From the NCBI GenBank assembly GCA_937860055.1, contig CALMBO010000010.1, positions 1 to 64,000 of the forward strand: 64,000 nt of DNA, in the 5' to 3' direction. Source of the DNA: an uncultured Verrucomicrobiota bacterium. GTDB lineage: Bacteria; Verrucomicrobiota; Kiritimatiellia; CAIQIC01; Lenti-01. Made by a program: the position numbers and the translations under genes. Shown piece by piece: positions 1-64,000 of the stretch (the stretch's first letter is position 1; each line of letters opens with the position of its first letter). The notes under the pieces are model-generated. The model saw only the letters and a program-made list of their open reading frames with translations. It had not been told where the DNA came from and searched no databases.

Positions 1-468
1 CTTTAAAAATGAAATAAATGTAATCCCTTTCGCATAAAAGCATTACAAACAATCAACCGCACGGTTGAAGAAAACCTGTTGAAAACAATAATCTAAGGAA
101 AGGTTCACTAGAAATTATATAATATATTTAACTGCAATGAATTATATATCTTGTATAATATTAATTATTAAATGGGTTAAAATTGGCTTTTCAAGCGAGG
201 AGAAGGCGGTGGGATTCATAGCAAAACCTTAATAAAAATTAATGTTTGTTAAAATTGCATTCTGAAAAAACATAGCTATTATTTAACAAATAAGAGGGTA
301 CTGGGTTTTGGCAGGAGGCGGCTTGAAAGGAAGTCTCTGTTTTGGGGTGGCGGGAAGCCACATGGTTGCTTGGGCGGCCATGGGAGTCTGTTTTTGTGTT
401 TTGGCGGGGGGGGGTGCCGATGGTCTAGGGAATGCCGCACAAGTGAAAACAGGCATGAGGGAGGGAGC
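1..468. other. AT-rich leader, no gene
   Basis: About the first 300 bases are strikingly AT-rich in a window that is otherwise strongly GC-rich. I see no credible gene on either strand; the long minus-strand frames that reach into it are antisense shadows of the next gene. TATAAT hexamers occur at 118-123 and 154-159 and a TTGAAA at 79-84, but none has ideal -35/-10 spacing, so the promoter is not resolved. The region probably holds the promoter and a long 5' leader of the exported-protein gene at 469. Confidence 0.5.
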
Positions 469-3303
469 ATGAAGAAGATCTTTGCGGCGTCGCTTTGTTT
501 TGTCTGGGTGTTTGGCAACGCGGAGGCGGCGGTGCCGTTGCCCTATGAAAATGCACCGAGCAATGCGGTGGACTGGACAACGCTTCCCGGCTGGTCGGGC
601 GATGCGACCAATTCCAACGATGGCGGCTATGCCCTGTTCGACGCCGACGACAGAACCCTGACGTTGGCGCTGGACGGGGCGCCGACGGACTTGTCGTTTT
701 CCCTGCGGGGCTATACCAACGCCGTGGGGATTGCCCCCGCCAGCTTTCTCGTCGAGGAGTCGGCGGACGGCAATGTCTGGAATTCCACGCCGGTGGCCGA
801 CATCAGCGATGAATCCCTGTCGACCGGCACCATGCCGTTCGGTCCCTATCTGCTGATGGCCTCGACACGCTTTGTGCGCTTCACCTATGCCGACCGGTAT
901 GCCTATGACATCGGGCTGAACCATGTGGCGGTGGCGGGCGGCCCGGCCACGCCGCGCGTCGTGTTCGTGAACCGCGAGGAGGGGTTCATCGTGGCGCAGC
1001 ATGCCGGTGGCGAAACCATCACGGCGGCCGTGGTCAATGCCGGTTCCTACTGGTTCGGTTCGCCCGCCCTGGAGAAGGAACCGTGGGAGAGCGACAACGG
1101 CGGGACCTGGAAGACGACGCTTCCCAAGGATGTCTATTACATCAACACCGCGACTGCGGGAACTTACTACGCGACGGCCAACGGGCGTGCCGAAAACACA
1201 GAGGATCTCGTCGTCGGCACCATCCATTTCACGGTGGCGCCCGCCTATTCCCTCGACGTCCAGGCCGGGACGAACGGCACCGCCGCCGCGCAGGTGGACG
1301 GCCGGGAGGCCGCCAATGCGCCGGCGGGCGCGCTGGTGACGGTTCTCCCGGTGCCGGACGCGGGTTATGTGACCGATGCCATTCTCCTGAACGGCGTGGC
1401 TATCGAAGGCACGACATTCGTCATGCCGGCGGAGGCGGCGGTGGTCGAGGTCTCGTTCCGGGAGAAGGTGGCCGGCGAACCGACGCTGATCATTTCGCAG
1501 TATTACGAAGGGGCGGGCGACAACAAGTGGATCGAGCTGTTCAATCCGGGGACCGAACCGGTGGACCTGGATGCGGCGGGATACCGCCTCGGGCTCTGGC
1601 AGAACGCCGGTCGCGAGGGCTGGAAAACAGGAGTGGCTCCGGGTGTCGCCATTGCCTTGACGGGGACGATCGGGCCCGGCGCGGCCTATCTGATTTCTCA
1701 CGGCGCGGCCGCGATGCCGGCCTATGCGGTGGCGAATGTTGTTTCCAACGGACTGATTTTCAACGGCGACGACAGCGTGGTGCTCTACACGGGGACGGCG
1801 TACGACTTCGCCAACGTCGTGGACGCCTTCGGCCTGACGACCAACTCGGCCGCCAATCGCAGTTTTGTGCGCGCCATGGCCGTGGTTTGCGGCGTGAACG
1901 GGGATTTCGCCTCCAACGACTGGGTGGAGGTGGCCTATACGGACGTGGACACGGCGGAGGAAAGCACCAACGAACGCCTGGGATACCACAGCACGACCCC
2001 GCCCGCGTTTGTCGTGACGTTTGACCGGGCGGATGGTTTCGAAGTGGAAGAGGGAGCCAGCGGCTCCATCACGGCGCAGGCCGCCAACGGGACGGAGCCC
2101 TACTCGTATGCGTGGGACAGCACGCTGGGCGGAAGCTTCTATGCGGCCAGCGGCAACGTGTTCACGATCCTGGCCGGCGCGCCGGCCGGCACCGGCTATT
2201 CGGCAACCGTGACCGCAACGGACGCCGCAACCAACGAAGCGCAAAGGACGGTGACCTTTTCGGTGGTGGCTCCCGTCCCTTCCTATGCCATCGTCATCAC
2301 CCCGCCGGTCGACGGCACGGTGACAACGACACCGTCCGGCGAGGCCGAGGAAGGCATGACGGTGACGATCCATGCCACGCCGGTGGTGGGCCATGTAGTC
2401 GGCACCACGACGGTTGTGGGCGCCGATTCCACCCCGGTTGCGGTTGCCGGAAATGCCTTCACCATGCCCGCCCAAGCCGTGACGGTGAACGTGACATTCG
2501 TGGAAGTTCCCGCCAGCGGCGAACTTCTCATCTCCCAGTACTACGAAGGCGCAAGCAACAACAAGTGGATCGAAATCTTCAACCCGGGCGATTCGGCCAT
2601 TGACCTGGCGGCGGGGGGATACCGGCTTGGGGTGTGGGCCAATACCAACCGTGAAGGCTGGAAAGCGGATCTCGCTCCTACCGGTTCCGCGGCGTTGAGC
2701 AATTCCATTCCGGCGGGCGGCGTCTATCTGGTCAAGAACAGTTCGGCCGTGCTTCCCGCCTATGCCGTGGCCGACCGGGCCAGCACCGCCATTACCTTCA
2801 CCGGCGACGACAGCGTGGTGCTCTACACCGGCGCCACCTATTCCTGCGCAGGCGTCGTGGATGCCTTCGGCATGGTGACCAATGCGGCGCAGGACCGGAG
2901 CTTCGTGCGGAAGGCCGCGGTTGCGGCCGGCGTGAACACGGACTTCAACGCGGCGGATTGGGAGGAGTTCACCACCAACCAGGTGGACGAGGCGTCGGAA
3001 GGCGTTCCCGAGCGCCTCGGCTGGCATGCCGTGGCGGAGGAGCCTCCGCCCGCGGAGCCGCCGCGGCTCACGAGCCTGGCCCTGGCCACCAATGGCATCA
3101 CCTTCGAAATTCCGACCAACATCACGGAGTACACCGTGTGGGGGGCCTTCGGATTGGACGACGCCGAACCGACCCGCTGGGCGGGGTCGAGCATCGTGGA
3201 CCAGTGCACCATGGAACTGGCCGGAAGCAACATGCGCGTCATTGTGCCCACCACATTCGGCCGGCAGCAGATCATCTGGCTGTCCGTTCCCGGAACGAAC
3301 TAG
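469..3303 (+). CDS. Exported multi-domain protein with two lamin-tail domains
   Basis: 944 aa. The ATG at 469 follows a GAGGGAGGG Shine-Dalgarno stretch and opens a clear signal peptide (MKKIFAASLCFVWVFG, cleavage near AEA-A), so an upstream in-frame ATG at 370 is not used here. Rough layout: an unrecognised N-terminal beta-rich region (22-160), an InlB-B-like repeat (about 257-334), lamin-tail domain 1 (about 337-510, LIISQYYEGAGDNKWIELFN), an Ig-like stretch, a second InlB-like repeat (about 605-679), and lamin-tail domain 2 (about 683-850, LLISQYYEGASNNKWIEIFN). The two lamin-tail halves are near duplicates. No catalytic motif or recognised C-terminal sorting signal is seen. It is probably an extracellular or surface protein. 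The next, larger exported protein starts 13 nt downstream, so the two are likely co-transcribed. Confidence 0.8.
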   Translation: MKKIFAASLCFVWVFGNAEAAVPLPYENAPSNAVDWTTLPGWSGDATNSNDGGYALFDADDRTLTLALDGAPTDLSFSLRGYTNAVGIAPASFLVEESADGNVWNSTPVADISDESLSTGTMPFGPYLLMASTRFVRFTYADRYAYDIGLNHVAVAGGPATPRVVFVNREEGFIVAQHAGGETITAAVVNAGSYWFGSPALEKEPWESDNGGTWKTTLPKDVYYINTATAGTYYATANGRAENTEDLVVGTIHFTVAPAYSLDVQAGTNGTAAAQVDGREAANAPAGALVTVLPVPDAGYVTDAILLNGVAIEGTTFVMPAEAAVVEVSFREKVAGEPTLIISQYYEGAGDNKWIELFNPGTEPVDLDAAGYRLGLWQNAGREGWKTGVAPGVAIALTGTIGPGAAYLISHGAAAMPAYAVANVVSNGLIFNGDDSVVLYTGTAYDFANVVDAFGLTTNSAANRSFVRAMAVVCGVNGDFASNDWVEVAYTDVDTAEESTNERLGYHSTTPPAFVVTFDRADGFEVEEGASGSITAQAANGTEPYSYAWDSTLGGSFYAASGNVFTILAGAPAGTGYSATVTATDAATNEAQRTVTFSVVAPVPSYAIVITPPVDGTVTTTPSGEAEEGMTVTIHATPVVGHVVGTTTVVGADSTPVAVAGNAFTMPAQAVTVNVTFVEVPASGELLISQYYEGASNNKWIEIFNPGDSAIDLAAGGYRLGVWANTNREGWKADLAPTGSAALSNSIPAGGVYLVKNSSAVLPAYAVADRASTAITFTGDDSVVLYTGATYSCAGVVDAFGMVTNAAQDRSFVRKAAVAAGVNTDFNAADWEEFTTNQVDEASEGVPERLGWHAVAEEPPPAEPPRLTSLALATNGITFEIPTNITEYTVWGAFGLDDAEPTRWAGSSIVDQCTMELAGSNMRVIVPTTFGRQQIIWLSVPGTN

Positions 3304-3316
3304 GAAAGAATTCCGC

Positions 3317-6300
3317 ATGCGCGTCATGATGCAGGTTGAAAAGCGCGGGCGGGGGCGGTGGGCGGGGATCATGCCTTGGGGCGTGGCGGCCTGGCTGGCG
3401 GTTGGCGCCCAGGTGGCTTGGGGGGCCTACAGCGGCTCCGGCACGTTCACCAAGATCAACACGCGGGCCGATCTGACGGACGGCTACTATGTCATGGCGA
3501 GCAGCAATGGCTTGATGTCCATGACCCACACGAATTACGGCTCGTTCTTCACCAATGGCCCCATCAGCCCGTCGGCCGACACCCTGACCGACCCGCCCGC
3601 CTCCATCGTCTGGCTGATCCAGACGAACGCCACCTACGGCGGCCTCACCATCTTCAACGAAGCGAGCAACAAGTACGTGGCCTACCAAGGGACCGCGAAT
3701 GCGGCCTATGCCGCGAACGCCGTGAACGGCACGACGGGCGTCTGGACGTTCACCTATGCGACGGGCGTGTTCAACTGCATCAACGTGGCCTCCAACACCC
3801 GCGTGCTGCAGTACAATTCGGCGGCGCCCCGGTTCGCCTGCTACACGACGGTCCAGCAGAAGCTGGCGCTGTACAAAATGGCTTCGGGCGGGGAGGCTCC
3901 GTCGTTCACCAGCGGGACGGGGCCGTACGGCGCGACGTCGGGGGTGGCGATGGCGTTCACGGTGACGGCGTCGGGCAGCCCGTCGCCGGCCCTGGCCCTG
4001 CAGGGTACAACGGCGGCGTCGGGCTACAGCTTCACACCGGGCACGGGTGTTTTGAATTACACTCCGCCGCAGGCGGACGGGGGTGGGACGCGGACCTTCA
4101 CCTTCACGGCGAGCAACAGCGTGGGCGTGGCGACGCAGACCGTCAACGTGGCGGTGACCGCCGGCACGGCGCCGAGCTTCACCAGCGGCACGTCGTACGG
4201 GGCGACATCGGGCGTGGCGATGGCGTTCACGGTGGTGGCGACGGGCACGCCGGGACCGGCGCTGGCCCTGCAGGGCGAGACCGCCGCCGGCTCGGTCAGC
4301 TTCAATTCCGGCACGGGGGTGCTGGACTACACGCCGGCGACAAACGATGTGGGCACGCAGACGTTCACCTTCACGGCCAGCAACGTGGCGGGCGTGGCGA
4401 CGCAGGCTGTCAGCGTGACGGTGGCCAACATCGCCGTCGCGCCGAGCTTCACCAGCGGCACGTCGTATGGCGCGACCTCGCTCGTGGCCATGGCCTTCAC
4501 CGTGATGGCCAGCGGCAATCCGTCGCCGTCGCTGGCGCTCCAGTCCCAGACGGCGTCGTCGGGCTACGGCTTCACGCCGGCGACAGGCGTGCTGGACTAC
4601 ACGCCGCCGACGAACGACGTGGGCACGCAGACCTTCACGTTCACGGCCAGCAACAGCGCGGGCGTGGCGACGCAGACCGTCAGCGTGTCGGTGGCCGCCG
4701 CGCTGACCTCGATTCCGGCGGTCAGCGTGACGAACATCGCCACCAATTCGTTCACCGTCAACTGGACGGCCTGCACCGGCGCCACGAACTACCAGGTCCA
4801 AATCGCCACGGACACCAATTTCACCGCCGGCGGCAGCGGAACGAATGCGCTGGAGGAGGATTTCGCCACGCTGACGGATACGGCCGTGCCCTCCGGCTGG
4901 ACCACCGACAAGTCGTCCGATCTGGATTACACCTCCGAGCCCTACGTTGGGGCGGCGGCGCCGGCCTACAAGTTCGCCACCACGGCCCAATGGCTGCAGA
5001 GCCCGGCCTTTTCGACGGGGGCGACGAACCTGCAGTTCTGGGCCTACGGCAACGGGGGCTCCGGCAGCACGATCGCCGTTTCCGCCCTGGTCAGCAGTGT
5101 TTGGACGCTGGTGGACACGGTTTCCATCGCCTCCAACGACGCCACCTACAACGTGGCGCTGAATCCGCTGACGACGCAGCTCAAGTTCGTTTTCACCAAG
5201 GTGGTGAATTGCGCCCTCGACGACATCGTGGTGCAGACGTCGTCCGCCGGCGGATCGATCGTGGCGGACGCGACGGTGGATGCTCTGACCTACAACGCGA
5301 CCGGGCTGGAAATGTCGACGACGTACTACATCCGCGCGCGCATGCTGTCGACGGGCGAGTGGTCGAGCGTGGTTTCCGCCACGACGGCCAGTCCCGAGGC
5401 GGCAGCACCCGTGTTCGGCGCGAATCCGGGGCCGGTCGCTGCGACGGCCACGGTGGCCGCGGCGTTCACGGTGACCGCCAGCGGCTATCCGGCGCCCGCG
5501 CTGGCCCTCCAGGGAACGACGGCTTCGACGGGCTATGGCTTCACGCCGGCGACGGGTGCGCTGAATTACACGCCGCCGACGAACGACGTGGGGACGAAGA
5601 CCTTCACCTTCACGGCCAGCAACACCTTGGGCGTGGCGACGCAGACGGTCACGGTGACCGTGGCGGAGGCTCCGGCGGAGCCGCCGACAATCGATCCGGT
5701 GGGGTCGCTGGCTGTTCCGGCGGGCCAGACGACAAACATCTGGATCGTGGCGCGGGAGTCGAACGGCGACACGATCACGTTGTCCGCGAGCAACCTGCCG
5801 GCGAACGCCAGTTTCACGACGGCGACCGGCACGGGAGCCGTCAGCAACCAGTTCTCCTTCTCGCCGGTTGCGGGACAGGCCGGCCAGTCCTATTCGGTCG
5901 TCTTCTACGCGAGCGACGTGGATGGAACCAACTCCCGGACGCTGGGCGTCACCGTTCCCATCGAAGACCCATGGGCGGACTACTACGCCTCTTGTTATTC
6001 AAACGGCGTTCTCCTGACGGGAACGGCCCTGAAGAACGCGCTGCACAACATCATCGACGCGCATACGAATTTCTCCTACGACGCCCTTTGGAACATCCTG
6101 CAGGTGATCGACGAGTGTCCGACAAACAACACGATGGTTCAGTGCCTGTACCTGCAGCACGGCCTTCTCAAAACCAACTACGGCGGACTGCCCGGCCAAT
6201 GGAACCGCGAGCACGTCTGGGCGAATTCGCACGGGATCAACGACACGCTGCCGGGCTACACGGACCTGCACCACATGCATCCCACGGAGGTGGTGGTCAA

Positions 6301-9300
6301 CAGCACGCGCGGCAACCTGGATTTCGACACCGTGGACGGGCTGTCGAACAGTTATTCGTACAGTTCCACCGCCTTCGAGCCGCCCGACGCCGGCAAGGGC
6401 GACGTGGCCCGCGCCATGTTCTACATGGCCGTGCGCTACAGCGGGGAGGGGGATGGCACGTTCACCAGCGACCTGGAGCTGACCAATTCCATTCCCACCG
6501 ATGGTGTATGGTTTGGCAAGCTGTCCACCTTGATGGACTGGAACGAGCTGGATCCGACGAACAACTACGAGATCCGGCGCAACAACCTCGTCTATACGAA
6601 CTACCAGGGGAACCGCAATCCCTTCGTGGACCATCCCGAATGGGCGCGCGTGGTGTTCGACACCAACTATGTGGCGCTTCCGTCCGCACCGGCCTCCTTT
6701 GCCGCAACGGCGAACAGCCAGAGCCAGATCTCCCTGACCTTCTCGCTCAACGGGACCGGCGACGACGTGATCATCGTGTGGGATGGTGACGGCAGTTTCA
6801 CCGCCCCGACGGGGACGGTCCCTGCGGTCGGCGCGGCGTTCGCGGGCGGGACGGTCGTATACAAGGGAGGCGCTTCGCCCCAAAGTCACACCGGGCTGAC
6901 GAGCTGCGCAACCTACTACTACAAGTGCTGGTCGTATTCGGGAACGAACTATTCCACGGCGGGGCTGACGGCCAGCGCCACGACCGCGGGACCGGATGCC
7001 CCGTCCGGAGTCCGGGCCAGCGCGACGAACGCCACGGATTTCACGGCCGCCTGGAATGCGGTGACGGGCGCGTCGGGCTACCGGCTCGATGTGGCGACGG
7101 ACACCAACTTCTTCGGTGGCAGCCCCGGCGGCCTGACACTGATCAATGAAGACTTCACCGACTTCTCCGACTGGGCGGATTTCGGGACGGCGGAAGACAC
7201 GACGCATTATGGCGCCGCCAGCCCGTGCCGGGCGCTGGTCAACCTGAACACGCTGACTTCGCCCGGGGTGGACTATCCCACGCAGATGACGTTCTATGTC
7301 GATGCCAGCGCCGGGGGTGAAGGCATGACCACCACCAACTACTACAGCCTGGACGGCGGCTCCACCTGGACGCCCGTCGCCCCGTTCACCTGCACCACGG
7401 CAGGAACCACGGTCACCCAGGTCCTGACGTCCGCCCCGAACCTGTCGGGATCCACCAACGTGAAGTTCCGTTTCGTCTCGGCCTTTTCCACCTGGTATCT
7501 GGACGATGTGAAGGTGACGGGCGGCAACGTGGCCCCCTCGAGCTATGTCGCCGGCTACTCGAACCTGGCGGTGTCCGGCGCGACGAGCACCAATGTGACG
7601 GGGCTGGCGGTCAACACCACCTACTATTTCCGCGTGCGTGCGGTGGACGGCTCCTGCACCAGCACGAATTCCGCGACGGCCAGCGTGACGACGACGAATA
7701 CAACCCCCCGGCCCCTGGAATGGACGGCCCTCTATGACCGGGGCCGGCCGCTGGCCACCGGTTTCCTCGGGGACTACCTGTCCACCAACTTCGAATTCGC
7801 GGTCGGGACCGCCACGAACGGATGGACCGCGCAGTATGGGCTTGGCCTTTCCCAGGACGGCTCGGGCTGGACGTGGACGGCGGCGGACTGGTCGCGGCTG
7901 GACGGGGGGACGGGCCGGGTGTTCAAGGCCAGGTCCGGCGTGTCGCAGTTTGCGTCGGCGGGAACCTGGTACTACGCGGGCCGGTTCACCACAAACGGGT
8001 ATGCGTATTATGCGGCGGGCGATTGGACGACGAACACCGGCGCCTTGGCTGCGACGAACTACATCACCGTTCTTCCTCTCAACGAGCCGGACGGCATTGG
8101 CGTGGTCAGCGCCACCAATCCGACCAGCGCCATCGACCTGCTTTGGGACAAGGACGCCCAGGGACACGACGTGATGGTGGTGCGCAAGCTGGCTGCCTCG
8201 TCCTGGACGGAACCGACGCCGGGGTTGACGTATGCCGCAGGAAATACCCTTGGGGCCGGGACGGTCGTCTATGTCGGGGCCGCCATCGAAACGACCGATG
8301 CGGGGCTGGCCGAAGGCACGACCTACGACTACAAGTTCTATTCGGTCAACAACGGCTATTATTCCGCCGGCGTCACGGACCAGGAGGCCACCCTGGGTTG
8401 CGCGCCGGACGCCCCCGCGGGGCTTTACGCCAGCGCGACGAACTCCACCGGGTTCACCGCCAGCTGGAACGCCTCCAGCCGCGCCACGAACTACTTCCTC
8501 GATGTCAGCACGAACGCGGATTTCGGCGGCAGCGGGTCGGCGGCGCCGGACCTGCTCATTTCGGAATATGTCGAAGGTTCCGGCAGCGAGAAGTTCATCG
8601 AGATCTTCAATGGCACCGGGGCCGGGGCCGATCTTTCGGACTATGCCCTGCTGCTCTTCGCCAACGGAACCAACAGCCCGACCGCCAGCAACACGCTCTC
8701 GGGAACCCTGGCCAGCGGCGCCGTGGCGGTCTACCGGAATCCGTCCGCGACCAACCTGATCGGCGTGACCAACGCCGCGGTCAATTTCAACGGCGACGAT
8801 GCCGTGGCCCTGTGGAAGATATCCACGGCGTCCTTCGTGGACATCTTCGGCAGCATCGGATTCGACCCGGGGACGGCCTGGTCCAACGAAACCTTCACCA
8901 CCGTGAACAAGACCCTGGTGAGGAAGTCGTCCGTTGGGGAAGGGCTGACGAACAACCCGGCCACCAACTTCCCGACCCTGGGCACGGAGTGGGACCTGTA
9001 CGACCAGGACACGCTGGCCAACCTGGGCGCCCACACCTTTGACGGCGGGGGAGTTCCCTCCTATGTGGCGGGCTATTCCAATTTCCCGGCGGGGAACGTG
9101 ACGAGTTGCGTGGTGACGGGACTGACGAACAACGGCACCTATTATTTCCGCGTGCGGGCGCAGGCGGAATGCGTGAGTTCGAATTCCTCGACCGCCAGCG
9201 CGACCATTCTCCAAAAATCAGATCAAACGATCAGCTTCCCGGCGATTGCGGACCAGGTGACGACAAATGAGGTGACGCTGTCCGCGACCGCATCGAGCGG

Positions 9301-12253
9301 CCTGCCGGTGAGCTTCGCCGTGGCGGGCGGCCCGGCGGAGATTGCGGGAACCATCCTGACCTTCACGGGCGCGGGGACGGTGAGCGTGGTGGCCTCGCAG
9401 GCAGGGGACGCGAACTGGAACGCGGCGCCGAGCGTGACGAACACCTTCAATGTCGGCAAGGCGTCGGCGTCTGTGACGCTGGGCAGCCTGGCGCAGACCT
9501 ACGACGGCGGCGCGAAGAACGCGACGGCGACGACGGAACCGGCGGGATTGACGGTGGAGTTCGCCTATGACGGGGCTGGCGTGGCGCCGACGGCGGCAGG
9601 CAGCTATGCGGTGACGGGAACGGTCAGCGACGCGATGTACCAGGGAACGGCTTCCGGCACGCTGGTGGTGTCGAAGGCATCGGCCGCGGTATTCCTTGGC
9701 AACCTGTCGCAGGTCTACGACGGCACCGCCCGCACGGTTTCGGCGACCACCACGCCCGCGGGGCTGACGGTCGAATTCACGTACGAAGGCAATGCCTGGG
9801 CACCGACGAACGCAGGCAGCTATGCAGTGACGGGGACGGTGAACGACGCCAACTACGAGGGAACCGCCTCCGGCACGCTGGTGGTCTCCACGGCATCGGC
9901 GGTGGTGACGCTGGGCAGCCTGGCCCAGACCTACGACGGCGGCGCGAAGAACGCAACGGCGACGACGGAACCGGCGGGATTGACGGTGGAGTTCACCTAT
10001 GACGGCTCCGCAACGCCTCCGGCTGCCGTTGGATCCTATGCCGTGACCGGGACGGTCAGCGACGCCAACTATGCCGGGACCTCTTCCGGAACGCTGGTCA
10101 TCTCCAAGGCATCGGCGGTGGTGACGCTGGGCAACCTGGCCCAGACCTACGACGGCGGCGCGAAGAACGCAACGGCGACCACGGAGCCTGCAGGGTTGAC
10201 GGTCGAATTCACCTACGACGGGTCCGGCACGGCTCCGAGCAGCGCGGGCAGTTATGCCGTAACCGGCACCGTCAGCGATGCAAGCTACGAGGGCTTTGCT
10301 GTTGGCACGCTGGTCATCTCGAAGGCGACGGCCGTGGTGGCGCTGGGCGATCTGTCGCAGGTCTACGACGGCACCGCCCGCACGGTATCGGCGACCACCA
10401 CGCCGGCGGGGTTGACGGTCGAGTTCACCTATGACGGGTCCGCCGCCGCGCCGACAAACGCGGGCAGCTATGCGGTGACAGGCACCGTGAACGATGCCAA
10501 CTACGAGGGTTCATCGGCCGGCACGCTGGAGGTATCGAAGGCCAGCCAGTCCATTTCCTTCCCGGCGATTGGCGACCAGCTGGCGACCAACATCGTGGCG
10601 CTCTCGGCGACGGCGACCAGCGGATTGGAGGTTACGTTCATGGTGACCAGCGGTCCCGCCTCGATTTCGGGTGGGACGAACCTGAGTTTCACCGGCGCGG
10701 GAACGGTCGGCATCGCGGCCACCCAGGCGGGCGACGGCAATTGGGATGCCGCGCCTGGCGCAACCAATGTCTTCAATGTGGACAAGGCGCCGGCGACCGT
10801 CGAGCTCGGCAATCTGGCGCAATCCTACGACGGGACGGCCCGCATCGCGACGGCGACGACGGAACCTGCGGGTCTGGCGGTGGATCTCACCTATGACGGC
10901 AACGCCTGGGCGCCGACGAACGCCGGCAGCTACGAGGTTGTGGCCACGATCGACGAGGCCTTGCATCAAGGTTCGACGACCGGGACGCTGGTGGTGTCGC
11001 AGGCGTCGGAAGCGGCCATCGTCATCCTGGACGATCTTGCACAGACCTATGATGGAACTCCCAAGGCCGCGACGGCAACGACGGATCCTGCGGGCCTGGA
11101 AGTGGAAATCACCTATGACGGAAGCGCCACGGCGCCGACGGCGGCGGGCAGCTACGCCGTTACCGGCACAGTGAAGGACATCAACTATTCGGGGTCGACA
11201 AATGGAATCCTGGTGATTTCGAAGGCGGCGGCGGCAGTGGCGCTGGGCGATCTGTCGCAGGTCTACGACGGCACCGCCCGCACGGTTTCGGCGACCACCA
11301 CGCCGGCGGGATTGACGGTCGAATTCACCTACGACGGGTTTGCCGCTGCGCCGACAAACGCGGGCAGCTATGCGGTGACCGGCACCGTGAACGATGCCAA
11401 CTACGAGGGCTCATCGGCCGGCATGCTGGTGGTTTCCAAGGCGGCGGCGGTGGTGACGCTGGGCAGCCTGGCGCAAACCTACGATGGCGATGCAAAGAGC
11501 GCGACGGCGACGACGGAGCCTGCGGGGTTGACGGTTGAATTCACGTACGACGGCATCGCCACCCTGCCGACCGAAGCAGGGTCCTACTCCGTGACGGGCA
11601 CCGTGAACGATGCGAACTACCAGGGGGCATCCGCCGGGACGCTGGTGATTTCGAAGGCGGCGGCATCGGTGGCGTTGTCCGATCTGGACCATGTCTACGA
11701 TGGCGCGCCGAAGAGCGCCACCGTGACGACGGCTCCCTCGGGCTTGGTTGTATCCGTGACCTACGACGGATCGGGCACGGCTCCGAGCATCACGGGAAGC
11801 TATGAGGTCGTGGCCACGGTCTCGGAAGCGAATTATGCGGGTTCCGCAACGGGGACGCTGGTGATCGCATCGGCGCTTTCGCCCTTCCAGCTGTGGGTGC
11901 GCGACGAACAGGGCCAAAGCCTTACCGACAGCAATTTCGTGGAAAATGCGGATTACGACTTCGACGGAATGACGACCTGGGAAGAATACCTGGCCGACAC
12001 CGATCCGGCCACGAATGCCAGTGTTTTCGTGGTGACGGGACGCTTCACCACCACGGACCGTCTTCTCCGGATTTCGTTCCCGGCCAGCACGAACCGCTAC
12101 TACCGCCTGGAGTGCTGCACGAACCTCACCAATGCCGCGTCCATCACCGTGAGCAATCTGGGGTGGGGCGTGCCGGGCATGGTCATCACCAATCCGCCGC
12201 AGACCAGCGGGCGGTGGTTCTGGGCCATTCGTTCCGGATTGGCGGCTCCGTAG
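3317..12253 (+). CDS. Giant exported protein: Ig repeats, endonuclease I, lamin-tail and MBG repeats
   Basis: About 2978 aa. The ATG at 3317 has AGGAAAG 9 nt upstream; a second in-frame ATG is at 3326. A basic, then hydrophobic signal sequence follows (cleavage near AWG-A, residue 37). Approximate domains: He_PIG-like Ig repeats at 193-460 and 698-785, a fibronectin-III-like segment near 466, then a nuclease domain at about 885-1118 with WNREHVWANSHG (from residue 962) and DLHHMHPT, the signature of the endonuclease I family (PF04231). Further FN3-like segments, a lamin-tail domain (about 1743-1909), and ten 72-aa MBG repeats (about 2048-2853) follow. The end carries DYDFDGMTTWEEYLADTDP, a calcium-loop-like linker, and an unrecognised C-terminal module. 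The likely role is an extracellular nuclease on a long stalk, for DNA scavenging or surface attachment. A hairpin terminator follows the stop. Confidence 0.85.
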   Translation: MRVMMQVEKRGRGRWAGIMPWGVAAWLAVGAQVAWGAYSGSGTFTKINTRADLTDGYYVMASSNGLMSMTHTNYGSFFTNGPISPSADTLTDPPASIVWLIQTNATYGGLTIFNEASNKYVAYQGTANAAYAANAVNGTTGVWTFTYATGVFNCINVASNTRVLQYNSAAPRFACYTTVQQKLALYKMASGGEAPSFTSGTGPYGATSGVAMAFTVTASGSPSPALALQGTTAASGYSFTPGTGVLNYTPPQADGGGTRTFTFTASNSVGVATQTVNVAVTAGTAPSFTSGTSYGATSGVAMAFTVVATGTPGPALALQGETAAGSVSFNSGTGVLDYTPATNDVGTQTFTFTASNVAGVATQAVSVTVANIAVAPSFTSGTSYGATSLVAMAFTVMASGNPSPSLALQSQTASSGYGFTPATGVLDYTPPTNDVGTQTFTFTASNSAGVATQTVSVSVAAALTSIPAVSVTNIATNSFTVNWTACTGATNYQVQIATDTNFTAGGSGTNALEEDFATLTDTAVPSGWTTDKSSDLDYTSEPYVGAAAPAYKFATTAQWLQSPAFSTGATNLQFWAYGNGGSGSTIAVSALVSSVWTLVDTVSIASNDATYNVALNPLTTQLKFVFTKVVNCALDDIVVQTSSAGGSIVADATVDALTYNATGLEMSTTYYIRARMLSTGEWSSVVSATTASPEAAAPVFGANPGPVAATATVAAAFTVTASGYPAPALALQGTTASTGYGFTPATGALNYTPPTNDVGTKTFTFTASNTLGVATQTVTVTVAEAPAEPPTIDPVGSLAVPAGQTTNIWIVARESNGDTITLSASNLPANASFTTATGTGAVSNQFSFSPVAGQAGQSYSVVFYASDVDGTNSRTLGVTVPIEDPWADYYASCYSNGVLLTGTALKNALHNIIDAHTNFSYDALWNILQVIDECPTNNTMVQCLYLQHGLLKTNYGGLPGQWNREHVWANSHGINDTLPGYTDLHHMHPTEVVVNSTRGNLDFDTVDGLSNSYSYSSTAFEPPDAGKGDVARAMFYMAVRYSGEGDGTFTSDLELTNSIPTDGVWFGKLSTLMDWNELDPTNNYEIRRNNLVYTNYQGNRNPFVDHPEWARVVFDTNYVALPSAPASFAATANSQSQISLTFSLNGTGDDVIIVWDGDGSFTAPTGTVPAVGAAFAGGTVVYKGGASPQSHTGLTSCATYYYKCWSYSGTNYSTAGLTASATTAGPDAPSGVRASATNATDFTAAWNAVTGASGYRLDVATDTNFFGGSPGGLTLINEDFTDFSDWADFGTAEDTTHYGAASPCRALVNLNTLTSPGVDYPTQMTFYVDASAGGEGMTTTNYYSLDGGSTWTPVAPFTCTTAGTTVTQVLTSAPNLSGSTNVKFRFVSAFSTWYLDDVKVTGGNVAPSSYVAGYSNLAVSGATSTNVTGLAVNTTYYFRVRAVDGSCTSTNSATASVTTTNTTPRPLEWTALYDRGRPLATGFLGDYLSTNFEFAVGTATNGWTAQYGLGLSQDGSGWTWTAADWSRLDGGTGRVFKARSGVSQFASAGTWYYAGRFTTNGYAYYAAGDWTTNTGALAATNYITVLPLNEPDGIGVVSATNPTSAIDLLWDKDAQGHDVMVVRKLAASSWTEPTPGLTYAAGNTLGAGTVVYVGAAIETTDAGLAEGTTYDYKFYSVNNGYYSAGVTDQEATLGCAPDAPAGLYASATNSTGFTASWNASSRATNYFLDVSTNADFGGSGSAAPDLLISEYVEGSGSEKFIEIFNGTGAGADLSDYALLLFANGTNSPTASNTLSGTLASGAVAVYRNPSATNLIGVTNAAVNFNGDDAVALWKISTASFVDIFGSIGFDPGTAWSNETFTTVNKTLVRKSSVGEGLTNNPATNFPTLGTEWDLYDQDTLANLGAHTFDGGGVPSYVAGYSNFPAGNVTSCVVTGLTNNGTYYFRVRAQAECVSSNSSTASATILQKSDQTISFPAIADQVTTNEVTLSATASSGLPVSFAVAGGPAEIAGTILTFTGAGTVSVVASQAGDANWNAAPSVTNTFNVGKASASVTLGSLAQTYDGGAKNATATTEPAGLTVEFAYDGAGVAPTAAGSYAVTGTVSDAMYQGTASGTLVVSKASAAVFLGNLSQVYDGTARTVSATTTPAGLTVEFTYEGNAWAPTNAGSYAVTGTVNDANYEGTASGTLVVSTASAVVTLGSLAQTYDGGAKNATATTEPAGLTVEFTYDGSATPPAAVGSYAVTGTVSDANYAGTSSGTLVISKASAVVTLGNLAQTYDGGAKNATATTEPAGLTVEFTYDGSGTAPSSAGSYAVTGTVSDASYEGFAVGTLVISKATAVVALGDLSQVYDGTARTVSATTTPAGLTVEFTYDGSAAAPTNAGSYAVTGTVNDANYEGSSAGTLEVSKASQSISFPAIGDQLATNIVALSATATSGLEVTFMVTSGPASISGGTNLSFTGAGTVGIAATQAGDGNWDAAPGATNVFNVDKAPATVELGNLAQSYDGTARIATATTEPAGLAVDLTYDGNAWAPTNAGSYEVVATIDEALHQGSTTGTLVVSQASEAAIVILDDLAQTYDGTPKAATATTDPAGLEVEITYDGSATAPTAAGSYAVTGTVKDINYSGSTNGILVISKAAAAVALGDLSQVYDGTARTVSATTTPAGLTVEFTYDGFAAAPTNAGSYAVTGTVNDANYEGSSAGMLVVSKAAAVVTLGSLAQTYDGDAKSATATTEPAGLTVEFTYDGIATLPTEAGSYSVTGTVNDANYQGASAGTLVISKAAASVALSDLDHVYDGAPKSATVTTAPSGLVVSVTYDGSGTAPSITGSYEVVATVSEANYAGSATGTLVIASALSPFQLWVRDEQGQSLTDSNFVENADYDFDGMTTWEEYLADTDPATNASVFVVTGRFTTTDRLLRISFPASTNRYYRLECCTNLTNAASITVSNLGWGVPGMVITNPPQTSGRWFWAIRSGLAAP
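9467..11876 (+). repeat. Ten MBG-domain coding repeats, 216-bp period
   Basis: Units begin near 9467, 9683, 9899, 10115, 10331, then 10790, 11009, 11231, 11447 and 11663. Most steps are 216 bp (72 aa). Each unit carries [LS]-[AS]-Q-[TVS]-Y-D-G early and GSY-x-V-x-[GA]-T in the middle. An unrelated Ig-like block (10547-10787) splits the array 5+5. Units 2, 5 and 8 share long stretches of identical DNA, as do units 1, 3, 4 and 9, so two sequence classes alternate. The array is entirely inside the giant exported-protein gene. Confidence 0.85.
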
Positions 12254-12272
12254 CGGGCCCGGGCCGGCTTGG

Positions 12273-12298
12273 GCCCCGCCGGCGACGGCGGGGCTTTT
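12273..12298 (+). terminator. Intrinsic terminator after the giant exported-protein gene
   Basis: A perfect 8-bp stem GCCCCGCC/GGCGGGGC with a 6-nt loop is followed by TTTT, 19 nt after the stop codon. It separates the surface-protein pair from the housekeeping run that begins with comF. Confidence 0.75.
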
Positions 12299-12362
12299 CC
12301 ATTTTGGGGGAGGGGAATGCGTCTGGCTCGACAAGCCCTTGGCGATGGAGCAGACTCCATTC

Positions 12363-13073
12363 ATGAACCTGGCCTTGATGGACATGTTGTTTTCGCGGAC
12401 ATGCGAGGGATGCGGCGTGTCCATGAGGGAGGAGCCGGGCTCGCTTTGCTGGGACTGCCAATCGGGGGTCAAGGCCGTGCAAGTGCCGTATTGCGAGCGT
12501 TGCGGAGACCCCGTGGCGGGGATGGTCAGCGCCCCGTTCGAATGCGCATGGTGCCGCAAGACGGCGCCCGCTTTCGAGTGGGCCCGGTCGGCGGTCCGCT
12601 ACGATGGAGTGGCGAAGACCTGCATCCGCCGGTTCAAGTACAATGCCGGGATCTGGCTGCAGGACGAGCTGGTTGGCTGGCTGGTGGCGCTGTGGCGGAC
12701 TTGTCCTGAATCCGTGCGCGAAGTGGATTTCGTGGCCAGTGTTCCCTTATATCCGAAACGCGAACGGGAACGGGGCTACAACCAGGCGGCGCTGCTGGGG
12801 AAGAGCCTGGCCCGTCGCGTCGGCATTCCCTTCCGGGGCGGGCTGTTATGCCGACAAAAAGCGACGGCGACCCAAACACATTTGACAGCCGCCCAGCGGG
12901 CCCATAATGTTAAGGGCGTTTTCTCGGTTCCATGGCCCCGGCGGGTCCGTGGAGCGAAAATCGCGCTGGTGGACGATGTGATGACCACCGGGGCGACAGT
13001 GAATGAATGCGCACGGGCCCTCCAGATGGCCGGCGCGGCTTCGGTAATGGTTTTGACGGTGGCCCGCGGCTGA
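12363..13073 (+). CDS. comF: ComF-family phosphoribosyltransferase-like protein
   Basis: 236 aa from the ATG at 12363, which has GGAG about 12 nt upstream; an ATG at 12345 is possible but has no visible ribosome site. An N-terminal zinc finger is visible (CEGC, CWDC, CERC, CAWC), then RERERGYNQA, and a C-terminal PRPP-binding motif VDDVMTTGATVNECA typical of the type I phosphoribosyltransferase fold. ComF proteins are cytoplasmic and tied to DNA uptake and transformation in competent bacteria; the exact reaction is unsettled. The gene opens a co-directional run with accD and folC, an unremarkable context that does not prove competence. A prepilin peptidase gene lies elsewhere in the window (40.6 kb). 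Confidence 0.88.
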   Translation: MNLALMDMLFSRTCEGCGVSMREEPGSLCWDCQSGVKAVQVPYCERCGDPVAGMVSAPFECAWCRKTAPAFEWARSAVRYDGVAKTCIRRFKYNAGIWLQDELVGWLVALWRTCPESVREVDFVASVPLYPKRERERGYNQAALLGKSLARRVGIPFRGGLLCRQKATATQTHLTAAQRAHNVKGVFSVPWPRRVRGAKIALVDDVMTTGATVNECARALQMAGAASVMVLTVARG

Positions 13074-13115
13074 TTTTGAATCGCTTCCGGCCGGAACAGA
13101 AATGGATTTTCGAAC

Positions 13116-13991
13116 ATGACGCTATTTGGAAAGAAAAAGACGGTGTTGAAAAAGGCCCGCAAGCGGGACATGCCCGACGGGCTTTGGCTGAAGTGTCCCG
13201 CCTGCAACGAGATGATTTTCGGGGAAGAGCAGGAGAGGGCCTTGCGCGTATGCCCCCTGTGCGGGCATCACTTCCCGATGAGCCGGGCCGAACGCCTGGC
13301 CATGCTGGCCGATCCGGGTTCCTTCGTCGAATGGGACAAGGATCTCTACAGCATCGATTTCCTCGGATTCGTGGGGGCGGCCTCCTATCAGGAGAAGCTG
13401 GAGTCGAACCGCCGCAAGACGGGCCAGGTCGATGCGGTGACCTGCGGCCGTGCGCGGATGGAAGGCCGGGCGATCGCGCTGGGGGTGATGGATTTCGAAT
13501 TCCTGGGCGCCAGCATGGGATCCGTGGTGGGGGAGAAAATCACCCGCCTGATCGAGCGCGGCACGGCGGAGCGCCTGCCCGTGATCGTCGTCTGCGCCTC
13601 CGGCGGCGCCCGCATGTACGAAGGCATGATGAGCCTGATGCAGATGGCCAAGACCAGCGGCGCGCTGGCCCGCCACGCGGAGGCGGGGCTGCCCTACATC
13701 CCTGTCCTGACGCATCCGACCACGGCCGGCGTCATGGCCAGCTTCGCCACGCTGGGCGATGTGATCATTGCCGAGCCGGGCGCCCTGATCGGCTTCGCCG
13801 GCGCGCGCGTGATCAAGGAAACCATCCAGCAGGATCTTCCGGCTGGATTCCAGCGGCCCGATTTCCTGCTTAAGCACGGCCTGCTCGACCAGATCGTCCC
13901 CCGCGGCGAACTCAAGGCCACGCTGGTCCGCCTGCTGGACTGCTTCTGCGGTCCGCTGAAGGCGTCCGAACCTCCCGAAGTGCCCGCTTGA
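13116..13991 (+). CDS. accD: Acetyl-CoA carboxylase carboxyltransferase subunit beta
   Basis: 291 aa, the usual AccD length. The N-terminus begins MTLFGKKK and holds the four-cysteine zinc ribbon (CPAC at 27-30, CPLC near 47-50). The carboxyltransferase core contains GGARMYEGMMSLMQMAKTSG and a PTTAGVMASFATLGD stretch. With AccA it transfers CO2 from carboxybiotin to acetyl-CoA to make malonyl-CoA, the first step of fatty acid synthesis, in the cytoplasm. accA is not in the window. folC follows 40 nt downstream, the common accD-folC order of many bacteria, which supports the call. Confidence 0.96.
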   Translation: MTLFGKKKTVLKKARKRDMPDGLWLKCPACNEMIFGEEQERALRVCPLCGHHFPMSRAERLAMLADPGSFVEWDKDLYSIDFLGFVGAASYQEKLESNRRKTGQVDAVTCGRARMEGRAIALGVMDFEFLGASMGSVVGEKITRLIERGTAERLPVIVVCASGGARMYEGMMSLMQMAKTSGALARHAEAGLPYIPVLTHPTTAGVMASFATLGDVIIAEPGALIGFAGARVIKETIQQDLPAGFQRPDFLLKHGLLDQIVPRGELKATLVRLLDCFCGPLKASEPPEVPA

Positions 13992-14031
13992 ACGCGGCCA
14001 CGCCGTTTCCCTTATCTTCGACGGGATTGCC

Positions 14032-15351
14032 ATGAGCAAAGCCTCCTCCATTCTGGACGCGAAACTGACCTATCTCTACAGCCGGACGGGCGGCAGCGCC
14101 GTCAAGCTGGGACTGGACACCACCCTCGCGCTGATGCGCGCCATGGAAGTCGATCCGCTCCGGCTGCCCTGCGTGCACGTGGCGGGAACCAATGGAAAGG
14201 GATCGGTTTCGGCGATGCTGGAGTCGGTCCTGCGGGAAGCCGGATTGCGCACCGCGCTCTATACGAGCCCGCACCTGATCCGCTTCAACGAACGGATCCG
14301 CGTGATGGGCGAACCGATTCCCGACAAGGAATTGATCCGGCTGCTCAACGAAGTCGAGCAGGCCGACCAGCTCCAGGCGGCCGAACCGCCGGGGCGGATC
14401 GGCACGTTCTTCGAGCTGACCACGGCGGTGGCGATGAAGTGGTTCCTGGAACAGCGGGTGCAGATGGCCGTGCTGGAAACCGGCATGGGAGGGCGCCTCG
14501 ACAGCACCAATGTCGTGGTGCCGCTGGTTTCGATCATCACCGAGATCGGCATGGAGCACGCCTCGTTCCTCGGCGACAGCCTGGAAAAAGTGGCGGGGGA
14601 GAAGGCGGGGATCATCAAGCCCGGCCGGCCCGTGGTGACGGGTCCGCAGCGGCCCGGGGTGATGAAGGTCATCGAGGAGAAGGCCCGCGCCGCGGGTTCT
14701 CCGATTCTGCGCGCGGACGAACGCGTGTCCGTCCGGCGCCTTTCGCAGAACCTGGACGGGCAGGTGCTGTCGGTCGAGACGGCCGATGGGACATGGGAGC
14801 CGGTCCACATGCCCCTGCTGGGCGATTTCCAGCTCGCCAACTGCGCGCTGGTCATCGCCGCCCTGGAGTGGATGCGCGATTCGCTGGGCCTGCCGCTGGC
14901 GCAGGAGGCCGTCCGCAAGGGGCTGGAGAAGACCCGCTGGCCGGGCCGCTGCCAGGTGGTGTCGCGCGATCCGGTCTTCCTGGTGGACGTGGCGCACAAT
15001 CCCGATGCGGCGCAGGCCCTGGCCGCCTTCCTGAAGGAATTCCGGGGCGACAAGCCCGTGGCGCTGATCTGCGGCATGCTGTCGGACAAGGATGCCGAGG
15101 GATTCTTCCGCCTGCTGAGGCCGGTGGTGGATGCCTGCGTGCTGGTGCCGCTCGACAGCGAGCGCAACATGCCGATGGAGCGATTGCTGGCGGCGGCAAG
15201 GGCCGCAAAGCTGCCGGCGGCGGAAGGCCTGCTGCCGTCGGCGCTCAAGAACGCCAGGAAATGGGCCAAGAAGAACGACGGCATCGTGGTGGCGGCGGGT
15301 TCGCTCTATCTGGCCTCCGCGGTGCTCTACGAGCTCGGGGTGCAGGTGTGA
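14032..15351 (+). CDS. folC: Folylpolyglutamate synthase / dihydrofolate synthase
   Basis: 439 aa. A Mur-ligase-type ATP loop GTNGKGS is at about residue 48, followed by [24 protein letters not shown] and the C-terminal ligase element VDVAHNPDA. FolC adds glutamate to dihydropteroate and to folates, retaining and activating them in the cytoplasm. It lies directly after accD and 7 nt before the yjbQ-type gene. Whether both activities are present cannot be told by eye. The folate enzyme FolD is encoded at 53.6 kb. Confidence 0.93.
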
Positions 15352-15358
15352 GGCGACC

Positions 15359-15778
15359 ATGAAAAGTTTTCGCAAGGAATTATGGATGGAGGTGCCCTCG
15401 CGGCGGGGGTATGTGAACCTGACGTCCGAGGTGGAAAAGGCGGCGCGTTCCAGCGGCATCCGCGAGGGGCTGTGCCTCGTCAACGCCATGCACATCACCG
15501 CCAGCGTGTTCATCAACGACAACGAGAGCGGCCTGCATCGCGACTTCGAGCGCTGGCTGGAGAAGCTGGCGCCCGAGAAGCCCCATGCGCAATACGACCA
15601 CAACCGCACCGGCGAGGACAACGGCGATGCGCATCTCAAGCGCAGCGTGATGGGCCGCGAAGTCGTCGTCGCCGTCACGGAGGGCGCGCTCGACCTCGGG
15701 CCGTGGGAACAGATCTTCTATGGCGAGTTCGACGGCCTGCGCCGCAAGCGCGTCCTGATCAAAATCATCGGAGAATGA
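15359..15778 (+). CDS. YjbQ/UPF0047 family protein
   Basis: 139 aa. It carries the family motifs [31 protein letters not shown] and an EFDGLR near the C-terminus. Members have been described as having weak thiamine-phosphate synthase activity and a small metal-bound trimeric fold; the physiological role is uncertain. The WEQIF element (family WQQIF-like) is also present. The ATG at 15359 lies 7 nt after folC and the stop overlaps the start of the NUDIX gene, so the three are probably translated from one message. Confidence 0.88.
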
Positions 15779-16236
15779 TGAAAAAAGACCGAAGGGCGAT
15801 CGAGATCCTGGCGCGCGGCGCCTGCGTGAGGAACGGGCGGGTGCTGGTGTGCCGGAACCGCAAGCACGGGAACGTCTATCTTCCCGGAGGCCATGTGGAC
15901 TGGGGCGAGGATTCCAAACACGCCTTGGCGCGCGAATGGCGGGAAGAGCTTGGCGTCCCGTGCCGGATCGGCCGGTTCCTGGGCGTGGTCGAGCAGAGAT
16001 ACAAGGCCCGCGGCGGTCCGACCTGCGAAATCTCGCTCGTGTTCGAGGTTATTTGTCCGAAAATTCCCGCGGAGAAGGATCCGGCCTCCGCCGAAAACCA
16101 TCTCGAATTCGAATGGGTTCCGCTGAAGGGGCTGGAAAAAAGCGGTCTCCTGCCTTTCGCGATGGCCGGGCAGGTGCCCGCGTGGTGCGCACGGCCCGCC
16201 GCGGCGGCTTCCCGGTGGCGCGGGTTCTCCAAATAA
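15775..16236 (+). CDS. NUDIX hydrolase
   Basis: 153 aa. The start is MMKKDRR at 15775, overlapping the upstream stop as ATGA; the second ATG at 15778 is an alternative. A complete Nudix box is visible at about residues 42-64: a glycine, GE after five residues, then REWREELGV, fitting G-x5-E-x7-RE-U-x-EE-x-G-U. Such enzymes hydrolyse nucleoside diphosphate-X compounds with Mg2+. The substrate cannot be deduced. It is the last gene of the plus-strand run and converges on typA. Confidence 0.9.
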
Positions 16237-16262
16237 ACCCGCACCGCGGGGCGGGGGTTATT
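16232..16262. terminator. Possible bidirectional terminator between NUDIX gene and typA
   Basis: AATAAACCCGC at 16232-16242 pairs with GCGGGGGTTATT at 16251-16262 with one bulge. The hairpin covers the stop codons of the two convergent genes. It is GC-rich at the tip and AT-rich at the base, so it could work in both directions. Confidence 0.45.
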
Positions 16263-18084
16263 CGGCGCGGGTCCAGTCGTGGTCGCGGCGGCGCTTGCGT
16301 TCGGTTTCGTCGAGGAAGTACTTGCGCAGGCGGAGGACGTCGGGGGTGATCTCGACGAGTTCGTCATCGTTGATGTATTCGATGGCTTCCTCGATGGAGA
16401 GCTTGACGGCGGGGACGACGAAGAGCTTCCGGTCGGAGCCGGAGGCGCGCATGTTGGTGAGTTTCTTGCCGCGCTGGACGTTGACGACGAGGTCGTTGTC
16501 CTTGCAATGCTCGCCGACGATCTGGCCGGCGTAGCACCAGTCGCCGGGGGAGATGAAGAAGTAGCCGCGGTCCTGGAGGCCGTCGATGGCGTAGGTGACG
16601 GCCTTGCCGTCTTCCATGCTGAGGAGAACGCCGTTGAGGCGCTGGGGAATGTCGTCGCGCATGGGTTCGTAGCGGAGGAAGCGGTGGTTGATGATCGCCT
16701 CGCCGCTGGTGGCGGTGACGATCTTGGTGCGCAGGCCGATGAGGCCGCGGGTGGGGATCACGAATTCCATGACGGTGCGGCCGGCGGCGGCGTGCATGCG
16801 GGTCATGACGCCCTGGCGCTTGCCGACGTTCTCGATGACGGGGCCGGTGGTGGCGTCGGTGGTGTCCACGACGAGGGTCTCGAAGGGTTCCTGGCGGACG
16901 CCATCGATGGTGCGGACGATGACGCGGGGGCGGGAGACAGTGAGCTCGTAGCCTTCGCGGCGCATGTTTTCGATGAGGACGGCGAGGTGCAGGACGCCGC
17001 GTCCGCTGACCTTGAAGGAGCCTTCGCCGACCTCTTCGAAGGTGAGGGCAACGTCCTTCTGGGTTTCGCGGTAGAGGCGTTCGCGGATGTGGCGCGAGGT
17101 GAGGTACTTGCCGGAGGTGCCGAAGCCGGGGGAATCGTTGATGCGGAAGGTCATCGAGATCGTCGGGGCGTCGAGCGTGATGGGGTCGAGGGGCTCGGGG
17201 AACTCGACGGGGGTGAGGGTGTCGCCGATGTCGACGCCTTCGACGCCGTGGACGGCGCAGATGTCGCCGCATTCGACCTGGGCCGCCTCCTTCTGGCCGA
17301 GGCCTTCGAACGTGTAGAGCGCGCGGAGCTTGCAGGGCAGGACGCTGCGGTCCTGCTTGACGAGGGCCATGGGCAGGGTGGCGTCGAGGGTGCCGCGGCG
17401 GACGCGGCCGATGCCGATGCGGCCCGTGTAGTCCGAGTAGTCGAGGGTCGTGACCTGCATCTGAACGGGCCCTTCGAGCAGCCTGGGGGCGGGGATGTGT
17501 TCGACGATGGCGTCGAGGAGGGGGACGATGGAATCGCGCGGATCCTTGGCGAGGTCGCGGACGGCCCATCCGTCGCGTCCGGCGGCGTAGAGGATGGGAA
17601 AATCGAGCTGGTCGTGGGAGGCGCCGAGTTCGACAAAGAGATCGAAGATCTCGTTGAGGACTTCGTTGTGGCGCTCGGCGGGTTTGTCGATCTTGTTGAG
17701 GACGACAATGGGCTTGAGGCCAAGCTTGAGGGCCTTGTCGAGGACGAAGCGGGTCTGGGGCATGGGGCCTTCGGCGGCATCGACAAGAAGGAGGACGCCG
17801 TCGGCCATGTTGAGGACGCGTTCGACCTGGCCGCCGAAGTCGGCGTGGCCGGGGGTGTCGATGACGTTGATCTTGACGCCCTTGTGGCGGATGGAGACGT
17901 TCTTGGCGAGGATGGTGATGCCGCGCTCGCGCTCGAGATCGTTGCTGTCGAGGATGCAGTCCTGGGCGGCGGTTTCGCCTTCGGCGACATGGAGCTGGCG
18001 CAGGATGGCGTCAACGAGGGTGGTTTTGCCGTGGTCGACGTGGGCGATGATGGCGATGTTGCGGATGTGGGAGACGGTTTTCAT
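16258..18084 (-). CDS. typA: Translational GTPase TypA/BipA
   Basis: 608 aa, the normal length. N-terminal GTPase motifs are AHVDHGKTT (G1), RERGITI (G2 region), DTPGHADFG (G3) and NKID (G4), followed by the EF-G-like domains and the BipA-type C-terminal region. BipA acts on ribosomes and influences 50S assembly, growth at low temperature and stress responses. It lies downstream of glgP on the same strand but about 265 nt away, with repeats in between, so it probably has its own promoter. Confidence 0.96.
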   Translation of the reverse strand: MKTVSHIRNIAIIAHVDHGKTTLVDAILRQLHVAEGETAAQDCILDSNDLERERGITILAKNVSIRHKGVKINVIDTPGHADFGGQVERVLNMADGVLLLVDAAEGPMPQTRFVLDKALKLGLKPIVVLNKIDKPAERHNEVLNEIFDLFVELGASHDQLDFPILYAAGRDGWAVRDLAKDPRDSIVPLLDAIVEHIPAPRLLEGPVQMQVTTLDYSDYTGRIGIGRVRRGTLDATLPMALVKQDRSVLPCKLRALYTFEGLGQKEAAQVECGDICAVHGVEGVDIGDTLTPVEFPEPLDPITLDAPTISMTFRINDSPGFGTSGKYLTSRHIRERLYRETQKDVALTFEEVGEGSFKVSGRGVLHLAVLIENMRREGYELTVSRPRVIVRTIDGVRQEPFETLVVDTTDATTGPVIENVGKRQGVMTRMHAAAGRTVMEFVIPTRGLIGLRTKIVTATSGEAIINHRFLRYEPMRDDIPQRLNGVLLSMEDGKAVTYAIDGLQDRGYFFISPGDWCYAGQIVGEHCKDNDLVVNVQRGKKLTNMRASGSDRKLFVVPAVKLSIEEAIEYINDDELVEITPDVLRLRKYFLDETERKRRRDHDWTRAE

Positions 18085-18086
18085 GG

Positions 18087-18337
18087 GGTCCAGGGTTCAG
18101 GGTTCGGGGTTCGGGGGGCGCCGGCGGGGCGCAGGGGAAACGACAGCCGGAAAAGCGCTTCAGGCGCGGCGGCGGCCAGAAGCGTTGCGAAAGACGTCGC
18201 AAGGATAAGTCGTGACGGGTTTCATGATTCGAAGGCGGGACTATACGTCAAACGGCGGAAATGGCAAGCGCCAAGGGTTCGGGGACCAGGGTTCAGGAGA
18301 CAGCCGGAGGACTTGAAATCCTGAACCCTGAACCCCG
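18087..18337. repeat. GGTTCAG-type intergenic repeats with inverted repeat
   Basis: Tandem CAGGGTTCAGGGTTCGGGG-like heptads stand at about 18091-18113, next to the typA start. A perfect 12-bp inverted repeat, CAGGGTTCAGGA (18287-18298) and TCCTGAACCCTG (18319-18330), lies just after the glgP stop. The same units recur at 28.73-28.79 kb. The remaining sequence between typA and glgP holds no gene. The inverted repeat may protect or end the glgP message. Confidence 0.65.
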
Positions 18338-18349
18338 ACTTCCTGACTC

Positions 18350-20854
18350 CTAATCGCCGTTGACGGGGCAGGGGTGGATGTTCCAGATCTCCTTCGCATA
18401 CTCGGCGATGGTGCGATCGGTGCTGAACTTGCCTGAATTGGCGATGTTCAGGATGCACATCCGGGCCCAGCGCTCCTTGTCCTCGAAGACCTTGGAGATT
18501 TCGGCCTGGCATTGGACATAGGCATCGAACTCGGCGAGGACGAGGTAGTGGTCGCCATGGGCGAGGAGGGTGTCCCAGATGGGCTGGTAGAGGCCGGGCT
18601 GGTCGAGGTTGAAGAAATTGCTCTTGATGGCGTCGAGGACGCGGCGGACGGCGGGGTTGGAGTTGTAGACGTCCCAGGGGTTGTAGCCGGAGCGGCGGAG
18701 GTCCTCGACCTCCTCGACGGTTTTGCCGAAGAGGAAGAAGTTCTCGGCGCCGACCTCCTGGCGGATTTCGACGTTGGCGCCGTCGAGGGTGCCGACGGTC
18801 AGGGCGCCGTTGAGCTGGAACTTCATGTTGCCGGTGCCGCTGGCCTCCGTGCCGGCGGTGGAGATCTGCTCGGAGAGGTCGGCGGCGGGGATGATGCGCT
18901 CGGCGAGGGAGACGCGGTAGTCCGGCAGGAAGACGACATTCATGCGGTTGCGCATGGCGGGATCGTTGTTGACGACGAAGGCGATGTCGTTGATGAGCTT
19001 GATGATGAGCTTGGCGAGGTAGTATCCCGGCGCGGCCTTGGCGGCGAAGATGTAGGTGCGCGGCGTGAACCGGACCTGCGGATTGGACTTCAGCTCGAAG
19101 TACTGGTGCATGATGTCCATCGCGTTGAGGAGTTGGCGCTTGTACTCGTGCATGCGCTTGATCTGGACGTCGAACATGGAGTCGACGTTGACCTTGACGC
19201 CGAGTTCGCGCTGGATGAGGTCGGCGAGGCGCGCCTTGTTGTCGCGCTTGACCGCCATGACGCGCTTCTGGAAATCGGGGTCGCCGGCGAAGGCTTCGAG
19301 CTTCTTGAGCTGCGAAAGGTCCGTGATCCACCGATCGCCGATCTTTTCCGTGATGAGGTCGGCGAGGCCGGGATTGGCCTTGAGGAGCCAGCGGCGGGGG
19401 GTGATGCCGTTGGTCTTGTTGTTGAAGCGCTCGGGCCAGAGCTCGTAGAAATCCTTGAACAGGGTGGACTCGAGCAGCTTGGAGTGGAGTTCGGCGACGC
19501 CGTTGACGGAGTGGGAGCCGACGACGGCGAGGTAGGCCATCCGGACCTCGCGGACGGGGGATTCCTGGATGAGCGACATGCGGACGATGCGGTCGCTGTC
19601 GCCGGGATAGCGGGTGGCGATTTCGCGGAGGAAGCGGCGATTGATTTCGTAGATGATGAGGAGGTGGCGGGGCAGGATGCGTTCGAACAGGGCGACGAAC
19701 CAGCGTTCGAGGGCTTCGGGCATGAGGGTGTGGTTGGTGTAGCCGAAGGTGCGCACGACGATGGACCAGGCGTCGTCCCATTCGAGGTGTTCGTCGTCGA
19801 GGAGGATGCGCATGAGCTCGGCGATGGCGAGCGCCGGATGCGTATCGTTGAGCTGGATGGCGACCTTGTCGGGGAAGGCGCGGATGTCGTTTCCGTCCGC
19901 CTTGAAGCGGCGGAGGATGTCGTGGAGCGAGCAGGCGACGAAGAAATACTGCTGCTTGAATCGCAGGCTGCGGCCCTGTTCGATGTTGTCGTTCGGATAC
20001 AGCACCTTGGTGATGTTTTCCGTGAGCGTCTTGGCCTGGTAGGCCTTCATGTATTCGCCGTTGTTGAAGAAGGTGAGGTTGAACTCCTCGGTGGACTTCG
20101 CCTCCCACAGGCGCAGGTTGTTGACGGTGCGGTTGCCATAGCCGGGGACGGGAATGTCGTAGGGGATGCCGAGGACGGTGTCGTAGCCCACCCACCGGGC
20201 GTAGAGGCGCCCGTTGACCTCCTCCATGTCGACGCGGCCGCCGAAGTGGACTTCGAACTGCGATTCGGGGCGCTCGATTTCCCACGGGTTTCCGAAACGG
20301 AGCCAGTTGTCGGGTTCCTCGACCTGGTAGCCGTTCTTGATGGTTTGCCGGAAGATGCCGTAGTCGTAGCGGACGCCATAGCCGTAGCCGGGGAGCTGGA
20401 GGGTGGCCAGCGAATCGAGGAAGCAGGCCGCCAGCCGGCCGAGGCCGCCGTTGCCGAGGCCGGCGTCCCGCTCGAGATCGCGAAGGAAATCCCAGGAGAG
20501 CCCGAGTTCCGACATGGCCTGGCGGACGTTGTCGTCGAGCTGGAGGTTGATGACGTTGTTGCCCATGGCGCGGCCGATGAGGTATTCCATGGAGAGGTAG
20601 TAGGCGCGCTTGGCACTGGTCTTGTGGTAGGTGACGGAGGTGCGGATCCAGCCGTCGACAAGGCGGTCGCGGATGGCGAGGGCGAGGGCGTAGTAGCGGT
20701 CGTGGTCGGTGGCGGAGAATTCGTCCTTGGCGAGGGAATACTTCAGGTGGTTCAGGTAGCTGGCCTTGATGGCCTCGACGGAATTGAGCTTCTTCCCGTT
20801 GGAGGGGGCATCCGCCGGGGGGGCGATCGTCGTTTGTTTTCCGTTGGTGCTCAT
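18350..20854 (-). CDS. glgP: Glycogen/starch phosphorylase
   Basis: 834 aa, full length for the GT35 family. Recognisable elements include GNGGLGRLAACFLDSL near the N-terminal third, NDTHPA, and the pyridoxal-phosphate lysine region EASGTGNMKFQLNGA followed by TLDGANVEI. The enzyme releases glucose-1-phosphate from alpha-1,4-glucans in the cytoplasm. No other glycogen genes are nearby. The start ATG at 20854 faces a glycosyltransferase gene across about 150 nt, so the two promoters probably lie there. Confidence 0.96.
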   Translation of the reverse strand: MSTNGKQTTIAPPADAPSNGKKLNSVEAIKASYLNHLKYSLAKDEFSATDHDRYYALALAIRDRLVDGWIRTSVTYHKTSAKRAYYLSMEYLIGRAMGNNVINLQLDDNVRQAMSELGLSWDFLRDLERDAGLGNGGLGRLAACFLDSLATLQLPGYGYGVRYDYGIFRQTIKNGYQVEEPDNWLRFGNPWEIERPESQFEVHFGGRVDMEEVNGRLYARWVGYDTVLGIPYDIPVPGYGNRTVNNLRLWEAKSTEEFNLTFFNNGEYMKAYQAKTLTENITKVLYPNDNIEQGRSLRFKQQYFFVACSLHDILRRFKADGNDIRAFPDKVAIQLNDTHPALAIAELMRILLDDEHLEWDDAWSIVVRTFGYTNHTLMPEALERWFVALFERILPRHLLIIYEINRRFLREIATRYPGDSDRIVRMSLIQESPVREVRMAYLAVVGSHSVNGVAELHSKLLESTLFKDFYELWPERFNNKTNGITPRRWLLKANPGLADLITEKIGDRWITDLSQLKKLEAFAGDPDFQKRVMAVKRDNKARLADLIQRELGVKVNVDSMFDVQIKRMHEYKRQLLNAMDIMHQYFELKSNPQVRFTPRTYIFAAKAAPGYYLAKLIIKLINDIAFVVNNDPAMRNRMNVVFLPDYRVSLAERIIPAADLSEQISTAGTEASGTGNMKFQLNGALTVGTLDGANVEIRQEVGAENFFLFGKTVEEVEDLRRSGYNPWDVYNSNPAVRRVLDAIKSNFFNLDQPGLYQPIWDTLLAHGDHYLVLAEFDAYVQCQAEISKVFEDKERWARMCILNIANSGKFSTDRTIAEYAKEIWNIHPCPVNGD

Positions 20855-21008
20855 CGATGGACTCCTGGATTGCCTGGCGGCGCCCGCAGAGGGGGTAGAC
20901 CGTTTCGCGCATCGTATGGGGTGGGGTGGATGGGGTCAAGAAAACAACGTGGACGAGGGGAGTTTTCCCGCGTGCATAATCCCTGGGGTGTGGATAGGAT
21001 ATCCCGGC

Positions 21009-21947
21009 ATGAGCGATCCGCTGGTCAGTGTGTGCATCGGGGCCTACAACCGGAAGGACTATGTCCGGGAATGCCTGGATTCCGCGCTGGCGCAGACCTG
21101 GCCAAGAAAGGAAATCGTCGTGGTGGACGATGCTTCCACGGATGGAACGCGCGAGATCCTGCAGTCCTACGGGGATTCCATCCGGTTGATCCTGCGGGAC
21201 CGGAATTCGGGGATCTGTCCGGTCACGCGCAACCAGGCCGCTGCGGCCGCGACGGGCGAATACGTGGCATTCCTGGATTCGGACGATGTGTGGCATCCCG
21301 AAAAACTGTCCCGGCAGGTGGCCTTCATGGAGGCGCATCCGGACACCCCCCTGTGCCACACCTTGTGCCATGTGATCGATGAACGGTCGCGGGTGGTCGG
21401 GATCCGGCATGGCGAGGGGGGCGTGCCGGCGACAGGGATGATCTTCGAGCAACTGCTGGACCACTGCTGGATCACGATTTCGACGGTCATGGCGCGCCGG
21501 ACGCTTTTCGATGAAATCGGCTGGTTCTGCGAGGAGGAGGAAACCGGAATCATCGGAGAGGACCAGGATTTCTTCCTGCGGGTGGCCCGCCGGCATTCCA
21601 TCGGATTGATTCCGGAAGTGCTGGCGGGATATCGGAAGGCTCCGGCCGGGGTTTCGCGGGACAAATGGAAGGCCACGCCAGAGTCCCAGCCGTTCAATGA
21701 GATTCTGATCCGGCGCCGGCAGATATGGGGCGGCGTGGTGCCGAAAAGCCGGGTGATCCGCGCGCACAGCGATGCCTGCCTCGCCAATGCCTCCCACTGG
21801 CGTGCGCGCGGGGAGGGGCGGCGGTCGCTGTACTTCTGCCGCCGGGGGCTCCTGCACGATCCGCTGAATGGCCGTTTGTGGGAAGAGGCGGGGCGGACAT
21901 TGGTCCGGATCGCGTTTCCCCGCCGGGAAGCCGGGGCGGAGGCGTGA
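21009..21947 (+). CDS. Family 2 glycosyltransferase
   Basis: 312 aa from the ATG at 21009 (GGATAGG about 10 nt upstream). A GT-A fold is evident: VSVCIGAYNRKDYVRECLDS, VVDDASTDGT, and the metal-binding FLDSDDVW; EDQDFFLRVAR resembles the catalytic-base region. It adds a sugar from a nucleotide-sugar donor, probably at the cytoplasmic membrane face during surface glycan synthesis. No transmembrane segment is seen. The stop overlaps the start of the next glycosyltransferase by one base, which points to a joint pathway. Confidence 0.88.
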   Translation: MSDPLVSVCIGAYNRKDYVRECLDSALAQTWPRKEIVVVDDASTDGTREILQSYGDSIRLILRDRNSGICPVTRNQAAAAATGEYVAFLDSDDVWHPEKLSRQVAFMEAHPDTPLCHTLCHVIDERSRVVGIRHGEGGVPATGMIFEQLLDHCWITISTVMARRTLFDEIGWFCEEEETGIIGEDQDFFLRVARRHSIGLIPEVLAGYRKAPAGVSRDKWKATPESQPFNEILIRRRQIWGGVVPKSRVIRAHSDACLANASHWRARGEGRRSLYFCRRGLLHDPLNGRLWEEAGRTLVRIAFPRREAGAEA

Positions 21948-23011
21948 TGCCGGGGGATTTCATGCAGGTGGTGGATTACCGGCCCCGGGGATTCTCCCCC
22001 CATTCGGGCCTGGCTCCTCTGGTGGAGTTGCTCGGGGCGGACGCCTTGTATTTTTCGGCGGCGTGGGAGCGGCTGCAGAACCGCAGCTGGACGGCCGGGA
22101 ATGCGCTGCGGCAGTGGGGGATCCGATATTACGGGTCGGCTTGGAATGCATTGGTTCCGTGGCGGGACGAGGCGCGAATCCTGCGGGCGCTGCCGCGGAG
22201 CGAGGAGCCGTATCCCGTGCATTTCACATGGGGCGAGTTCGCGGCGCCGAAAGGGGTTGATCCCTACCATCGCCGGGGGGCGCGGGTGGTGGTGGGCGTG
22301 CATTGCAGCGCGCGGCGGTGGGATTCCGTCTGGCTGCGCCCGGACGGCTATGCGCAGGCCGACATGGTTGTGCTGACGTCGGAAAGCCAGCGGCCTTTTG
22401 TGGCGCGCGCGGTGCCGGCGGAACGGATCCGCACGATTCCGCACGGGGTGGTCGCCGCCCATTTCACGCCGCCGGAACGAAGGGAGCCGCGGGACGGCAG
22501 GTTCCGGATGTTCATGCTGGGCGACACCGAGCGCGACCATGAATTCGCCGCGCAAGTGGCGGCCCGGCTGCCGGCGGAGAAATTCGAGTGGCGCATCCGG
22601 ACGGTCTCGCACGAGAAGTCGCTCTACGCCGGCATTCCCTGCGCGAACCTGCTGCCGCGGCTGGCGGATGAGGAGATGCTGGAGGAATACCGGCAGGCAG
22701 ACGTGCTGGCGATGCCCATGCTCGACAGCGCGGCCAACAACGTGATCCTCGAAAGCATGGCGTGCGGGACGCCGGTGATGGTGAACCGCGTCGGCGGGGT
22801 GCCGGAATACGTGGATTCGGCGTGCAACTTCATTATGAGCAACGATCGCAGCGTGGACGAATGGGTCGGGAAGCTGCTGTGGCTGGAAAAGAACCGCGAG
22901 GTGGCGGAGCGCCTGCGCCCGGCCGCGCGGGCGTGGGCGGAGCGGTTCGACTGGAAGGTCATCGCGGAACAATATCGCGCGATGTACCGGGACGTGCTGG
23001 CGCGCGGGTGA
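21947..23011 (+). CDS. GT4-like (GT-B) glycosyltransferase
   Basis: 354 aa, start ATG at 21947 sharing a base with the upstream stop. The C-terminal half is a glycosyltransferase group 1 domain: IPHGV, a core ending in NNVILESMACGTPVMVNRVGG, with the retaining-enzyme E-x7-E-like arrangement near ESMACGTPV, then EYVDS. The N-terminal half is less conserved. It likely works with the preceding GT2 enzyme on the same glycan. Donor and acceptor cannot be deduced. Confidence 0.82.
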   Translation: MPGDFMQVVDYRPRGFSPHSGLAPLVELLGADALYFSAAWERLQNRSWTAGNALRQWGIRYYGSAWNALVPWRDEARILRALPRSEEPYPVHFTWGEFAAPKGVDPYHRRGARVVVGVHCSARRWDSVWLRPDGYAQADMVVLTSESQRPFVARAVPAERIRTIPHGVVAAHFTPPERREPRDGRFRMFMLGDTERDHEFAAQVAARLPAEKFEWRIRTVSHEKSLYAGIPCANLLPRLADEEMLEEYRQADVLAMPMLDSAANNVILESMACGTPVMVNRVGGVPEYVDSACNFIMSNDRSVDEWVGKLLWLEKNREVAERLRPAARAWAERFDWKVIAEQYRAMYRDVLARG

Positions 23012-23018
23012 TGGCGGG

Positions 23019-23939
23019 ATGAACGCCTTGCGGGGGCATTTCACGGGCTTGCGGCCGGGCGCAATCCTTGCCGTTTGGGTTCTGGCGGCCGGTTGTTGGC
23101 TCTCCGGACTGGCCGGGCCATTGGCCGGCGAAGGTGGACGTCCGGAGAGAACCGCTCTGTGGCCTCCCGCTTCTCTTCCGGCGGGGGAGGGATTCCCGGA
23201 GAACGCCTATGTCTCGGTCTACCGGCCGTCGCATCCCAATGGAACCGCTGTCGTGATCTGCCCCGGAGGGGGCTATGGCGCGCTGAATCTGGACATCGAA
23301 GGCCATGAAACCGCCCGCTGGCTGGACCGGAATGGAATCGTCGGAGTCGTTCTGGAATACCGTCTGCCCCATGGCGATCCCTCCATCCCCCTGAGGGATG
23401 CGCGCCAGGCCATTCGTTTCGTCCGTGCGCATGCGGCGGAATGGAGCGTGCATCCGGATCGGGTGGGCGTCCTGGGTTTTTCCGCCGGCGGGCATCTGGC
23501 ATCCATGGCGGCCATCCTGGAAGAGGAGAAGGCGGCACCGGGATCCGGTTCCGGGATGGAGGGGTCCGGCCGGCCGGATTTCGCCGTTCTCGTCTATCCC
23601 CTGATATCGATGGGCTCTTTCACCGATGCCGGATCCCGGCAGAACCTCCTGGGCCTCTCTCCTTCCGCGGAGCGGATCGAGGCGTATTCCACCCACCGCC
23701 ATGTCACGTCCGGATCGCCTCCTGTATTTTTGGTCCATGCCCGGGACGATCGGATTGTTCCCGTGGAGAACAGCTGGCTCATGCTCGAATCCATCAAGGC
23801 CCGGGGGGTGCCGGCGGCCTTGTGCGAATTCCCGGCCGGCGGACACGGGCTTGGATATGGCGGATCCCTCTGGGAGGAGTGGCAGGGCCGGGCGCTGATA
23901 TGGATGCGGCGCCAGGGGTTCGTCCGCGGGGAGCCCTGA
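23019..23939 (+). CDS. Exported alpha/beta-hydrolase (esterase)
   Basis: 306 aa. The N-terminus has a basic start and hydrophobic stretch up to about residue 30 (signal peptide or anchor). The fold is an acetyl-esterase-type alpha/beta-hydrolase: CPGGGYGALN oxyanion region, nucleophile elbow GFSAGG, an acid-residue loop ARDDRIVPVENS, and a histidine loop GGHGLGYGG, so the triad is complete. Members often deacetylate carbohydrates. It sits between two glycosyltransferases and an acyltransferase, which suggests editing of an acylated surface glycan or degradation of external polysaccharide. Confidence 0.82.
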   Translation: MNALRGHFTGLRPGAILAVWVLAAGCWLSGLAGPLAGEGGRPERTALWPPASLPAGEGFPENAYVSVYRPSHPNGTAVVICPGGGYGALNLDIEGHETARWLDRNGIVGVVLEYRLPHGDPSIPLRDARQAIRFVRAHAAEWSVHPDRVGVLGFSAGGHLASMAAILEEEKAAPGSGSGMEGSGRPDFAVLVYPLISMGSFTDAGSRQNLLGLSPSAERIEAYSTHRHVTSGSPPVFLVHARDDRIVPVENSWLMLESIKARGVPAALCEFPAGGHGLGYGGSLWEEWQGRALIWMRRQGFVRGEP

Positions 23940-24013
23940 TTCCCGCTGCCTGGCGGGAATTCCGCGAATTGGAATTGCATCCGTCCTCCCGCTGGTGACA
24001 ATATCCCTCCGGC

Positions 24014-25120
24014 ATGGAAGCGACTCGGCAACAAATCGTTCCGCTGACCAGCGTCCGGATTTTTGCCGCGGTCTTCGTGGTGATCTATCACTACGGGCGG
24101 AATGTCTGGCCGTTTGCGGAGGGCTGGCTCCATCGGGTGATGTCGTGCGCGGGCTCTTCGGTCGCCTTTTTCTTTTTCCTGTCCGGCTATATTTTGGCGC
24201 ATGCGTATCGGGGATATGACTGGCAGGCGCCGGGAAAGCTGGGGAAGTATTATGCGGCCCGCGTGGCGAGGATATACCCCGTCTATTTCGCGGCGCTGGC
24301 GGCGACCTTCCTGCTGGAGGGATCCGGTGTCTATTGGGACCGGATATCGGCCGTGGATGCCGCCGTGACATTGCAGGTGCATCTGGGGCTGTTGCAGTCA
24401 TGGTTGCCGGATTATGTCTACCGGCTGAATGTCCCGGGGTGGTCCCTGTCGGTGGAGGCGAGCTTCTATCTGCTGTTTCCCCTGGTGGTTTCCCGCCTGA
24501 TGTCGTTGCGCCGTTCCGCCGCGCTGGCCGGTTTCTGCGGAATCTATATCGTCTCGCAGTCGGTCCTGGCCCTGGCGCGGTGCGTGGTCTGGAAGGACTG
24601 GTTCATGTCGAGCGAAATGATCCACCATCTGCTGATGTATCACCCTTTGGTCTATTGGCCGGTGTTCCTGATGGGCATGCTGTCGTTCCGTTTCATGGAG
24701 GCTGTTCCCGGGAAGTCCGCACTGGCGCCGGCGGCGATGGGGGGGCTGTCGGTCCTGGCGGTCGGCGGCATGGGCCTGTTGTCCTACTGGGCGGATGAGC
24801 GCCTGAACTACAGCATCCATGTGGGGATGCTGGCCCCGCTGTACGGGCTGCTGATCTATTCGCTGCGGGAGCCCCGCAACGGGCTCGCGCGCGTGCTGTC
24901 CACCCGGTGGCTTTCCTATTTCGGAGAGGCGAGCTACAGCGTGTACATCCTGCAGCTTCCGCTGTATCTGGTCTGGCTGCGCCTCGGCATGTCTCCGGAG
25001 GGCTCGGGCTGGGTGTTCTGCCTGTATCTGGCCTCCCTGCTGGCCATTTCCGGTCTGTTGTTCCGATGGTATGAGACTCCATTGCGCCGATGGATCCGCG
25101 GCGCCGCGGCGCGCGGGTGA
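24014..25120 (+). CDS. Acyltransferase 3 (OafA/YrhL-like) membrane protein
   Basis: 368 aa, many hydrophobic helices. The N-terminus TSVRIFAAVFVVIYHYGRN matches the family's R-x10-H motif, in which Arg and His near the first helix are needed for acyl transfer; SGYILAHAY and NVPGWSLSVEASFYLLFP are the next conserved blocks. Such enzymes O-acylate surface glycans or lipids at the inner membrane. It closes the glycan-type cluster, and its stop overlaps the following permease start (ATGA), although that gene belongs to a different function. Confidence 0.88.
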   Translation: MEATRQQIVPLTSVRIFAAVFVVIYHYGRNVWPFAEGWLHRVMSCAGSSVAFFFFLSGYILAHAYRGYDWQAPGKLGKYYAARVARIYPVYFAALAATFLLEGSGVYWDRISAVDAAVTLQVHLGLLQSWLPDYVYRLNVPGWSLSVEASFYLLFPLVVSRLMSLRRSAALAGFCGIYIVSQSVLALARCVVWKDWFMSSEMIHHLLMYHPLVYWPVFLMGMLSFRFMEAVPGKSALAPAAMGGLSVLAVGGMGLLSYWADERLNYSIHVGMLAPLYGLLIYSLREPRNGLARVLSTRWLSYFGEASYSVYILQLPLYLVWLRLGMSPEGSGWVFCLYLASLLAISGLLFRWYETPLRRWIRGAAARG

Positions 25121-26157
25121 TGGAACGGCTGGACTATTTCCTGAGGCGCCTTCTGCTGATGGTGCCGACGTTCCTCGGGATCACCTTCGTCTGTTTCGCG
25201 TTGTGCCAGGTGGTGCCCGGCGGCCCGGTGGAGCAGGCTCTGGCGAAAATGCGCGGGATGGGGGCGGCGGAGGCGGGGCGCAGCCCCCACGCCGGCGCGG
25301 CGGTTTCCGCGGAACAGCGGCAGGCGCTGGAGGCGCATTTCGGTTTCGACCAGCCGGTCCTGCGGCGCTATTGGAATTGGCTGGTCCGGGACAAGATGGG
25401 GCTGGCCGCGCGGTCCTACAAGTATCCGAACAAGACCGTCGGGCAATTGATCGTGGATCGGTTCCGGATCTCGCTGGTGTTCGGGATCTCGGGGTTCGTG
25501 CTGACCTACCTGATCTGCATTCCGCTGGGGATCGCGAAGGCGCTCCGGCACGGGAGCGTCTTCGACGCGGCCAGCAGCATCGTGGTGTTCGTCGGCTACG
25601 CCATTCCGGCGTTCGCGTTCGGCATGCTGCTGAAGATGCTGTTCGCGGGGACGGGGGAGGGGTTCTGGGACCTCCTGCCGGCGGCGGGCGTGGTCTCGGT
25701 GGACTACGAGCTGCTGTCGCCCTGGGGAAAGTTCAAGGATCTGGCGGCGCATTTCGTCCTGCCGGTGTCGTGCTACGTGATCGGCAATTTCGCGGTGCTG
25801 ACCCTGTTGATGAAAAACTCGCTGCTGGAGCAGATCGGACAGGACTACATGCGGACGGTGCTGGCCAAGGGCGGCAGCCTCCGGCGGGCGGTCTGGGGCC
25901 ATGCCCTCCGCAACGCGCTGATTCCCATCGCAACGGGATTCGGGGGCGTGCTGGGCCTCCTGTTCGCCGGATCGGTGCTGATCGAAAAGGTCTTTGAAAT
26001 CCCCGGCATGGGGCGGCTGAGCCTCGATGCCATCGTGAGCCGGGACTACATGGTGTTCATGGGGATCCTGGCCGCGACATCGGTGCTGGGGCTGCTGGGG
26101 CGGCTCCTGTCCGACGCGTGCTACCTGCTGATCGATCCGCGGATCCAGTTCGATTGA
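25120..26157 (+). CDS. yejB: YejB/OppB-type ABC transporter permease
   Basis: 345 aa from the ATG at 25120 overlapping the upstream stop. First helix LLLMVPTFLGITFVCFAL followed by QVVPGGPVEQ, then the loop HFGFDQPVLRRYWNWL, the typical YejB/DppB order. The cytoplasmic EAA-like loop is in QDYMRTVLAKGGSLRRAVWGHALRNAL and the C-terminus has GLLFAGSVLIEKVFEIPG. It should form a heterodimeric inner-membrane channel with the downstream YejE-type permease for peptide-like solutes. No binding protein or ATPase gene is adjacent. Confidence 0.88.
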   Translation: MERLDYFLRRLLLMVPTFLGITFVCFALCQVVPGGPVEQALAKMRGMGAAEAGRSPHAGAAVSAEQRQALEAHFGFDQPVLRRYWNWLVRDKMGLAARSYKYPNKTVGQLIVDRFRISLVFGISGFVLTYLICIPLGIAKALRHGSVFDAASSIVVFVGYAIPAFAFGMLLKMLFAGTGEGFWDLLPAAGVVSVDYELLSPWGKFKDLAAHFVLPVSCYVIGNFAVLTLLMKNSLLEQIGQDYMRTVLAKGGSLRRAVWGHALRNALIPIATGFGGVLGLLFAGSVLIEKVFEIPGMGRLSLDAIVSRDYMVFMGILAATSVLGLLGRLLSDACYLLIDPRIQFD

Positions 26158-26179
26158 GCCAAACAGCCATGAATCCTCA

Positions 26180-26280
26180 ACTGCGAATAAAACGAATGGC
26201 GCGAATGGGAAACCGGGATTTGGGTTTGAAGAGTACTGAACAGCCCGGAACACATTCGTGCGATTCGCGATATTCGTAGT
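26180..26280. repeat. Inverted ATTCG-rich intergenic repeat
   Basis: The 28-nt arms 26180-26207 and 26253-26280 are imperfect inverted copies (22 of 28 positions match). Both are built from ATTCG/CGAAT steps spaced 9-10 bases apart. The element fills the gap between the two permease genes, and its right arm ends 9 nt before the second permease start. Its layout suggests a mobile-repeat-derived or dispersed element. Confidence 0.6.
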
Positions 26281-26289
26281 TTGACTTAG

Positions 26290-27783
26290 ATGGGTTTGAA
26301 ACTTCCAGCGATCCATTGGCATCCGGTGACGCGGCAGCGGTGGGCGCGGTTCCGCGGGATGCGGCGCGGCTGGTGGGCGTTCTGGGTGCTGGCCGGCGCC
26401 TATGCGGCGAGCCTGTGCTCGGAATGGATCGCCAACGACCGGCCGCTGTGGATCCGCTTCGAGGGCCGGAACTATTTTCCCGTGGTGAAGTTCTATCCGG
26501 AGGATGCCTTCACGGGCAACGGACGCATGACGCGGCCGGACTACAAGGCGCTCGCGGCCAGCGGGGCGTTTGGGGAAGGGAGCGGCAACCGCATGGTGTG
26601 GCCGTTGATTCCGCATGGACCGCTGGAGAGCCTGAAACCGGCGGACATCGCACTGCCGGACACGGTGACGGTGACGGCGGTACCGGAGCCGCGCGTGGCC
26701 ACGGCCGATGTGGATGCGGAGGGGAACGCCGCGCGCACGGCGGGCGAAACGGGACTTTTCGGGCTGGTGGCGGGTGATCCCTTGGCCTGGGAGCTGCCGG
26801 GCGAAATCCGCAAAGGGTTGGCCTCCCGGTTCGAGAACCATCCGTCGGGCGCGGTGGATGCGAAAGCGAAGGCGCCGGACGGGCGCGAAGCGTGGATTTC
26901 GCTCTCGCCCTACGAACCGCGGGGGACGGTTCCGGCGCGGGTGCGGCTGACATTCCGCGAGGCGCTCTCCGCCGGGGCGGCGAAGAAGGCGGTGGTGGAC
27001 GAAGAAGCCCCCGTTTATCCGGAGGGATTTCCCAAGCCGGGGACGCCGGGCTGGACATTTACGACGGCGAAGGAACAGGTGCGGTTCCCGTTCCGACCGG
27101 TGGAGGGGCACCCGCTGGGCATCGATTCCTCGGGCCGCGACGTGGCGGCCCGGATGCTGTACGCGTTCCGGACGTCGCTCTCGTTCGGAATGCTGCTGGT
27201 GCTGGCGACGATGGCGCTCGGGACGGTGGCAGGCGCGCTGCAGGGCTATTACGGGGGGAAGGTGGATCTGCTGGGACAGCGGTTCATCGAGGTGTGGGAA
27301 TCGCTGCCGTTCCTCTACGTGCTGATCCTGCTGGGATCGGTGTATGGCCAGAGCTTCGGACTGCTGCTGGCGATCTATGCGGTCTTCAACTGGATCGGGA
27401 TTTCATACTACATGCGCGCGGAATTCCTGCGGCTGCGGAAGCTGCCGTTCGTGGAGGCGGCGCGGGTGATCGGGCTTCCGGCGCGGGCCATCCTCTTCCG
27501 TCACATGCTGCCCAACGCGCTGGTGCCGCTGGTGACGTTCTTCCCCTTCTCGCTGGTCGGGGCGATCGGGGTGATGGCGGCGCTGGACTATCTGGGGTTC
27601 GGGCTGCCTCCTCCGACGCCGAGCTGGGGGGAACTCCTGTCGCAGGCGCAGGAGTTTCCCAAGGCATGGTGGCTGGTGCTGTATCCTTCGCTGGCCCTGT
27701 TTTTCACGATGCTGGCGGGAGTGTTCGTCGGGGAGGGCCTTCGAGCGGCATTCGACCCGCGCCGGCACGGACGGATGGAATAG
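26290..27783 (+). CDS. yejE: YejE-type ABC permease with enlarged periplasmic insert
   Basis: 497 aa; typical YejE proteins are about 340-370 aa. After helix 1 comes the YejE signature NDRPLWIRFEGRNYFP and WPLIPHGP, then an extra segment of about 150 residues (about 115-270) rich in Pro, Ala and Glu, then PLGIDSSGRDVAARMLYAFR and the standard permease domain with EAA-like RVIGLPARAILFRHMLPNAL. The insert is predicted to be periplasmic. An ATTCG-type repeat separates it from yejB. No ATPase or binding protein follows; thioredoxin lies convergently downstream. Confidence 0.85.
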   Translation: MGLKLPAIHWHPVTRQRWARFRGMRRGWWAFWVLAGAYAASLCSEWIANDRPLWIRFEGRNYFPVVKFYPEDAFTGNGRMTRPDYKALAASGAFGEGSGNRMVWPLIPHGPLESLKPADIALPDTVTVTAVPEPRVATADVDAEGNAARTAGETGLFGLVAGDPLAWELPGEIRKGLASRFENHPSGAVDAKAKAPDGREAWISLSPYEPRGTVPARVRLTFREALSAGAAKKAVVDEEAPVYPEGFPKPGTPGWTFTTAKEQVRFPFRPVEGHPLGIDSSGRDVAARMLYAFRTSLSFGMLLVLATMALGTVAGALQGYYGGKVDLLGQRFIEVWESLPFLYVLILLGSVYGQSFGLLLAIYAVFNWIGISYYMRAEFLRLRKLPFVEAARVIGLPARAILFRHMLPNALVPLVTFFPFSLVGAIGVMAALDYLGFGLPPPTPSWGELLSQAQEFPKAWWLVLYPSLALFFTMLAGVFVGEGLRAAFDPRRHGRME

Positions 27784-27810
27784 GATTTCCTGCCAGGGGC
27801 CTTGGGCGGC

Positions 27811-27842
27811 AAAAGGGCGGCCCGGCAGGAGCCGGACCGCCC
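27811..27842 (-). terminator. Intrinsic terminator of the trxA operon
   Basis: On the minus strand a 12-bp stem (GGGCGGTCCGGC / GCCGGGCCGCCC, one G-T pair) with a 4-nt loop is followed by TTTT, about 35 nt after the thioredoxin stop. It ends the seven- to eight-gene efflux operon and may also act on the convergent permease message. Confidence 0.75.
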
Positions 27843-27876
27843 GACCGCCGATGGCGGGATGGATCTTGCAGGAGGA

Positions 27877-28194
27877 CTATTTCGCGGCTTCGAGGGCGGC
27901 GACGAGAGTGGAAGCCTGCTGGACGCCGACAAACTGCTTCACGGCCTGGCCGTCCTTGAGGACGATCAGGGTGGGGATGCTCTGGACGCCGAAATGGGCG
28001 GCAAGGGCGGGGGCTTCGTCGACGTTGAGCTTGGCGATCTTCGCGCCGGCGACCTTGCCGACGATCTGCTCGAGGATGGGTCCCTGCATGCGGCACGGGC
28101 CGCACCACGGGGCCCAGAAGTCCACTAGGACGGTGCCGGACTTGGTTTCGGCGGCGAAATTGCTGTCGTTGAGTTCGATGATTCCTGCGCTCAT
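27877..28194 (-). CDS. trxA: Thioredoxin
   Basis: 105 aa from the ATG at 28194, with AAAGGA 8 nt upstream. The active site is WAPWCGPC and the cis-proline is in SIPTLIVLKDG, so it is a standard thioredoxin that reduces disulfides. An in-frame upstream TTG at 28293 would add 33 residues that look like a signal anchor (RRQIKAF then a long Ala/Leu stretch) and has AAGGAAGGAG 7 nt upstream; a second, exported form is therefore possible. It is the last gene of the ArsR-RND operon. Confidence 0.93.
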   Translation of the reverse strand: MSAGIIELNDSNFAAETKSGTVLVDFWAPWCGPCRMQGPILEQIVGKVAGAKIAKLNVDEAPALAAHFGVQSIPTLIVLKDGQAVKQFVGVQQASTLVAALEAAK

Positions 28195-28277
28195 GGTTGA
28201 TTTCCTTTCGTTGGGGTTGGTCATGGACAGAAGGATGGCGGCCGCGAGGGCGGCAAGGCCCAGGCCGGCAAAGGCTT

Positions 28278-28490
28278 TTATTTGACGCCGCAACTGGAGG
28301 CTCCTTCCTTGAAGCCCAGCTTGCGGAGGAGGAGGGTGGGAGGGCAGAAGCCGGTGAAGGCGGACTGGATGAGGCTCAGGCCGATGAAGGCGGTGAACAG
28401 CAGCCACCAGGGGCTGACAAAATAGACGAGGGCGGCCGAGACGAGGATCATGGTGCCGGCGATGACGCGGACTCCGTTTTCGATGGTCAT
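28278..28490 (-). CDS. DUF2892 (YgaP-like transmembrane) protein
   Basis: 70 aa from the ATG at 28490 (AAAGGA about 8 nt upstream). NGVRVIAGTMILVSAALVYF forms helix 1 and WWLLFTAFIGLSLIQSAF helix 2, followed by the family's TGFCPPTLLLRKLG and a C-terminal SSCGVK. This is the small membrane module found alone or fused to rhodanese in YgaP-type proteins. It contributes two cysteines to the operon. It is read with DUF6132 upstream (45 nt gap) and thioredoxin downstream. Confidence 0.85.
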   Translation of the reverse strand: MTIENGVRVIAGTMILVSAALVYFVSPWWLLFTAFIGLSLIQSAFTGFCPPTLLLRKLGFKEGASSCGVK

Positions 28491-28535
28491 GGGAGGTTTC
28501 CTTTCAGGGGGTTCGGGGTTCCGTTCCACAAGGGT

Positions 28536-28706
28536 TCAGCGTCCGGAGGCGCTGATGGCGCCAACAATACCCCATACCAGCATGGATGTCCAAGGGCTGG
28601 CGGTGATGGGGCAGGTGCCGGTCTTGCAGCCGACGAAGCGGTACATGGCGTAGCCGATGGCCGCGCCGACGGCGGCGCCGAGGAGGGTTTTCAGGAGAGG
28701 GCTCAT
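28536..28706 (-). CDS. DUF6132-type small membrane protein
   Basis: 56 aa: start MSPLLKTLLGAAVGAAIGY, then MYRFVGCKTGTCPITASPW and a C-terminal hydrophobic stretch WGIVGAISAS. The CKTGTCPIT motif with two cysteines five positions apart resembles the DUF6132 family, tiny two-helix membrane proteins often next to DUF2892 or thioredoxin genes. Two short hydrophobic helices are predicted. The stop lies 45 nt before the DUF2892 start and a GGTTCAG repeat separates it from the P-II-like gene upstream. Function unknown; assignment made by eye. Confidence 0.7.
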   Translation of the reverse strand: MSPLLKTLLGAAVGAAIGYAMYRFVGCKTGTCPITASPWTSMLVWGIVGAISASGR

Positions 28707-28719
28707 GGTGGATCCTTGG

Positions 28720-28787
28720 GGTTCAGAGTTCAGGGTTCAGGAAAAACCTTGGGTCAGGGGCGGGTCCGGCCTGAACCCTGAACCCTG
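28720..28787. repeat. GGTTCAG-type inverted repeat within the efflux operon
   Basis: Units GTTCAGAGTTCAGGGTTCAGG end at 28741 and their complement CCTGAACCCTGAACCCTG occupies 28770-28787. The 11-bp arms (28731-28741 and 28770-28780) are perfect. The same family occurs between glgP and typA. In the message it would form a hairpin between the P-II-like and DUF6132 genes, a place where stability of the two halves of the operon could be separated. Confidence 0.65.
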
Positions 28788-28821
28788 TTTCCAAGCGCGG
28801 GACATTCATCGACAACTCGTC

Positions 28822-29112
28822 CTAAAAAATTGCCTCGACGGGGAGGGCGAAGACGCGGAGGCCTTCCCCTTCGAAGAGACCCGCGTGGTATTCCTTCAGC
28901 GCCCGGACCAGTTCATCCTTCTTGGCGGCCGCGACGACGGTGAACACCAGGACGGACTTGCCGGGGAAGGTGTGGGTGCCCAGGTGCTTGCCGGTCTTGC
29001 CGGCGCCGAGGACGTTCGGGATCTCGCTGTAGGAGTGCACGTCGTGACTCGCGATCAGCGCGCGGACCTCCTCCTGGCGGTTTTCGGGGCAGACGATCAT
29101 CAGCATTCTCAT
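28822..29112 (-). CDS. P-II-like, RND transporter-associated small protein
   Basis: 96 aa from the ATG at 29112. The order of a short N-terminal strand (MRMLMIVCPE), a helix (QEEVRALIASHDV), a loop with GTHTFPGKSVLVFTVV and a second helix (KKDELVRALKEYH) is that of a ferredoxin-like P-II-type fold, but the usual T-loop tyrosine and nucleotide motifs are absent. It matches the small 'PG0541-like, transporter-associated' type in appearance; this is from memory. The RND pump gene ends 2 nt upstream, so the two are translated together. Likely a cytoplasmic or membrane-near modulator of the pump. Confidence 0.7.
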   Translation of the reverse strand: MRMLMIVCPENRQEEVRALIASHDVHSYSEIPNVLGAGKTGKHLGTHTFPGKSVLVFTVVAAAKKDELVRALKEYHAGLFEGEGLRVFALPVEAIF

Positions 29113-29114
29113 GT

Positions 29115-32100
29115 TCAACCCTCCGTGACGGGCTTGTTCTTGTAGATGAGGCCGTAGGCGACGGGCACCACGACCAGCGTGAAGGCGGTGGAGACGAAGA
29201 GGCCGAAGATGATCGACCAGGCCAGGCCGCTGAAGATGGGGTCGAAGGTGATCGGCCACGCGCCGAGAAGGGTGGTGCCGGCGGTGAGGAAAATCGGACG
29301 GAAGCGCACGGCGCCGGCCTCGATGATGGCGTCCTTCAGCGCCTTGCCGCGGGCGACTTCGCTGCGGATGAAATCGATCAGGATGATGGCGTTGCGCTGG
29401 ACGATGCCGCCGAGGGCGATCATGCCGATCATGGCCGTGGCGGTGAAGAAGACCGAATCGGCGAAGCCGCCGACGGTCTGGCCGCCGACCGCGTTGAGGA
29501 GCCAGAAGCCGGGCATGATGCCGATCATGGTCAGCGGGATGGACAGCATGATGACGATGGGCAGCAGATAGGAGCCGGTTTCGTAGACCAGGAGGACATA
29601 GATCGCCAGCAGGGCGGCGGAGAAGGCGATGCCGAGATCGCGGAAGACGTCCACGGTGATTTTCCATTCGCCTTCGCCGGTCCAGACGGCGCGGAGGCCT
29701 TCCGGCAGCGGGTTCTTCTCCAGGTGCGCCTGGAGGTTGAGGACGGCGTAGGCGGGGCCGCGGCCGGCCATTTCGGCGGTGACGTAGACGACCCGCTCCA
29801 TGTTCTTGTGCATGATGGTCGGTTCGACGACGTCTTCCTCGAAGGCACCGAGTTCGCCGAGCTGGACGCTGTTGCCCATGCGGCCCTTGATCCTGATGGT
29901 CTTCAGGCGTTCAGGATCGGAGCGCTTCTCGCGCGGCAGGCGCAGGACGATGGGCAGCTCGTTCTGCTCGCGCGGGGCATGGACGGTTCCCGCCGGCATG
30001 CCGCTGAGGGCGATGCGCAGGGTGTTGACGATGTCCTCGGAGGAAATGCCGTTGAGGCCGGCCTTTTCGCGGTCCACGCGGAAGAACAGCTTCTGCTGGT
30101 GGGCCTCGGCGGAGTCGTCGATGTCCACGACGCCTTCCTCCTCCGCCATGCGCGCCTGGAGGGCTTCGGAGGCGGCGATCAGGTCGGAGTAGGGAAGGTC
30201 GGGGCGGCCGTAGATTTCGGCGACGACCGTGGAAAGCACGGGCGGGCCGGGGGGCACTTCGACGATCTTGAGCCTGGCGCCGGTTTTTTGCGCAATGGCC
30301 TCGATGTCCTGGCGGATGCGCAGGGCGATGGCGTGGCTGCCCATTTCGCGCTGCTGGCGGGGCAGGAGGTTGACGCGGACGTCGGCCATGTTGGGGCCCA
30401 TGCGCAGGTAGTAGTGGCGCACGAGGCCGTTGAAGTCCATCGGAGAACCTTCGCCGACGGTGGAAACGAAATTGACCACTTCGGGAACGGTCTGGAGGTA
30501 CTGTTCGACTTCGCGCACGACGGCATCGGTGGCTTCCAGCGTCGAGCCCGCAGGCAGGTCCACGACGATCTGCATTTCGTTCTTGTTGTCGAAGGGCAGC
30601 ATCTTGAGCGGAACGCGGCCGGAGGCGGCAAGGAAGACCGAGAAGCCGAACAGGCCGGCGACCACGAACATCAGCAGCGAGCTGCGGCCGCGGGAGGAGA
30701 CGAACGGATCCATCAGGCGGCGGTAGATGCGGTAGGTGCCGGTGGCCGTCACGTCGTAGGCGGCGTTTTCGGGCGGGGCTTCCTTGAGCAGCTTGCTGGA
30801 GACCCAGGGTGTGATGGCCAGCGCGACCAGCAGCGAGGACAACATGGTCAGCGGCACGTTGAGGGCCATGGGCGCCATGTAGGGGCCCATCATGCCGGTG
30901 ATGAAGAACATCGGGATGAAGGAAACGATGATGGACAGCGTGGCCAGCAGGATGGGCGGCATGACTTCCTCCATCGCCAGCGCAACGGCCTGGAGCCGCG
31001 GGAATTTCTTCATCGAAAGGAAGCGGGAGATGTTCTCGACGCCCACGATGGGGTTGTCCACCAGGAGTCCCAGCGCGAGGATGAGGGCGAACAGCGTCAC
31101 GCGGTTGATGGTGTAGCCCAGCAGGTAGTTGAAGAGGAGGGTGAGGGAATACGTGATGGGGATGGCGAGGCCGACAATGACGCCTTCGCGCCAGCTCATG
31201 GTGAGGGCGATCAGGCCAACGACGGTCAGGATGCCCATGGCCAGGTTCATGACGAGGTCATTGACCTTTTCGTTGGCGGTGTGGCCGTAGTCGCGGGTGA
31301 CGGTGGCCTGGATGCCATCGGGGATGACGGAGCCGCGCAGTTCGTCGAGCATGGCCCCGACCTGCTGTGCGACGCGGACCGCGTTGGAGCCCTTTTTCTT
31401 GGCGACGGCGACGGTGACGGCCGGATCGACCTGGCCGGGGGCCATGCCGCTGGCCATCTGCGCGGCGGGGCCGGCGCCGAGGCGGGAGTAGGTGTTCAGC
31501 TCATCGGAGCCGTCCTGGATGTCGGCCACGTCGCGCAGGTAGACGGGGCGGTTCTGGTACACGCCGACCATCAGGTTGCGGACCTCGTCCACGTTCTCGA
31601 TGAACGGGCCGGCTTCGACCACGATGGCGCGGCCGGCCTGGGCGAAGGAGCCGCTTTCGGCCTGCGCGTTGGAGATCTTGAGGGCGCCGGCGATCTCCAT
31701 GGGGGAAAGGCCGTAGGCCGCGAGGCGCTCGGTATCGAGGTAGACATGGACCACGCGTTTCTGGCCGCCGTGGATGGTGATGCGCGCGCTGTCGGGAATG
31801 GACTGCAGCTTCTGGGCAACCTCCTCGGCCACGCGGTAGAGTTCATGCGTGCCGGTCCCGGCGCCGTGCAGCGTCACGTTGACGATGGGCACGTCGTCGA
31901 TTTCGATCGGCTTGACGACCCATCCGGCGATGCCGGGGGTGGCCTTGTCGACGTTCTGGAAGATCTTGTTGTAGACCTTGATGAGGCTGTCCTCGCGGTC
32001 CTCGCCGACGAAGAAGCGGACGGTGACGACCGACATGCCGGGGCGGGACATCGAATAGACGTATTCGACGCCGTCGATCTGGTAGAGCAGCTTTTCGAGG

Positions 32101-32321
32101 CGGGAGGAGACGAGATGTTCGACCTCCTCGGCGGAGCTTCCGGGCATCATGACCATGACGTCGGCCAGGGGAACGACGATCTGGGGCTCCTCTTCGCGCG
32201 GGGTGATGAGGAGGGCGGCGGCGCCGGCCGCGAGGCTGATCAGGATCAGCAGGATCGAGAGATTGCCCTTCAGGAAGGCCTGGAGGATCCCCGAGGTGAA
32301 GGATTGCTTGCGTTCGTCCAT
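29115..32321 (-). CDS. RND efflux pump, inner-membrane subunit
   Basis: 1068 aa, the full AcrB/CusA class length. It has the duplicated layout of helices 1 (SILLILISLAAGAAALLI), large periplasmic loops and helices 2-6 and 7-12. Helix 4 reads LGLLVDNPIVGVENI: the first of the two AcrB Asp residues is present but the second is Asn. This excludes a plain AcrB-type proton-relay pair; CusA-type pumps also use a single Asp. Two copies of the porter/docking structure are expected. It is co-transcribed with the HlyD-type adaptor (3 nt gap), TolC-type channel and ArsR repressor. Substrate unknown: metals or hydrophobic compounds. Confidence 0.92.
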   Translation of the reverse strand: MDERKQSFTSGILQAFLKGNLSILLILISLAAGAAALLITPREEEPQIVVPLADVMVMMPGSSAEEVEHLVSSRLEKLLYQIDGVEYVYSMSRPGMSVVTVRFFVGEDREDSLIKVYNKIFQNVDKATPGIAGWVVKPIEIDDVPIVNVTLHGAGTGTHELYRVAEEVAQKLQSIPDSARITIHGGQKRVVHVYLDTERLAAYGLSPMEIAGALKISNAQAESGSFAQAGRAIVVEAGPFIENVDEVRNLMVGVYQNRPVYLRDVADIQDGSDELNTYSRLGAGPAAQMASGMAPGQVDPAVTVAVAKKKGSNAVRVAQQVGAMLDELRGSVIPDGIQATVTRDYGHTANEKVNDLVMNLAMGILTVVGLIALTMSWREGVIVGLAIPITYSLTLLFNYLLGYTINRVTLFALILALGLLVDNPIVGVENISRFLSMKKFPRLQAVALAMEEVMPPILLATLSIIVSFIPMFFITGMMGPYMAPMALNVPLTMLSSLLVALAITPWVSSKLLKEAPPENAAYDVTATGTYRIYRRLMDPFVSSRGRSSLLMFVVAGLFGFSVFLAASGRVPLKMLPFDNKNEMQIVVDLPAGSTLEATDAVVREVEQYLQTVPEVVNFVSTVGEGSPMDFNGLVRHYYLRMGPNMADVRVNLLPRQQREMGSHAIALRIRQDIEAIAQKTGARLKIVEVPPGPPVLSTVVAEIYGRPDLPYSDLIAASEALQARMAEEEGVVDIDDSAEAHQQKLFFRVDREKAGLNGISSEDIVNTLRIALSGMPAGTVHAPREQNELPIVLRLPREKRSDPERLKTIRIKGRMGNSVQLGELGAFEEDVVEPTIMHKNMERVVYVTAEMAGRGPAYAVLNLQAHLEKNPLPEGLRAVWTGEGEWKITVDVFRDLGIAFSAALLAIYVLLVYETGSYLLPIVIMLSIPLTMIGIMPGFWLLNAVGGQTVGGFADSVFFTATAMIGMIALGGIVQRNAIILIDFIRSEVARGKALKDAIIEAGAVRFRPIFLTAGTTLLGAWPITFDPIFSGLAWSIIFGLFVSTAFTLVVVPVAYGLIYKNKPVTEG

Positions 32322-32324
32322 GGA

Positions 32325-33371
32325 TCAGCCCTCCCGGACCGGGTTCACAAGGATGGATTCGCCGGCGCGGAGGCCGGAGAGGATTTCGATGCGGCCGTCG
32401 CGTGCGGGACCGGTCTTGACGAGGCGGCGAAGGGCGCGGCCGTCGCGGGCCACCTGCACAAACGAAAGTTGGCCGATCTGGACGACGGCGGCGGCGGGAA
32501 CGAAGATTGCTTCGCGGGATTCGGCCTCGACCCACAGGCGGCCGAAAGTCCCGGGGAGGACATTGCCCTCGATGCCTTCGAGGTGCACCTTCACGAGCTG
32601 GGTGCGGCTGGAGCTATCCACTTCGCTGACGATTTCGGCGACCGCCCCCTTGAACACGCGCGCAGGGCGCTCCAGGGAAACTTCGACCGCCTGGCCGAGC
32701 GCGAGACGGTCGATCAGTCGGACAGGGACGGGAGCTTCCAGGCGCATGCGCAGGGGATCATAGACCGCGAGCAGCAGCATGCCGGGATTGGCGAGGTCGC
32801 CGGCTTCGACGCGGCGTTCGGTGACAATGCCGTCGATGGGCGATTCCACCTGCGCGTAGGTCAGCATGACCTTGACCTGTTCGACCTGGGCGCGGGCGGA
32901 GGCGTACATGGATTCGGCGGCCGTCAGTGCCTGCTGGGTGGTGGCCTCCTTTTCGAACAGTTGCTTGGCGCGTTCATACTCGGTTTTGGCCTGGTTGAGC
33001 TGGGCCTCGGCCGCGGCCAGCTGCTGGCGGATGTCGCGATCATCAAGGGTGATGAGTTTCTGGCCTTTTTTGACGCGGTCGCCGGCGGAGGCGAAAATTT
33101 CGCCGACATAGGCCGGAATGCGGGCGCTGAGGTTGATTTTCTCCTCGGAGGCGGTGGTGCCGACCACTTCGACGCGCACGGGGGCGGTTTCGGTTTTTAC
33201 CTCGACGGTTTCGGCGCCGGCGGGGAGGGCCAGGCCGGGCTGGCTGTCCAGCTTGCCGGGCCGGATCTTCTGGGTCAGGAAGCCGCCGGACCAGGCGATG
33301 ACGACGGCGAGGCCGACAATGCCGGCGACCAGCTTGGTGTTCTTCTTCAGAATATTCGCGATTTTGCTCAT
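32325..33371 (-). CDS. HlyD/AcrA-type periplasmic adaptor
   Basis: 348 aa from the ATG at 33371, which has GGAGGA 6 nt upstream; the ATG at 33377 would leave only one nt spacing. An N-terminal anchor/helix (TKLVAGIVGLAVVIAWSGG) is followed by the lipoyl-like hairpin halves around IDGIVTERRVEAGDLANPG, a coiled-coil pair in between (about 100-165), and beta-barrel segments. It bridges the RND pump to the TolC-type channel across the periplasm. It overlaps the operon's order: TolC upstream, pump downstream. Confidence 0.9.
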   Translation of the reverse strand: MSKIANILKKNTKLVAGIVGLAVVIAWSGGFLTQKIRPGKLDSQPGLALPAGAETVEVKTETAPVRVEVVGTTASEEKINLSARIPAYVGEIFASAGDRVKKGQKLITLDDRDIRQQLAAAEAQLNQAKTEYERAKQLFEKEATTQQALTAAESMYASARAQVEQVKVMLTYAQVESPIDGIVTERRVEAGDLANPGMLLLAVYDPLRMRLEAPVPVRLIDRLALGQAVEVSLERPARVFKGAVAEIVSEVDSSSRTQLVKVHLEGIEGNVLPGTFGRLWVEAESREAIFVPAAAVVQIGQLSFVQVARDGRALRRLVKTGPARDGRIEILSGLRAGESILVNPVREG

Positions 33372-33399
33372 GTTCATTCCTCCGGATGCGGGTTTGAAA

Positions 33400-34722
33400 T
33401 CAGTCAGCCAGTTCGCCCTTGGCGCGCTTCAGGTTCGACAGGGCGGTCAGGTAGTCGTATTGGGCGGCGGCATGGCGGGTTTGCATGGCGGTGACGCCGA
33501 CCTGGGTCTGGAGCAGGATGGCGATGTCGGCCGCGCCCTGCTGGTACTGTTCCTGGACGATGCGCCGGGCTTCTTCGGCGGTTTCGAGGCTCTTGCGGGT
33601 GACTTCGAGGCGCTCCCAAGCCTCTTTTGTGCCGAGGAAGGCCTGCTGCAGGTCGAGGCGGAGATGGAGGCGCGCCTTTTCTTCGTCGGCCTGGGCCGCC
33701 TCCAGTTCGGCGCGGGCGGCCTGGACGGCGGCGCGGGTGCGGGCGCCGTCGAAGATGTTGATTTCGGCCATGACGCCGGCCATGTAGCTGTCTTCGAAGT
33801 CGCGGCCATTGCCGCTGTCGGCATCGAGGGAGCCGAAGGCGCTGACGGTGGGGGCGTAGCCGCCCCTGGCTTTCTTGAGATCCTGCTCTTTGACCCGGCG
33901 CATCAGGCGGGCGGCGCGCATCTCGGGTCGGTTCTCGAAGGCCTCGGGGTCCTTGCACTCCGGCGGCGGGGCGTCGAGGGCCGCCTGGCCGGGGGCTTCG
34001 ATGTTATCGGCGGTGACGAGGTCGTTGCCGATGGCGGCGTTGAGGGCGGCGAGGGCGAGCTGCGCGCCGTTGCGGGCCTTGATGAGTTCCTCGTTGGCCT
34101 GGGCGAGCTGGGTTTCGAGGTTGAGGACGTCGGTCTTGACGGCGCCGCCGGCGGCAAAGCGCTCGCGGGCGATGCGCAGGCTTTCCTCGATGCTCTGGAC
34201 GGCTTTTTCCTGGACGGCGGCGAAGGCCCGGGCCTGGAGGACGCCGTAGAAGCCGCGGGTGACCTCGTGGACGAGCTGGTTGCGGGCGGCGGCGAAAGCC
34301 TCGGCGCTGGCCGCGGCGCCGAAGCGGGCCATGTTCTTGCCGGCGTCGCGCGGGAGATCGAAGAGGCGCCACTGGGCGGTGACGGAGCCGCGCAGGTTGT
34401 CGGTGCCGTCGGGTTCATTGGGATTGAACGCCGGGTCCATCATGTTGAGGCTTCGCTGGTTGAGCGTCATCATGAACGCCTGGGGCGGGTTGTCGCTCAC
34501 CGCGTAATTGGCGGCAAGGCCGACGGAGGGGAAGTAGTAGGACTTCGCCTGGCGCAGCATGGCCTGGGCGGAATCGATGCGGCTTTCGGCGGCCTGCAGG
34601 GTGGGGGAGTTTTCGAGGGCGGCGCGGACGGCGTCGTCGAGCGAGACGGCGCGGGCGGCCGGGGCGGCCAGGAGGGCCGCCAAGGCGGCAAGGCGGATCG
34701 GGCGGGGGAGGGGCATATTCAT
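33400..34722 (-). CDS. TolC-family outer-membrane channel
   Basis: 440 aa from the ATG at 34722 with AAGGAG 7 nt upstream, giving a signal peptide with cleavage near ARA-V. The body has two OEP halves with heptad-rich coiled-coil stretches and the repeats typical of TolC (SPTLQAAESRIDSAQAMLRQ; ERLEVTRKSLETAEEARRIV). It forms the exit duct for the adaptor and pump. Its start shares a base with the ArsR stop (TGATG), so translation is coupled to the repressor. Confidence 0.88.
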   Translation of the reverse strand: MNMPLPRPIRLAALAALLAAPAARAVSLDDAVRAALENSPTLQAAESRIDSAQAMLRQAKSYYFPSVGLAANYAVSDNPPQAFMMTLNQRSLNMMDPAFNPNEPDGTDNLRGSVTAQWRLFDLPRDAGKNMARFGAAASAEAFAAARNQLVHEVTRGFYGVLQARAFAAVQEKAVQSIEESLRIARERFAAGGAVKTDVLNLETQLAQANEELIKARNGAQLALAALNAAIGNDLVTADNIEAPGQAALDAPPPECKDPEAFENRPEMRAARLMRRVKEQDLKKARGGYAPTVSAFGSLDADSGNGRDFEDSYMAGVMAEINIFDGARTRAAVQAARAELEAAQADEEKARLHLRLDLQQAFLGTKEAWERLEVTRKSLETAEEARRIVQEQYQQGAADIAILLQTQVGVTAMQTRHAAAQYDYLTALSNLKRAKGELAD

Positions 34723-35042
34723 CAGGCAGCTCCTTTCTTGGCGCGCATGCAGTTCAGAATGGTGAGGGACCGGCGGTCGCCGACGGAGTACCAGACCTCC
34801 TTGCCTCGGCGCTGGCGGGCGACAAGGCCGGCGCGGAGCATTTTCTGAAGGTGGTTGGAGACGACGGCCTGGGGCAGGCCGAGGCGCTCCATCAGGACAT
34901 GGACGGGGACGGAGTCCTCGGTTTCGAGGATGTCGACGATCTTGAGGCGGTAGGGGTGGGCGAGGAGCTTGAGCACCTTGGCCATCCGGGCCAGATCCGC
35001 GATCGAGAGGTTCTGGGGGCAGGGCTGGGGTTTCACTTTCAT
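34722..35042 (-). CDS. ArsR-family transcriptional repressor of the efflux operon
   Basis: 106 aa from the ATG at 35042; the ATG at 35054 is in frame but has no ribosome site. The winged helix has LLAHPYRLKIVDIL, LGLPQAVVSNHLQKM and RGKEVWYSVGD. It lacks the alpha-3 ELCVCDL-type metal cysteines of classic ArsR. Two cysteines remain, Cys8 (PQPCPQ) and Cys98 (NCMR), which could form a redox or sulfur-responsive pair. It is the first gene, overlapping TolC. An operator overlaps its promoter, so it is probably autoregulatory. Confidence 0.88.
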   Translation of the reverse strand: MKVKPQPCPQNLSIADLARMAKVLKLLAHPYRLKIVDILETEDSVPVHVLMERLGLPQAVVSNHLQKMLRAGLVARQRRGKEVWYSVGDRRSLTILNCMRAKKGAA

Positions 35043-35077
35043 GACTCCTAACATATATCATTACTAATATATGTCAA
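35040..35077 (-). promoter_or_regulatory. Promoter embedded in a perfect palindromic operator
   Basis: On the minus strand TTGACA (35077-35072), a 16-nt spacer and TATGTT (35055-35050) look like a sigma-70 promoter. A perfect inverted repeat ACATATAT-N8-ATATATGT (35051-35074) covers the spacer and parts of both hexamers, so bound ArsR would block RNA polymerase. Only 7 nt separate the -10 from the ATG at 35042, so the arsR message may be nearly leaderless. Confidence 0.75.
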
Positions 35078-35099
35078 TAATCGAATATGAGATTTTTCC

Positions 35100-35681
35100 C
35101 TAGGGAGTGGCGGCGGGCAGTTTCCGGAAGGAATAGAGCGGCTCGGCGTCGAAGAATTCCGGATCGGCGAGCTGGGCGCGGAGGAAGGCCTCGGAATCGG
35201 CGGTGGTTCCGGTCAGGGCGTAGCCGTCGTTTGGGGAGCCCCCGGCCAGCAGGGGGGCCTGGGACCGGGCGGCGCGGTCTCCGAAGGATTCGAGGTCGAT
35301 GGCGTGGAGGCGCAGGGAATTCCCCTCCAGGATGGATTGGAACAGCAGATGGCCCGGCAGGAGGACGCAGCCATTCAGGTTGCCGGGATCGCCCGGTCCG
35401 ACCACGAGCAGAAGCGTGTCGTCGATGCGATGGAGGGTGGCCACAAAGCGGCTGATGTCCCTGCCGTTCTGCACGAGGAGGACGTCATAGCCGGAATCGG
35501 AGTCGGAGGCGCCGGTGAAAAAGGCGGTGCATTTGCCTTCGGCGTCGTGCCATGTGCCGAGCAGGGAAGGGTCCTCCACAAGGGACTCGTCGGAAAGCCA
35601 GGGTTTGACGGACTGCACGACGCATCCGGCGCCGAAAAGGCAGGCGACCAGCAACAGGACCGGACCAGCGGACTTGTTCAT
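35100..35681 (-). CDS. Predicted lipoprotein
   Basis: 193 aa. N-terminal signal peptide with a lipobox LFGAGC (Cys at about residue 20), so export and lipidation are predicted. After that come KPWLSDESLVEDPSLLGTW, a likely start of a beta-rich lipocalin- or DUF-like body, and DRAARSQAPLLAGG. I do not recognise the family. It is located between the ArsR promoter and the EamA gene, on the same strand as the pump; no shared function is implied. Confidence 0.65.
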   Translation of the reverse strand: MNKSAGPVLLLVACLFGAGCVVQSVKPWLSDESLVEDPSLLGTWHDAEGKCTAFFTGASDSDSGYDVLLVQNGRDISRFVATLHRIDDTLLLVVGPGDPGNLNGCVLLPGHLLFQSILEGNSLRLHAIDLESFGDRAARSQAPLLAGGSPNDGYALTGTTADSEAFLRAQLADPEFFDAEPLYSFRKLPAATP

Positions 35682-35765
35682 CTCGACCTCCGGGGTGGGC
35701 TACACTCTCCTGAACAGAGGAAGCCTAATCATTTTCCCCCGGAGAAGCAAGGGGGCCGGGGAGGG

Positions 35766-36605
35766 CTAGGATTTGCGGACGGGGAGGAGGGCCACTCCGA
35801 TGAGGAGGGCGCCGGCCAAGAGGGTGTAGAGGTTGGCGGATTCGTGGAAGAAGAGGAGGGAGACGGCGACGCCGACGGGGATCTTGAGGTTGTTCATGAC
35901 GGCGAGGCGGCCGGTGGAGACGAGGCGGGCGCCGCGGTTCCAGAGGAAGAAGCAGATGCCGGAAGCGACGACGCCGAGATAGGCGAGGGTGGCCCACTGG
36001 AGGAGGGAGGGGGCGGGCGGGGCGTCGGCGAGCGCGAGCGGCAGGGCCATGGGGGTGAGGACGGCAAAGCCGCCGAAATGGAGCCAGAAAAAGACGCGGT
36101 GGTCGGGAACGGGTTGCGGCAGGCGGGCCATGATGGCGCGATAGGCGAGCTGGCCGGCGGCGAAGCAGAGGTTGGACGCCTGCACGAGCAGGAAGCCGAC
36201 AAGGGGGGCGGAGGATTCCAGTTCGGCCCATTTGATGATGGCGGCGCCGCCGACGGCCAGCGAAGCGGCCAGGAAATTGAAGGGGCGGAACTTCCGGCCG
36301 AAAAGATCGCTGAGGACGGCGACCAGGATGGGGGTCATGACGGTGAAGAGGGCGACTTCGTGGGACTTGAGATAGCGGAAGCTGGTCATGTAGGCGAGGT
36401 ACATGAGGCCGAACTGGACGGCGCCGGTGCCGAAGAGGGCGAGCGCGGATTTCCAGGGGAGGCGGCGGACGAAGGGGAGGAAGACGAGGGCGGAAAGGGC
36501 CAGGCGGATCCAGGCCATCCACGCGGGGGAAAGGCCGGCCAGCGTGTTGCCGATGAGTCCGAATGAAAACGCCCAGACGAACGATACGATGACGAGATAA
36601 ATCAT
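35766..36605 (-). CDS. EamA-family (DMT) transporter
   Basis: 279 aa with about ten hydrophobic helices in two repeated halves, starting MIYLVIVSFVWAFSFGLIG and with the family pattern of small residues in the helices (for example SHEVALFTVMTPILVAVLSD and LKIPVGVAVSLLFFHE). Such proteins export or import amino acids or other metabolites across the inner membrane. Its start is 56 nt from a bidirectional terminator at 36.66 kb that isolates it from the sigma-factor cassette upstream. Substrate unknown. Confidence 0.85.
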   Translation of the reverse strand: MIYLVIVSFVWAFSFGLIGNTLAGLSPAWMAWIRLALSALVFLPFVRRLPWKSALALFGTGAVQFGLMYLAYMTSFRYLKSHEVALFTVMTPILVAVLSDLFGRKFRPFNFLAASLAVGGAAIIKWAELESSAPLVGFLLVQASNLCFAAGQLAYRAIMARLPQPVPDHRVFFWLHFGGFAVLTPMALPLALADAPPAPSLLQWATLAYLGVVASGICFFLWNRGARLVSTGRLAVMNNLKIPVGVAVSLLFFHESANLYTLLAGALLIGVALLPVRKS

Positions 36606-36661
36606 GGGGCGGAAGTATGGCGGATGTCTTCCGCCAGAAAAGGAAATTCCCTAAAAAAATG

Positions 36662-36687
36662 AAAACCCCGCCGGAAGGCGGGGTTTT
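36662..36687. terminator. Bidirectional intrinsic terminator
   Basis: AAAACCCCGCC (36662-36672), a GGAA loop, and GGCGGGGTTTT (36677-36687) make a perfect 11-bp stem with A and T tracts at the two bases, fitting both strands. It lies 22 nt after the stop of the exported coiled-coil gene on the minus strand. Confidence 0.85.
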
Positions 36688-36709
36688 CGGTGTTCCCGGA
36701 GGAGAGGAC

Positions 36710-37354
36710 TTATTCCCCGGGAGGAGGAGGGGCCATTTCATCCCCTTCTGCGGGAGGCGGAGACATGCCGCCGCAATCGGGGCCGCCTTCGGGCCTGCCG
36801 CCCTTGGCATGGGGGAAGTCCTTGAACCGGTCGGGCCGCTGCGGGCGTTCGCCGGAGAGGATGCGCTGGGTCTGCTCTTCGATGAGGCTGTCGCGGTTCG
36901 TCTTGGATTCCTCGACCTTGGCCTTGAGGGCGGCGAGGCGTTCCTCGGCCTGGGCGAGGCGCTTTTCCTGCATGGCCTGCATGCGGTTGGCGACTTCGCC
37001 GAGCTTGGCGCGGAGCTGGGCGACGATTTCGGCCTTGGCGGCCTCGTTGGTGACGGTGCGGGCGGCCTGGCCGAGGGCGCGGATGGCCTGGTGGTCGGCC
37101 TTCATCTGTTCCATCATCGCGGGATCCATCGGACCGCCGGGACGGTCGCCGCCGCGCTTGTCCTGGCCCCAGGACTTCCGGTCGCCCCGGTCGCGGTCTC
37201 CGCCGCCTTGCCGGTCCTGCCATCCTTGCGGGCCGCCTTCGTCGTGGCTCCAGGCCTTGCCGTGGCTGCTTTCCTGTTCATTGTCGCCTTCTTCCGCGAA
37301 GGCGGTGCCTGCCGCGAGGGCGGCGATGGCGATCATCAGCATGTATTTCTTCAT
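36710..37354 (-). CDS. Exported charged coiled-coil protein
   Basis: 214 aa from the ATG at 37354 (AGGAG 8 nt upstream). Signal peptide MKKYMLMIAIAALAAGTAFA, then a charged Gly/Asp/Arg-rich stretch (residues about 28-75), a helical coiled-coil block (MEQMKADHQAIRALGQAART and AQAEERLAALKAKVEESK), and a proline-rich C-terminus ending PPPPGE. It is likely a periplasmic, Spy/CnrR-like or scaffold-like protein; no catalytic motif. It follows the ECF sigma and anti-sigma genes by 28 nt and may be the operon's output or its sensor. Confidence 0.7.
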   Translation of the reverse strand: MKKYMLMIAIAALAAGTAFAEEGDNEQESSHGKAWSHDEGGPQGWQDRQGGGDRDRGDRKSWGQDKRGGDRPGGPMDPAMMEQMKADHQAIRALGQAARTVTNEAAKAEIVAQLRAKLGEVANRMQAMQEKRLAQAEERLAALKAKVEESKTNRDSLIEEQTQRILSGERPQRPDRFKDFPHAKGGRPEGGPDCGGMSPPPAEGDEMAPPPPGE

Positions 37355-37382
37355 GGATTTCTCCTGTGGGTTGTTGTGTTTC

Positions 37383-37838
37383 TCAAAGTTCCGTGATTTC
37401 GAGGGAGTCGCCCGAGGAAATGGCGAGGAGGAGGTTTTCCAGCTCGGTGAATTCGGCGTCGAGCGGATCGGTCCAGTCCTCCTCTTCCGCCGCGGCGGCG
37501 GCGGATTCGGACGAGACCGGGGCCGGAGCATGGAAGGTTCGGACGCCGACGAGGAGGGCGAGGGCGGCGGCGGCGGCGAGCGCGGGCTTCCACGCGGGGC
37601 GGAAGGCGCGCGCGGGCGCCTGATCCTGCCGCAGGCGCGCGGCGATGCGGGCGGCGGCATCGGGAGCAGGCCGGGCCGCGGGGGCGGGGATGGCGGCGGA
37701 AATCCGATGGAGCCGGTCGCGGAGCCGGCGCGCCTCGGGCGAGGCGGCCAAGGCGGCATCGAGCCGCCGGCGCTGCGCGGGGGAGAGTTCGCCGGACTGT
37801 TCGAGGAGGAGGAGTTGTTCGAGTTCTTTCGCGTTCAT
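37383..37838 (-). CDS. Putative anti-sigma factor (membrane)
   Basis: 151 aa. N-terminal acidic helical part (ELEQLLLLEQSGELSPAQRR), a Pro/Ala/Arg-rich linker, one transmembrane helix (about residues 84-100, LAAAAALALLVGVRTF), and an acidic C-terminus (EEEDWTDPL). Topology fits an anti-sigma factor, but no zinc HXXXCXXC motif is visible. It overlaps the sigma gene by ATGA, the classic arrangement for a sigma/anti-sigma pair. Identity is inferred from this context. Confidence 0.7.
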   Translation of the reverse strand: MNAKELEQLLLLEQSGELSPAQRRRLDAALAASPEARRLRDRLHRISAAIPAPAARPAPDAAARIAARLRQDQAPARAFRPAWKPALAAAAALALLVGVRTFHAPAPVSSESAAAAAEEEDWTDPLDAEFTELENLLLAISSGDSLEITEL

Positions 37839-38449
37839 GGTCCAGTCTCCTGCAGTTCACGATAGGCGGGGGCGAGGGTGGCGCGGAGCTTTTCCAGCGC
37901 ATACTGCATGCGGGCGAGGGCGGTATTGATGGAGCAGCGCTGGATGCGGGCGATCTCCTTGAAGGGGAGGCCGGCGTCCATGCGGAGCCAGAAAACCTCG
38001 CGCTGTTCGACGGGAAGAAGGGCGGCGGCGGCTTCGATGTGGCGGCCGAGGTCGCGTCCGGCGGCTTCGTCGGCGGGCGAGAGGGCGGCGGCGGGAATCC
38101 GGTCGGCCAGCGGTTCGCCGCTTTCCGGAAGGGGGGCGTCGAGGGAGCAGTCCGGCTTGCGGCGGCGGGCGGCATCGATGACGAGGTTGTGGGCGATGCG
38201 GAACAGCCAGCCGGGCAGGTTCTTTTGGCGGAAGATGTTCATGTGTTCGATGGCGCGGACCCAGGTTTCCTGGAACCACTCGTCGGCCTCGCCGGGGTTC
38301 GCGGCGAAGCGGGACAGGAAGCCGAAGAGGGGGCGCTTGTATTTCTCGACGAGGCGGCCGAGGGCGTCGGCATCGCCGCGGCGGTAGGCTGCCAGGAGTT
38401 TCGCATCGTCGTCTTCCAATGCCGGGTTTGTTTCCACGGGTCCTTTCAT
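37835..38449 (-). CDS. ECF RNA polymerase sigma factor
   Basis: 204 aa from the ATG at 38449; an in-frame start at 38554 is rejected because it would translate a palindromic intergenic repeat. Region 2 has LVEKYKRPLFGFLSRF and DEWFQETWVRAIEH followed by FRQKNLPGWLFRIAHNLVIDAARR; region 4 has LLPVEQREVFWLRMDAGLPFKEIARI. These are typical group 4 (ECF) features. It should direct RNA polymerase at promoters including probably its own operon. It is co-transcribed with the anti-sigma and exported coiled-coil genes. Confidence 0.92.
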   Translation of the reverse strand: MKGPVETNPALEDDDAKLLAAYRRGDADALGRLVEKYKRPLFGFLSRFAANPGEADEWFQETWVRAIEHMNIFRQKNLPGWLFRIAHNLVIDAARRRKPDCSLDAPLPESGEPLADRIPAAALSPADEAAGRDLGRHIEAAAALLPVEQREVFWLRMDAGLPFKEIARIQRCSINTALARMQYALEKLRATLAPAYRELQETGP

Positions 38450-38494
38450 GACAGATAACGGACGGGGGGCGGGTTTTATTGTCCGCCGCCGGAA

Positions 38495-38536
38495 TTTTTC
38501 CACGGTGTGGAAAACATTTTTCCACAGTGTGGAAAA
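38495..38536. repeat. Pair of TTTTCCACA palindromes
   Basis: Two units in the sigma-factor leader: TTTTTCCACGGTGTGGAAAA (38495-38514) and TTTTTCCACAGTGTGGAAAA (38517-38536). The second is a palindrome around a central base. Three of the nine-mers in the pair equal the relaxed DnaA-box consensus TTWTNCACA. The same family forms a triplet at 59985-60056. The rest of the 38450-38629 gap holds no gene. Confidence 0.8.
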
Positions 38537-38629
38537 CTCCGGGCCGGCGTTCAAGCCGGGAGGGGCGGTTCGCCGGCATCCCGGGACATGAGGAAGGCGG
38601 CCGCGGCGGACGCGGGGGTTTTCGGATGC

Positions 38630-39388
38630 CTAGGGCTGGGTCCAGGAGGCGGCGGCCGCGATGTAGTCCTGGTCTTCCTGGACGAGGCCGGATTTCTTGA
38701 TCTGGAAGCGGGAGCCATCCGCCTTTTCGAGGACGACGGCGGCACCCAGATCCTGGACGAGGGCGGCTTCGAGGGTCTTGCCGCTGGCGGACTGCCAGAT
38801 GCGCATTTCCTTCTGTGCGGCGTCGGTGGCGGCGGGTTCGGGCGCCGGGGCCGGGGCGGGGGCGTTGGCGGATGGAACCGGGGTGGCCGGGGCCGGAACG
38901 CGGGCCGTCGCCGGGGTGCTGGGAGTTCCCAGGGATCCGCCGCTCTGCTTGAACCGGGAGATGGCCTGCTTGGCATCCTGGAGGGATTTGGTCATTTCCG
39001 AGGGGCTTCCATACGGGACGATGGCGATGGTTTTTTCCATGCCGGCATCCATGACGGCGACGCGCGGGATGTACATGCCGGCTTCCGGGGAGGAGAGGGC
39101 GCTGAGGGCGGCGGGGGGGAGTTTGACCGCTCCGGGGCCGGGGTAATAGACAAGGACGGCCTTGGTCTTGAGTTCGCTGGCCATCCGCTGGCTGGCGTCG
39201 GTGCTGAGACAGCAGCTGGTGTTTTCGTCCGTGAAGAGGAAGGCGATCGGCTTGCCCTTGGCGAGGGCTTCGGCCTTGGCCTGCTCCAGCTCGTTCATCC
39301 GGTAGACGGAGCTCGGCAGCTTGAAGGCGCCCGAGGCGGCGGAGGCGGCCATGGAGACGATCAGAAGAAAGGCGGTGAATGTCTTCAT
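38630..39388 (-). CDS. Exported protein with C-terminal SHD1-like domain
   Basis: 252 aa from the ATG at 39388. Signal peptide MKTFTAFLLIVSMAASAASG, then a thioredoxin-fold-like middle region with a CC pair (TSCCLST) in a FLFTDENTS context, a Pro/Ala-rich linker (PAPATPVPSANAPAPAPAPE), and a C-terminal stretch MRIWQSASGKTLEAALVQ... AVVLEKADGSRFQIKKSGL matching the SLA1 homology domain 1 (SHD1) often found in planctomycete-verrucomicrobial proteins. Function unknown; perhaps a periplasmic or surface protein. Confidence 0.72.
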   Translation of the reverse strand: MKTFTAFLLIVSMAASAASGAFKLPSSVYRMNELEQAKAEALAKGKPIAFLFTDENTSCCLSTDASQRMASELKTKAVLVYYPGPGAVKLPPAALSALSSPEAGMYIPRVAVMDAGMEKTIAIVPYGSPSEMTKSLQDAKQAISRFKQSGGSLGTPSTPATARVPAPATPVPSANAPAPAPAPEPAATDAAQKEMRIWQSASGKTLEAALVQDLGAAVVLEKADGSRFQIKKSGLVQEDQDYIAAAASWTQP

Positions 39389-39515
39389 TTCACGATCCGT
39401 TTTCAATTTCCCCGGGAGATCCACAACGGCGGTACTATGGCGCTGGATGGCGCGGAGGTCAAGACCGGGAGGCGCCCCCTGCGCGCGGGGGCGCGGAAGG
39501 CGGCGGAAGGAAAAA

Positions 39516-40601
39516 TCAGGCGGCGGGAGGCGGGGGCGGGGATTTCTTCTTGGCGTATTTTTTGCCGGAGCCCATGAGGACGGCGAGGGGAGCGAGGGCG
39601 GGGATGTGGGCGAGGGTGATCTGGATGGCGGCGGCGATGGGCACGGCGAGGAGCGCGCCGGTGATGCCCCACAGCCAGCCCCAGAAGACGAGGAAGAGCA
39701 GGATGACGACGGGGGAGAGGTTGAGGCGGTCGCCGTAGACCTTCGGGGCGATGAAGTTGCCCAGCGTCTGCTGGATGGCGAACAGGACGCCGGCGGTGGC
39801 GGCGGCGGGCCAGAGATCGGGGGCGTGCTGGGCGAGGGCCGTGAGGACGGGCGGGATGCTGGCGACAATCGAGCCGATGGTGGGGATGAAATTGAGGACG
39901 AAGGCGAGGAGGCCCCAGGCGAAGGCGAATTCCACGCCCAGCCAGGCGAGGGCGCCCCAGACGCACAGGCCGGTGACGAAGGAGATGACGAAGAGCGCGC
40001 CGAGATAGGCGCCGATCTGGCGGGAGATGATGTTGGAGATGTTGATGAAGGCCTCGGCGCGCCCGGGGGAGAAGGCGGCGCGGAGCTTGTCGTTGGCGTA
40101 GGGCTTGGCGAGGAGCATGAAGACGAGGAAGATCAGCACGAGGATGGTGTTGGAGATGAAGGTGATGAAGAAGCGGGAGGTCTTCAGGACGAGGGGGCCG
40201 AGCTGGGCGTTCCAGTCGGTTTCCTTGAGGACGGAGGCGGGGATGGAGAGCTGGTCGCCGTATTGGGCAAGGATTCCGGCGAGGCGGACCTGGTATTCGG
40301 GGAAGGCCTTGGCGAAGCCGAGGAGGCGCTGCTGGACGACGAGGCCGCCGCCCCAGGCGGCGAGCAGGAGCAGCACGACGACGCAGGAAACGGCGAGGAT
40401 GGCGGGGAAGCGGAGGCGCCGGACGAGGAACGTCACGACGGGAGCAAGCAGATAGCTGAGGAACCACGCGATGAGCAGGGGGATGACGACCGCTTGCGCG
40501 ACCTTGAGCACGGCGCCCACGGCGATGACGGCGAGGAGGCCGAGGGAGAGGGCGGTGGTGTTGATGCGCTGCGGACGGAGGTTGGGATCGCTGGTGTTCA
40601 T
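39516..40601 (-). CDS. AI-2E-family transporter (TqsA/PerM-like)
   Basis: 361 aa from the ATG at 40601 (AGGAAAG 6-7 nt upstream). Hydrophobic helices such as LLAVIAVGAVLKVAQAVVIP and AWFLSYLLAPVVTFLVRRL, the family's central soluble part, and the GxxLAVPxAAxI-like end (GALLAVPIAAAIQITL). Members of this family have been linked to signal or cation transport; the substrate is uncertain. C-terminus ends with KKSPPPPPAA. It follows prepilin peptidase by 13 nt. Confidence 0.87.
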   Translation of the reverse strand: MNTSDPNLRPQRINTTALSLGLLAVIAVGAVLKVAQAVVIPLLIAWFLSYLLAPVVTFLVRRLRFPAILAVSCVVVLLLLAAWGGGLVVQQRLLGFAKAFPEYQVRLAGILAQYGDQLSIPASVLKETDWNAQLGPLVLKTSRFFITFISNTILVLIFLVFMLLAKPYANDKLRAAFSPGRAEAFINISNIISRQIGAYLGALFVISFVTGLCVWGALAWLGVEFAFAWGLLAFVLNFIPTIGSIVASIPPVLTALAQHAPDLWPAAATAGVLFAIQQTLGNFIAPKVYGDRLNLSPVVILLFLVFWGWLWGITGALLAVPIAAAIQITLAHIPALAPLAVLMGSGKKYAKKKSPPPPPAA

Positions 40602-40614
40602 GGTGCTTTCCTGA

Positions 40615-41451
40615 TCAGGGCAGATCGAGCCGGGAGGCGAAGGCCCAGGAGAGGTAGAGGTCGATGAGGTCCGGGCCGCAGAGCATCCAGACGACGGCGG
40701 CGAGGGCAATGTGCGGGCCGTAGGGAATCTTGCTCTGCAGCTCTTTTTGGCCGGCGACGATGAGGCCGACGCCGAGGAGGGTGCCGGAGAGGGAGGAGAC
40801 GAAGATGCTGAAGAGGACGGCCTGCCAGCCGAGGCAGGCGCCGATGGCGCCGAGGAGCTTCACGTCGCCCATGCCCATCGCATCGCGCCGGAGGATGAGG
40901 CGGCCGACGTTGGCGACGAGCCAGAGGATGCCATAGCCGAGGGCGAGGCCGAGCGCGGACTGGATCAGGGCGTCGAGGCGCGTTTCCTGGCCTTGCAGGG
41001 CGGGGAAGGCGAAGGAGAGGACGAGGCCGGCGACCATGCCGCCGATCGTGACGCGGTCGGGCAGGATGAGGTGGTCGAAGTCGACGAAGGTTCCGAGGAC
41101 GAGGGCGGAGGCGTAGAGGATGTAGACGGGGGTCTGGAGGGTCCAGCCGTGGACGAGCCAGATGGCGGCGAAGAGCGCGCCGGTGAGGAGCTCGACGATG
41201 AAATAGCGGGGAGAGATGGGCGCCTTGCAATGGCGGCATTTGCCGTTGAGGATGAGCCAGGAGAGGAGGGGGATGTTGTCCCACGGCGCGATGGCATGGT
41301 TGCAGGCGGGGCAGTGGGAGGCGGGGAAGACGATGGATTCCTCGCGCGGAATGCGCCAGATGCAGACGTTGAGGAAGCTGCCGATGCAAAGGCCGGCGAT
41401 GAAAATGAAGACCGTGAGGAGGGGATAGGCTTCGACGGGGATGGGATTCAT
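40615..41451 (-). CDS. pilD: Type IV prepilin peptidase / N-methyltransferase
   Basis: 278 aa, an A24-type aspartic peptidase with membrane helices. Features: GSFLNVCIWRIP, a zinc-type pair CPAC...CRHC, and the two catalytic aspartates in DFDHLILPDRVT and GMGDVKLLG. It cleaves the leader of type IV prepilins and type II secretion pseudopilins and methylates the new N-terminus at the inner membrane. Its start overlaps the aroE stop by ATGA. No pilin gene is in the window. Confidence 0.95.
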   Translation of the reverse strand: MNPIPVEAYPLLTVFIFIAGLCIGSFLNVCIWRIPREESIVFPASHCPACNHAIAPWDNIPLLSWLILNGKCRHCKAPISPRYFIVELLTGALFAAIWLVHGWTLQTPVYILYASALVLGTFVDFDHLILPDRVTIGGMVAGLVLSFAFPALQGQETRLDALIQSALGLALGYGILWLVANVGRLILRRDAMGMGDVKLLGAIGACLGWQAVLFSIFVSSLSGTLLGVGLIVAGQKELQSKIPYGPHIALAAVVWMLCGPDLIDLYLSWAFASRLDLP

Positions 41452-42320
41452 TTGTTCCTGGCTTTCAGGGCTTTTTCAAGGGCGGCGCGCATGGCGGGGA
41501 CGGGAGGCTTGCGGCCGGTCCAGAGGCGGAAGGCGCGGGCGCCCTGGTGGAGGAGCATGCCGAGGCCGTTGGAGGTGCGGGCGCCGGCGGATTTCGCGAT
41601 GGAAAGGAGCGGAGTGGCGGCGGGATTGTAGATGAGGTCGAAAACGAGCTGTCCCTTGCGGAAGGACTCGGGGGGAAGGAGGGAAGGATCGCCGGGGTGC
41701 ATGCCGACCGGCGTGGCCTGGATGAGGAGATCGCAGTCGCGGGCGGCGGTGCGGGCGCGTTCGAGGGAGATGCCGGCGACGGGGAGCCCGGGCGCGGCCT
41801 TGCGCAGGGCGAGAAGGAGGCGCCGGCGCGCGGCGAGGTTGACGTCGGCGACGAGGATGGATTCGGCGCCCTGCATGGCGCAGACGAGGGCGAGTGCCCG
41901 TCCGGCGCCTCCGCAGCCCAGGAGCAGGATGCGCTTGCCGCGCGGGGAGGACCGGAAGGCTTCGCGCAAGGCATCGAGGAAGCCGGGGGCGTCGGTGTTG
42001 TCGCCCAGGAGAGAGCCGTCGGGGCGGAAGACGACGGTGTTGACGGACTGGAGGAGCCGGGCGGTGCCGGAGAGGACGTGTTTCGCGGCGAGGTAGCGGT
42101 AGGCGGCTTCCTTGTGGGGGATGGTGACGTTGACGCCGCCGTATTTCTTCGCGCGCAGCCCTTCGAAGGTGCGGGGCACGTCGCCGGGGGCGACGTCGAT
42201 CAGATCGTAGCGCGCATTCATGCCGAGGGCCTTGAAGGCGGCGTTGTGCATTGCCGGGGAGAGGGAATGGCCGACGGGATGGCCGAGGAGGGCGAAGGGG
42301 GTGGGCGTCGCATTTTTCAT
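41448..42320 (-). CDS. aroE: Shikimate dehydrogenase
   Basis: 290 aa from the ATG at 42320; an alternative ATG at 42341 would add seven residues. Neither has a strong ribosome site. Key elements are LGHPVGHSLSPAMHN, NVTIPHKEAAYRY (catalytic Lys and nearby Asp), NTVVF, the nucleotide loop LLGCGGAGRALALV and DLIYNPAATPLL. It reduces 3-dehydroshikimate with NADPH, the fourth step of aromatic amino acid synthesis, in the cytoplasm. It overlaps the prepilin peptidase gene. Confidence 0.94.
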   Translation of the reverse strand: MKNATPTPFALLGHPVGHSLSPAMHNAAFKALGMNARYDLIDVAPGDVPRTFEGLRAKKYGGVNVTIPHKEAAYRYLAAKHVLSGTARLLQSVNTVVFRPDGSLLGDNTDAPGFLDALREAFRSSPRGKRILLLGCGGAGRALALVCAMQGAESILVADVNLAARRRLLLALRKAAPGLPVAGISLERARTAARDCDLLIQATPVGMHPGDPSLLPPESFRKGQLVFDLIYNPAATPLLSIAKSAGARTSNGLGMLLHQGARAFRLWTGRKPPVPAMRAALEKALKARNK

Positions 42321-42454
42321 GGCGTCGAAAGAATGGCTCATTTTTGGGCGGGAGGAAAGCCAGAAAGATTTTATCAAGAATGCAGGAAACGGCAGGAAAA
42401 CAGGAGAACAGCCTGTGGAAAAGCTGCGTTGCCGGCGTGCGATCCGCCGAAGAA

Positions 42455-43447
42455 TCAATCCGGAACAGACCGTGGGGGAGGGGTGCAGGAGAAATCCACG
42501 ATGAGAGGCAGATGGTCGGACCCGATGTTGGGACCGACGGAGCGAGCATGGATGGCAATCCCATCGGAATGGAGCGCATGGTCGAGGGGAAGCCAGAGCA
42601 AGGGGATGGATGAAGGCCAGGTCGGCCGGATGGAACGCCCCTGCGCCGAATCCATCAATCCGCTGTTTTCCAGGAAGCGGCGATAGACGGGAGACCATGG
42701 AGAAGTATTGAGATCGCCGAGAAGAAGAACGGGGCCGGAGAGGGCGGCGATTTTGTTTGCCATCCATTCCAAATGCCGATTTCTCTCCGAGGCCAGCAGG
42801 GCTCCGCCCGGAGGCATGGGATGGGTGGCAACGAGAGACAGGGGACGGCCTTCCAGTCGCAATTCCGCGAAGACGGAGGGAATGTCCACCAAGCCAAAAG
42901 GCGCGATGTGGGTGGAATCGAAAGGGCGTCGGCTGAAGAGGCCGATGCCGAAGTTGTCGTAGCGCGCCTGGAATATCCGGAATGGATATGCTTCCAGGGC
43001 GGGGGCCAAGGAATCGAGCCATCGGTCGCTGATTTCTTCCAGCACGAGCAGGTCGGGATTGGCGTTGGAGATGGCGGCGCGAACGGCGGAAGAATCGCCG
43101 CGATGGCAGTTGACGTTCATGAGCATGGCCCGGAACGAAGAACCGGCGGCCGGTGCCATGGGGGTTGGCGGCAGGAGAAAAAGCAAAACGGGCCATGCAT
43201 TGACCAGCGCCATGGCGAGAGCGCCGATCGCGCCGCGCCATTTCCGTCCCGCTGCGAAGAGCGCCGCGAGCAGAAGAAAGCAAAGCGCGTATTGGACGCG
43301 GAAGTGGGAAAGGATTTCGAGCCACCAGGCAAAGGAGCCCCCAAATCCAGCAAGGCTAATGACGGCGGAAGCAAAACCCAGCGCGCCCAGCAATCCCCGC
43401 CGGCCTATTCGCAGGCGGGCCCAATCGTGTTTTGGGGCGAAACCCAT
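42455..43447 (-). CDS. Membrane-anchored endonuclease/exonuclease/phosphatase protein
   Basis: 330 aa. Three hydrophobic helices at the N-terminus (for example LLGALGFASAVISLAGF and VQYALCFLLLAALFA) precede an EEP-fold domain: MLMNVNCHRG, LVLEEIS, LLLGDLNTSPWSPVYR and a terminal GSDHLPLI (catalytic His). These metal-dependent hydrolases act on nucleic acids or phosphate esters. The domain probably lies on the periplasmic side or in the lumen after the helices; this is inference. It lies 15 nt after rsmI. Confidence 0.85.
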   Translation of the reverse strand: MGFAPKHDWARLRIGRRGLLGALGFASAVISLAGFGGSFAWWLEILSHFRVQYALCFLLLAALFAAGRKWRGAIGALAMALVNAWPVLLFLLPPTPMAPAAGSSFRAMLMNVNCHRGDSSAVRAAISNANPDLLVLEEISDRWLDSLAPALEAYPFRIFQARYDNFGIGLFSRRPFDSTHIAPFGLVDIPSVFAELRLEGRPLSLVATHPMPPGGALLASERNRHLEWMANKIAALSGPVLLLGDLNTSPWSPVYRRFLENSGLMDSAQGRSIRPTWPSSIPLLWLPLDHALHSDGIAIHARSVGPNIGSDHLPLIVDFSCTPPPRSVPD

Positions 43448-43462
43448 AAGGGAGACGGCGGA

Positions 43463-44206
43463 TTACGATTCCGCAGGCAAAAGGATGACGACGAATTCGC
43501 CCTTGAGGGAACGGGTGGCGTAGTGCTTGCGGAGTTCGGCGGGGGTGCCGGCGACGGTTTCCTCGAACTTCTTGGTGAGCTCGCGGGCGATGAAAAGTTT
43601 CCGGGCGGGGCCCAGCTCCTCCTCGACCTCGTCAAGGAGCTTGAGGATGCGGTGGGTGGATTCGTAGAACACGACGGGGGAGGGAAACGCGGCGAGTTCC
43701 TGCAAGCGGCGCCGGCGGGCGGCGGTCTTGTGGTCGAGGAACCCTTCGAAGAGGAAGCCGCGGCTTTCGGTGGCGCCGCAGAGGGCGACGGCGGCGGAGA
43801 GCGCGCAGGGGCCGGGAATGACGGTGACGGGAAGACCGGCGGCGCGGACGGCGTCGGCGGCGCGGGCGCCGGGGTCGGAGATGCCGGGCATGCCGGCGTC
43901 GGTGACGAGCGCGAGGGCTTCGCCGGCGCGGATGCGGGAGAGGATTTCCTCCTCGCGGGCGCGTTCGTTGAACTTGTGGCAGGAGATCATGGGCGTGGAG
44001 ATGCCGTGGCGGTCGAGAAGGATGCGGGTGTGGCGGGTATCCTCGGCGAGGATATGGGTGGCGGAGCGGAGGATGCGCAGGGCGCGCAGGGTGATGTCCT
44101 CCAGATTGCCGATGGGGGTGCCGACGAGGTAGAGGCCGGCCGGGAGCGGAGACGGAACCGCCCCCGGCGCGGAATCGTGCGCGGGGGCGGCGGCGGGATC
44201 CGACAT
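43463..44206 (-). CDS. rsmI: 16S rRNA (cytidine-1402-2'-O)-methyltransferase
   Basis: 247 aa from the ATG at 44206, after which the N-terminal Ala/Pro-rich lead gives way to LYLVGTPIGNLEDITLRAL, the family motif. Further matches are EDTRHT, RILLDRHGI, ALVTDAGMPGISDPG, VIPGPCALSAAVALCG and FEGFLDHK. RsmI uses SAM to methylate C1402 of 16S rRNA, which tunes decoding. Upstream in-frame ATGs exist but would add low-complexity sequence. Its gene lies 10 nt after the membrane coiled-coil gene. Confidence 0.95.
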   Translation of the reverse strand: MSDPAAAPAHDSAPGAVPSPLPAGLYLVGTPIGNLEDITLRALRILRSATHILAEDTRHTRILLDRHGISTPMISCHKFNERAREEEILSRIRAGEALALVTDAGMPGISDPGARAADAVRAAGLPVTVIPGPCALSAAVALCGATESRGFLFEGFLDHKTAARRRRLQELAAFPSPVVFYESTHRILKLLDEVEEELGPARKLFIARELTKKFEETVAGTPAELRKHYATRSLKGEFVVILLPAES

Positions 44207-44216
44207 GGCCGGATCG

Positions 44217-45302
44217 CTATTCGTTGCCCTTCTCCACGAGGCGGATCGTGCGCGGCCTGGCCGCGTTCTTGAGGAGCGCGTCGGATTCGGCGAGGTGCCG
44301 CTTGAGCTCGACGAGAGTGGACTTGAATTCATCGGTGACCGCGACGCCCTTGAGGGTGCCATCGACGGCCTGCTGCAGCTTGAGGACGTTGTCGATGGTG
44401 CCGGCGAGGGCCGCGATACGACCGAGCTGTTCGGAGATCTTGTCCTGGGCCTTGGCCAGCTGCGAGGCGCCTTCCTGCTGGGCGGAAGCCAGCTTGGAGG
44501 TCATGTCGCCCTGGGCCTTGGCCACCTGGCCGGCGGCTTCCTGCTGCGCCTTGGCGATCTGGGCGGCGGCCTGGTCCTGCGACTTGGCGAGCTGCTCGGC
44601 GAACTTGGCCTGGGCGGCGGCGAGGCTGGCGGTGGAATCGGCGACGGACTTCGCGACGGCTTGCGCGAACTCGACGCCGGCGGCGGAGGGGGTGTCGTTG
44701 CCGATGCGGGCAAGCAGGTGGGATTCGATGTAGCCGGCGGTCTGCGAGGCGAGCTGGAAGCGGGCCAGGGCGACGATGGAGACCAGGACCATCAGGCCCG
44801 TGCCGAGGGTGAGCAGCCCGCCCGGCGCGGCGAAGCCGGCGGCGGCGGAAACCAGGACGAGGATGGCGGCGGTTTCCGCCACGAGGATCGCCAGCAGGCG
44901 GATCATCTGGCTGCCGGCCATGGCGGCGACCTGCGGGCCGGAGGCGCCGGCGCCCCAGGCGGCGAGGAGGCGGCGGATGTGGCGCTGGATCAGGGCGCCG
45001 CCGGCCAGCGCGGCCCCGCGTTCGCGGGCGACGGCGCGGTCGGAGAGATCCAGGTCATGGGGAAGGGGATTTTTCGAGAGGGCGAGCCATTGGACAAACC
45101 AGTCGATCGCGGCGAGGAGGACATAGGCGAGCGCGATGCCGTTGGCCAGCGTGGCGGCGAGATCCGACTTGGTCCAGCCGGCTTCGGGCTTGAAGGGGAA
45201 GCCGAGCAGCACACCGAGAATGATGCCGAGGCCGATGACCCCGTAGATGCCCGTGAACATGCCATAGCCGCCACATTTTGCTTTGCGCTTTTCCATCGCC
45301 AT
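44217..45302 (-). CDS. Membrane protein with long alanine-rich coiled coil
   Basis: 361 aa from the ATG at 45302; ATG 45296 with AAAGG 8 nt upstream and a GTG at 45305 are alternatives. About four hydrophobic helices at the N-terminal half (GVIGLGIILGVLLGFPF; ALAYVLLAAIDWFVQW; and LLAILVAETAAILVLVSAAAG, GLMVLVSIVALARF), then a cytoplasmic or periplasmic coiled coil of Ala/Gln/Lys repeats (AQ/AK-rich, about residues 205-300) and a basic end. No enzyme motif. The motif-poor, repetitive coil resembles scaffold or methyl-accepting-like proteins only in shape. I do not recognise a family. Confidence 0.65.
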   Translation of the reverse strand: MAMEKRKAKCGGYGMFTGIYGVIGLGIILGVLLGFPFKPEAGWTKSDLAATLANGIALAYVLLAAIDWFVQWLALSKNPLPHDLDLSDRAVARERGAALAGGALIQRHIRRLLAAWGAGASGPQVAAMAGSQMIRLLAILVAETAAILVLVSAAAGFAAPGGLLTLGTGLMVLVSIVALARFQLASQTAGYIESHLLARIGNDTPSAAGVEFAQAVAKSVADSTASLAAAQAKFAEQLAKSQDQAAAQIAKAQQEAAGQVAKAQGDMTSKLASAQQEGASQLAKAQDKISEQLGRIAALAGTIDNVLKLQQAVDGTLKGVAVTDEFKSTLVELKRHLAESDALLKNAARPRTIRLVEKGNE

Positions 45303-45388
45303 CACCTTTCGAGACAGTTTGACTTTCGAAGGGGCAGTATGGGGATTTCGCGATGGAATGTCAAAGGCCGATGCGCTTTAATGGAAGG

Positions 45389-46084
45389 ATGAATCCGGGA
45401 TGGGCCATGGGAATTGCGGGCTGGCTGGCGTGCGGCGCCTGCCTGGCGGGGGGGTGGGCGGAGGTGCCGCGGCACGGGACGCGGGAAGGGGCGGCGGGGG
45501 GATTCGAGATGGGCCGGCGCGAGACGACCGTGGCGGAATTCGTGGAATACCTGAACGGAGCCGGGGACGTCGCCTTTCCGGAAACCGCGCAGATCGGCCG
45601 GCGGGAAGGCGGCGGATATGCGGCCAGGCGGGGGGCGGCCCGGCAGGCGGTGGCGGAGGTGGCGTTTGCCGAGGCGGAGGCCTATTGCGCATGGCGGTCG
45701 CGGCAAACGGGGCGGAGGGTGAGGCTGCCGACGGAAGCGGAATGGGAAGCGGCGGCGCGGGGCGGGGTGGACGGCGCGCCGTATCCCTGGGGATGGGGAG
45801 GTAAGGCGCCGAAAATGGCCCGGTTCGATGCGGAGGGGCCGGCGGACCGGGGCGGGAGGTTCATGGCCAACGGGTTTGGATTGGACGACATGGCTGGCAA
45901 TCTCTACGAGTGGTGCGTGTCCGCTCCCGGCGGGGCGCAGGACCGTTGCGCGGCCCGGGGCGGAAGCTGGGCGGAGCGGGATGCCTCGCGGCTCCGGGTG
46001 GACCATCGGCAGTGGTTTTCGGCGGATTACCGCGGACGGGATGTCGGGTTCCGCGTGCTGCGCGAATTGCCGGAGGAAAAATGA
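45389..46084 (+). CDS. Exported FGE/sulfatase-modifying-like domain protein
   Basis: 231 aa from the ATG at 45389, giving a signal peptide (GWLACGACLAGGWA); ATGs at 45353 and 45371 are alternatives. An FGE-sulfatase (SUMF1-like) domain is seen: ETTVAEFVEYLNG, LPTEAEWEAAARGG, NLYEWC and ARGGSW, then RVDHRQWFSADYRGRDVGFR. The two C-terminal cysteines needed by formylglycine-generating enzyme are absent after ARGGSW, so it should not be a sulfatase activator. It overlaps the following acyltransferase by ATGA. Confidence 0.8.
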   Translation: MNPGWAMGIAGWLACGACLAGGWAEVPRHGTREGAAGGFEMGRRETTVAEFVEYLNGAGDVAFPETAQIGRREGGGYAARRGAARQAVAEVAFAEAEAYCAWRSRQTGRRVRLPTEAEWEAAARGGVDGAPYPWGWGGKAPKMARFDAEGPADRGGRFMANGFGLDDMAGNLYEWCVSAPGGAQDRCAARGGSWAERDASRLRVDHRQWFSADYRGRDVGFRVLRELPEEK

Positions 46085-46986
46085 AGTACCGGCTGGCGCA
46101 CGTGCTGGAATATGCGGCGGCCCGGACTGCCTGCGGCCTGCTGGCCGCGGTGCCGCCCCGCGCGGCGCTGGCGCTGGCGTGGGGGCCGGTGCGGCTGGCG
46201 TTCGCGCTGGCCGGGAAGCTGCGCGCACGGACCCGGCGGCGCCTGCGGCAGGCGCTGGGTCCGGAGAAATCCGGGAAGGAGCTTGACCGCATCGCCTGGC
46301 TGGCGTTCCGCAACCTGGCCTTCACGGCAGTGGAAGGGATGCGGCTGCCGGGCATCCGCAAGGAGTGGGTGGACCGGCACATGGATCCGGGGCCGTTGGC
46401 CGAAGTCCGGGCCGCGCTGGCGGCGGGGCGGGGGTTCATCGTGGCGGTGCCGCACATGGGCAACTGGGAGCTGGCGGGGATCGCGCTGCAAACGCAGGGG
46501 GTGAACCTGATGACGCTGGCGCGCCGGCAGCGGAATCCCCTGATGAACGCCTGGATCAACCGGATCCGGACGCGCACGGGGGTGGAGGCGGTCGACACGA
46601 AAAGCCGCGAAGTGGCCAGCGTGGCGCAAAAGCTGAACCTGGGCAACCGGGTGCTGGCGATCCTGCCGGATGTGCGGGCGAAGGCCGGCGGCGTGCGGGT
46701 TTGCTATCTGGGAGTGGAGACGGAGGTTCCCGCGGGCGCGGCGCATTATGCGCGCGAGGCGGACGTGCCGGTCTACACGGCGGAAGTGGTGCGGACCGGC
46801 TGGGCCCGGCACGGGTGGCGCCTGACGGGCCGCATCGAGCCGGACCGCGCGCAGGCCCCCGCGGAGGACCGGCGCCGGATCATGCAATACGTGATGGACC
46901 GGTTCGGGGAATCGGTGCGGGCGTATCCGGAGAGTTATTTCTGGTTCAACAAGCGATGGGTACTGGGCGAGGAGGCCAAATCATGA
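46081..46986 (+). CDS. LpxL/HtrB-type lysophospholipid acyltransferase
   Basis: 301 aa starting MKYRLAHVLEYAAART at 46081. The family block PHMGNWELAG (HxxxxE with an H-x3-N-WE context) is present, with further LARRQRNPLMNAWI and a C-terminal SYFWFNKRW, which matches the LpxL 'YxWxHRR' region only in part. Such enzymes add the secondary acyl chains to lipid A or related lipids at the inner membrane. The stop overlaps the tadA start (ATGA). Confidence 0.85.
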   Translation: MKYRLAHVLEYAAARTACGLLAAVPPRAALALAWGPVRLAFALAGKLRARTRRRLRQALGPEKSGKELDRIAWLAFRNLAFTAVEGMRLPGIRKEWVDRHMDPGPLAEVRAALAAGRGFIVAVPHMGNWELAGIALQTQGVNLMTLARRQRNPLMNAWINRIRTRTGVEAVDTKSREVASVAQKLNLGNRVLAILPDVRAKAGGVRVCYLGVETEVPAGAAHYAREADVPVYTAEVVRTGWARHGWRLTGRIEPDRAQAPAEDRRRIMQYVMDRFGESVRAYPESYFWFNKRWVLGEEAKS

Positions 46987-47480
46987 ACGAACCCCCGGGG
47001 ATGGCCGTGCACGAGGCGCGGATGCGGATGGCGCTGCGGCAGGCGAAGATGGCGGCGGAGGCCGGCGAGGTGCCGGTCGGGGCGGTCGTCTTCAATGGCG
47101 GCGAGCTGGCGGGGCAGGCGTGGAACCAGACGCGGATGCTGAAGGATCCGACGGCGCACGCGGAGATGCTGGCGATCACGCAGGCGGCGAGCGCGGCGGG
47201 GGATTGGCGGCTGGTGGACAGCATCCTCTATGTGACGAAGGAGCCGTGCCCGATGTGCGCGGGAGCGATCGTGCTGGCGAGGATTCCGCTGGTGGTGTGG
47301 GGCATGAGCGATCCCTTGCGGGGCGGGGCGGTTTCCCGGTTCCAGATTTTGCAGTCGGCGGAGCTGAACCACCGGGCCGAGGTGCTGACGGGAGTGCTGG
47401 AAGAAGAATGCACGGCCTTGATCAAGGAATTCTTCAAAAAACGGCGCCTGGAGAACAAAAAAGACGACGAAATCGAATAA
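46983..47480 (+). CDS. tadA: tRNA-specific adenosine deaminase
   Basis: 165 aa from the ATG at 46983. The zinc deaminase signature is complete: HAEM (with catalytic Glu) at about 60 residues and PCPMCAGAIVLARI. The lead includes VPVGAVVF. TadA converts adenosine-34 to inosine in tRNA-Arg(ACG) so that the anticodon reads several codons. It is the last gene of the short plus-strand run and is followed by a hairpin terminator. Confidence 0.94.
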   Translation: MNEPPGMAVHEARMRMALRQAKMAAEAGEVPVGAVVFNGGELAGQAWNQTRMLKDPTAHAEMLAITQAASAAGDWRLVDSILYVTKEPCPMCAGAIVLARIPLVVWGMSDPLRGGAVSRFQILQSAELNHRAEVLTGVLEEECTALIKEFFKKRRLENKKDDEIE

Positions 47481-47508
47481 TAGGCGATATTTTCGTCTCT
47501 GTTTAATC

Positions 47509-47544
47509 AAAAATGGCCGTTTTCATCAAAAAACGTCCATTTTT
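47509..47544 (+). terminator. Hairpin terminator after tadA
   Basis: AAAAATGGCCGTTTT (47509-47523) and AAAACGTCCATTTTT (47530-47544) form a 15-bp stem with one mismatch, ending in a T run 64 nt after the tadA stop. The A/T-rich base could work in both directions. Confidence 0.65.
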
Positions 47545-47796
47545 ATGCAGCAAATCTCCTTTTGAGGCATGGAAAACAGATAAAAAAGCAAAAGTGGAGG
47601 TATTTTCGTCTTTTGAAGTCATCCAAAACAGAAAAAGTCATTAAAAACGGGATGATTCGGCTCATGGGGCGCCTTCCCGAAAAATAAGCGGCGGCGTGGT
47701 GGATTCCGGGGGTCTTTTTCATAAACGTTTTACCATATGATAAATCTTTGATTTGGGATGCGGTTTTGATTGTGCCGGCCGGGGGGGTTGGATAAG
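47545..47796. other. AT-rich gap before gyrB
   Basis: About 250 bases, AT-rich for this genome. The run TATTTTCGTCT appears twice (near 47489 and 47602) and a hexamer TATGAT lies at 47736, but I cannot fix a -35 box. No ORF with a good ribosome site is seen. The gap probably contains the gyrB promoter. Confidence 0.5.
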
Positions 47797-50283
<2,487 letters not shown>

Positions 50284-50323
50284 CGGCCGAGGGGCCCGCA
50301 GGGCGGAAACGGAACAGGATACC

Positions 50324-52864
<2,541 letters not shown>

Positions 52865-52875
52865 AGGGAGATCCC

Positions 52876-53628
52876 ATGAAGAAGACCGCTTGTTGGATGC
52901 TGATGTGGGCGCTGGCTGTTCCGGCCATCTGGGCCTCGGCGAACGTGGAGGAGGATCCGAGCGCCGACCCGGCGCTGCTGACATGGCATGATCCGGTCCC
53001 CTGGCAATTCGGGCTCGGCTACTCCCGCGTGTCGCGGCCGGTGGACCTGGAGGGAACAGAAGTGGACCTGAAGGCCGACATCGTGGACGCGATGGCGGGG
53101 GTTTCCCCATGGCCGTGGCTGCTGATCTACGGTCGGGCGGGGGCGTCCGAGGGGCGGCTGGAGGGGGCGATGCGCATCGATCCGTCCGCCGGGGCGGGGG
53201 GGCTGCTGGGAGCGCGCGTGAACGTGTGGCAGATCTACGAAGGGGTGCAGGCGACCTCGTGGCGGGTGACGCTCCAGCTGGCCGGCCAGTATGCCTATTG
53301 GACCAGCGAGGATGACGGAGATGGCGATCTGGAGTGGGGCGAGGCGCTGGTCATGCTGCCGCTCGACTACCATCTCACCTTTGCCCGGACCTCCCGCAAT
53401 GCCTACGTGGGCGAGTTCCAGAGCTTCCATCTCTTTGCCGGGCCGGCGTTTTCCGGGATCGACGGGACATGGACGCGCGGAAACGCGGAGAGGGATTTCG
53501 AGGAGCAGGAATCCTTCGGGGTGGTGGGCGGCGGGGAGCTGTGGCTGCTGGAGAACCTGGCGTTCGGGGCGCGGTTTGATTGGTTCGAGGGCACGTCGGG
53601 GCAGCTGACGGTCCGTTATCGTTTCTGA
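52876..53628 (+). CDS. Exported outer-membrane barrel-like protein
   Basis: 250 aa. Signal peptide MKKTACWMLMWALAVPAIWA, then alternating polar/hydrophobic strands (WQFGLGYSRV; WPWLLIYGRAGA; GGLLGARVNVW; WRVTLQLAGQYAYW) and a C-terminal aromatic end QLTVRYRF, the pattern of an outer-membrane barrel protein whose last residue is Phe. A DGDGDLEWGE segment may be a calcium-like loop. Function unknown. It lies between gyrA and folD, 14 nt before folD, and may simply share the transcript. Confidence 0.7.
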   Translation: MKKTACWMLMWALAVPAIWASANVEEDPSADPALLTWHDPVPWQFGLGYSRVSRPVDLEGTEVDLKADIVDAMAGVSPWPWLLIYGRAGASEGRLEGAMRIDPSAGAGGLLGARVNVWQIYEGVQATSWRVTLQLAGQYAYWTSEDDGDGDLEWGEALVMLPLDYHLTFARTSRNAYVGEFQSFHLFAGPAFSGIDGTWTRGNAERDFEEQESFGVVGGGELWLLENLAFGARFDWFEGTSGQLTVRYRF

Positions 53629-53642
53629 GACAAGGAGCCTGC

Positions 53643-54530
53643 ATGAGCGCCCGCATCCTGGACGGAAAGAGCATCGCCGCCGAATTGCGCGCGGAGATTG
53701 CCGCCGCCGTGGCGGCGATGAAGGCGGCCACGGGCCGCGTGCCGGGGCTGGGCGTGGTGCTGGTGGGCGACAATCCCGCTTCGCGGTCGTATGTCACCGC
53801 CAAGGAAAAAGCCTGCGCGGCGGCGGGCATCCATTCCCGCGAAATCAACCTGCCTGCCCAATCGAGCCGGGAGGAGATCCTTGCCGCGGTGCGGGCGTTG
53901 AATGCGGATGACGCCATCGACGGCATACTGGTGCAGCTTCCGCTGCCCGATTCCTCCATCGAGAGGGAAGTCATCGAGGCCATCGACCCCGCCAAGGATG
54001 TGGACGGGTTCCATCCGACGAACGTGGGGCGCATGGTGCTGGGGCTGCCCTCGTTCGTGCCTTGCACGCCGAACGGCGTGGTGGAGATCCTGCGCCGGGC
54101 GGGCGTGCCTTTGGCCGGCGCATCCGTCGTCGTGGTGGGCCGCAGCCAGATCGTGGGCCGCCCCTTGTCCATCTTGCTGTCGCAGAAGGGGGTGGATGCC
54201 ACGGTGACCCTTTGCCACACGCGCACGAAGGACATTGCGCGCCACACGCGCGAGGCGGATATCGTGGTGGTGGCCGCCGGGCGTCCGCACACCTTGACGG
54301 CCGAGATGGTCCGTCCGGGGGCGGTCGTGATCGATGTGGGCGTGAATCGCGTGCCGGACGCCTCCAAGGCGGCGGGCTACCGCCTTGCGGGCGACGTGGA
54401 TTTCGATGCCGTCTCCGCCAAGGCCTCGGCGATCACGCCGGTGCCCGGCGGGGTGGGACCGATGACGATCGCGATGCTGCTGCACAATACCGTGGAGGCG
54501 GCGCGCCGGCGGAGGTCCGCCGCTTCATGA
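53643..54530 (+). CDS. folD: Methylenetetrahydrofolate dehydrogenase / cyclohydrolase
   Basis: 295 aa from the ATG at 53643 with AAGGAG 5-6 nt upstream. Hallmarks: VGDNPASRSYVTAKEKACA (with the catalytic Lys in YVxxKxK), ILVQLPLP, the PCTPNGVVEIL loop, VVVGRSQIVGRPLSILL for NADP binding and PVPGGVGPMTIAMLLHNT. It interconverts 5,10-methylene- and 10-formyl-tetrahydrofolate in the cytoplasm. Its stop overlaps the next start (ATGA). Confidence 0.97.
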   Translation: MSARILDGKSIAAELRAEIAAAVAAMKAATGRVPGLGVVLVGDNPASRSYVTAKEKACAAAGIHSREINLPAQSSREEILAAVRALNADDAIDGILVQLPLPDSSIEREVIEAIDPAKDVDGFHPTNVGRMVLGLPSFVPCTPNGVVEILRRAGVPLAGASVVVVGRSQIVGRPLSILLSQKGVDATVTLCHTRTKDIARHTREADIVVVAAGRPHTLTAEMVRPGAVVIDVGVNRVPDASKAAGYRLAGDVDFDAVSAKASAITPVPGGVGPMTIAMLLHNTVEAARRRRSAAS

Positions 54531-55651
54531 TCCGCGTGTTCAACCGCTATCTGCTCCTGGATTTCATCAAGAGCTTTGTCATCACCTTGTTCGTGCTGAC
54601 ATTCGTGATGTACGTGGGCGCGGTGGTGCAGGCGATCGACTACATGGCGCGCGGCATTTCAGGGCCGCTGATCCTGAAGATCTTCGCGCTGAACATTCCG
54701 TTCACGCTGTCGTTCGTGATTCCGATGAGCGTGCTGACGACGGTGCTGCTGCATTTCGGGAGGCTGTCGGCCGACGGGGAAATCACCGCGATGAAGGCCT
54801 CCGGGGTGAGCCTGTGGCAGGTGGCCGCGCCGATCCTGTTCTGCTCGGTGCTCCTGTCGGGCGTCTGCCTCTACATCAACGCGGTGTGGGCGCCGCAAAG
54901 CCATTTCGCCCGGCGGGAGATGCTGCGCGACCTCGGCGAGGAGGATCCCCTGGCCCTGCTGGAAGAGGGCCAGTTCGTGCGCGACTTCCCCGGCGTCCAG
55001 ATCTACGTCGGCAAGAAGTCCTCCAGCCGGCTCGAGGACATCACCATCATCCAGTTCGGCGACAAGGGGGCCAAGGCCCAGGTGCTCGCCGAATCCGGCG
55101 AGGTGAGTTTCGATGCCGCGACGCGCATCATGGAGATCGTGCTGAACAAGGTCCGCCTGACGGAATACGACAAGGACGACCCCTCGGACCTTGCCAAGGT
55201 CCGCGAGCTCAGCGCGGAGAGCTATCCGGTGACCCTGGATCTGCGGCAGATGCTGAAGAAGGGGAAGATCAAGAAGAAACCTTCGGACATGACCTTCGCG
55301 GAGCTGGTGCGTTCCATCCAGAACGTGAGGCAGGCGTTTCCGGACATCCAGGAGAAGAATGTTCCGCGGATGCGGGCCAAGATGGCGGTGGATGCGAACA
55401 AGCGCTTGGCGTTGGCGCTGTCGTGCTTCTCCTTCACTCTGCTGGCGATTCCGCTGGGCATCCGTTCGCACCGGAAGGAGTCGTCCATCGGGATCGGGAT
55501 GGCGCTGGTGCTGTTGTTCTGCTTCTATCTTTTCATCATCATCGCGGACGCGATGGTGGACCGTCCCGAGTGGAGGCCCGACATGATCCCGTGGATTCCG
55601 GTGCTGGCCAGCCAGCTGGCGGGTTGCCTGCTGCTGTACAAGAACCGCTGA
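54527..55651 (+). CDS. LptF/LptG-family LPS export permease
   Basis: 374 aa from the ATG at 54527. The N-terminus MIRVFNRYLLLDFIKSFVIT and helices (FVLTFVMYVGAVVQAIDYM; FTLSFVIPMSVLTTVLLHFG) precede the large periplasmic beta-jellyroll part and a second helix set (LALSCFSFTLLAIPLGIRSH; GIGMALVLLFCFYLFIIIAD). These proteins pair with LptB to extract lipopolysaccharide from the inner membrane. The motif set does not decide between LptF and LptG. The other lpt genes are not here. Confidence 0.87.
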   Translation: MIRVFNRYLLLDFIKSFVITLFVLTFVMYVGAVVQAIDYMARGISGPLILKIFALNIPFTLSFVIPMSVLTTVLLHFGRLSADGEITAMKASGVSLWQVAAPILFCSVLLSGVCLYINAVWAPQSHFARREMLRDLGEEDPLALLEEGQFVRDFPGVQIYVGKKSSSRLEDITIIQFGDKGAKAQVLAESGEVSFDAATRIMEIVLNKVRLTEYDKDDPSDLAKVRELSAESYPVTLDLRQMLKKGKIKKKPSDMTFAELVRSIQNVRQAFPDIQEKNVPRMRAKMAVDANKRLALALSCFSFTLLAIPLGIRSHRKESSIGIGMALVLLFCFYLFIIIADAMVDRPEWRPDMIPWIPVLASQLAGCLLLYKNR

Positions 55652-55716
55652 GGACGCTTTTTCGCTTGTCAGGCGCGGGGCCGCCCCGTAGTGTCCGCAA
55701 CAGTCGATTTCCGGGC

Positions 55717-55793
55717 GTGCCTGTAGCTCAATTGGACAGAGCGTTAGCCTCCGGAGCTAAAGGTTGTGGGTTCGACCCCCGCCAGGCACACCA
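55717..55793 (+). tRNA. tRNA-Arg (anticodon CCG)
   Basis: Acceptor arms GTGCCTG (55717-55723) and CAGGCAC (55783-55789) pair fully. The anticodon stem is TTAGC/GCTAA around the loop CTCCGGA, giving anticodon CCG. The T arm (GTGGG, TTCGACC, CCCGC with one G-T pair) follows. The discriminator is A and the CCA end is encoded. It reads CGG codons, which fits a GC-rich genome. Confidence 0.95.
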
Positions 55794-55857
55794 GTTACCA
55801 TCGGGCTGTCCACCTTTCCGGATTTTCCCATCAGGCGGCGCCTTCCCGTCCATGGAC

Positions 55858-55889
55858 AAAAAAGCGCGCCGCGGTTTTCCGCGGCGCGC
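55858..55889 (-). terminator. Terminator of serC
   Basis: On the minus strand an 11-bp GC-rich stem GCGCGCCGCGG/CCGCGGCGCGC (55864-55889) with a short AAAA loop is followed by a T run (complement of AAAAAA at 55858-55863). It lies 24 nt after the serC stop, and on the other side it may also close the tRNA message. Confidence 0.8.
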
Positions 55890-55913
55890 GTGCATTCCCG
55901 GGGGAATCGGTGT

Positions 55914-56996
55914 CTAGCCGTTCTTGGCCTGGAAGTCCTTCATGAAGGCGACGAGGGCATCGACGGCCTCCGCGGGGCAGGCGTTGTAGATGCTGGCGCG
56001 GCAGCCGCCGACATCGCGGTGGCCCTTGAGGCCGATCATCTTCAGGGCGGTGGCTTCCTTGATGAACTTCTCTTCGAGGGCCTCGGAAGGCAGGCGCCAG
56101 GTGATGTTCATGATGGAGCGGAAGGCCTTGTTCGCGCCGCCGCGGTAGTAGCCGCCGGAGCCGTCGATGGCGGCATAGATCTTGTCGGCCTTGGCGCGGT
56201 TGATCTTCTCGATCCCGGCGGCGCCGCCCTTGGCGAGGAGCCAGCGGGTGACGAGCATCAGGATGTAGATGCCGAAGGTCGGGGGGGTGTTGTAGAGGGA
56301 GTTTTCCTTGGCCTGCGTGCGGTACTGCAGCATGGTGGGCAGGGTGGCCGGGGCGCGCTCGATCAGGTCCTTGCGGATGACGACGAGGGTGACGCCGGAG
56401 GGGCCGAGGTTCTTCTGCGCGCCGGCGTAGATCAAGCCGAACTGCTTGAGATCGAACGGGCGGCAGAGGATGTCGCTGGACATGTCGCAGACGAGGGGCG
56501 CCTCGGTCTTCGGGAACTGCTGGATCTGGGTGCCGGCGATGGTCTCGTTGGAGGTCACGTGCACATAGGCGGCGCCCTTGGTGTAGTTCAGCGCGGAATA
56601 GTCCGGCATGTTGGTGGGGATTTCCTTGGAGGTGTCGGCGACGATGTTGACGCTGCCGATCTTCTTGGCCTCCTTGATGGCCTTGGAGGCCCAGGCGCCG
56701 GAGTTGACGTAGTCGGCGGACTGGCCGGTGCCGAGGAGGTTCATGGGGACCTGGGCGAACTGGAGGCTGGCACCGCCCTGGAGGAAGAGGATCTGGTAGT
56801 CGTCATTGGCGCCGAGGAGCTTGGCCATGTTGGCGACGGCTTCGGCGTGGACGGCGTCATAGGCTTTGCCGCGGTGGCTATGCTCCATGATGGACATGCC
56901 GGTGCCGTTGAAATCGATCAATTCCTTCTGGGCGATCTCGAGGACTTCGAGGGGGAGGACGGCGGGGCCGGCGTTGAAGTTGAATGCTCTGCTCAT
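55914..56996 (-). CDS. serC: Phosphoserine aminotransferase
   Basis: 360 aa, the usual length. The start MSRAFNFNAGPAVLPLEVLE matches the family. Further signs are MEHSHRGKAY, LQGGASLQFAQVPMNL, DMSSDILCRPFD and the pyridoxal-phosphate lysine in YAGAQKNLGPSGVT. It converts 3-phosphohydroxypyruvate to phosphoserine in serine synthesis, and may also serve in pyridoxine synthesis. It diverges from the PIN/NYN-like gene, with about 360 nt between. Confidence 0.97.
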   Translation of the reverse strand: MSRAFNFNAGPAVLPLEVLEIAQKELIDFNGTGMSIMEHSHRGKAYDAVHAEAVANMAKLLGANDDYQILFLQGGASLQFAQVPMNLLGTGQSADYVNSGAWASKAIKEAKKIGSVNIVADTSKEIPTNMPDYSALNYTKGAAYVHVTSNETIAGTQIQQFPKTEAPLVCDMSSDILCRPFDLKQFGLIYAGAQKNLGPSGVTLVVIRKDLIERAPATLPTMLQYRTQAKENSLYNTPPTFGIYILMLVTRWLLAKGGAAGIEKINRAKADKIYAAIDGSGGYYRGGANKAFRSIMNITWRLPSEALEEKFIKEATALKMIGLKGHRDVGGCRASIYNACPAEAVDALVAFMKDFQAKNG

Positions 56997-57355
56997 GGCG
57001 GTTTCCTTGTTTGGGTTCTGCGTTCTGTAATTCGGGCGGACATCATAGACGGCCGGGCGGTGAAAAATCAACCAGAACCCATGGTTTTTCGCGCCGCCGG
57101 GGCGAAGCGTTTTATCGGGCGGGCGGGCCATGGATCATGAGGCGCCCTCGCGTTTTCCTAAATCCGTGCTTGCGGGGAGGGGGGCGGGGGCGTAGATTCG
57201 GCCGCATGTTTGTCCGGGAAAGCGTAGGACATTGCGACGGACGGTTGCATGCATCGGGGAGGGAACCACGGAATCGGGGAGGGGATGGTTTCGGATTGCG
57301 GCCGCGGCAGAAGTCGTCCCGGGACAACGAGTAGAAAAGAAGGATGGAAGTTCGA
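56997..57355. other. Divergent intergenic region, no gene
   Basis: About 359 bases between the start of serC (minus) and that of the NYN-like gene (plus). It is GC-rich and holds no ORF with a good ribosome site. AAGGAA precedes the serC ATG and GGAAG the gene at 57356. I cannot pick out a promoter with confidence; both leaders must start here. Confidence 0.45.
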
Positions 57356-58045
57356 ATGAGCTTCATGGAGAAGATCAAGTCGATGCTTTTCACGCCTGTA
57401 GGCGGGGCCGCCAAGCGGAACACCCGCGCCTACGTGGTGGACGGAGCCCGGCTGGTGGATGAGAAGACAGGGCGGCGCATGGCGCCGCGCGATCAGGTGC
57501 AGATGCTGAACGCGCTCTCGCGCGTGGCGAAACAGGAAGGCCTGGAGATCCAAGCGGTGTTTGAAAGCGACCGCCCTCTGCGCGAGGTGGAGCACGGCGG
57601 CGAATTCAACGGCGTGAAGGTGTTTTTCGCGCCGGACAACGAGCAGCTGGTGGCGATGGCCCTGAAGCTGTGCAAGAGCTCCGGCAGCGCGCTGGTGAGC
57701 TCCGGCGTGACCATGGAAAGCCGGGCGACGGAAGCCGGCATTCCGGTGCTGTGCAGCAGCACGTTCCGCAAGGCGTTCCTGCAGGGTGGCCTGCCGGGCG
57801 GCGATCGGGGCGGCGACCGCGGGGATCGCGGCGGAGACCGGGATCGTCGTCGTGGCCGGGACCGCCGGCGCGACCGGGGCGACCGGGGCGACCGCGGGGG
57901 GAACCGTCCGCCGCGCGAGGGCGAGCAAGGGCAGTCGGGCGAAGGGTCCGAATCCCAGGCTCCGTCGGAAGGCGGAAGCGGAGAATCGCAGGCGCCGAAG
58001 GAAGACAACAGTTCGGTTCGCAACCTGATCGACCTGGTGGAATAG
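57356..58045 (+). CDS. PIN/NYN-like domain protein with Arg/Asp/Gly-rich tail
   Basis: 229 aa from the ATG at 57356 (GGAAG 5 nt upstream); ATGs at 57344 and 57365 are alternatives. Residues 23-142 look like a PIN/NYN-like fold: AYVVDGARLV (Asp29), a helix NALSRVAKQEGLEIQAVFESD, VKVFFAPDN (Asp94) and LVSSGVTMESRATEAGIPVL where the usual T-x-D would lie. The last catalytic acid is missing, so nuclease activity is doubtful. The next 50 or so residues are repeats of GGDRGDRGGDRDRR type, a charged RGG-like tail, then Ser/Glu-rich and ending NLIDLVE. A likely RNA-binding protein. No near relative is recognised. A terminator follows. Confidence 0.6.
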   Translation: MSFMEKIKSMLFTPVGGAAKRNTRAYVVDGARLVDEKTGRRMAPRDQVQMLNALSRVAKQEGLEIQAVFESDRPLREVEHGGEFNGVKVFFAPDNEQLVAMALKLCKSSGSALVSSGVTMESRATEAGIPVLCSSTFRKAFLQGGLPGGDRGGDRGDRGGDRDRRRGRDRRRDRGDRGDRGGNRPPREGEQGQSGEGSESQAPSEGGSGESQAPKEDNSSVRNLIDLVE

Positions 58046-58062
58046 TCCGTCAGGCGATACGG

Positions 58063-58091
58063 AGGCCGAGGCGAAAGCCTCGGCCTTTTTT
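58063..58091 (+). terminator. Intrinsic terminator with GAAA loop
   Basis: AGGCCGAGGC (58063-58072), a GAAA tetraloop and GCCTCGGCCT (58077-58086) followed by T's to 58091. It lies 18 nt after the stop of the PIN/NYN-like gene and is a classic terminator. Confidence 0.9.
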
Positions 58092-58132
58092 CGTGTGCAT
58101 CGGGGGGGGCATTGGGGGAGATGCGGCGGAAA

Positions 58133-58261
58133 ACCATCCCGCATATTATAATATGCGGGATGGTGGTTTTCAGGGAATGGCGCATGGAAATACGCAAATT
58201 TCCTTGAGAATCGGGATTCCACCGGTTGGCGGAGTCCCGCATATTATAATATCCGGGACTC
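58133..58261. repeat. Two long palindromes with CCCGCATATTATAATATGCGGG core
   Basis: The first, 58133-58164, is a perfect 32-nt palindrome (half-site ACCATCCCGCATATTA). The second, 58232-58261, is a 30-nt palindrome with one mismatched pair (half-site GAGTCCCGCATATTA). They share the core CCCGCATATTATAATAT but have different outer flanks, and the flank bases match within each palindrome, which suggests that flank and core were copied together or are under pairing constraint. They stand in the convergent gap with no gene. Confidence 0.8.
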
Positions 58262-58302
58262 GGTTATTCGGGGCGGCGGGCGAGGGGGATGCGGCGCCGG
58301 GG

Positions 58303-59961
58303 CTATTTTTCGACGGGGACGACGATGCCGCGGAGGAGGATGCGCTGGCAGGCGAGGAACACGGCCAAGGTGGGCAGCGCGGCAAGCAGGAGGGACGCCT
58401 GCACGACACCGGGGCCGGAGCGCTGCTGGAGCTGGTAGAGCCAGACCATCAGCGTCCACATCTTCGGGTCCTGGCAGATCAGCAGGGCGTACATGAAGTT
58501 CGCATAGGCGACGCTGAAGGCCTGCAGCGCGATCACCGAGAGGATCGGCGTGGAGAGGCGCATGGTGATGTGCCAGAAAAGGGTCCACTCGCCCGCGCCG
58601 TCGAGCTGGGCGGATTCGTAGAGGTCGCGCGGGAGGGAGTCGAAGAATCCCTTGAGCAGGAAAATGGAATAACCGCTGGCCATGCCGGGCAGGAGCAGCG
58701 CCGCGAAGGTGTTCAGCAGGCCGAGTTCGCGCAGGAGGACGAAGACGGGGATCTGCGTGACCATGTGGGGGAAGGCCATCGTCAACATGAGGAAGAGCAG
58801 AATCTGCGGGCCGGCGGAAGGGCGGAAGCGGCTGAGGGCGTAGGCGGCGAGGGGATTCACCACCAGCGCAAGCAGGACGGCGAGCGTGCAGTAGACGACG
58901 GTGTTGGCGATTCCGCGGCCATGGAAAAGGACGTGGTCGAGGACGGTCCGGTAGTTGCGCAGGAGAAACTCGCGGCGGATTTCCGCCTTGTGTTCGCGGA
59001 ACAGCTGCGCGTGGTGGGCGAACTGGGGCATGGGGGCGGCGGGCGAATTGAGAATGGTGGAATGAGTTTGCTTGGATAGAAAATCGCGCCAGCGTGTCTC
59101 GGGAGTGTCGAGGGCGCCGTCTTTCAGCCAAAGGGGAGAGAGGGTGTTGGCGGTGAAATCGCGCCATTCCGATTGTTCGAGAGGGGAGGCGGCGGCGGGG
59201 AATTCGCGCGGGAGGGGGATGTCGGCGTAGGACGCATGGGCGGTGCCGTGCGCCGCATTGTAGGCGGCGATGTCCTTCGTGTGGCGTGGCTTGAGGTAGA
59301 GCTTGCGGAAGAAGCCTTCGGGCGAGAGGACGGTCTTGCACCAGTCGGGCGCCGAGGGCTTGAAGGCGTCGAATTCGGCGGCCAGCGGCGTGGCGCCGGG
59401 GACGGCATGCGGGAACAGATAGGCGGGCGGCTGGATGAAGACCGTGTACCAGGCATCGAAATCCGCGCCGAGGGCGGTATTGAGCGCGGCCAGTGTTCCG
59501 TATTTTCCGCGAAGATGCTTGCGAAAGGCGCGGAGTTGCGCGGGGAAGGCGCCGGCCTGGGGCGCCCAGTAATGGCCGAGGGCGATGGCGGGCGGCGGCA
59601 AAAGCCCGGCGCCAAGGAATTCGCGCCAGAACGGGACGAGTTCGGAACCCGGGGCGTCCGGCGGCGGCAGGGGGACGTCTTCGAACGAGGCGTAGTCGGC
59701 ATCGAACGCGATATTGAGGGAGTCCACCGACTCGTTGAACAGCGCCTCCAGATGTTTTTGCCAGAGGGCTTCGTCGGAGACAAGAAAGCGGGGGAGCAGG
59801 GTGTTTTCGCGCTGGTCGGCGATGGACTTGGTCGAGCCGGCGATCATCAGGCCCAGCGGATAGAGCATGGCGAGCGCACCGAGGCCGAGCGCCGCGTAGA
59901 TCGCGGCGATCAGCAGGCGCGTCTGCGGCGATTTGCGTCCGATGGCGGAAAGGATGGGCAT
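58303..59961 (-). CDS. MalG-family sugar ABC permease with long repeat-bearing insert
   Basis: 552 aa; MalG-like permeases are normally about 270-300 aa. Helix 1 (LLIAAIYAALGLGALAMLYPLGL) is followed by an extra region of about 290 residues (about 45-340), then the standard permease domain with the EAA loop ESAQLDGAGEWTLFW and helices. The insert holds three related motifs near 70-100, 149-179 and 224-254 with the pattern LN-x6-[DY]-ASF/AWY/ASY-x-[DT]-x-[PV]-[LI]-PP-like, for instance KYGTLAALNTALGADFDAW and AAYNAAHGTAHASYADIPL. These resemble YGT-LN-AWGT stretches of beta-galactosidases. No MalF, binding protein or ATPase is in the window. Confidence 0.85.
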   Translation of the reverse strand: MPILSAIGRKSPQTRLLIAAIYAALGLGALAMLYPLGLMIAGSTKSIADQRENTLLPRFLVSDEALWQKHLEALFNESVDSLNIAFDADYASFEDVPLPPPDAPGSELVPFWREFLGAGLLPPPAIALGHYWAPQAGAFPAQLRAFRKHLRGKYGTLAALNTALGADFDAWYTVFIQPPAYLFPHAVPGATPLAAEFDAFKPSAPDWCKTVLSPEGFFRKLYLKPRHTKDIAAYNAAHGTAHASYADIPLPREFPAAASPLEQSEWRDFTANTLSPLWLKDGALDTPETRWRDFLSKQTHSTILNSPAAPMPQFAHHAQLFREHKAEIRREFLLRNYRTVLDHVLFHGRGIANTVVYCTLAVLLALVVNPLAAYALSRFRPSAGPQILLFLMLTMAFPHMVTQIPVFVLLRELGLLNTFAALLLPGMASGYSIFLLKGFFDSLPRDLYESAQLDGAGEWTLFWHITMRLSTPILSVIALQAFSVAYANFMYALLICQDPKMWTLMVWLYQLQQRSGPGVVQASLLLAALPTLAVFLACQRILLRGIVVPVEK

Positions 59962-59984
59962 GGGTCAGGAGCCCTCCGGAAAAG

Positions 59985-60056
59985 TTTTCCACAGTGTGGA
60001 AACATTTTTTCCATTGTGTGGAAAAATCGCGAAAACTTTTTCCATTGTGTGGAAAA
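59985..60056. repeat. Triplet of TTTTCCACA-type palindromes
   Basis: Units TTTTCCACAGTGTGGAAA (59985-60002), TTTTTTCCATTGTGTGGAAAAA (60005-60025) and TTTTTCCATTGTGTGGAAAA (60037-60056). They match the pair in the sigma leader at 38495-38536 and again lie between two minus-strand genes. Each has at least one exact TTTTCCACA or TGTGGAAAA nine-mer. Confidence 0.8.
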
Positions 60057-60121
60057 CCTGGCCGGTGCAATTCATCGGCGACATCCTAGCAGAGGGACGG
60101 GGGCGGGGGAAGGGCGGGCGA

Positions 60122-62239
60122 TCAGGCGTGGCGCTGAATGAGGGCGAGGAGGGCTTCGCCGTATTGGGCGAGTTTTTTGGGGCCGATGCCGTGGAGGGTG
60201 GCGAGTTCGGGGAGGTCCTTGGGGGCGGCGGCGGCGATTGCATGGAGGGCCTTTTGCGAGAGCACGCAGTAGGCGGGGATTTTCTGCGCGCCGGCCTGTT
60301 CGGCGCGCCAGGCGCGGAGGGCTTCGAACAGGACGGGATTCACGGGGGCGGCGGAGTTGGCGGGGACGGCGGCAGGGATTTTGCCCTTGCGCCGGGAATT
60401 TTTCGCGCGGGGGGAGGGATGCTGCCTCAGGGCGGCGGCGGAGCGGGCGGCGAGGAAGGCTTGGACGCGGAACCCGTCGGCGCAGGCCTGGAGGCCCGCG
60501 AGCTTGATGCGCGCTTCGGTTTCGGCCTTTTCCCTGGCGTTCAGGAGCTGGCGGCGCAGGGTCTGGTTGTCCGGTTCGCAATCGGCGTCGGCGAGGGGGT
60601 CGAGGATGCCGTTGAGGAGCTTGTCCTCGAAGTAGCCGGAGGCTTTTTGGAGGCGATCGCGGAGGGCCGGGTTGGTTTCGGCGTCGGGGTGGTCCGCGAG
60701 CAGGCGGTCGACCTGCAGCAGGAATTTTTCGCCGACAGAGACGAGGCCGGTTTGGGCGACGTCGTGCAGTTGTCCGAAGCGTTCGACAAGGCCGGGCAGG
60801 AGGCTGCCCCGGTTGAGGTCGGCCAGCTCCAGCAGGGCGTTGAGGCGGTAGCGCAGGAGATGGAAGCTGAACAGGTTGACGAGCAGTTCGCGCTGGTAGG
60901 TCAGGCGGTCCATGCGGAGGCGGCCGGGGTCGGGGTGGCGCGCGGCCATCTGGCGGGTGAAGTCGGCGACGGCGGGATCGACGATGATGCTGTCCGGGCG
61001 CAAGGGGGTGCGCAGGACGAGTCCTTCGAGCGTCTTGCAGCGGGAGAGGGCGACATAGACCTGGCCGTGGGCGAAGGAGGCGTCGGCCTCGACGATGGCG
61101 CGCTCGAAGGTGAGACCCTGGCTCTTGTGGATGGTGATGGCCCAGGCGAGCTTGAGGGGAATCTGCTGGAAGGTGCCTTCGACGGTTTCGGCAATGCGGT
61201 TGGTGGCGGGGTCGATGGCGTATTGGACGTTGTTCCACTGCATGGGCGCGGCGACGATGTCGGCGGGATCGCCGGGGCAGCGGACGCGGACGGAGGCGCC
61301 GTCAAAAGCCGTGATGCGGCCGATCTTGCCGTTGTAGAAGCGCTTGTCGGGCGAGGGGTCGTTCTTGACGAACATGACCTGCGCGCCGATCTTGAGTTCG
61401 ATCTGCGGGTCGACGGGGAAGGACGATTCGGGAAAATCGCCGGCGACGTCGGCGGCGAAGCGGACGGCGGAGCCGGGAAGGGCGGCGAGCTTGGCATCGT
61501 TGAGGCGCTGGGCCTGCGCGTTGTGGGTGCAGAGGGTGACATAGCCATCGCCGTCGGCGGGCGAAAAGTCCGGCACATGGCGGCGGTTGAGCTCGGCGAG
61601 CGCTTCCGGGGAGAGGCGGTTTTCGCGGACCTGGTTGAGGAGTTCGAGGAAGCGGCCGTCCTGCTGGCGGTAGACCCGGGTGAGTTCGATGCAGGCGTAG
61701 TCGGTTTCGCGGAGGGCGCGGCTGCCGAAGAAGTAGGGCGTGTCGTAGAGGCCGCGCAGCAGCTCCCGTTCGTTGTCCTTCACGACGGGCGAGAGCTGCT
61801 GGAGGTCGCCGATCATCAGGAGCTGGACGCCGCCGAAGGGCTTGCGGCGGTCGCGGTAGCGGCGGAGGACGCCGTCGACGGCGTCGAGGAGGTCGGCGCG
61901 CACCATGCTGATTTCGTCGATGACCAGCAGGTCCATGCCGCGGATCATGGCGATCTTGTCGCGGGAAAAGCGGAAGCGCTCTTGCTCGTTTTCCCGGCCC
62001 GCCAAGGGGCCAAACGGGAGCTGGAAGAACGAGTGGAGGGTGACGCCGCCGGCGTTGATGGCGGCGACGCCGGTGGGGGCGACGACGACCATCTGCTTGG
62101 GCAGGCGTTCCCTCAGCGAGCGCAGGAAGGTGGTTTTGCCGGTGCCGGCCTTGCCGGTCAGGAACAGGTGGCGGCCGGTGTGCTGGACGTGGTCGAACGC
62201 CAGGTCCAGCGCGGGATTGGAGCTTCCGGGATTCTGCAT
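60122..62239 (-). CDS. PIF1-like helicase with C-terminal HRDC domain
   Basis: 705 aa from the ATG at 62239. Motifs: GKAGTGKTTFLRSL (Walker A), APTGVAAINAGGVTLHSFF (Ia region), LLVIDEISMVRADL (Walker B), GDLQQLSPV and YVALSRCKTLEGLVLR near the C-terminal part. A RecQ-type HRDC-like segment follows (AYCVLSQKALHAIAAAAP, ATLHGIGPKKLAQYGEALL, about residues 625-705). It is an SF1B 5'-3' DNA helicase, probably in repair, recombination or resolving structured DNA. A TTTTCCACA triplet lies after its stop. Confidence 0.9.
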   Translation of the reverse strand: MQNPGSSNPALDLAFDHVQHTGRHLFLTGKAGTGKTTFLRSLRERLPKQMVVVAPTGVAAINAGGVTLHSFFQLPFGPLAGRENEQERFRFSRDKIAMIRGMDLLVIDEISMVRADLLDAVDGVLRRYRDRRKPFGGVQLLMIGDLQQLSPVVKDNERELLRGLYDTPYFFGSRALRETDYACIELTRVYRQQDGRFLELLNQVRENRLSPEALAELNRRHVPDFSPADGDGYVTLCTHNAQAQRLNDAKLAALPGSAVRFAADVAGDFPESSFPVDPQIELKIGAQVMFVKNDPSPDKRFYNGKIGRITAFDGASVRVRCPGDPADIVAAPMQWNNVQYAIDPATNRIAETVEGTFQQIPLKLAWAITIHKSQGLTFERAIVEADASFAHGQVYVALSRCKTLEGLVLRTPLRPDSIIVDPAVADFTRQMAARHPDPGRLRMDRLTYQRELLVNLFSFHLLRYRLNALLELADLNRGSLLPGLVERFGQLHDVAQTGLVSVGEKFLLQVDRLLADHPDAETNPALRDRLQKASGYFEDKLLNGILDPLADADCEPDNQTLRRQLLNAREKAETEARIKLAGLQACADGFRVQAFLAARSAAALRQHPSPRAKNSRRKGKIPAAVPANSAAPVNPVLFEALRAWRAEQAGAQKIPAYCVLSQKALHAIAAAAPKDLPELATLHGIGPKKLAQYGEALLALIQRHA

Positions 62240-62308
62240 GGGGCCAGCATGCTCCCGCGACCGTCGAATTTCAATACTGAACCATCGTTCATTTACGGAG
62301 AAATGCCC

Positions 62309-62368
62309 ATGACCATCTTAATCGCAATCCTACTCGTAATCTTGATCTTCATCATGATCGCCATTTGA
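62309..62368 (+). CDS. Possible 19-aa hydrophobic microprotein
   Basis: The frame reads MTILIAILLVILIFIMIAI and then TGA. GGAG lies 8 nt upstream of the ATG at 62309. One short membrane helix without any charge is predicted, the size and make-up of Ibs-type toxin peptides in enterobacteria. It has no homolog that I can recognise, and a low-complexity origin cannot be excluded because the same hexamers occur in opposite orientation just downstream. Confidence 0.35.
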   Translation: MTILIAILLVILIFIMIAI

Positions 62369-62400
62369 TCGAGTCGTCGCGGGGAAAAGAGGGGGAGGGA

Positions 62401-62501
62401 ATTAAGATTAGGATTAAGATTAGGATTACGATTAAGATTAAGATTACGATTAAGATTAGGATTACGATTACGATTAAGATTGGGATTACGATTAAGATTA
62501 C
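62401..62501 (+). repeat. Degenerate GATTAV hexamer tandem array
   Basis: About 17 hexameric units GATTAA, GATTAG or GATTAC (one GATTGG), in mixed order over 101 bases, flanked on both sides by GAGTCG-starting GC-rich sequence (62371 and 62502). It is a bacterial microsatellite-type array. Its complement contains the hexamers ATCTTA, ATCGTA and ATCCTA that also build the 19-aa frame upstream. Confidence 0.9.
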
Positions 62502-62505
62502 GAGT

Positions 62506-62763
62506 CGCGCCGGGATTGACGGAAAACGGGGGATGGGGTACTTTCCGGCCATCGTCAGTGATGACAGGGCAAAAAGATGCGTGCAATTAGCTCCAATTTG
62601 AATTGGCAAACGCTCCCCTGCGAAATGCCGGCCGTCTAGTCGCGTTGCGACGGATATCAACCCAGGCCCGGGTTCCCGCAGGCAGCGGCCGATCCTTTTT
62701 TCGGGATCCGGTCCGGCGCGCTTGTTTCCTGTTTTCCCCCCTGTTTGTCGGAGCTTGATTCCC
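62506..62763. other. Gap before the RNHCP gene
   Basis: No gene is visible on either strand. The stretch includes a short palindrome CCAATTTGAATTGG (62593-62606). GGAG ends about 9 nt before the RNHCP ATG. No convincing promoter hexamers could be chosen. Confidence 0.45.
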
Positions 62764-63156
62764 ATGACGAGAGATTGCCCGCCGAACGCCGGTTTGCCCG
62801 GCACGGCTTTCCTGTGTACGCATTGCGACCGCGCGATTCCCGGCCGCGCGCCGGGGACGGCGCACCGAAACCACTGCCCGCATTGCCTGTGGAGCCTGCA
62901 CGTGGACTTGCAGACCGGCGACCGCCGGTCGGCCTGCCGCGGGCCGATGGAGCCGATCGCGATCGGCATCCAGCCCGACGGCGAGTGGTCCATCCTGCAC
63001 CGTTGCCAACGCTGCGGCCTGATCCGCCCGAACCGCATCGCGGGCGACGACAACGAAGTGCTGCTGGTGTCGATGGCGCTGCGGCCGCTGGCGCGGCCGC
63101 CGTTCCCTTTGGAGCGACTGGGCGGCGCATCCGCCGGCGGGGAGGACCGGCCATGA
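62764..63156 (+). CDS. RNHCP-domain zinc protein
   Basis: 130 aa from the ATG at 62764. It is dominated by a zinc-ribbon-like core: FLCTHCDRAIPG, then HRNHCPHCLWSLHVD (the RNHCP signature), GDRRSACRG and a final HRCQRCGLIRPNRIAGDDN. The family (PF12647) is small and its function is unknown; many cysteines suggest zinc and perhaps RNA binding. The stop overlaps the rsgA start by ATGA, so it is translationally coupled to a ribosome-assembly GTPase, which hints at a role in ribosome biogenesis. Confidence 0.85.
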   Translation: MTRDCPPNAGLPGTAFLCTHCDRAIPGRAPGTAHRNHCPHCLWSLHVDLQTGDRRSACRGPMEPIAIGIQPDGEWSILHRCQRCGLIRPNRIAGDDNEVLLVSMALRPLARPPFPLERLGGASAGGEDRP

Positions 63157-64000
63157 ACCTGCGCGAGTGGGGCTGGGACGGCGATTGGGCGGCGGCGTTC
63201 GCTCCGCACGCGGCGGAAGGATTGCATCCGGCGCGCGTGGTGCGTCAAGACCGCGGCGCCTGGGAAATCCAGGCGGAAGCGGGCGCGCGCCCGGCGGAAG
63301 CGACGGGGAGGTTTCGGCTTGCACTGGAGAGCGGCGAGGCGGACCTGCCGGCCGTCGGCGACTGGGTGGCGATCGATCCGCGGCCGACATGCGACCGCGC
63401 GGGCATCGCCGCCACATTGCCGCGCCGCACCTGCCTGTCGCGGCAGGATGCCGGGCGCGCGACGCGCGAACAAGTGCTGGCGGCGAACGTCGACGTGGCG
63501 TTTCTGGTCAGCGCGCTTGACGCGGGGCGGGGGTTCAACTTGGCGCGGCTGGAGCGCTCATTGGCGCTGGTGCGCGCCGGCGGCGCGGAAGCGGTCGTGG
63601 TGCTCAACAAGGCCGACCTGTGCGACGACGTCGGCGGGCGGGTGCGCGAGGCGCAGTTTGCGGCGGCGGATGTGCCGGTGGTGGCGCTCAGCGCGACCGA
63701 AGGCTGGGGCGTGGAAGAGTTGCGGCCGTGGCTGGCGGAGGGGCGGACGGGCGTGCTGCTGGGGCCGTCGGGCGTCGGCAAATCCGCGCTGGTCAACGCG
63801 CTGCTGGGCGAAGCGCGGCAGGAAACGGGGCCCGTGCGCGAAGAAGATGCGCGCGGACGGCACACGACGACGCGGCGCGAGCTGTTCCGGATTCCGTCGG
63901 GCGGATTGCTGATCGATACGGCGGGGCTGCGGGAATTCCAGCCGTGGGAGGCGGACTCCGAACTGGACGCGGTGTTCCCGGAGGTGGCCGAACTGGCCAC
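63153..64000 (+). CDS. rsgA: Ribosome biogenesis GTPase RsgA (partial)
   Basis: Runs off the window end; 282 residues are visible. An N-terminal OB-like part (VGDWVAIDPRP) precedes a circularly permuted GTPase: NKAD (G4), LSATEGWG (G5-like), GPSGVGKSALVNALL (G1), GRHTTTRRELFRI (G2) and DTAGLREF (G3). The order G4-G5-G1-G2-G3 is diagnostic. RsgA releases assembly factors from the 30S subunit. The C-terminal zinc knuckle is beyond the edge. Start at 63153 by overlap with the RNHCP stop. Confidence 0.95.
   Translation, partial: MNLREWGWDGDWAAAFAPHAAEGLHPARVVRQDRGAWEIQAEAGARPAEATGRFRLALESGEADLPAVGDWVAIDPRPTCDRAGIAATLPRRTCLSRQDAGRATREQVLAANVDVAFLVSALDAGRGFNLARLERSLALVRAGGAEAVVVLNKADLCDDVGGRVREAQFAAADVPVVALSATEGWGVEELRPWLAEGRTGVLLGPSGVGKSALVNALLGEARQETGPVREEDARGRHTTTRRELFRIPSGGLLIDTAGLREFQPWEADSELDAVFPEVAELA

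Follow-up and report, generated by a model that had tools for sequence, protein, structure and literature searches.

On balance, we lean toward reading the protein encoded at positions 57356–58045 of the window, the whole stretch of 64,000 nucleotides analyzed here, as a class-restricted offshoot of Rae1/YacP that is not a nuclease in this lineage and that would serve as an adaptor between RNA and a partner protein rather than as a cutter. What was computed is a predicted fold, kinship with YacP, the loss of two acids, an Arg-rich linker predicted to be disordered, a conserved C-terminal tip, and a single gene copy. A Rae1 fold without its acids, combined with an Arg-rich linker and a strongly selected tip, fits a protein that keeps hold of RNA while docking one partner. 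The features, in window coordinates, are as follows:

57356–58045, + strand: whole gene, 229 aa plus stop, supported by homologues
57359–57391, + strand: N-terminal amphipathic segment, residues 2–12 (SFMEKIKSMLF), with a low-confidence model helix at 3–12
57422–57790, + strand: NYN (Rae1/YacP-like) domain, residues 23–145, from profile matches, AlphaFold2, Foldseek, and VIA
57440–57442, + strand: Asp29, the sole canonical acid kept (D in 74/82 members and in 18/18 canonical YacP proteins having a residue there)
57650–57652, + strand: Val99, at the place of the aspartate of canonical A-D-x-x-I-E (D in 19/19 canonical YacP)
57704–57706, + strand: Gly117, at the place of the aspartate of canonical T-x-D (D in 19/19 canonical YacP and 44/82 family members)
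57791–58006, + strand: disordered Arg/Gly-rich linker, residues 146–217, from composition and predicted disorder in the AlphaFold2 model
58022–58042, + strand: conserved tip NLIDLVE, residues 223–229, from alignment, dN/dS, and motif scans
58061–58088, + strand: terminator-like hairpin with a T tract directly 3′ of the stop, from a consensus scan only

The Gene and Its Relatives

The open reading frame noted in a preliminary description of this DNA is genuine; it encodes 229 residues. An in-frame ATG is also present at 57344, with an ATG in the same place in loci L081, L099, and L100; we set the start at 57356 because most homologues begin with M(S/G)(F/L) at that point. The gene is present as a single copy in the window's genome (3.05 Mb). 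Of 56 genomes spanning the ranks between genus and class, 42, with the window's genome among them, have a homologue, one apiece; plasmids gave no match. The preliminary description knew of no described bacterial family of this build, and indeed no Pfam or NCBIfam model matches the window protein; the search for relatives that it had called for showed that the domain recurs in the 82 genomes compared and that 75 of 76 complete members have the tip, which is beyond chance. In pairwise comparisons within the genus (six members, 15 pairs), the median dN/dS is 0.082/0.570 in the domain and 0.038/0.420 in the tip, against 0.358/0.844 in the linker.

Fold and Phylogenetic Position of the Domain

A compact PIN/NYN-like domain, first proposed from the letters alone, was borne out by the AlphaFold2 model, by Foldseek, and by VIA-align. 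In the model of the full window protein, block means of pLDDT lie between 82 and 97 across residues 21–140, whereas most of the tail has low pLDDT and the tip falls below 50; the fold should be read with two caveats, the 13 sequences used as input and the position of the window protein itself outside the Pfam model. The domain of a distant member, L085, was modeled with a mean pLDDT of 83.6. Foldseek returned the Rae1 structure 5mq9 as the best match of the window model (E 4.8e-4), and VIA-align against Rae1/YacP gave the window model a Z of 12.9 (rmsd 2.7 Å over 114 residues) and the L085 domain one of 13.7 (rmsd 3.7 over 121), the next best being Protein-only RNase P (Z at most 9.1) and unrelated rows reaching at most 7.8. 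Rae1/YacP therefore came first in the comparison with NYN/YacP that had been suggested earlier, and no other fold emerged.

At the sequence level, the Pfam model NYN_YacP was matched at E values up to 1 by 24 of 35 members (best 1.4e-9), the window protein being without a match, and a profile–profile comparison of the family with the YacP proteins of the class gave a probability of 98% (E 1.9e-13). Profile matches to the designed proteins 6wvs and 2l69 were also obtained, which we judged to be chance. In a tree of 101 rows, a branch with an SH-aLRT of 100 splits the 82 members from 19 YacP proteins, the tree being a quick one made from few columns, in which 44 of 98 inner branches are open. 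By these comparisons, the family is a separate clade beside canonical YacP, to which it is related.

The Active Site

To examine the catalytic positions, we placed 19 canonical YacP proteins and the 82 members of the family in one alignment. Asp29 is kept in the window protein, as had been noted from the start, and the acid of T-x-D is missing as described, its place being occupied by S115-S116-G117. The assignment of Asp94 as second catalytic acid did not survive the alignment: the canonical Asp (19/19 YacP) aligns with Val99, while column 94 is variable, with D in only 16 of 82 members. Because the canonical second Asp falls on Val99, two acids have been lost rather than one. More broadly, R47, D70, D99, and D117 are identical in all 19 YacP proteins and are replaced in the window protein by Q, E, V, and G, respectively. 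Judged from this alignment, the active site of the window protein is damaged, with two canonical acids lost.

The loss is uneven across the family. The full set of three acids persists in 11 of 82 members, so that some relatives may still cut; six of these belong to f2 and three to f15, the others being L031 and L117. Here only D, and no E, was accepted, in column 29, in column 99 or 100, and in column 117. The third acid is missing from all 15 members compared from the window's own family (f1). By parsimony, the tree requires at least 2 changes of the first acid, 7 of the second, and 11 of the third. Several domain residues are near constant and specific to the protein family, namely P44 (75/82), E61 (80), L75 (74), V89 (76), E121 (77), T136 (78), and K139 (72, plus 8 R), among which E61 and E121, near invariant, might belong to a modified active site.

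These residues give some substance to the view that the protein is still an endoribonuclease, with a remodeled site built from D29 together with E61, E121, and others and aimed by tail and tip: D29, E61, and E121 are held in 74, 80, and 77 of 82 members, and the canonical triad persists in 11. Such a site would nevertheless have to work in the window protein without four residues that no canonical YacP in the alignment lacks, and in a group, f1, in which the third acid is gone from 15 of 15 members, with several losses across the protein family by parsimony. We therefore consider a remodeled nuclease rather unlikely.

The C-Terminal Tip

The NLIDLVE end pointed out in the preliminary description is indeed present at residues 223–229, and it is the best-conserved part outside the domain, found in 75 of 76 complete members, a count that leaves aside six ORFs cut by contig ends. 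Its pattern is (hydrophobic, once E)-(I/V)-D-(L, P and others)-(V/L/I). The D is present in 75 of 75 tips, although its codon varies (GAT in 48, GAC in 27). In 69 of the 75 the tip ends at most two residues from the C-terminus; in the other six (f2: L016–L020 and L023) a Pro/Ala-rich extension of 32–46 residues follows, so a position at the very end of the chain is not essential to the tip. The pattern was found in 0 of 19 YacP proteins, 0 of 255 other ORFs, and a fraction of 0.0004 of shuffles; the regular expression had been widened after reading members, and on 40 complete members fetched later it matched 39. The one complete member without a tip is L135 (167 aa, f21), in which a frameshift or a true loss is possible; the f21 members L037, L111, L114, L118, and L124 keep it. 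The tip is also kept in L134, L137, and L138, whose linkers are poor in Arg; it is thus not merely a charge partner of the RGG tail, and its persistence in these three argues for a target of its own.

Two spellings, LIDLV(E/D) and LIDPL, were scanned genome-wide in 149 genomes of the class. LIDLV(E/D) followed by a stop gave 35 matches versus 7 for a reversed-pattern control: 29 at family genes, 2 at apparent cut-off family ends (L166 and L169), 2 ending in TGG rather than a stop (one of them classed without fetching its locus), and 2 closing ORFs of 24 and 22 aa. This commonest form of the tip was not found on any other long ORF in the 149 genomes. LIDPL plus stop showed no enrichment in the same genomes (21 matches versus 42 in the control), 9 of the matches lying at family genes as judged from their reading or their place, 6 ending in TGG, and 6 closing other ORFs, of 6, 9, 14, 40, 91, and 505 aa. 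As known motifs, the beta-clamp and clathrin-box ligands were considered for the tip and dropped, since key residues of these motifs are missing.

Genomic Surroundings

The gene stands alone between two genes on the opposite strand, which we take from their sequences to be serC and the gene of an ABC-type permease. We surveyed the neighbors by tblastn at 31 loci in 29 genomes and found none common to all of these loci. serC adjoins the gene in 5 of 10 f1 genomes and in 0 of 19 others. A phosphoribosyltransferase (PF00156) lies 0.26–1.26 kb downstream in six genomes of several families (loci L084, L085, L087, L091, L094, and L102), facing the gene in five; a CpXC protein lies at most 0.35 kb upstream in three genomes and farther away in three more (PF14353 in the two scanned); and SpoU-type RNA methyltransferases of two kinds occur 0.35–5.7 kb from the gene in four genomes. 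Nearly all of these recurrent neighbors are on the opposite strand, so no operon is seen, and they point to no clear function. Because rae1 of B. subtilis is reported to be cotranscribed with the methyltransferase gene yacO (PMC6613710), the SpoU neighbors are a weak hint of a link with translation.

Beyond the hairpin, a 22-bp palindrome, CCCGCATATTATAATATGCGGG, occurs in two copies (58138–58159 and 58236–58257), one of them with one mismatch. Allowing up to two mismatches, the genome contains 19 sites of the CCCGCATATTATAATATGCGGG type, and the control gave none. Pairs 77–98 bp apart account for 14 of these sites, and the palindrome has the look of a small repeat element that is dispersed.

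Tip and surroundings both bear on the idea that the protein is part of a degradosome built around RNase E/G or RNase Y. The genome does encode RNase E/G as well as RNase Y, yet the recurrent neighbors identified include no decay enzymes, the scanned LIDLV(E/D) form is shared with no other long ORFs in the 149 class genomes, and no tie between the protein and either RNase was found in this analysis; we regard degradosome membership as unlikely.

Linker and N-Terminal Segment

The long charged tail is real: the linker (residues 146–217) contains 16 R, 19 G, 10 D, and 1 K among 72 residues, with three RGG. The "many GDRGGDR units" ascribed to it were overstated, the exact unit occurring only twice, although GDR occurs six times. 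Whether relatives conserve the tail has a divided answer. Arg richness is conserved, with at least 10% Arg in 72 of 75 linkers and an Arg:Lys ratio of 830:152 in linkers versus 878:590 in the domain; RGG repeats are not, since only 32 of 75 members have even one and 5 have three or more. Linker length ranges from 31 to 104 aa across the family.

Tip and linker together might make a self-regulated RNA-condensing protein, comparable to Bacteroides Rho, which short motifs in its intrinsically disordered region are reported to control (PMC13269538). In favor of this are the Arg richness of the linker, its low hydrophobicity, and its disorder in the model. Against this stand the free variation of the linker in both length and sequence (dN 0.358) and the persistence of the tip beside Arg-poor linkers, and we hold condensation to be decidedly unlikely.

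At the other end of the protein, positions 3, 4, and 7 are hydrophobic in 74, 71, and 67 of 79 members. The hydrophobic moment of these N-terminal segments lies above that of their own shuffles, with a median percentile of 0.86 over 71 distinct segments, a value that ignores kinship and uses starts chosen by script.

Distribution and Co-occurrence with Canonical YacP

A profile of 35 members was searched against 387 genomes of the phylum and matched 95 of them at 1e-3. Every match at or below 4.3e-10 (69 in all) is within the window's class, probably Kiritimatiellae, while those outside it are weaker (1.4e-9 and up), and the ten of these that were fetched (L156–L165) are short and carry the acids of canonical YacP. 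With a cut-off of 1e-9, the family is present, with a single match each, in 80 of the 149 genomes of the class that have a completeness of 90% or more. In the other 69 it did not reach 1e-9, perhaps partly through divergence; it is thus no requirement for membership of the class. A search profile built from seven YacP proteins of the class matched 69 of the 149 genomes at 1e-10, a low-scoring part of the matches being counted without individual inspection. Both proteins occur in 52 genomes, the family only in 28, YacP only in 16, and neither in 53, a YacP match in G053 that overlaps the family gene having been left out of the count. All 9 f1 genomes have this protein and none of the 9 yielded a canonical YacP, and the window's own genome gave no NYN_YacP match. 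The seven class YacP proteins that were aligned (L147, L148, L150–L153, and L155) share a C-terminal motif, LGD-x-F, which suggests that canonical YacP of the class also has a C-terminal docking piece.

A scheme in which the protein and another PIN/NYN nuclease make up a full active site between them, in the way reported for SMG6 and the SMG5 PIN domain (PMC12923823), would agree with the loss of some but not all acids and with the presence of canonical YacP in 52 of 80 family-bearing genomes, but it is highly improbable here, because with no YacP found in f1 or in the window's genome there is no known partner of the PIN/NYN kind.

A Possible Mechanism

Under the adaptor reading that we prefer, the NYN domain and the Arg-rich linker would hold RNA, perhaps on or near ribosomes like Rae1, which is reported to be a ribosome-associated A-site endoribonuclease (PMC8266666, PMC6613710). 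The tip would dock one specific protein, the N-terminal amphipathic segment may provide an extra anchor, to the membrane or to something else, and the protein would in this way bring RNA and partner together. A bolder version, which we find rather unlikely, extends this to a large part of the class: a pseudo-Rae1 adaptor acting on the ribosome side, whose cutting activity was lost in many lineages and whose tip recruits a dedicated decay or translation factor, as an independent bacterial counterpart of the way Nmd4 is built for nonsense-mediated decay.

Comparison with Known Systems

The closest known system is Rae1/YacP (PF05991 NYN_YacP; PDB 5mq8 and 5mq9), with which the protein has in common the NYN fold, the first acid, and sequence similarity at the family level. 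It differs in that the window protein is without D99 and D117, in that the family lies outside the canonical YacP clade, and in the addition of an N-terminal segment, an Arg-rich linker, and a LIDLVE tip. The seven aligned YacP proteins of the class end in LGD-x-F, whereas the family ends in a LIDLVE-type tip.

Eukaryotic RGG-box RNA-binding proteins possess an Arg/Gly-rich tail. The window linker resembles it in its three RGG and in its disorder in the model, but across the family it is Arg richness that is conserved, not RGG.

What is new is a window protein without a Pfam or NCBIfam model of its own; the NYN fold was known before, and so was the concept of an adaptor of the pseudo-PIN type. 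Searches of one open-access library yielded no description of such a family, and no paper that links Kiritimatiell- with an NYN domain, or Rae1 with a pseudonuclease. We know of no degenerate PIN adaptors in bacteria. The conserved tip makes the function directly testable, through whatever binds NLIDLVE.

The nearest likeness of build is with yeast Nmd4, a PIN domain without a catalytic aspartate whose C-terminal arm is described as binding Upf1 (PMC11463774). The two proteins share a PIN domain missing a catalytic aspartate and a conserved C-terminal segment, the partner contact being, in the published account, a feature of Nmd4. Foldseek also returned the Nmd4 chain 8rdd (E 0.012, prob 0.84), which the fold alone could explain, and we take the likeness as one of build, not as evidence of kinship. 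Degenerate PIN adaptors have been described in eukaryotic decay, Nmd4 being the example reported (PMC11463774).
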